From a virus: a stretch of 23,673 nt of DNA. Position 1 is the stretch's first letter, and every line of letters begins with the position of its first letter. Location of the stretch: the IMG/VR virus record IMGVR_UViG_3300031857_001413, positions 1 to 23,673 of that record; one strand, 5' to 3'. The notes below the pieces were generated by a model, which saw nothing but the letters and a program-made list of their open reading frames with translations, was not told where the DNA came from and ran no database searches. Both the position numbers and the translations under genes were made by a program. Below are positions 1-23,673 of this stretch, one piece after another.

Positions 1-14
1 GCGGCAGAGGTGAT

Positions 15-245
15 ATGATGGCGCACTTTCAGATACGCTACAACCAGACACGCGGTCAGCCGGGGCGCGGCACGATGGATCACGTCTGGCGCGTGTTCGA
101 GGACGGCAAGGAGTATCTGACGAAGAACGTCGAGATTAACGTGCCGTGCCGTGGAGCGAAGACTGGCGGTGACTACAGCATGGTCTGCGAGGGCAAGATG
201 ACCATCGATCGAGAGACATCAACGGCCATTATCAACGAGGCGTGA
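15..245 (+). CDS. Small hypothetical phage protein (76 aa)
   Basis: I do not recognise this gene. It encodes 76 residues, soluble and mixed in charge, with no signal peptide or membrane helix. A good ribosome binding site (AGAGGTG) lies just before two adjacent ATG codons at 15 and 18; either could start. The C-terminal half contains two cysteines (in VPCRGAK and MVCEGK) and alternating hydrophobic and polar residues that suggest a small beta-rich fold. It lies directly upstream of the tail-fibre gene with a 57-base gap, so it is probably in the same late operon. Whatever precedes it is outside the window. A structural or accessory role is inferred from position alone. Confidence 0.6.
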   Translation: MMAHFQIRYNQTRGQPGRGTMDHVWRVFEDGKEYLTKNVEINVPCRGAKTGGDYSMVCEGKMTIDRETSTAIINEA

Positions 246-302
246 CAAGCGTCTGCCGATGAGGTATGGTGCGGCCTGATTTAGCTTATTTGAGGTGTAC
301 GC

Positions 303-2330
303 ATGAGCGAGCGTTGGCCCGGCGGCATTGTCCGCTCTAACCCAGTAACCCCCACCGGCCCGTTGCAGAACGGCACGGCCCCCGGTGTGTGGTCGCTGGC
401 TGACGCCGCGTACTGGACGAAGCAGGGTCTGTGGCCGACCGCTGGGAACACGCTTGCGGTTGAGGACGTGTTCTCGACGTGGTTGTACACGGGTACTGGC
501 GCAGCGCAGACCATCACCAACGGGATCAACCTATCTGGTCAGGGCGGGTTGGTCATCCAGAAAGAGCGCTCCTCCGCGTATGCTGATGGGTGGTTTTGGG
601 GCGACACTGTCCGTGGCGCTAACACCATATTGAAATCTCAAAACGCTAACGGCCAAGTAACATCAGCCAATACAATTTCAGCGTTTAGTTCAACCGGGTT
701 TACGGCTGGATCAAATATTAGTTTTTCTGGCTCTACCTACGCATCATGGACATTCCGCGAAGCACCTAACTTCTTTGATATTGTGACGTATACGGGTAAT
801 GGCGCTAACCGGAACATTGCCCACAACCTCGGCTCTGTCCCCGGCATGATTATTGTCAAGCGCACGGACACGACAGGCGATTGGCAGGTCTACCATCGCA
901 GCAATGCTAACACGCAGTACATGGTGCTTAATAGCACGGCTGCTGTGGCCACTGGCACGACCCGCTGGAACAGCACAACACCGACCGCGACTGAGTTTAC
1001 TGTCGGCACGGACGCAACGGTCAACGCATCCGGCGGCACCTATGTCGCGTACCTCTACGCCCACGACACATCGTCCACTGGGGTTATTCAGTGCGGGAGC
1101 TATACGGGTAATGGTAGCAGCACCGGCCCGACTGTGACACTCGGTTGGGAGCCTCAGTGGGTGATGATAAAACCTGCTGGGCAAGCTGTTGATTGGCAAG
1201 TGTTTGACACTATGCGCGGGATGCCAGCAACTGCGGGAGCCGTTGCTCCAGCTTTATTTCCTAATCTTGCCTCCGCAGAGGATACCGGCGCTTCCGGCCC
1301 TGCGCCTTTAGCAACGGGTTTTGCTGTAAATACAACCTCAGCGCGTTTGAACCAGAACGGCTCTAACTACATCTACGTCGCCATCCGTCGCGGGCCTATG
1401 AAGACCCCGACGCTGGGAACGAGTGTGTTTGCTCCTACACTGGCTACGTTCAGCGGAAGCACCATAACCAACACCGGCTTTGTCGTTGATTTGGCTATTA
1501 ACAAAACGGGTGTAGCGACGACGAATAACAACTTCGTGTTTGACCGCCTTCGTGGCTCTAATAATGGCTCCGCGCAGCAAACTTTAGTTACAAACGCGAC
1601 TGATGCAGACGTTGCAAGTTCAGGGCGCGTTGCGCTTACTGGCTCCGTAACAATCCAAAACGGCTTCCTCGAACAGGACACCACCGCAAATAACATCGTA
1701 TGGGCCTTCCGCCGCGCCCCCGGCTTCTTCGATGAGGTGTGCTATACGGGGACGGGTGCTACGACCACGCAAAACCATAACTTGGGGGTTGTCCCTGAAC
1801 TTGTGATTACCAAGTCAAGGAGCGCAGGATCGAACTGGCAGGTTAATTACAGCTTCGGTGCTACAACGTGCGGAGAGGCCTACCTTAATAATACTAATGC
1901 GGGTGGGATTTATGCTTATAGCGTGGGGACCGCCGTTGCGGGTAATCCGACTGCATCACAAGTTCAATTCTACGCATTTCCATCCGGCCAGACGATGGTC
2001 GCCTACCTCTTCGCCTCATGCCCCGGCGTGAGCAAGGTCGGCAGCTACACTGGCACTGGCACAACGCAGACCGTCAACTGTGGCTTCACGACGGGTGCGC
2101 GCTTCGTCCTCATCAAGCGGACGGACAGCACGGGCGATTGGTACGTCTGGGATAGCGCACGCGGCATTGTCGCTGGCAACGATCCGTATCTGTTGCTCAA
2201 CAGCACGGCGGCGGAAGTAACCAGCACCGACTATGTTGACACAGACAATAGCGGCTTCCAGCTTAGTAGCACGGCACCAGCGGCCCTGAATGCCAACGGC
2301 GGCACCTACATCTTCTTGGCGATTGCATAA
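303..2330 (+). CDS. Modular tail-fibre-like protein, DUF7483-type repeats
   Basis: This 675-residue protein is probably a receptor-binding or virion-surface fibre. An N-terminal segment (residues 1-55, with GVWSLADAAYW and KQGLWPT) resembles the anchor of many aquatic phage fibre proteins. Six tandem modules of about 95-105 residues follow, beginning near residues 59, 162, 263, 377, 480 and 580. Module hallmarks are an opening YTGTG or YTGNG, a strand such as MIIVKRTDTTGDWQV or FVLIKRTDSTGDWYV, and a closing GGTYVAYLY, NYIYVAIRR or GGTYIFLAIA. Modules 1 and 4 diverge most from the others. I believe the modules belong to the DUF7483 family found in phage structural proteins; the receptor role is inferred. 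GAGGTG precedes the ATG by 6 bases. Several modules are visibly richer in A/T than the rest, suggesting mosaic origin. Confidence 0.75.
   Translation: MSERWPGGIVRSNPVTPTGPLQNGTAPGVWSLADAAYWTKQGLWPTAGNTLAVEDVFSTWLYTGTGAAQTITNGINLSGQGGLVIQKERSSAYADGWFWGDTVRGANTILKSQNANGQVTSANTISAFSSTGFTAGSNISFSGSTYASWTFREAPNFFDIVTYTGNGANRNIAHNLGSVPGMIIVKRTDTTGDWQVYHRSNANTQYMVLNSTAAVATGTTRWNSTTPTATEFTVGTDATVNASGGTYVAYLYAHDTSSTGVIQCGSYTGNGSSTGPTVTLGWEPQWVMIKPAGQAVDWQVFDTMRGMPATAGAVAPALFPNLASAEDTGASGPAPLATGFAVNTTSARLNQNGSNYIYVAIRRGPMKTPTLGTSVFAPTLATFSGSTITNTGFVVDLAINKTGVATTNNNFVFDRLRGSNNGSAQQTLVTNATDADVASSGRVALTGSVTIQNGFLEQDTTANNIVWAFRRAPGFFDEVCYTGTGATTTQNHNLGVVPELVITKSRSAGSNWQVNYSFGATTCGEAYLNNTNAGGIYAYSVGTAVAGNPTASQVQFYAFPSGQTMVAYLFASCPGVSKVGSYTGTGTTQTVNCGFTTGARFVLIKRTDSTGDWYVWDSARGIVAGNDPYLLLNSTAAEVTSTDYVDTDNSGFQLSSTAPAALNANGGTYIFLAIA
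660..2330 (+). repeat. Diverged tandem module repeats within the fibre gene
   Basis: Sequence encoding the later fibre modules retains recognisable DNA similarity. Near 858-890 and 2112-2146 both stretches encode an IKRTDxTGDW motif with near-identical bases. Near 930-950 and 2194-2214 both encode LNSTAA. The closing GGCGGCACCTA occurs near 1032 and again near 2298. Modules 2 and 6 are therefore the closest pair although they are separated by three others, consistent with duplication followed by shuffling. Confidence 0.6.
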
Positions 2331-2341
2331 GGATACTCGAT

Positions 2342-2704
2342 ATGATCGAACAGCTCATCAGCCGCGTGTTCTACGCCCGCAACCTTGCTCACTTCGAGCA
2401 CTGGCGCGCCACAGGCGCAGGAAGCTACGCCAAGCACAAGGCGCTCGGCCACTTTTACGATGACGTGATTGAGGCTCTGGACGATCTCATTGAGGCGTAT
2501 CAGGGCGCATTTGAGCTTGTGGGCGCTATCCCGGCCCCCAAAACAACACCCAGCGACTGCCTTAAGGCGCTGGAAGACGATGCAGCATGGATCGAGGAGC
2601 ACCACGAAAACATCTGTCAGGGCAATCGGGCTGTCGCTAACTTGATTGATACCCTGACAGGTGTTTACCTGTCGACCATCTACAAGTTGAAGAACTTGAA
2701 ATGA
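2342..2704 (+). CDS. DUF5856-like all-helical protein
   Basis: This 120-residue, entirely helical protein has an N-terminal block with FYARNLAHFEHWRATG, SYAKHKALGHFYDD and IEALDDLIEAYQG. That arrangement (FxAR..AH..H, then AxHKALxxFYDD, then D.L.EAYQG) matches what I know of DUF5856, a family common in aquatic phages and thought to be related to ferritin/Dps-like four-helix folds. The conserved His, Glu and Asp residues would be compatible with a metal site, but none has been shown. The C-terminal part (EDDAAWIEEHHENI) continues the helical pattern. TAAGGA provides a ribosome site 7 bases before ATG. It follows the fibre gene after 11 bases. A function in the phage cycle is not known to me. 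Confidence 0.6.
   Translation: MIEQLISRVFYARNLAHFEHWRATGAGSYAKHKALGHFYDDVIEALDDLIEAYQGAFELVGAIPAPKTTPSDCLKALEDDAAWIEEHHENICQGNRAVANLIDTLTGVYLSTIYKLKNLK
2656..2673 (+). promoter_or_regulatory. Perfect 7-bp hairpin inside coding sequence
   Basis: GACAGGT pairs exactly with ACCTGTC around a GTTT loop, 43 bases before the GTG start of the next gene. No T-run follows, so it is not a typical terminator. It may be an RNA structure affecting mRNA stability or ribosome loading, or chance within codons for LTGVYLS. Confidence 0.25.
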
Positions 2705-2716
2705 TGGAGAACAAAG

Positions 2717-2878
2717 GTGGCCACATTAAAAGAGGTCGATAATCGGCTAACAGCCCTTGAGACCAAGGAAGAAGAGCGCTGGAAGGAGACGATCCTCCGC
2801 ATCAAGCGCATTGAGCACATCCTGATCGCTTGCGCGGGCGGGATCATCATGCTGCTCGTCGGTCTTCTGGGTAAGTAA
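2717..2878 (+). CDS. XhlA-like small holin/lysis membrane protein (53 aa)
   Basis: A GTG-initiated gene of 53 residues (VATLKEVDNRLTALETK, then EEERWKETILRIKRIEHI, then a hydrophobic C-terminal stretch of about 19 residues ending VGLLGK). The layout of an N-terminal amphipathic heptad helix followed by one C-terminal membrane helix and a final Lys matches the haemolysin XhlA family, small phage proteins that act with holins at the inner membrane. GGAGAA lies 7 bases upstream of GTG. The stop is separated by one base from the ATG of the next gene, so they are coupled. An ATG at 2701 in another frame opens only a 13-codon peptide. The XhlA call is by pattern, not by alignment. Confidence 0.62.
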   Translation: MATLKEVDNRLTALETKEEERWKETILRIKRIEHILIACAGGIIMLLVGLLGK

Positions 2879-2879
2879 C

Positions 2880-3692
2880 ATGGCCCACAAACGCTATCTC
2901 GCTCTTATCGCTGCCACCAGTGCGGCTTCTATGGTGTTTGCGCAGGCAGCCCCTGCGCCGACGTCGTATGTCTACGACACGACGACGAACAGCACGTCGA
3001 ACAACACCAACACCAATACGTCGGCCAGCACGTCCACTAACACGAACGTGAACACCAGCACGTCTACCAACACGAACACCAACTATAACGTCAACTCTGG
3101 GACGATGACCAACATCAACCAGAACACGTCGACCAGCACGTCCGACAACACCAACCGGAACATAAACACGGACATAAGCAACAGCACGATCAGCCAGAGC
3201 GTGAACAGCACGTCCGATAGCACCAACCGGAACATCAACAGCGACACGATTAACAGCACGGCTTCGACGAACAACGTCAACCAGAACAACAACGTCAACG
3301 TGTCCGACAGCAAGAGCTACAGCGAGAGCGTCAACCGGCAGATAATCGACCAGAACATCAAGTCGCCACCGCCCAGCGCCATCGCGCCAAGCATGATGTC
3401 CTACAGCCAAGATCTCTGCACGACCGGCCAGTCCGGCGCTGTGCAGACGCAGATCATTGGCCTGTCGGCTGGGCGCACTGTGCGCGACCAGAACTGCGAA
3501 CGGATGAAGCTGTCGAAGACCCTGTACGACATGGGCATGCGCGTCGCCGCCGTGAGCCTCCTGTGCCAAGACTTCCGCGTCTTTAGGGCAATGGAGATGG
3601 CCGGAACGCCCTGCCCATTCTTGGGATTGATTGGCGAGGAAGCCCGCGCCGCGTGGACCGAAAACGTCGAGCTTCGCCCTGTCAAGGATTAA
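2880..3692 (+). CDS. Exported Asn/Thr/Ser-rich repeat protein
   Basis: This 270-residue protein begins with a clear Sec signal peptide (MAHKRYLALIAATSAASMVF, cleavage probably after AQA or FA). Residues about 33-155 are a low-complexity tract of Asn, Thr, Ser and Asp with alternating NxNxN patterns and two recurrences of NTNRNIN or STNRNINS. It is likely a repetitive beta-solenoid or an extended hydrophilic spacer. A distinct C-terminal domain (about 170-265) carries four cysteines at 180, 206, 229 and 245, within DLCTTG, DQNCERMKL, LLCQDF and GTPCPF, enough for two disulfides in the periplasm. I recall similar short Cys-containing C-terminal domains in proteobacterial phage proteins beside lysis genes, with no known function. 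No lipobox is present. It sits between an XhlA-like gene and a second exported protein. Confidence 0.7.
   Translation: MAHKRYLALIAATSAASMVFAQAAPAPTSYVYDTTTNSTSNNTNTNTSASTSTNTNVNTSTSTNTNTNYNVNSGTMTNINQNTSTSTSDNTNRNINTDISNSTISQSVNSTSDSTNRNINSDTINSTASTNNVNQNNNVNVSDSKSYSESVNRQIIDQNIKSPPPSAIAPSMMSYSQDLCTTGQSGAVQTQIIGLSAGRTVRDQNCERMKLSKTLYDMGMRVAAVSLLCQDFRVFRAMEMAGTPCPFLGLIGEEARAAWTENVELRPVKD
2976..3344 (+). repeat. Asn/Thr/Ser-coding degenerate tandem repeat
   Basis: About 370 bases are built of AAC, ACC/ACG and AGC codons in short irregular repeats. The clearest copies are a roughly 35-base unit beginning AGCACGTCCGA near 3136 and again near 3208, both encoding STSD(N/S)TNRNIN. The repeats are imperfect, with silent and replacement changes, so they are not a recent exact duplication. 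Confidence 0.7.
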
Positions 3693-3702
3693 GACATACG
3701 CT

Positions 3703-5103
3703 TTGCGGGTGGCCCTCCTGCTGACTTGCGCAACGCCTCTGCGTGCGCAGACCTACGAGCCTGCCTTAGTGACACCGCAGATACTCGGCGCGCCCACGAC
3801 GATGACGCCGCTCAATCTGGGTGACGATAACACGCGTAACGTGGCTCTTGGCTTTGAGTTTGAGTATTGGGGCCAGACGTTCACCGACGCTTGGGTGTCG
3901 TCCAACGGCTTTGTGTCGTTCCAGAGCGGGGCGAATTTATGCTGCGATGGCCAGCCCATCGAAATGGCGCAGCGCAACACGATATACGGCTACTGGTCTG
4001 ACCTGATTAGCTACACCGGCAACCCGTACTTCCGCCGCGACGATGGTTCGATCCTCTTCGGCTGGTATGGCGTGAACGAATACGGCACGAACAACAGTAG
4101 CACCTTCGAGATCGGCCTCTTTGCCGACGGTAAGATACAACTGAATTACGGTAGCCTTGGGTTCTCTGGCGGTCACACTTTTACCGCAGGCATTACTGGC
4201 CCAACTGCGGATGATAACATCCCGCTCTTCTATGGGCGCAACGCGCAGTTCCTACAGAACCAGTCCGGCATCCTGTCGTGGATCGCACCAACCGCTACCG
4301 TTGACTGCGACGTGACGCCTATGGACCCAAGCTGTCCGCCAATCGTCATTGACGCCATCCCAGACCCTGTGGAAGCTATCGCCGAAGCCGCCGCGCAGAG
4401 CGTGGAGCTTGAGCCAGAAGAGATTGAGCAGGTGCAAACGATAGCCGCCGTTGCATTGGAGCGGGCCGAGGAAGCCGCGGTGGTTGCCGAAGACACAACG
4501 GCAGCCGAAGAGGTGGAAGCTACCGCCGAAGTCGTCGCGGCTGACACGGTCGAGCGGCTGGAGCCGGATCAAGTCGCGGCACTGGCCGCAGGCGGCGCCG
4601 ACTTTACCGAGAGCGCGCAACAGCAAGACACCATGCAGGAGATGCAGGAGATGCAGGACGGTTCGTCAACATCGGGCACGTTTACGGCGCAAGTGCGCTT
4701 CGATAACGCTTTCGGCGGGTCGTTCGTGCAAGGGCCGACTATGTCTGTGTCGCAGGGAGCGTCGCCGTTGGACATGGCAATCTCGGCAGGCAGCCCGATG
4801 TCTATGTCTAACACGGTCGAGGCGCTGGGCCTTGGCTCACCTCAGCCTTCAGCCGCCGGCGGAAATGCCCCACCATCCGACAGCGGAATATCTGAAGGCG
4901 AGAGCGAAACCATCGCGGCGATGGGAGCCGTGCCGGGCTTCGCCGCGTACACGCAGGCGTCGTTGCAAGATAGGGCTGACTTTTACGCAATTCGTGATAT
5001 ATACCGCAGACGTAGGCTGCAAGACGCAAACTTTGAGATGTATCGTATGATGCAGACGAACGATGCCCGATGGCAGGAGATGGTAGATGAGCAGTACAGA
5101 TGA
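3703..5103 (+). CDS. Exported protein with nidogen-like (NIDO) domain
   Basis: The protein has about 466 residues. The frame has no ATG near its beginning. Candidate starts are TTG 3631 (inside the previous gene, 62-base overlap), ATT 3688, TTG 3703 and GTG 3709. TTG 3703 is chosen tentatively because it gives a short signal peptide (RVALLLTCATPLRAQ) with AAGGA 14 bases upstream; ATT 3688 would add KTYAL and overlap the preceding stop. Residues 42-188 resemble a nidogen-like domain (EYWGQTFTDAWVSSNGFVSF, later GYWSDL, ILFGWYGV, FEIGLFADGKIQLNYG). An Ala/Glu-rich helical stretch (217-306), a Met/Gln/Ser-rich linker and a conserved-looking tail (DFYAIRDIYRRR, then WQEMVDEQYR) follow. It overlaps the next gene by 17 bases. 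NIDO domains are extracellular adhesion-type domains. Its role in a phage is unknown, possibly in the envelope during lysis. Confidence 0.66.
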   Translation: MRVALLLTCATPLRAQTYEPALVTPQILGAPTTMTPLNLGDDNTRNVALGFEFEYWGQTFTDAWVSSNGFVSFQSGANLCCDGQPIEMAQRNTIYGYWSDLISYTGNPYFRRDDGSILFGWYGVNEYGTNNSSTFEIGLFADGKIQLNYGSLGFSGGHTFTAGITGPTADDNIPLFYGRNAQFLQNQSGILSWIAPTATVDCDVTPMDPSCPPIVIDAIPDPVEAIAEAAAQSVELEPEEIEQVQTIAAVALERAEEAAVVAEDTTAAEEVEATAEVVAADTVERLEPDQVAALAAGGADFTESAQQQDTMQEMQEMQDGSSTSGTFTAQVRFDNAFGGSFVQGPTMSVSQGASPLDMAISAGSPMSMSNTVEALGLGSPQPSAAGGNAPPSDSGISEGESETIAAMGAVPGFAAYTQASLQDRADFYAIRDIYRRRRLQDANFEMYRMMQTNDARWQEMVDEQYR

Positions 5104-5608
5104 GGAGCCCAAGGTCGCCTTCGACGAGAGCGGCTTTAGCTTTAACATCGGCGGCCTGAGCAGCGGCAAGATCGCTATTATCTTCGCGGCTATATCGACT
5201 ATCGTCGGCGGTCTGTGGGCCGGTTTCCAAGTGTATCAGCAGTTCTTGACCATGAAGGAGGTCACGGCGGCCTATGTGCCGCCTGACTTGTCAGGTATTA
5301 ACAGCCAGATTTCCGTGCTGAATGAGCGCGTCACCAGCGTCGAGCGTCTGACCAAGGGCAACAGCGAGGCGCTGAACTACCTGACCGGCTCGATCTCCAG
5401 CAGCGTAGGCGCAACGCGCCAGACGGTTGACGCGGTGTCGAGCAGCGTTCGGAACAGCGACGCGCAGAATATGCAAATGCAGCGCGCTATCATAGACCAA
5501 CTGCGTGAGCAGGACAGGGAGCAACAGCGTCGTATCAAGGAACTCGAGACTGAGACGGCTGCACGTATTCAAAAGACGCTGGCGAACCCGCTGGCCGGAA
5601 AGGACTGA
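5087..5608 (+). CDS. Membrane-anchored coiled-coil protein, spanin-like topology
   Basis: This 173-residue protein has a 28-residue acidic N-terminus, one membrane helix (about 29-48, within KIAIIFAAISTIVGG) and a long hydrophilic helical region (70-165) with heptad spacing (ISVLNERVTSVERL; REQDREQQRRIKELE). One N-terminal membrane helix plus a coiled-coil tail is the layout of inner-membrane spanins (Rz), which link inner and outer membrane in the last step of Gram-negative lysis. I see no partner lipoprotein (o-spanin), so the spanin role remains inference; a minor virion or holin-associated protein is an alternative. GGAG lies 7 bases before ATG. The gene overlaps both neighbours, by 17 bases upstream and by 1 base (TGATG) downstream, indicating coupling within the lysis region. 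Confidence 0.6.
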   Translation: MSSTDEEPKVAFDESGFSFNIGGLSSGKIAIIFAAISTIVGGLWAGFQVYQQFLTMKEVTAAYVPPDLSGINSQISVLNERVTSVERLTKGNSEALNYLTGSISSSVGATRQTVDAVSSSVRNSDAQNMQMQRAIIDQLREQDREQQRRIKELETETAARIQKTLANPLAGKD

Positions 5609-6084
5609 TGATGGAAGATAAACTGATGGACGCGCGCATCAAGGCGCTTCTTATGGCGGCCCGCACGATGGCGTTCGTCATTTGCACTATCACCGTTGCC
5701 ATGATCGCGGGCTTGTTCGTATCGAACGAAGTGATCGACAACAAGGATGTCTTTGGCCTCCTCAGCTACGTCATGACCTCGGTTGTCGGCGCTGTGGCTG
5801 GCTCTTACGCCACGCTGATGGGCATGAAGGGCGAGCTCGTCCCGCCTCCGCCAGAAGACCGCGACGATCCTGAGCCAGAACCCGCTCCAGAGCCTATGGC
5901 CCCGCCGCCTGCCCCTGTGGCGCCTGAGCCAGAACTCGAGCTGACTGAGCCTGTCGAAGACGATGATGATGACGACGATATGGAGCCTTGGGAGAAGTAT
6001 CGCGGTGACCTGCGCTACGACGCAAACGGCGACGGCGTAGTTGACGAGAATGACTTTCCTGATTGGCGGAGTGCTGGCAAATGA
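5608..6084 (+). CDS. Two-helix holin candidate with C-terminal EF-hand/dockerin-type loop
   Basis: This 158-residue protein has two membrane helices (about 18-38 and 48-70), followed by a Pro/Glu-rich linker (75-116), a run of seven Asp (118-124) and a C-terminal calcium-binding-type loop at 138-149 with D1, N3, D5, D9 and D12 (DANGDGVVDEND). Two N-terminal hairpinned helices immediately before an endolysin gene suit a class II holin, which opens the inner membrane to release the endolysin. The acidic, calcium-loop tail is not a usual holin feature. ATG 5608 overlaps the preceding stop; ATG 5611 has better spacing from the GGAAAGGA site. The stop overlaps the endolysin start (ATGA). The function is inferred from topology and position. 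Confidence 0.62.
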   Translation: MMEDKLMDARIKALLMAARTMAFVICTITVAMIAGLFVSNEVIDNKDVFGLLSYVMTSVVGAVAGSYATLMGMKGELVPPPPEDRDDPEPEPAPEPMAPPPAPVAPEPELELTEPVEDDDDDDDMEPWEKYRGDLRYDANGDGVVDENDFPDWRSAGK

Positions 6085-6695
6085 GCTTAATGAACCTTCA
6101 AGATAAATGTGGGTGCCATCCAGATGCCGCGTTTGGTCCGGGAACCCTGAAGGCCGCATGTGCGCACTTCAAGCTGAATAAGAACCGCGCCGCGCATTTC
6201 TTCGCTCAGACGGCGCACGAGAGCGGTAACTTCAAGGCGTTCAGCGAGAACCTGAACTACGGCGCGAAAGGTCTGCGTGGCATCTTCGGGAAGTACTTTC
6301 CGACCGACGCGCTGGCCAAGGCTTACGAACGCCAGCCGCAGAAGATTGCCAACCGCGTCTACGCCAACCGTATGGGCAACGGCGATGAAGCGTCAGGCGA
6401 CGGCTGGAAATACCGGGGACGAGGCCCGCTCCAGCTCACTGGCAAGAACAACTACCGCGCATTCGGTAAGTATATTGGCCGCGAACAAGAGGTGTTGGAC
6501 AACCCAGACCTTGTGGCTACCGAACTGGGCTTTGAAAGCGCCCTGTGGTTCTTCGACGCAAACAAGCTGTGGTCGATCTGCGATCAGGGCATCAATGACG
6601 CTGCCATCCTCGCGCTGACAAAGCGCATCAATGGTGGTACACACGGCCTCGACGACCGTAAAATGAAAACCAAGAAGTATGCTACTTGGCTCTAA
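6081..6695 (+). CDS. Endolysin, glycoside hydrolase family 19
   Basis: This 204-residue muralytic enzyme of the chitinase-like GH19 family would cleave the glycan backbone of peptidoglycan after holin-mediated release. Visible family hallmarks are FFAQTAHESGNF with the putative acid Glu47, SENLNYGAKGL with Glu56 as the second catalytic acid, KYRGRGPLQLTGKNNY and a C-terminal TKRINGGTHGLDDR. The N-terminus has CGCHPDAAFGPGTL, similar to the opening of other phage GH19 lysins. There is no signal peptide, consistent with holin-dependent export. The start is ATG 6081, which overlaps the holin stop as ATGA and has GGAG 9 bases upstream; an in-frame TTG at 6063 is less likely. Length suits a single-domain phage lysin with no separate cell-wall-binding domain. 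Confidence 0.93.
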   Translation: MSLMNLQDKCGCHPDAAFGPGTLKAACAHFKLNKNRAAHFFAQTAHESGNFKAFSENLNYGAKGLRGIFGKYFPTDALAKAYERQPQKIANRVYANRMGNGDEASGDGWKYRGRGPLQLTGKNNYRAFGKYIGREQEVLDNPDLVATELGFESALWFFDANKLWSICDQGINDAAILALTKRINGGTHGLDDRKMKTKKYATWL

Positions 6696-6705
6696 GGAGG
6701 ACGTT

Positions 6706-6873
6706 ATGAATATCAAAAACCTTATCAAAGGCGTTGTCGTTAAAGAAGCGACTAAGTCTGTTATCGGCCAAACAATCCCAGCCGTCAGCAAGAAGGGCAT
6801 CTCAAAGGGCAAAATGACCCTTGGCGCTCTCGTTTTGGCGATTGCGGGCCTCTTATTCGAGTACCTTTCCTAA
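6706..6873 (+). CDS. Small single-helix membrane protein (55 aa)
   Basis: This 55-residue protein has a Lys-rich N-terminal two-thirds (MNIKNLIKGVVVKEATK) and a C-terminal membrane helix (about 37-54, GALVLAIAGLLFEYL). The start at ATG 6706 is set by a perfect AAGGAGG six bases upstream that follows the endolysin stop; an in-frame ATG at 6679 inside the endolysin gene lacks such a site. Position directly after the endolysin suggests an additional holin, antiholin or other lysis helper. No family is recognised. Confidence 0.6.
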   Translation: MNIKNLIKGVVVKEATKSVIGQTIPAVSKKGISKGKMTLGALVLAIAGLLFEYLS

Positions 6874-6875
6874 CC

Positions 6876-6898
6876 GTGGCATTTTGCCACAAAATGCT
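6876..6898 (+). promoter_or_regulatory. Two mutually exclusive hairpins before the virion genes
   Basis: In the only notable gap of the lysis-to-virion junction, GTGGCA (6876-6881) pairs with TGCCAC (6885-6890) around a TTT loop. Alternatively GCATTTT (6879-6885) pairs with AAAATGC (6891-6897) around GCCAC. The two helices share bases and cannot coexist. No T-run follows. The AGGA ribosome site of the next gene (6901-6904) lies just 3' of the second hairpin. It may be a weak terminator, a processing site or a translational switch; this is inference only. Confidence 0.4.
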
Positions 6899-6911
6899 GT
6901 AGGACTGCGCC

Positions 6912-7565
6912 ATGGCGACCACAATGACCTTTACGACGCTCCAAGAGGATGTCCGACGCTACCTAGAGCGCGGCAACTCCTATGCGTCTGACCCTGTTGT
7001 TTACGAGCAAATCCCGCGCCTGATTAACCTTGCAGAGCGCCGGATTTCCCGTGAGCTCAAGGTACAGGGCTTCATCAACGTCGTCACCGGCACTTTGGCG
7101 GTCGGGCAGGCTGTCTACCCCAAGCCTGACCGTTGGCGCGACACCGTGTCGGTCAACATCGGCACCGGCACACAGAACAACACCCGCAAGGTGGTCTTCT
7201 CCCGCGCCTATGAGTATCTTTTGAGCTACTGGCCCGATCGTACCGCGACTGAAGAGCCAATCTTCTACAGCGATTATGACTACAACCACTGGCTGATTGC
7301 GCCGACGCCGGACGCGGAATACCCGTTCGAGATCCTATACTATGAAATCCCGCCGCTGTTGGACGACGTCGTTCAGACCAACTGGCTCACCGATTTCGCT
7401 CCGCAGCTTCTGCTTTACGGCACGCTGCTTGAGGCGACGCCGTTCCTGAAGAACGACGAACGCATTCCAGTTTGGCAACAGATGTACGATCGCGCTGCCG
7501 CTATGCTCAACGGCGAAGATCTCGCCAAGATACTCGACCGCTCAGCGGTTCGCAAGGAGGCCTAA
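6912..7565 (+). CDS. Head-tail adaptor (SU10/T7 gp11-like)
   Basis: This 217-residue protein is the dodecameric adaptor that would sit under the portal and connect it to the short-tail nozzle. Visible hallmarks of the SU10-type adaptor group are an N-terminal helical part (FTTLQEDVRRYLERG, then RLINLAERRISRELK), a central beta part with WRDTVSVNIG and a strand near FYSDYDYNHWLIAPTP, then the EILYYEIPPLL motif and a C-terminal helical part containing LLLYGTLLEATPFLKND and a last helix QQMYDRAAAML. AGGA lies 7 bases before ATG 6912. It ends in an AAGGAGG that serves the next gene, whose start overlaps its stop (TAATG). Length is normal for the family. Assignment is by motif pattern and by position before the nozzle gene. 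Confidence 0.82.
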   Translation: MATTMTFTTLQEDVRRYLERGNSYASDPVVYEQIPRLINLAERRISRELKVQGFINVVTGTLAVGQAVYPKPDRWRDTVSVNIGTGTQNNTRKVVFSRAYEYLLSYWPDRTATEEPIFYSDYDYNHWLIAPTPDAEYPFEILYYEIPPLLDDVVQTNWLTDFAPQLLLYGTLLEATPFLKNDERIPVWQQMYDRAAAMLNGEDLAKILDRSAVRKEA

Positions 7566-8794
7566 TGACCAACACCTACACACAGGTCTTCGGTGGGACG
7601 ACGATCTACCCGTCCGACGTGTCTTATCTGGCGCTGTCGCTAACCGCCGATACGGCGCTTGAGTGGCCGCTTGAGAGCAGCACGACCGAGTATCCTGCCG
7701 CCAGCATCATCGACATCACGCCGACAGGCTCCTACTCGGTCTTCATGCCGCCAGCCGATCAGACCGGCACGGGGCAAACGATCCTGTTCAACAACCTCGG
7801 CCCGCAGTCGGTTACGATCAAGAGCAGCACTGGTGTTACTCTTGCCTCGATCGCGCAGGGCGAGCAGTGGCAAATCTACCTGATCGACAACAGCACGGCA
7901 TCCGGCTCGTGGCGCGTGTTCCGCTACGGCGCCGCGACTGCGCAGGCGCAGGCCTCCGCGCTTGCTGGCTTCGGTCTGGCCGCGACAGGCTCGACGCTGT
8001 CTCAGTCAACGCCTGTGACGCTCTTCAACACGAGCTACACGGCTGGCGCTAACGATCGCGCCAAGGCCTATGTGTGGAACGGCGGTCTCGGCACGTTCAC
8101 GCTGCCTTCGGCGGTGACGGTCGGTAACGACTGGTTCGTCGCTGTCCGTAACGAAGGGACAGGCAACTGCGTCGTAACACCTCAGGGTCTTGAGACCGTC
8201 AACGGCGCAGCGTCCCTCACCCTCTCGCCCGGCGACAGCGTCACGCTAATCACCGACGGCTTGAACTGGTTCACGCTCGGCCTCGGCCAGAGCGCCGTGT
8301 TTGCCTTCGACTATACGTCAATCAACTTGGCTGGCGAGAGCGGCGACTATACGCTGTCCGGCTCCGAGCTGAACCGTATTGCCTACCAGTTCACCGGCGC
8401 GATCGTCGGCAACGTCGAGATTGTCGTACCTAAGACGACGCAGCAATACTGGGTCTACAACAACACAACGGGCGGCTCTTACACGCTGCGCGTCAGGACA
8501 AACACGCAGACGCCGGGCGTCCTCGTCGCTCGCGGCAGTCGCGCCATCTTGTATTGCGACGGCTCTGACGTCGTTGACGCTGAGACCGGCGGCATATCGA
8601 CGCCAATCAGCGTTGCCGATGGCGGCACTGGCGCCACGACGGCCAACGGTGCGCTCATCAATCTGGGCGGCACAACGGTCGGCATCGGCGTCTTTACGGC
8701 TGTGGATCAGGCCGCGGCGCAGGCAGCTATCGGCGTAACTGGCGGTGGCGGTGGCGACGCTGCTGCCATCGTGTTTGCGGTGGCGCTCGGCTAA
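7565..8794 (+). CDS. Beta-modular virion protein with fibre-type GGTGATT motif
   Basis: This 409-residue protein is rich in Gly, Thr, Ser and Val with a beta pattern. Three similar modules of about 100 residues can be drawn (about 15-125, 145-250 and 255-345), each with a strand pair around a central ILFNN, FVAVRNEG or WVYNNTT and each ending in a G-rich turn (GEQWQIYLID, GDSVTLITDG, GSRAILYCDG). The C-terminus contains VADGGTGATTANGALINLG, a motif widespread in phage tail and side fibres, then a Gly-rich end. It is likely a short fibre, head fibre or decoration protein attached near the neck, as it lies between adaptor and nozzle genes. ATG 7565 is set by AAGGAGG four bases upstream. Its stop overlaps the nozzle start (TAATG). 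The exact position in the virion is unknown. Confidence 0.65.
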   Translation: MTNTYTQVFGGTTIYPSDVSYLALSLTADTALEWPLESSTTEYPAASIIDITPTGSYSVFMPPADQTGTGQTILFNNLGPQSVTIKSSTGVTLASIAQGEQWQIYLIDNSTASGSWRVFRYGAATAQAQASALAGFGLAATGSTLSQSTPVTLFNTSYTAGANDRAKAYVWNGGLGTFTLPSAVTVGNDWFVAVRNEGTGNCVVTPQGLETVNGAASLTLSPGDSVTLITDGLNWFTLGLGQSAVFAFDYTSINLAGESGDYTLSGSELNRIAYQFTGAIVGNVEIVVPKTTQQYWVYNNTTGGSYTLRVRTNTQTPGVLVARGSRAILYCDGSDVVDAETGGISTPISVADGGTGATTANGALINLGGTTVGIGVFTAVDQAAAQAAIGVTGGGGGDAAAIVFAVALG

Positions 8795-10413
8795 TGGCTG
8801 AAAAGATCGTCCAGATACGGTCTGGGCCCGGCATTAAGCGGGACGGAACTAAGTTCGAAGGCGACAGCTACGTCGACGGGCAGTGGGTCCGTTGGCAGCG
8901 CGGGTTGCCGCGTAAGATGGGCGGCTACCGCTCGATCAGCAAATATCTGCGCGAGGTCAGCCGCGCGCTTCACGAGTACACGCAAGACAACCTGACATAT
9001 GTTCACAGCGGCTCGGCGAACTTTGTCGAGCGCTTTTACATTGACGGCGGCTTCAACACGTCGGTCATCACTAACCGCACACCAGCCGCGCTCGACCAGA
9101 ACGACGCCAACATGTGGCAGTTCGACGTTGACACGGCGGCCGGTCTGGGCGGCGCGCAGCTCGTGGCGCAAGTCGCACCGAACCTGAACTGCATCTGCAA
9201 CAGCACTGGCGGTCAGCTCTTCTACGGCGGCCTGTTTGACACTGACGCGCTTCAAGAAGTGACCAACCTGCCCACAGGCTACAGCTTGACGGGCGGCGTC
9301 GTGGCGCTGCATCCGTACACCTTCGGCTTCGGCGATAACGGCTATGTCATGTGGTCTGTGCCGGGCAATCCGACAGACTTCACAGGCGCAGGATCTGGCG
9401 CAGCCAACATCACCGGCCAGAAGCTTGTGCGCGCCATGCCGCTGCGTGGCGGTCCCGGCAACGCTCCGTCTGGCCTGTTCTGGTCGGCAGACAGTCTTCT
9501 GCGCGCGTCCTTTGTGGGCGGCGACGCTGTCTTCCAATTCGACACGATCAGCACGCAAAGCTCAATCCTCGGCTCGAATACGGTCATCGAGTATGACGGC
9601 ATCTTCTACTGGATCGGCACCGACCGCTTCCTGAGCTTCAACGGCGTCGTGCGCGAAATACCGAACGACATGAACCAGAACTACTTCTTCGACGGGCTGA
9701 ACCAGCAGTACCGGCAGAAGGTGTTTGCGGTCAAAATCCCTCGCTATGGCGAGATATGGTGGTGCTATCCGCGCGGCGACGCTACGGAGCCTTCTCACGC
9801 CGTCATCTACAACGTCCGCGAGAACACGTGGTATGACTGCGAGCTGCCCAACGGCGGCCGCAGCGCCGGCGCTTTCACCAGCGTCTTCCCCAAGCCGCTG
9901 ATGACCGGCATTGTCCCGACGATATCTCCCGAAGAGATCCGCGTCACTGAAGCAAACGACACGCGCATCACGCAGGGCAATGACGTACGCGTCACGCAAG
10001 ACAGCGAGATCGAGCAGTATAAGCTGTGGGTGCATGAGGTCGGCACCGACGAGATTGACGGGATAGACATCCAGCCGGTGTTCTCGTTCTTTGAGACCGC
10101 CGACTTATCGATGCCGGTGATGAGCCAAGAGAACAAGGCGCTCCAAGTGCTTATGCTCGAGCCTGACTTTGTGCAGTCTGGCGACATGACAGTACAGGTC
10201 GCTGGCCGCGCTAACGCCCGCGCCCCCGAGGTCTACAGCGAAGAGCACGTCATCGTCGAGACGCCGCAGACGCCGCAGGAACAGGTCGTCTATTTCAAGA
10301 CGCAGCGCCGTGAGCTACGCTTTAAGTTTGCGTCGAACACGATCGGTGGCGACTACCAAATGGGCTTGGTGCTGGCGCATCTCCAGCCCGGCGATGGCAC
10401 GGTGATTGGCTGA
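8794..10413 (+). CDS. Tail nozzle / DNA stabilisation protein (P22 gp10, T7 gp12-like)
   Basis: This 539-residue protein would form the hexameric beta-propeller tube under the adaptor, stabilising packaged DNA and guiding its ejection. The opening PGIKRDGTKFEG, YVDGQWVRWQRG and KMGGYRSIS resembles podoviral nozzle/stabilisation proteins. Repeated blade-like segments follow (LTYVHSGSANFVERF, TFGFGDNGYVMWS, IEYDGIFYWIGTDRF, GEIWWCYPRGDATEP, NVRENTWYDCELP). A notable insertion at residues 383-406 consists of three 8-residue repeats (RVTEANDT, RITQGNDV, RVTQDSEI). The C-terminal part is a beta domain (RELRFKFASN). The gene has only a weak ribosome site and probably relies on coupling via TAATG. 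It overlaps the next gene by one base (TGATG). Confidence 0.78.
   Translation: MAEKIVQIRSGPGIKRDGTKFEGDSYVDGQWVRWQRGLPRKMGGYRSISKYLREVSRALHEYTQDNLTYVHSGSANFVERFYIDGGFNTSVITNRTPAALDQNDANMWQFDVDTAAGLGGAQLVAQVAPNLNCICNSTGGQLFYGGLFDTDALQEVTNLPTGYSLTGGVVALHPYTFGFGDNGYVMWSVPGNPTDFTGAGSGAANITGQKLVRAMPLRGGPGNAPSGLFWSADSLLRASFVGGDAVFQFDTISTQSSILGSNTVIEYDGIFYWIGTDRFLSFNGVVREIPNDMNQNYFFDGLNQQYRQKVFAVKIPRYGEIWWCYPRGDATEPSHAVIYNVRENTWYDCELPNGGRSAGAFTSVFPKPLMTGIVPTISPEEIRVTEANDTRITQGNDVRVTQDSEIEQYKLWVHEVGTDEIDGIDIQPVFSFFETADLSMPVMSQENKALQVLMLEPDFVQSGDMTVQVAGRANARAPEVYSEEHVIVETPQTPQEQVVYFKTQRRELRFKFASNTIGGDYQMGLVLAHLQPGDGTVIG
9940..10011 (+). repeat. Three in-frame 24-base repeats in the nozzle gene
   Basis: Three consecutive 8-codon units start at 9940, 9964 and 9988. 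Each begins CGC-(G/A)TC-AC, encoding R(V/I)T followed by an acidic or amide residue. They encode RVTEANDT, RITQGNDV and RVTQDSEI. Period and phase are exact while the bases have diverged, so selection on the peptide pattern is likely. Confidence 0.75.
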
Positions 10414-10646
10414 TGATAGATCCGCGCGGCATGACTTTACGAGATTGGGCAGATAGTGTTATATTGTCCAATGGAGACGCTTGGTCGTTCGGGAAACTGG
10501 AAGACGATGCGGATTGGCAAGACTGGGCCGCTGGGTTTGTACGCGCACAGCCATTTGTGCAGCGCAACCCGCCAAACCCTTATCAATTTGACGACTGGCG
10601 GGAATGGGCGATGAGAGCTTACCCAATGCTTGAAGGACAGGGTTAA
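10413..10646 (+). CDS. Small Trp-rich protein between nozzle and ejection genes
   Basis: This 77-residue protein contains six Trp and several acidic residues (TLRDWADSVIL, DAWSFGKLEDDADWQDWAAG, QFDDWREWAMRAYP). It has no signal peptide or membrane helix. The pattern looks like a conserved small protein that recurs at this place in podovirus-like aquatic phages, but I know no function. A role in tail completion or assembly is inferred from position. ATG 10413 overlaps the nozzle stop (TGATG); ATG 10431 is an alternative. Its stop overlaps the next start (TAATG at 10644-10648), with AAGGA 8 bases before that start encoded in its own last codons. Confidence 0.65.
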   Translation: MIDPRGMTLRDWADSVILSNGDAWSFGKLEDDADWQDWAAGFVRAQPFVQRNPPNPYQFDDWREWAMRAYPMLEGQG

Positions 10647-13156
10647 TGGCAGTAGATATGCGAGCTCGCTATTTTGGGGAATTCGACGAGGGCGCGATGC
10701 CGCCGTCCTTTAGCGTATACCCCCAGTACGAGCTTCCTAATAGCGATTTTATGGTTATGCCTCCTGCCGCAGCGCAAGCCCCTGCGCAACAGTATCTGCC
10801 CGCCGTGCAGCCGATGACACAGGAAGCTGCTGCGCCTTACGACCTGAGCGGACTGGATTTGAGCGGCCTCGACAGCCTGTACGGAATGAACTTCGGTACA
10901 GACTTTGGCGGCGGCGCTATGGGTGGAATATATCCAGACGATCCGAATACCGAATTCATTGCTGCGCCGCTATCCAACAAAGGCAACGCCACTTCGCAGA
11001 CAGGCGGCAACGCTTTCGAGGTGAGGGTCGATCAGCCGGTGCGCCTCGTTGACCATAGCACCAATCAGGTTGTGTTCGAGGGTACAGGCTACGACGCTGC
11101 ACGCAAGGCGACCGAATTGGGCCAGGGCTTGTCCGACACCCTTGGCCGTAAAGCGAACTACAGCATCCAAACCGCAGACCCGACTGGCAACTATTCGACT
11201 GTCGCGTACGAGAAGAAGAACAAGAGCACGCTGGGCGAGATTGCCAACGTGGCGGGCACCGTTCTGCCGCTGGCGATGATGGCCATACCGGGTGTCAACG
11301 CAGCTTTGCTTGGCACTAAACTTGCCGCAACTACTGCGGGTCAGATTGCTATGGGGGCGCTCACTGGCGCGGCAAGCTCTGGTCTAAAAGGCCAGAACGT
11401 CCTCAAGGGTGCTGCATTAGGCGGTCTGACGGCGGCTGGGGGCGCGCTAATACCTAAGATACCGGCAATCGGTGATTTAGGCAATTTGGCTAGACCGATT
11501 GGCACAGGCATCGGCGCGACCGCAGGTGGCTTGGCCACAGGTCAAAGCCTGAAGAACTCACTCCTCGGCGGCGTTGCCTCCGGCGCTCTTGCTTACGCAG
11601 CGCCCAGCATTCAAGGCGCTATTAAAGGTATAGGCCAAGGGCCTAATCTTAGCACTGGCAGTGCCCCCAGCGCCACCCCCAGCGGTCCCGCACCGATAGC
11701 AACGGTCACTGCAAACACCGGCTTCTCGCCCCCTGTCTCATTCGGCGGTGGGTCATCCCCGCAGACCAAAGTGGCGGAACTTGAACCGCCCGCCACAATC
11801 GTTTCAGGCTCAGGCTCGCCGTTTGCCGCTGCGTTCCCTATACCCTCGAACGTACTCTCAATGGCGCAGCCGACGCCCAAGTCCGCAGCCGACAAGATGG
11901 CTGAAGAAGAACTTATCAAGGTGACGGGGGAGCGCTTCGGCGCTGTTTCGCCAAATGTAGTTATCCCCGACAGCGGGCTGTCGCCAGAAGTACTTCGTGC
12001 GGTTAACGGGCCAGAGGCCGCACCCAATGCGATTGATCAGACGGCGGCAGGTGAAAACGACCTCATCAAGGTGACGGGGGAGCGCTTCGGCGCTGTTTCG
12101 CCAAATGTAGTCATCCCAACTAGCGACGCTCGTGGACCACTTAGCTCCGTGGTTGACGGCATGGATACCACTACCGGTGAGATTGTGGCGGAAGGCAATC
12201 GCTTCCGTACGGTTACGCCAAACGTAGTCATCCCCGACAGCGCGCTGTCGCCAGAAGTACTTCGTGCGATTAACAAGCCAGCCGAAGAGCCTCTTATCAA
12301 GGTCACTGGGCGGCAGACTACTACACCGCCAGTTTTATGGGGCGTTGATAAGCCTTTGCCGGACTTGTCTAAGACGGACGCTGAAGCTGAAGCTGAGAAG
12401 AAAAAGAAGCTCAGCGTTGCTGATGCGCTCGCCCTTCTTAAGCTTGCTGACGGCCTTATAGGCGGTGGCGGTGGTGGCGGGGGAGGCGGCGCGGCCGGCT
12501 CTCAGGCAATCAACCCTATCTTCTCGGCCAAACTGCCCACGCCCGGCGCAGGTGGCGCGTTCAAGGTCGGCGGTCTCGACTACACGACACCGCCTGCACG
12601 CTCTGCGGCTGATATGTATCGCTACGCCATGGGCCCTGCGATGGACATCCCCGCTGGCATGGACTTGCGCGGCGCTACATCGCCATACGCTGGCTACGGC
12701 CCAGGCACACTAGGCGAGGAGACCTTCAGGCGGGTCGCCGAAGGTGGCGCATTCGCTATGCCTGATCAACTAAGAACGCCTGGGCCTATCACCACGCCGA
12801 TACCAAACGAACCTGCTGGCCCGTCGATGTACGCCCCTGACGTTGACAACATGCGTTTCGCGCAGGGTGGAGCATTCGCCGCAAAGCGCGGTGGCTCATC
12901 CCGCGATAGCTTCGCCGTTGACGGCCCCGGCACTGGTCGCTCGGACGACATCCCTGCGGTGCTTTCCGATGGCGAATATGTGATTGACGCAGAGACCGTT
13001 GCCCTCCTGGGCGATGGCTCAAGCAAAGCTGGCGCAAAGAAACTCGATGAGATGCGCGTAAAAGTTCGTAAACATAAAGGCCGCAACTTGGCTAAGGGCA
13101 AGTTTAGTGTTAATGCTAAGCGGCCTGAGAAATACCTGTCAGGAGGACGTACGTAA
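10646..13156 (+). CDS. Large internal virion / ejection protein candidate (836 aa)
   Basis: Composition is Ala, Gly, Pro and Ser rich. Parts in order: a disordered N-terminus with LSGLDLSGLDSL; a small compact part (about 115-190, FEVRVDQPVRLVDH and ATELGQGLSDTLGRKANYSI); a Gly/Ala-rich hydrophobic helical part (about 195-320, GTVLPLAMMAIPGVNAALLG) that could insert into or cross a membrane; a Pro/Ser-rich linker; four copies of an IKVTG-type repeat (about 423-555); a Glu/Lys helix; ten consecutive Gly (606-615); and a C-terminal conserved-looking domain (about 745-800, RSDDIPAVLSDGEYVIDAET) with a basic tail. Such mixed disordered and membrane-active proteins after the nozzle gene are typical of podoviral DNA-ejection proteins. 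AAGGA lies 8 bases before ATG. The role is inferred. Confidence 0.62.
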   Translation: MAVDMRARYFGEFDEGAMPPSFSVYPQYELPNSDFMVMPPAAAQAPAQQYLPAVQPMTQEAAAPYDLSGLDLSGLDSLYGMNFGTDFGGGAMGGIYPDDPNTEFIAAPLSNKGNATSQTGGNAFEVRVDQPVRLVDHSTNQVVFEGTGYDAARKATELGQGLSDTLGRKANYSIQTADPTGNYSTVAYEKKNKSTLGEIANVAGTVLPLAMMAIPGVNAALLGTKLAATTAGQIAMGALTGAASSGLKGQNVLKGAALGGLTAAGGALIPKIPAIGDLGNLARPIGTGIGATAGGLATGQSLKNSLLGGVASGALAYAAPSIQGAIKGIGQGPNLSTGSAPSATPSGPAPIATVTANTGFSPPVSFGGGSSPQTKVAELEPPATIVSGSGSPFAAAFPIPSNVLSMAQPTPKSAADKMAEEELIKVTGERFGAVSPNVVIPDSGLSPEVLRAVNGPEAAPNAIDQTAAGENDLIKVTGERFGAVSPNVVIPTSDARGPLSSVVDGMDTTTGEIVAEGNRFRTVTPNVVIPDSALSPEVLRAINKPAEEPLIKVTGRQTTTPPVLWGVDKPLPDLSKTDAEAEAEKKKKLSVADALALLKLADGLIGGGGGGGGGGAAGSQAINPIFSAKLPTPGAGGAFKVGGLDYTTPPARSAADMYRYAMGPAMDIPAGMDLRGATSPYAGYGPGTLGEETFRRVAEGGAFAMPDQLRTPGPITTPIPNEPAGPSMYAPDVDNMRFAQGGAFAAKRGGSSRDSFAVDGPGTGRSDDIPAVLSDGEYVIDAETVALLGDGSSKAGAKKLDEMRVKVRKHKGRNLAKGKFSVNAKRPEKYLSGGRT
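11915..11967 (+). repeat. 53-base direct repeat, copy 1
   Basis: This copy matches 12065-12117 with a single base difference (T at 11962, C at 12112). It encodes IKVTGERFGAVSPNVVIP. The copies are 150 bases apart, so the reading frame is kept. A longer diverged match (11933-12007 against 12200-12274, both 75 bases) overlaps this copy. Confidence 0.9.
12065..12117 (+). repeat. 53-base direct repeat, copy 2
   Basis: Near-identical to 11915-11967 and in the same frame. It is followed by a different sequence (TSDARGPLSS) instead of the DSGLSPEVLR continuation seen after copy 1, so duplication boundaries differ at the 3' side. Confidence 0.9.
12200..12274 (+). repeat. 75-base diverged repeat, copy 3
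   Basis: This aligns with 11933-12007 without gaps. The first half has several differences and the second half (CCCCGACAGCG onward, encoding PDSALSPEVLRAIN) is nearly identical. It shows that the ancestral unit spanned the VTPNVVIP and SPEVLR parts together. Confidence 0.85.
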
Positions 13157-14406
13157 TGGGTTTTTTGGATTTCCTGACAGAGGGTAAGCCCGTCGAAGCT
13201 GTTCCTGTGTCTTCGACGCAGCAGACGATCCTGCCTGACTGGTACACCAACTATGCGATGGACATCCTGTCGAACCAGCAGGCGCTCGCAGCGCGTCCGT
13301 ACCAAGAGTATGTCGACACTTCTGGCAAAGCAATTCCACGCGTCGCTGACTTTGCGCCGGATCAGCAGGCTGGCTTCCAAGCGACGCGTGAAGGCGCGTT
13401 CACTTTCCGCCCTGAGCTGGGTCAAGCTTCGTCCGTAACACAGGGGACACTCGGCCGTTCAAGCCTCGGCGCAGCTCAGCCGTACTTCGGCCAAGCCGCT
13501 GGCATGTCTGGCTTAACCGCTGCGACGCCGGGTCTTCAGCAGGGCGCAGGCTATGTTGCGGGCAGCACTGACGCGCTCGGCCTCCAGATGGCGCAGCCAT
13601 ACTTAGGTGCCGCTGGGCAGTCTGCCGCCCAGACGGTCGGCCAGTACATGAACCCATACACTGAGCAGGTCGTCAATCGTATTGGCCAGCTCGGCACGCG
13701 CACGCTTCAAGAGCAAGTGCTGCCGGGTATCGAGGGCGAGATGATCCGCGCCGGCCAGTTTGGCGGTACGCGTCAAGCTGAGCTTACCGGTCGCGCCATC
13801 CGCGACGCAATCGAAGGCATCTCAGCGCAGCAGTCCGCAGCGCTCCAACAGGGCTACGGCCAGGCGCAGCAGGCAGCCCAGACTGATCTGGCACGCCAGG
13901 CGCAGCTCGCATCGACCGCAGGCGGCTTGGGCGGCGCTCAGCAGCAGGCGCTGCTTGGCGCTGGCTCGCGGATGGCCGACATCGGCCAGACCTACGGCGC
14001 GCTCACACAGGCGCAACAGCAGATGCTCACCGACATCGGCAAGAGCAGCGGCGCTCTGTATGGGCAAGACACGTCGAACCAACTTGCCGCAGCTCAGCAG
14101 ATGGCATCGATTGCGCAGCAGCGTCAGCAGCAAGAGCTGGCTGGTGCAGGCGCTCTGCAACAGATCGGCTCGCAGCAGCAGGCTCTGGCGCAGAAGAACC
14201 TCGACATCGCTCGTGAAGACTTCTTGGCGCGGCAGGCGTATCCGCAGGAGCAGATTAAGGCGATGACTGGCGCGCTTCAGGGCGTGCAGCCAGCAGTGCC
14301 TCAGGCTGCGACGAAGGTCGGCACAGAAGTGCCGGGCGCGTTCCAGCCGTCGCTGCTCAGCCAAGTCGGCCAAGCGTACGCAACGTATAAGGGACTGGGT
14401 GGCTAA
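13156..14406 (+). CDS. Gln/Ala-rich helical internal virion protein (416 aa)
   Basis: The N-terminus is aromatic (MGFLDFLTEG, ILPDWYTNYAMDIL) with a QEYVDTSGKAIPRVADF segment, then a Gly/Ala-rich part, a conserved-looking MNPYTEQVVNRIGQLG followed by RAGQFGGTRQAEL, and a long helix of Gln, Ala and Leu (about 215-375). This combination is often seen in phage ejection proteins located after the neck genes. The protein has no signal peptide and no clear membrane segment. AGGAGG lies nine bases upstream of ATG 13156, inside the previous gene, and start and stop overlap (TAATG). It probably joins the neighbouring large proteins in the particle and is expelled with the DNA. This is inference from composition and order; I recognise no enzymatic motif. 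Confidence 0.65.
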   Translation: MGFLDFLTEGKPVEAVPVSSTQQTILPDWYTNYAMDILSNQQALAARPYQEYVDTSGKAIPRVADFAPDQQAGFQATREGAFTFRPELGQASSVTQGTLGRSSLGAAQPYFGQAAGMSGLTAATPGLQQGAGYVAGSTDALGLQMAQPYLGAAGQSAAQTVGQYMNPYTEQVVNRIGQLGTRTLQEQVLPGIEGEMIRAGQFGGTRQAELTGRAIRDAIEGISAQQSAALQQGYGQAQQAAQTDLARQAQLASTAGGLGGAQQQALLGAGSRMADIGQTYGALTQAQQQMLTDIGKSSGALYGQDTSNQLAAAQQMASIAQQRQQQELAGAGALQQIGSQQQALAQKNLDIAREDFLARQAYPQEQIKAMTGALQGVQPAVPQAATKVGTEVPGAFQPSLLSQVGQAYATYKGLGG

Positions 14407-14408
14407 AG

Positions 14409-15140
14409 GTGGCCGTGACAAATCCGCCCCTTGAGCAGTGGCAGATAGACCACATCCGTAAAATGAAGCAAGAATTGGGTTTGCCTCAGATGGCGCCTGA
14501 CGCAGAGGAAGTTTCGATGGACGAAGATTTGGAAACAGGTGCAGACACCGAAACAGAGGATGCGCTTCCTGTAAGCGACAACCTTGGTGGCCTCGGCGCT
14601 GCCGATGCGTTCTCTGCGTACCAAACAGCGCAGAAAAGCATTAGTGATCAGATTAATGCCAACATCAATCTGCTGACCGCCGCGCAGAAAAAACTGCGTG
14701 AGCGCCGCGCAGGACCGTCCAACTCGGAAAAATGGTTGGCCATCGCTGCCGCGTTGGGCAAACCGACTAAGACAGGTTCGTTCGGCGAAAGCCTTGGCAA
14801 CCTGAACGAGACCCTGCTCAGTCAGGAGGCGATGAAGCGCAAGGCGGAAGAGGAGCGTGACATGCTACTCGAGCAGTACGGCATGAAGATTGGCGGCGAG
14901 CAGCTTCGCATGCTTCAGTCGGGCGCTTCGCAAGCTGGGCAGCTTTACCGGGCGGCTCTGGCCGCCGGCAAGAAGACCCCAGAGTTTGGTTACCAACTCG
15001 ACGCGTTTGGGAATGTCAAGGAAGTACCAAAGAAGGTGCACCGTCCTACGACCGACGCGGAATACGCCGCAATCCCTATCGGTCAATACTATGTAATACC
15101 TTCAGGCCCAGATGCCGGTAAAGTAGTCGTTAAACGCTAA
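14409..15140 (+). CDS. Hypothetical internal virion protein (243 aa)
   Basis: GTG 14409 is the first available start (VAVTNPPLEQW); GTG 14415 is also possible. The N-terminal 70 residues are acidic and disordered (DEDLETGADTETEDALP). A helical core follows (FSAYQTAQKSISDQ, LLTAAQKKLRERRAG, EKWLAIAAALGKP, then SFGESLGNLNETLL and a Lys/Glu helix). The C-terminus is a small basic part ending SGPDAGKVVVKR. The central pattern of a KWLAIAAALGxPT block followed by GNLNE resembles proteins encoded beside ejection proteins in other podovirus-like phages, with no known activity. Only two bases separate it from the preceding stop and no strong ribosome site is present, so coupling is likely. Confidence 0.6.
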   Translation: MAVTNPPLEQWQIDHIRKMKQELGLPQMAPDAEEVSMDEDLETGADTETEDALPVSDNLGGLGAADAFSAYQTAQKSISDQINANINLLTAAQKKLRERRAGPSNSEKWLAIAAALGKPTKTGSFGESLGNLNETLLSQEAMKRKAEEERDMLLEQYGMKIGGEQLRMLQSGASQAGQLYRAALAAGKKTPEFGYQLDAFGNVKEVPKKVHRPTTDAEYAAIPIGQYYVIPSGPDAGKVVVKR

Positions 15141-15157
15141 GGCCGCAGGAGAATAAA

Positions 15158-18136
15158 ATGACGGATTTTTGGTCAAAAGACCTCCAAGCTGCTAAAGCAG
15201 CCGAGCAAAGCGGCCCCGGCGGGAGCAAACAGTCGAAGGCGGCGTCCGAAGCGACTATATCTGCCGCCGACGCGGCCTATGCAACGCGTACGGCAAAAGC
15301 TCAAGCAGAGAAGGCCGAGGCTGACGCCGCTGCTGCTCAAGCTGGTGTGCCAGTAGCACAACAGAAGGGCGCGCTGAAACTCACGCCCGGCCAAGAAAAA
15401 GTCGACGAGAACTTCGCGCCAGCTTACAATGAGTGGGTGTCCAGCGGCGGTTACGCCGATACGTTGCGCCAACTGCGGGAATTAGACACCGTATTAACGG
15501 AACTGAAGAGCGGTAAGCAACTGTCCGGTGCAGTCGTCGGACGTTTGCCGCCATTCATCCAACAGATACTGTACGGTGATGACCCACAGAACACTAAAGC
15601 GTCAGTCAATAGGCTGACTGTCAGCTCCTTGCGACAAATCCTCGGTTCGCAGTTTACAAAGGAGGAGGGCGAGCGCATCCAACAGATGAGCTACGATCCC
15701 AACGTAAGTGAGCAGTCGAACATTGGCAAGATACAGTCCAGTGTGCGCGAGTTGCTCGCGCGGGCTAAAGCCAAAGAGGCCTCCGCGAATTACTTTGGCA
15801 AGTATGGCACTCTTGCGGGCTACACCGGCCCCATGGCTAACACGCCGGGCGAGTGGGATGAGACCCTCCTGGATAAAGCCGATAAAACATTTGAGAATTT
15901 GTACGGCGCAGAGAAGGCGGAAAGTCCCTTCGAAACCGTAGAGAAGCTCAAACCCGTGACTGAAAAGCGGGCTGGGCCGAGCGAAACGTACGTGACCGCC
16001 GAAGCCAAGCGCATGGCTGCCGAGATGGACAAGGCATGGCGCGAAGGTGCGTCCGTCGAAGAGATGATCGCCAAATACCCCGGCGTCGATAAAGAGGCGC
16101 TTGCCCGCGCGGAAGAGTACCGCTCGTTGGAAGAGCCGGTGTACGCCAAGTTTTTGCCGTACGAAAGCGAACGCCCCTCGTCAATCATCGGGCAGGCCGC
16201 CGAAATCCCATTCGTGGGTGAAGGTATGGCCGCTCTTGTAAGCGCCACTCCGGGTGGTTCAATCGAACAAGTCGCACGCCTGACTGGTGGTGACCCTGAA
16301 AAGACAGCCTTTGCGCTGGACTACCTCAAGGGTAAGTACCCTATCTCGTCTTCCATCGGCGAGTTTGGTGGTGAGTTTGGCCGGAGTGTTCTAGGCGCTA
16401 AGGCGCTGACGTCCTTGGGCATGTCCGCACTGCCTGCGACCCTCGCAACGGAGACGGGGTTTAGCGCGCTGGAAGGCGGCTTAGAAGCGCGCCCCGGTGA
16501 AACATTGGCGGGAACGCTTATCGGCGGGGGAAGAGGCGCCTTCATGGGTGCGTTGCCTTTCGGATTTTCGCGGGCATTTAGCCCTAAGACGCCCGAAGCA
16601 GTATTAGCTATGCGGGATCGCGGCGTTCCGCTGTCCGTCGGGCAAACCCTCGGCATTCCCGATTTAGAAGCCAATGCAGCCAAGGTGCTTCCACTCGGAG
16701 GCGATATAACTCTCGCCGCCCAAAGGCGTGCGTTTGGAGATTTGCCCCGTGCGTATTTGGACGAGGCGGGAAGCTACATAAAAGCACCTGCGCTGGACAA
16801 GACAATCAAACCAACCGAGCGTTTTGGTCGGACGCAAAAAGCATTTGACGAAGCGTACAAGAAGGCGAAGGCTAACCTGACCGTTGCCCGTGATCCTGAG
16901 TTTGACGCGGCTGTTGCGGAACTGCGCGGGCGGCTAAGGAACGGTGTTGACTTTGATCCTGCCAACGCCAAGCGGTTGGAGAAGCTGCTCGACGACACGG
17001 TCGTTCGCCGCCTTAGCGGAAAGCCTTCTGGCAGCACGTACAAGGATTTGGACAGCTTGCTGGGTAAGCGGCGTGCCGCATTCGGTAAGGCGCAGAATGA
17101 CGAAATGGCGAGCGGCGTTTCTGATATGCAGAAAATTCTTCGGGATAACGCTACCCGCAATTCAGACCCCGCCGCCGTTAAAGCACTGGATGACGTGGAC
17201 ACCGGCTATTCGTATCTGATACGCGCCGAGGAAGCAGCCAAATCGGCAACCACACCAGCCGGAGATTTCTCTCCGTCGGCGTTGCTTAAAGCCACACAGA
17301 AGGGTGACATCTCCGCCCGCGGCCGTGCGTTCGCACGCGGCGAAGCACGCGGACAAGAGTTTGCCGAGCAAGCCGCTGAGGCTCTGGGCAAAGGCGCTAC
17401 GGATGTCGCACCTTTAGAGCGGACCGCTGGTTTGTTCGTCGGGCCTACTATACTGTCGCCGGTCAACGCCGCTATGGGTATCGCCAACGCACCGGGCGTA
17501 CGCCCCGCGCTTAACACACTCATCGCGGGCCGACGGCCAGAGTTCCTGAAGGGCCCCGGAGACTTAATCGCTCAGTACCCCGCGCTGTTTTCCGGCGCGA
17601 TAGGCGGCGCAGATGAAGTCTCACTTATGCTTCAGAATATGCCAACCGACGTGAACGCTTTACTCGAACAGTACGGCTACGCGCCGCAGACCGCCGAGCA
17701 AGGCGTGCCGATAGTTGGCCCCGAACTAAGCGACATGCAGCGTAAATACGCCGAGCAAGTCGCGGCGCAGGCGGGTGTGCCTGCTGTTGAAGAGGCACCT
17801 GTACCAGAAGAAGGCAACGTCTTAGTTGATGACCGCCCGACGGAGATGCGCGAGGACGGACGTCTCTATTTCGCAGGGACCAACGAGCTCGCTGATGTGG
17901 ATACTGACCCACTTGCGGACCGCAGCGATCCAGCGCGAGGGTTTGCTATGGGCGGCCTCGCGCATAGCTTAGGCGCGGAAGCGCCACAGATCACTGTGCC
18001 TATGCGTGCCCCTGCGCCTGCCCAAGAGATCGTTGTCCCCATGCGTAAATACCGTGGCGGCACCGTGCAGCCGTTCCGCAAGGGCGGCAAGGCGACCATC
18101 GCCGATATGGCACGACACTACGGCGCACGCCGCTAA
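15158..18136 (+). CDS. Large internal virion / DNA-ejection protein candidate (992 aa)
   Basis: Parts in order: an Ala/Lys/Glu helical N-terminus (1-70); a conserved-looking domain (about 73-215, LTPGQEKVDENFAPAYNEW, VVGRLPPFIQQILYGDD, SQFTKEEGERIQQMSYDP) that recurs in phage internal proteins; an acidic middle; a Gly/Ala-rich hydrophobic stretch (about 340-480) that could be membrane-active; a helical domain (about 560-760, with RLEKLLDDTVVRRLSG and YKDLDSLLGKRRAAFGK); and a C-terminal tail with two VPMR motifs and a basic end (KYRGGTV, RKGGKATIADMARHYG). AGGAG lies six bases before ATG. Large size, lack of signal peptide and location suit a gp16-like ejected protein. No lytic transglycosylase motif was seen. 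Confidence 0.62.
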   Translation: MTDFWSKDLQAAKAAEQSGPGGSKQSKAASEATISAADAAYATRTAKAQAEKAEADAAAAQAGVPVAQQKGALKLTPGQEKVDENFAPAYNEWVSSGGYADTLRQLRELDTVLTELKSGKQLSGAVVGRLPPFIQQILYGDDPQNTKASVNRLTVSSLRQILGSQFTKEEGERIQQMSYDPNVSEQSNIGKIQSSVRELLARAKAKEASANYFGKYGTLAGYTGPMANTPGEWDETLLDKADKTFENLYGAEKAESPFETVEKLKPVTEKRAGPSETYVTAEAKRMAAEMDKAWREGASVEEMIAKYPGVDKEALARAEEYRSLEEPVYAKFLPYESERPSSIIGQAAEIPFVGEGMAALVSATPGGSIEQVARLTGGDPEKTAFALDYLKGKYPISSSIGEFGGEFGRSVLGAKALTSLGMSALPATLATETGFSALEGGLEARPGETLAGTLIGGGRGAFMGALPFGFSRAFSPKTPEAVLAMRDRGVPLSVGQTLGIPDLEANAAKVLPLGGDITLAAQRRAFGDLPRAYLDEAGSYIKAPALDKTIKPTERFGRTQKAFDEAYKKAKANLTVARDPEFDAAVAELRGRLRNGVDFDPANAKRLEKLLDDTVVRRLSGKPSGSTYKDLDSLLGKRRAAFGKAQNDEMASGVSDMQKILRDNATRNSDPAAVKALDDVDTGYSYLIRAEEAAKSATTPAGDFSPSALLKATQKGDISARGRAFARGEARGQEFAEQAAEALGKGATDVAPLERTAGLFVGPTILSPVNAAMGIANAPGVRPALNTLIAGRRPEFLKGPGDLIAQYPALFSGAIGGADEVSLMLQNMPTDVNALLEQYGYAPQTAEQGVPIVGPELSDMQRKYAEQVAAQAGVPAVEEAPVPEEGNVLVDDRPTEMREDGRLYFAGTNELADVDTDPLADRSDPARGFAMGGLAHSLGAEAPQITVPMRAPAPAQEIVVPMRKYRGGTVQPFRKGGKATIADMARHYGARR

Positions 18137-18151
18137 GAGGGGTTTACGTTA

Positions 18152-19822
18152 ATGGCCGGGAAGAAAAAGAACGCACCTCGGGTAAGACAGCCGTCCGCTG
18201 GCGACTATCTGGGCGCGCTCAAGGACATGTTTTTCGTAAACCCGCGCAACTCGGCAGCGGCTACGCTTGGCGGTGCCGCGTATGATTATGCGGTAAAGTC
18301 CACGCCCCAAAGCGTCAGGAACGACATCGTCAGGGCCGGGCAAGATGCGTACTCATGGCTGCGCAAAGAAAACAAAGCCCTCCGCGACGCGCCCATTACG
18401 GAAACTCTGCGGCTGCTCAAGGCTGGCTACATCGACCCGTTGGCCGATCCGTACCGCGTTTTTAAGCAGGCGGCGACCGAACGGTCACGCGGCAACGAAG
18501 CTGGCGCGGCGAAACTCGCCGCTATGGTTCCGCTCGCTGTGGCTGGTGTGCTCCCCCAAGGTCGCGGCGCGGGCGCAGTCGCGACGAAGGCGGGCGTAGA
18601 GGCCGCGACAAAGGGCGCAACGAAGAAGGCGACAAAGAAGGCAGCCACGCCAAAAGCACCGGCGGCTCCGGTAAATCCGGTGACTTTAATTGATCGAGAG
18701 TATGGCACTGACACGGCGCGTCGTGTGGCTGAATACGTAAGCAGCGATGCGCCCATTGCTGAGTGGCGTGCTATGGCCGAGCGCTTTACCGACGCTGGGA
18801 AGCCTAACTACACGCAACCGCGCCCATCAGCTTACACAGTAAAGCCAGCGCAGGTGGCGACCGATCCGCGCATTGAAAAGCGGAAAAAAGAGCAGCAAAA
18901 GATTAGCGAGTTGGAGCTAGAAATCCAACCACGTGCGGTGGAAGAGCCTCCGATACAAAGCATATACGATTTGGAAGGTCGGGGCCTCCTTACGACTATG
19001 TCGGATTTAAGCGCGGCAGGTGACGATGTCCTTGCGGTTAACAACGTGCGTTTGCAGAGACCGTTCTCGCGGCAGGGTGGGCAAGGGTTCATGTTTGAGA
19101 ACCCCGGCGAAGTGTGGGCGGCGGACAAAGCCAACGCTAAAGCCATCCAAGCAGCAGCAGCAGAACTCGAACAGCAAACCGGAAAGCCCGCCATCCTCGC
19201 CCCGTTTACTATGGGGCCGCTGTCTTCGATGTTCTCGCACCATCCACGCGGCCTGCAATACGCATATGCAGACGCGGCACTCGACACACCAGAAAAAGTG
19301 ATGTTGGCGGAAAACATTCGGGGCATTTTGCCCGAGTGGACAGACTTTTCCGATCCCGATGCGTACATGACGTTTATGCGGGCCAGCGGAAAACGTCGCG
19401 GGCAGCTTAACAAGCTCATGGACCGGTTCCGCGAGCAAGGCGGTCTGGGCCAAGGAGAAGCTGTTTACGGAACCACTGATTTGGACCAGCTGGGCGCCCC
19501 GATGTTGGCGCTCCGCAACTTGGGCGAGGTAGATACTCGTTTCGGCCTATCTGAAAGCAAAAACCCCGCGTACAGCACAGGGGTCCCCGGACAGGGGCTG
19601 GCTAAGCTGAAAGAAGAAAACCTCGGCGCGCTTTCTCTGTTCCCCGCGCTTATGGAGCAATACGGCTACCAAACACCGTTTGACTTCCCTGTGGGCGTAA
19701 ACAAGGGCGTGGCCTCCCCACTACGCTCGTTCCAGCTAAAGCCGCAGCCCACTATAATCACGGACAAAGTTCTCAGGTATCTTGATGATCTGAGGGTGCA
19801 GGGACGAGATAAGAAACCTTGA
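18152..19822 (+). CDS. Hypothetical protein with Lys-rich linker (556 aa), possible ejected effector
   Basis: This is the last gene of the + strand operon, with a GAGGGG ribosome site about ten bases upstream. The N-terminal part (1-140) is helical (GDYLGALKDMFFVNP; RLLKAGYIDPLADPYRVFKQA) and includes a hydrophobic AAMVPLAVAGVLP. A histone-tail-like Lys/Ala stretch (about 150-170, ATKGATKKATKKAATPK) separates it from the rest. A large C-terminal domain (about 270-540) has alternating strands and helices with LLTTMSDLSAAGDD, APFTMGPLSSMFSHHPRG, YAYADAALDTPEK and GVPGQGLAKLKEEN. It may be one of the uncharacterised domains of phage polyvalent proteins, which are injected with DNA; that is a guess. 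The end overlaps the opposite-strand gene by 50 bases. Confidence 0.6.
   Translation: MAGKKKNAPRVRQPSAGDYLGALKDMFFVNPRNSAAATLGGAAYDYAVKSTPQSVRNDIVRAGQDAYSWLRKENKALRDAPITETLRLLKAGYIDPLADPYRVFKQAATERSRGNEAGAAKLAAMVPLAVAGVLPQGRGAGAVATKAGVEAATKGATKKATKKAATPKAPAAPVNPVTLIDREYGTDTARRVAEYVSSDAPIAEWRAMAERFTDAGKPNYTQPRPSAYTVKPAQVATDPRIEKRKKEQQKISELELEIQPRAVEEPPIQSIYDLEGRGLLTTMSDLSAAGDDVLAVNNVRLQRPFSRQGGQGFMFENPGEVWAADKANAKAIQAAAAELEQQTGKPAILAPFTMGPLSSMFSHHPRGLQYAYADAALDTPEKVMLAENIRGILPEWTDFSDPDAYMTFMRASGKRRGQLNKLMDRFREQGGLGQGEAVYGTTDLDQLGAPMLALRNLGEVDTRFGLSESKNPAYSTGVPGQGLAKLKEENLGALSLFPALMEQYGYQTPFDFPVGVNKGVASPLRSFQLKPQPTIITDKVLRYLDDLRVQGRDKKP
19772..19822. other. Convergent gene overlap at the strand switch
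   Basis: The two long operons meet tail to tail and overlap in coding sequence. Inspection shows no stem-loop followed by a T-run on either strand. The only inverted repeat is CTCAG (19772-19776) with CTGAG (19790-19794), which is short and lacks a T-tract. Confidence 0.7.
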
Positions 19823-20000
19823 ACTTGGCCGCCAACTTTGGCTCACCTCGTACATTCGCGATGTAGTCTCTGATGTACTGTTCGGTCGCGGAGTTTATGC
19901 CTTCTTTAGCCGCGTGACAGCAAAAACCCGTCAAAGCGCGGATCATATCGGCGCTCATCCGACCCGTGCGGAACAGCGGCATGTATCTTTGTTCGCTCAC
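19773..20000 (-). CDS. Hypothetical protein (75 aa), last of the replication operon
   Basis: The gene starts at GTG 20000 (VSEQRYMPLFRTGRM), which overlaps the upstream stop as GTGA, with AAGGAG eight bases before it. The product is helical in its middle (ADMIRALTGFCCHAAK, ATEQYIRDYIANVRGE) and basic, with two adjacent Cys. I do not recognise the family. Its 3' end runs 50 bases into the convergent + strand gene. A role with the replication genes is inferred from the operon only. Confidence 0.6.
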   Translation of the reverse strand: MSEQRYMPLFRTGRMSADMIRALTGFCCHAAKEGINSATEQYIRDYIANVRGEPKLAAKFKVSYLVPAPSDHQDT

Positions 20001-20329
20001 GCTTCGCGCTCCTTGGCTTCGGCCATTAGGGCCGCATAGGCTATATTGTCCTCGGCGCTGTCGGCATGATATCCCGAGCGCGTGAACAGGCGCACCTGCT
20101 TGAGCTGCTGCATAAACAGCCAGCCCTCGGCCTCTGTGAGATCCCTGCCGGTTATGGCGTTGAACGCGGAGACTGTGCGAGCCATAGAGCGTTCGCCCTG
20201 CGGCTTGTCATAGCTCTGGCCGCGTTCGTGAAGCAAAGCAGCCGCACGCCCTAGCATCTCGGCTGCTTTAGGCTTGGGCACCGCGACGGCCTCGTTGAGC
20301 TCTTCATTAACATCTTTAATCGCTTTCAT
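19997..20329 (-). CDS. DUF6378-like all-helical protein (110 aa)
   Basis: After a 20-residue leader rich in Pro, Lys and Val, the protein shows LLHERGQSYDKPQGERSM, TVSAFNAITG, LTEAEGWLFMQQLKQVR, and YHADSAEDNIAYAALMAEAK. This order (RGxxYDxPxGER, EGWxFMxxLKxxR, HxDSxxDNxAYAALxxE) matches the DUF6378 family as I remember it. The acidic pair near 66-68 and the D90/D94 cluster resemble the metal-binding layout of all-alpha NTP pyrophosphatases such as MazG, so nucleotide handling is a reasonable hypothesis but not shown. The gene starts at ATG 20329 inside TAATG with AAAAGGAA upstream, provided by the last codons of the helicase gene. Confidence 0.75.
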   Translation of the reverse strand: MKAIKDVNEELNEAVAVPKPKAAEMLGRAAALLHERGQSYDKPQGERSMARTVSAFNAITGRDLTEAEGWLFMQQLKQVRLFTRSGYHADSAEDNIAYAALMAEAKEREA

Positions 20330-21690
20330 TATTTTTTCCTTTTCAATGCCTCAAGCAGCACCTCTTGAACGGTCTTCTTTGACCGCAAGCGCTCGAGGAT
20401 CATGTCATCCACAGTATCGCGCGCCATCAGGTAGTGCACGAGCACAGGCCGGTTCAGCCCTGCTTGCGCCTGCCTCATGGGCCCGATACGCTCGATGATT
20501 TGCAAATGCTCTTCTAGGTTCCAGTTGAGCGAGAAGAAGGCGAGGATGTTGCCCCCTTCTGCGAGATTGAGGCCGTGTCCCGCCGACGCAGGGTGAGCGA
20601 ATAGTAACGACGTCCGTCCGGCGTTCCAGTCGCGGATCGTGTCAGACTTAGCGTCCAGAACCCGGCCTTTAGGGTAACGGCTTTGTAGCCGGGCCAAGTC
20701 GCTCTTGAAATGGTAGGCCACCATGACGGGCGCGCCGTTGGCTTCTTCGATGACGCTATCGAGCGCATCCAGTTTAGCATCGTGCACCTCCTCCCATGTG
20801 CCGTTGTCGTCGACGTAAGCGGCTCCGTTAGCAAGCTGCAAACACTTCATTGTGCGTGCCGCAGCGTTCGCTGCCTCTATACCACCATCGCCCAGATCCG
20901 CGAACATGTGTTTTTCCATGTCGCTATAGACCGCCCGCGCCTTGCGAGGCAGGTCTACGTAGATCGGGTTGTGTATCGGCTCATCAACCGGCAGCGCGTC
21001 GACCGTCAAGCAGACGTCACGCAGGCGGTTCTCGATCTCCTTCTGGGCGTTGGGCAGCGGCTGGAGACTGAAGCCGTCCCAGCCCTTAGCAAACCAGCGA
21101 TCGGTGAAGGCGCTGAAGGTGCGGCCCAGACGCTCGCCCTTGTCGAGGAACCATGTCTGGCCCCACAGATCCTTAAGACCGTTGGGGTTGGGCGTGCCGG
21201 TCAGCCCGATAAAGCGGTTCACTTTGCTGTGCACCACCTTACCGAGTGCCCCGGCACGTTTGCTCCCCTGCCGCAAGCGAAAGCTCTTGAGGCGCGTCAG
21301 CTCGTCTGCGACGACCGTCTTGAACGGCCACGCGTCGCCGACCGCCTCTTGCAGCCACACAAGGTTGTCGTAGTTCATCGTGTAGATGTCGGCGTCGACG
21401 TCAAGCGCCGCTTTACGCTCCTTGGCGTTGCCGCAGATCGTCGAGACGCGCAGATGCTTGAGGTGGTCCCACTTCGCGATCTCGTCAGGCCACGTCGTCT
21501 TAGCGACGCGTAAGGGCGCCAGCACGAGCACTGGGTAGATGTCGTCAACCACAGACAGGTTGTCGAGGCTGGTCAGCGTCGTGACCGTCTTGCCGCCGCC
21601 CATGGGCATCCACAAGGCACAGCGCGGCTTTGTGTAGAGCCACTGCATCGCCGGACGCTGGTAGTCGTGAGGTGTGAAGACTTTGGTCAT
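20329..21690 (-). CDS. Snf2/DEAD-like superfamily 2 helicase
   Basis: A 453-residue ATP-dependent helicase or translocase, probably for replication or recombination of phage DNA. Visible motifs in order: a Q-like element HDYQRPAMQWLY (8-19), Walker A MGGGKT (30-35), motif Ia LVLAPLRVAKTTW (55-67), motif II VVADELTRLK with DELT at 129-132 in place of DEAH or DEAD, motif III LTGTPNPNG (163-171), motif V region LLFAHPASAGHGLNL, and motif VI QIIERIGPMRQ (397-407). The spacing and the SAGHGLNL and ERIGPMRQ blocks fit compact phage Snf2-type helicases. It is coupled to the nuclease gene upstream (ATGA overlap) and to the DUF6378-like gene downstream (TAATG). Length is normal for the phage group. 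The exact substrate cannot be told. Confidence 0.92.
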   Translation of the reverse strand: MTKVFTPHDYQRPAMQWLYTKPRCALWMPMGGGKTVTTLTSLDNLSVVDDIYPVLVLAPLRVAKTTWPDEIAKWDHLKHLRVSTICGNAKERKAALDVDADIYTMNYDNLVWLQEAVGDAWPFKTVVADELTRLKSFRLRQGSKRAGALGKVVHSKVNRFIGLTGTPNPNGLKDLWGQTWFLDKGERLGRTFSAFTDRWFAKGWDGFSLQPLPNAQKEIENRLRDVCLTVDALPVDEPIHNPIYVDLPRKARAVYSDMEKHMFADLGDGGIEAANAAARTMKCLQLANGAAYVDDNGTWEEVHDAKLDALDSVIEEANGAPVMVAYHFKSDLARLQSRYPKGRVLDAKSDTIRDWNAGRTSLLFAHPASAGHGLNLAEGGNILAFFSLNWNLEEHLQIIERIGPMRQAQAGLNRPVLVHYLMARDTVDDMILERLRSKKTVQEVLLEALKRKK

Positions 21691-21965
21691 CGTAGCTCTG
21701 ACACCACGAAGTCGATGCCCTCGATCGTAGATACAGTATAGACCGGGATGCCGGCGTCCTGCATGCGCGCGACCTCACGCTCCTGTAGCTTGCTGTAACG
21801 GTCGCCCGGAGCCTTGATCTCGATGAAGGCGATGTGGGGCCACGTCCACCACACAAAGCAGTCAGGACAGCCTCTGCGGCCCTCCCAGCGCACCTTGCGG
21901 TATTGGCCGCTGCTCTGCTGCACGACACGCTTGAGATGCGCCTGAAGCTTGCCTGCGGGCGTCAT
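21687..21965 (-). CDS. VRR-NUC domain nuclease
   Basis: A 92-residue stand-alone VRR-NUC domain, part of the PD-(D/E)XK nuclease superfamily; stand-alone phage versions are proposed to cut branched DNA such as Holliday junctions. The core is visible: a basic N-terminal helix (LQAHLKRVVQQ), GRRGCPDCFVWW with catalytic Asp35, AFIEIKAPG with Glu49 and Lys51, then KLQEREVARMQDAG with Gln61. The length is complete for a stand-alone member. GGGAG precedes ATG 21965, which overlaps the preceding gene's stop (ATGA), and its own stop overlaps the helicase start. VRR-NUC next to an Snf2-type helicase is a recurrent phage pair, implying that the two act together on branched or stalled DNA. Confidence 0.93.
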   Translation of the reverse strand: MTPAGKLQAHLKRVVQQSSGQYRKVRWEGRRGCPDCFVWWTWPHIAFIEIKAPGDRYSKLQEREVARMQDAGIPVYTVSTIEGIDFVVSELR

Positions 21966-22159
21966 GCTGGCGGTCTCCCTGCCGACCAGTTCTTCTGCAT
22001 GCGAACGTCAGCGTTCGGCACGCACCAGACCTCGCCTGTGTCGTCGATCGCGACGACCCAGAGCAGGCTGTGCTCCAGACCGTAGTCGATGACGGCCAGC
22101 GCCAAGCCGGAGCCTTTGGGCGTGTTCATCGGGATCGACGGGTTCAGTTGCGTGAACAT
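21962..22159 (-). CDS. Small hypothetical protein of the replication operon (65 aa)
   Basis: This 65-residue protein (TQLNPSIPMNTPKGSGLA, then VIDYGLEHSLLWVVAIDDTG, then VWCVPNADVRMQKNWSAGR) has a compact beta pattern and no membrane helix. I recall related small proteins with the same opening (QLNPxIPxxTPKGxxxA) and closing (N.DVRxQKNxxxGR) in many aquatic phages near helicase genes; no function is known to me. AAGGA lies seven bases before ATG 22159, in the 17-base repeat shared with the upstream gene junction. The stop overlaps the VRR-NUC start (ATGA). Confidence 0.78.
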   Translation of the reverse strand: MFTQLNPSIPMNTPKGSGLALAVIDYGLEHSLLWVVAIDDTGEVWCVPNADVRMQKNWSAGRPPA

Positions 22160-22173
22160 GCCTCAGTCCTTCT
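22157..22173 (-). repeat. 17-base direct repeat, copy 1 (gene junction)
   Basis: Read on the - strand this is AGAAGGACTGAGGCATG. It holds the last codons and TGA of the 59-residue gene, an AAGGA ribosome site and the ATG of the 65-residue gene. It is identical to 22340-22356. Confidence 0.95.
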
Positions 22174-22342
22174 GCGCGTGTTCGTACACGGCTATGTTAC
22201 CTTGGGTACGCAACGCTGGGCGGCACCAGCACGCGCTGGAAGCTTCGTGGCTCTCGTCCGGCAGGTCGTGCGCAATCACCTTCGCCCCCACGATGCGGCC
22301 TTGGGCGTCTGTGCAGCTTTTATCTAATACAACACGGCGCAT
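22163..22342 (-). CDS. 59-residue Cys/His protein between polymerase and helicase genes
   Basis: The gene opens with ATG 22342 (MRRVVLDKSCTDAQGRIVG) and ends at TGA 22163-22165. The product has a beta-like N-terminal half and a C-terminal half with ESHEASSACWCRPALR and IAVYEHAQKD. Residues Cys10, His25, His32, Cys38, Cys40 and His55 could make a zinc-binding CxC/His site, as in other short phage proteins with a CWC or CHC motif followed by a distant His; this is inference. An AAGGA ribosome site lies seven bases upstream, within the final codons of the polymerase gene. The whole gene is flanked by two copies of a 17-base direct repeat, so it looks like a modular insertion between polymerase and the 65-residue gene. 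Confidence 0.75.
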   Translation of the reverse strand: MRRVVLDKSCTDAQGRIVGAKVIAHDLPDESHEASSACWCRPALRTQGNIAVYEHAQKD

Positions 22343-22356
22343 GCCTCAGTCCTTCT
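22340..22356 (-). repeat. 17-base direct repeat, copy 2 (gene junction)
   Basis: Identical to 22157-22173 and 183 bases away. It contains the last codons and TGA of the polymerase gene, the AAGGA ribosome site and the ATG of the 59-residue gene. Recombination between the copies would remove the 59-residue gene exactly and leave an intact polymerase-to-next-gene junction. Confidence 0.95.
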
Positions 22357-23673
22357 TGTAGCGGCGCGTCTCGAAGCCAGCCGCAGCAAGCGGCAGCCCC
22401 AACGACCAGCCGGGATTGGTGGACATGATGCGCGACAGCTCGTCGACCGAATACTCGTCGGTGTCGGGCGTCTCGGTGATCAGCTCGTCATGCACGTGCA
22501 GGCAGACGGCGTAACCGGCAGCTTCAGCGCGGAACATGCCGGACGCCAACACGTCACGCGCAACGGCCTGCACGACGTTCTCGACCAGCTTGCCGCCGTA
22601 GGTCTCGATCGTCTCCCACTTCTTAGTGTACTGGTTGACGCCCTGATACACGATCGTGCCTTCATTGAGGCCCGCGTTCGGGTAGCAGAGGTAGCGCCCG
22701 CTCGGCAGCTTGATGCGCAGCCAGTTGTCCTTGTAGCCGATCGATAAGTCGCGCACCGTGAAGCGCTTATTGGGCGCGCGGATTGCGTCCTTTACGGCGC
22801 GCTCCAGATCGTACCACAGCGAGACGACGGCCTTGTGCGCCTTGCGCCACGCCTCGACGATGCGCTTGACCTCTTCCTCCGGCAGGAACACGCCATAGAG
22901 CGCAGCCATGCTGCTGAACGCCCCGACGCTGCCCTGATAGCCCAGAGCCAGCTCCTGCACCTTGCCAATCTGGCGCTCGTCCTTCGTGACGTCCTCGGCC
23001 TTCTTGTTGAAGGACTTGGCGTAGGCCAGCTTATAGAGATCGTGACCGACGCCCGCGTCGAACTGCTTAAACGCCTCGGTCTTCCAGTCCTCGCCGGCCA
23101 GCCACGCGAGCACACGCCCCTCGATGTTGGACAGGTCGGATACGACTAGCTTGCACCCCGGCGCAGCGATGAGTGCCCCGCGCACGGCGCTCGAGCATAA
23201 CTCGGACACATTGTCGAACAGCAGGTCTTCTGCGTCGAGCTTCATGGCGTCGATGCCGAAGTCGATCTGCTCTTGCTTCATTGTCGGACGCGGCAGGTTC
23301 TGAGGCTGGAACAGACGGCCGCCCCAGCGCCCGGTGCGTGATGCACCGCAGAACTGAAGCGTGCCGCGCAAGCGCCCGTCGGCGCTCGTCGCCTTCAGCA
23401 GCACCTTATACTTGGCAGGAGACGTTGCTGAAGCCTGCTGTCTGATCTCTAGCAGCTCCCGCACCTCTGACGTCAAGGTGCCTTGCAGCAACGTGCTGAC
23501 GGTGCCCTTCTTGAGGTCCGGCGTCGTGAACGCCAGCGTCTGCTCAAGATGCTCAAGAAACTTGCCGCGCTGGGTCAGCGAGCCGACCGCGCCGTTGGTT
23601 AGAATTCGGGTTCGCTCAGCCAGATCTCGCGAGCTTCTTTGAAAAGCTCGTAGTGCAGCGTTTGCGAGCTCAA
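22346..23673 (-). CDS. polA: Family A DNA polymerase, C-terminal part (5' end outside window)
   Basis: The reading frame is open to the right edge, giving 441 visible residues of the polymerase domain; the exonuclease and N-terminal parts lie outside. Replicative polymerase of the phage. Landmarks: LTNGAVGSLTQRGKFLEHL and RELLEIRQQAS in the thumb region, then SRTGRWGGRLFQPQNLPRP; motif A VVSDLSNIEGRVLAW with catalytic Asp at 23135-23137 and the steric-gate Glu kept; motif B RQIGKVQELALGYQG with Arg at 22973-22975 and Leu at 22949-22951 in the place of E. coli Phe762; motif C VHDEL with HDE at 22484-22492. The frame contains a TTG at 23491 but no break, and the sequence upstream of it (LAERTRIL before LTNGAV) still reads as polymerase, so that TTG is not the start. 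Confidence 0.95.
   Translation of the reverse strand, partial: ELANAALRAFQRSSRDLAERTRILTNGAVGSLTQRGKFLEHLEQTLAFTTPDLKKGTVSTLLQGTLTSEVRELLEIRQQASATSPAKYKVLLKATSADGRLRGTLQFCGASRTGRWGGRLFQPQNLPRPTMKQEQIDFGIDAMKLDAEDLLFDNVSELCSSAVRGALIAAPGCKLVVSDLSNIEGRVLAWLAGEDWKTEAFKQFDAGVGHDLYKLAYAKSFNKKAEDVTKDERQIGKVQELALGYQGSVGAFSSMAALYGVFLPEEEVKRIVEAWRKAHKAVVSLWYDLERAVKDAIRAPNKRFTVRDLSIGYKDNWLRIKLPSGRYLCYPNAGLNEGTIVYQGVNQYTKKWETIETYGGKLVENVVQAVARDVLASGMFRAEAAGYAVCLHVHDELITETPDTDEYSVDELSRIMSTNPGWSLGLPLAAAGFETRRYKKD

Follow-up and report, generated by a model that had tools for sequence, protein, structure and literature searches.

A three-gene cassette of exported and membrane proteins in marine and freshwater phages, with a possible role at the host envelope around lysis

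The described systems closest to the locus analysed here are the two-component spanins (Rz/Rz1), the T4 protein Spackle (PF25676) and the NIDO domains (Pfam PF06119). NIDO domains are, like CBM-like domains, adhesion and glycan modules. A published survey of 677 phages could recognise no spanin in 91 of them (PMC6139136). The locus, a cassette of three genes here called P1, P2 and P3, resembles the two-component spanins in that P3 is predicted to combine an N-terminal transmembrane segment (TM) with a coiled coil, in that the cassette lies beside holin and endolysin genes in the lineage of the window, and in that the relatives in roseophages have a small lipoprotein partner. Unlike these spanins, the window has no lipoprotein subunit by a heuristic scan and encodes two extra large exported proteins, P1 and P2; no sequence similarity to spanins was found, and the cassette coexists with true Rz/Rz1 genes in some relatives. 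SAR11 and the roseobacters rank with the most common bacteria of the sea; to our knowledge, the way in which their phages open the outer membrane is poorly known. Being found in phages of both, the cassette bears on this question and opens it to direct tests, its three genes forming a constant unit whose parts are defined; it also gives annotation a foothold in several families of proteins that at present carry the label hypothetical.

The window (the whole stretch of DNA analysed, a virus record of 23,673 bases) carries, in this order, genes for an XhlA-like protein, P1, P2, P3, a holin-like protein, a GH19 endolysin and a small basic TM protein (Table 1), and in the list of its open reading frames the gene ends overlap from P2 through P3, holin and endolysin to the small protein. 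The initial annotation had singled out two genes at 2880-5103 as the unit. Both reading frames are real and conserved as proteins in well over 100 viral contigs, and the two do occur together, but P3 and the exchange of the P2 N-domain had been missed: the unit is a fixed cassette of three genes, not two. The absence of the pair from relatives had been named as a point against a system; in two scans of viral contigs for the P1 domain, which gave at least 600 rows each, P2 follows P1 in 183 loci with a complete P2 among the matches listed (127 distinct sequences). P3 with a terminal NPL is likewise present, among the matches listed, in 173 of 174 loci with room for it; only HTVC115P differs, its TM-coiled-coil protein lacking the NPL. 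Roseophage-type loci have P2 and P3 without exception (77/77), and in 11 loci first scored as lacking P2 both genes lie slightly further downstream, in most cases after an additional TM-coiled-coil gene. Across distant groups P3 is homologous (97.7% and 97.6% in profile comparisons), and the relatives read in detail encode, after P1, an exported protein and then a small one that in most cases combines a single TM with a coiled coil and in most cases has NPL at its end. An extra gene, whose product has a coiled coil and a single TM (KISENTSVSMPMKN...) and is similar to the P3 of HTVC115P, was seen between P1 and P2 in L214, L187, L190, L168, L171 and L197.

Table 1. Coordinates of the cassette, its neighbours and the lipoprotein relatives of P1 (window positions unless a locus is named)
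Feature	Coordinates	Strand	Basis or remark
Small XhlA-like protein, coiled coil and C-terminal TM	2717..2878	+	sequence, hydropathy
P1, exported: a signal sequence, then the Asn/Thr/Ser tract, then a C-terminal domain with four cysteines	2880..3692	+	
P1 signal sequence, predicted cleavage between MVFA and QA	2880..2942	+	sequence; no other hydrophobic segment in P1
P1 low-complexity tract, strict two-residue alternation, 12-residue periodicity	2967..3365	+	very low-confidence model
P1 four-cysteine domain, four predicted helices	3366..3689	+	pLDDT 77-92 across helical part
P2, exported modular protein	3631..5103	+	longest ORF; likely start TTG 3703
P2 signal sequence if the start is the conserved TTG, cleavage between MRVALLLTCATPLRA and Q	3703..3747	+	
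P2 NIDO-like beta domain	3748..4287	+	hhalign; model pLDDT mostly 80-96
P2 conserved C-terminal module	4876..5100	+	common to relatives with a different N-domain
P3: one N-terminal TM (~5165-5233), coiled coil, C-terminal NPLAG	5087..5608	+	i-spanin-like layout
Holin-like protein, two hydrophobic segments, acidic tail, EF-hand-like motif	5608..6084	+	cassette neighbour
GH19 endolysin	6063..6695	+	Pfam Glyco_hydro_19 E 2e-12; PHROG 181 endolysin E 3.4e-65
Small basic protein, C-terminal TM	6679..6873	+	occupies slot of Rz/Rz1 in some relatives
Four-cysteine lipoproteins	L272:4600-4857; L166 ~1724-1933; L273:886-1098		unannotated or unnamed in roseophage records

The P1 domain occurs in the Pelagibacter phages HTVC115P, Mosig, HTVC202P, HTVC023P, HTVC033P and Baldr, in uvMED S28-C10, in the roseophages CRP-207 and CRP-810 and in two spring-water phages, and the cassettes fall into groups from pelagiphages, roseophages and freshwater phages. 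Among 84,980 bacterial and archaeal species genomes it was found in six contigs, all of them from MAGs and 4-20 kb long, as expected for phage sequence binned with its hosts. As far as we could find, the P1, P2 and P3 families are undescribed, and no description of the cassette was found, in keeping with the earlier suggestion of an undescribed system; in the literature searched there was no paper on phage nidogen domains and no pelagiphage virion proteomics bearing on the cassette. A published pelagiphage transcriptome covers HTVC022P and HTVC027P (PMC12753301). Since tblastn found no P1 in the records of these two phages, that transcriptome does not time the cassette.

Both P1 and P2 had been read as Sec-exported proteins with no further membrane helix, and no segment of either reaches transmembrane hydrophobicity. 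The Asn/Thr/Ser repeat tract claimed for P1 (139 residues, among them 35 N, 28 T and 28 S) is confirmed as non-random: identity at lag 2 is 0.35, compared to 0.15 after shuffling (z 6.4), with peaks at lags 12, 24 and 36, and the two-residue alternation is kept in 150 homologous tracts. The four-cysteine domain was also borne out, its C, C, CQD and CP being invariant in 40 diverse homologues. P1 matches PHROG 20531 as a member would (E 1.4e-14), but this entry carries no function and supplies a name, not an explanation; structure comparison found no PDB fold matching the P1 domain. The alternation and the repeat of about 12 residues are as in beta-solenoid or fibre proteins, and together with the NIDO- and CBM-like N-domains of P2 they would suit adhesive or matrix proteins, P1 as an extended beta fibre and P2 as an adhesin that the infected cell displays or releases, for instance holding the lysate or aggregating cells. 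However, the tract varies among homologues between next to none and almost 500 residues, with very short ones in pelagiphages, whereas the four-cysteine domain stays constant. Moreover, no outer-membrane export machinery is encoded beside the cassette and P3 is left unexplained, so that we consider adhesion quite unlikely.

To judge from the sequence, the true start of P2 is probably TTG 3703 and not 3631, the longest-ORF rule being too early: in the window's clade this TTG is conserved fifteen codons before the mature start, and in L095, a close relative, it is the first start codon within 30 codons upstream. The cleavage region of the signal is conserved. The statement that neither exported protein has a lipobox holds for the window, although its P2 does have LLTC, not conserved as a lipobox, ahead of the signal-peptidase site. 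A NIDO-like domain had been proposed for P2, and a profile of 16 P2 N-domains aligned with a profile of seven NIDO domains from bacterial genomes over about 100 columns (hhalign 97.5%, E 5.8e-12), compared to 0.1% for the control of the NIDO profile against P1. The Pfam NIDO model nevertheless misses P2, with no match even at E 10 and its gathering score not reached, and the domain stands alone on a phage C-terminal module. The initial annotation had counted a lack of NIDO fold as evidence against its reading; the profile comparison supports a NIDO-like domain, and the model, confident in its beta domain, had no significant match to a solved structure in the PDB and yields no function from the fold. 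In BFVD a single close homologue came up, together with a small number of weak matches from phages. The helical spacer noted earlier is only partly in the model, which has helices at mature residues 207-256 but falls below pLDDT 50 over most of residues 249-382, and the supposed basic tail turns out to be the conserved C-terminal module (FYxxRDIYR...DANFEMYR...MVDEQYR), basic only locally.

What lies ahead of this module differs between relatives: the P2 N-domains comprise a NIDO-like type, a CBM-like type, a second, NPGF-type group and singletons. The C-terminal module is common to the NIDO and NPGF groups (hhalign 99.4%, E 4.7e-22, 37% identity), whereas their N-domains show no convincing match (19.7% over 23 columns). 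Pelagiphage P2 proteins end in the same FY..IY motif, at a profile probability of only 16%, and their N-domains match CBM_4_9 weakly (E 0.009-0.02, below the cut-off) where the window has its NIDO-like domain. The P2 of roseophages is related to the others, if at all, beyond profile recognition, with no relationship recognisable. On these comparisons, the NIDO-like domain is an exchangeable module on a conserved C-terminal one. Because a tree of the P1 domain (99 rows) needs only about six changes of N-domain type, replacement is real but rare, and frequent shuffling was rejected.

In the roseophages CRP-810 and CRP-207 and in ct7L0027, a protein of 70-86 residues with a lipobox-type start and a four-cysteine domain is encoded directly before P1. 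Its domain matches that of P1 (hhalign 93.4%, E 2.5e-7), and a profile of two of the lipoproteins searched against all reading frames of the loci found, besides these lipoproteins, almost only P1 proteins. Wherever a roseophage-type locus has room for it (64 of 64), the lipoprotein precedes P1, which places the four-cysteine domain at a lipoprotein anchor; the strict lipobox pattern is present in 43 of 77, the others being variants such as TTAC or frames open further upstream. A heuristic scan found no such lipoprotein in the window or in the complete Pelagibacter phages HTVC202P and Baldr. The labels 'OmpA family' and 'lysozyme' on CRP-810 proteins near the lipoprotein had no Pfam support and were rejected. 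A lipoprotein version of the P1 domain also argues against ordinary tail or fibre components with hydrophobic N-termini by chance. The upstream neighbours of the cassette are tail-fibre-like (DUF7483; Pfam, PHROG), and the P2 model is weakly like a few annotated phage surface proteins, but the conserved cleavage region of the P2 signal, the four conserved cysteines and the strict linkage to the membrane protein P3 make this origin very improbable.

The cassette probably acts in the outer layers of the infected cell around lysis. Tentatively, the best mechanism appears to be that of a late, envelope-spanning, spanin-like complex that helps to breach the outer membrane. In its favour stand the constant linkage of the three genes, the export signals of P1 and P2, the membrane-anchored coiled coil of P3, the disulphide-type domain of P1 with its lipoprotein version and the exchanged binding-type domain of P2, a combination best suited to a complex bridging the envelope. 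P1, P2 and P3 would be parts of one complex in the host envelope, with P3 in the inner membrane and its coiled coil presumably in the periplasm. The NPL end of P3 and the C-terminal module of P2 would contact the P1 domain, in which two disulphides are expected, and the N-domain of P2 and the extended tract of P1 may extend to glycan in the wall or the outer membrane. Expressed late, the complex would bridge the envelope and, once the endolysin has cut the wall, help to breach or destabilise the outer membrane, doing spanin-like work through a different architecture. It is possible, though doubtful, that this represents an undescribed class of phage envelope machine that serves to breach the outer membrane or carries out a new step of lysis in ocean and freshwater phages, including SAR11 phages in which no classical spanin was seen. 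Several observations speak against a spanin-like role, however: the P1 and P2 of the window lack a lipobox and have no evident outer-membrane anchor, the fold comparisons gave no function, and the P2 of roseophages lies beyond recognition by profiles of the others.

The genomic setting bears on the spanin-like role in both directions. The placement in a lysis region, as first described, stands for the window's lineage, where 113 of 123 loci have an endolysin within 1.5 kb after P3, but not for most pelagiphage-type loci, only 11 of 56 of which have an M15 endolysin beside the cassette; two endolysin types were searched, and some of the loci counted share a contig. The cassette is not next to the endolysin in Mosig and several pelagiphages, and in HTVC202P, Baldr and S28-C10 it stands, likewise apart from the endolysin, directly before the large terminase gene. 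An overlapping Rz/Rz1 pair follows GH19 directly in six relatives (L039, L047, L051, L063, L066 and L095). The window and most relatives have none in this slot; the window, possibly a fragment, showed no other spanin. The coexistence in these six weakens a simple replacement of Rz/Rz1 by P1-P3, and the cassette is thus not simply these phages' missing spanin.

The same independence from Rz/Rz1, and the cassettes of Mosig and several pelagiphages with no adjoining endolysin, would fit superinfection exclusion or surface remodelling, in which the exported proteins sit in the periplasm or on the surface of the infected cell and keep later phages from using receptors, digesting the wall or bringing in DNA, and the exchanged N-domain follows the surface target. 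The binding-type domain of P2 is exchangeable, and P1 is an exported, phage-specific protein whose small helical domain shares disulphide-type cysteines and a local DLC motif with Spackle, yet has four invariant cysteines compared to one disulphide there. Homology to Spackle was tried and rejected (Pfam E 0.15, hhalign 3.2%, no fold match). In the window's lineage, overlap with lysis genes makes late expression probable, and constancy across very different phages would be unusual for exclusion genes; exclusion, the main rival to the spanin-like role, is therefore unlikely. Coexistence with Rz/Rz1 is also compatible with lysis timing or envelope maintenance, the complex bracing the envelope or restraining holin and endolysin until assembly is complete. 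The synteny and the envelope-spanning layout would serve this equally, but no likeness to known antiholins or lysozyme inhibitors was found, and we hold it to be decidedly unlikely.

Neither a promoter nor a terminator stood out above chance. The XhlA-like gene is an upstream neighbour and not a constant member, having a close homologue in few relatives; a similar small protein lies ahead of P1 in CRP-810 and ct7L0027. Directly upstream of the cassette, 2342-2704 encodes a DUF5856 protein with a weak ferritin/Dps-like signal. The slot of the small basic protein at 6679-6873 holds, in L002, L025, L049, L066, L111 and others, a protein of 50-66 residues that begins with a basic amphipathic stretch and has a single TM at its C-terminus; it was seen in most window-type relatives with the slot read, including two with Rz/Rz1, and is possibly a further membrane-acting lysis protein. 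The EF-hand-like motif of the holin-like protein is DANGDGVVDENDF, and a membrane protein of CRP-207 (L166:3870-4226), otherwise different, has a similar one, DEDGDGIITDDE. Elsewhere in the window, the large protein encoded at 10646-13156 has an internal repeat, LIKVTGERFGAVSPNVVIP..., visible in the translation.
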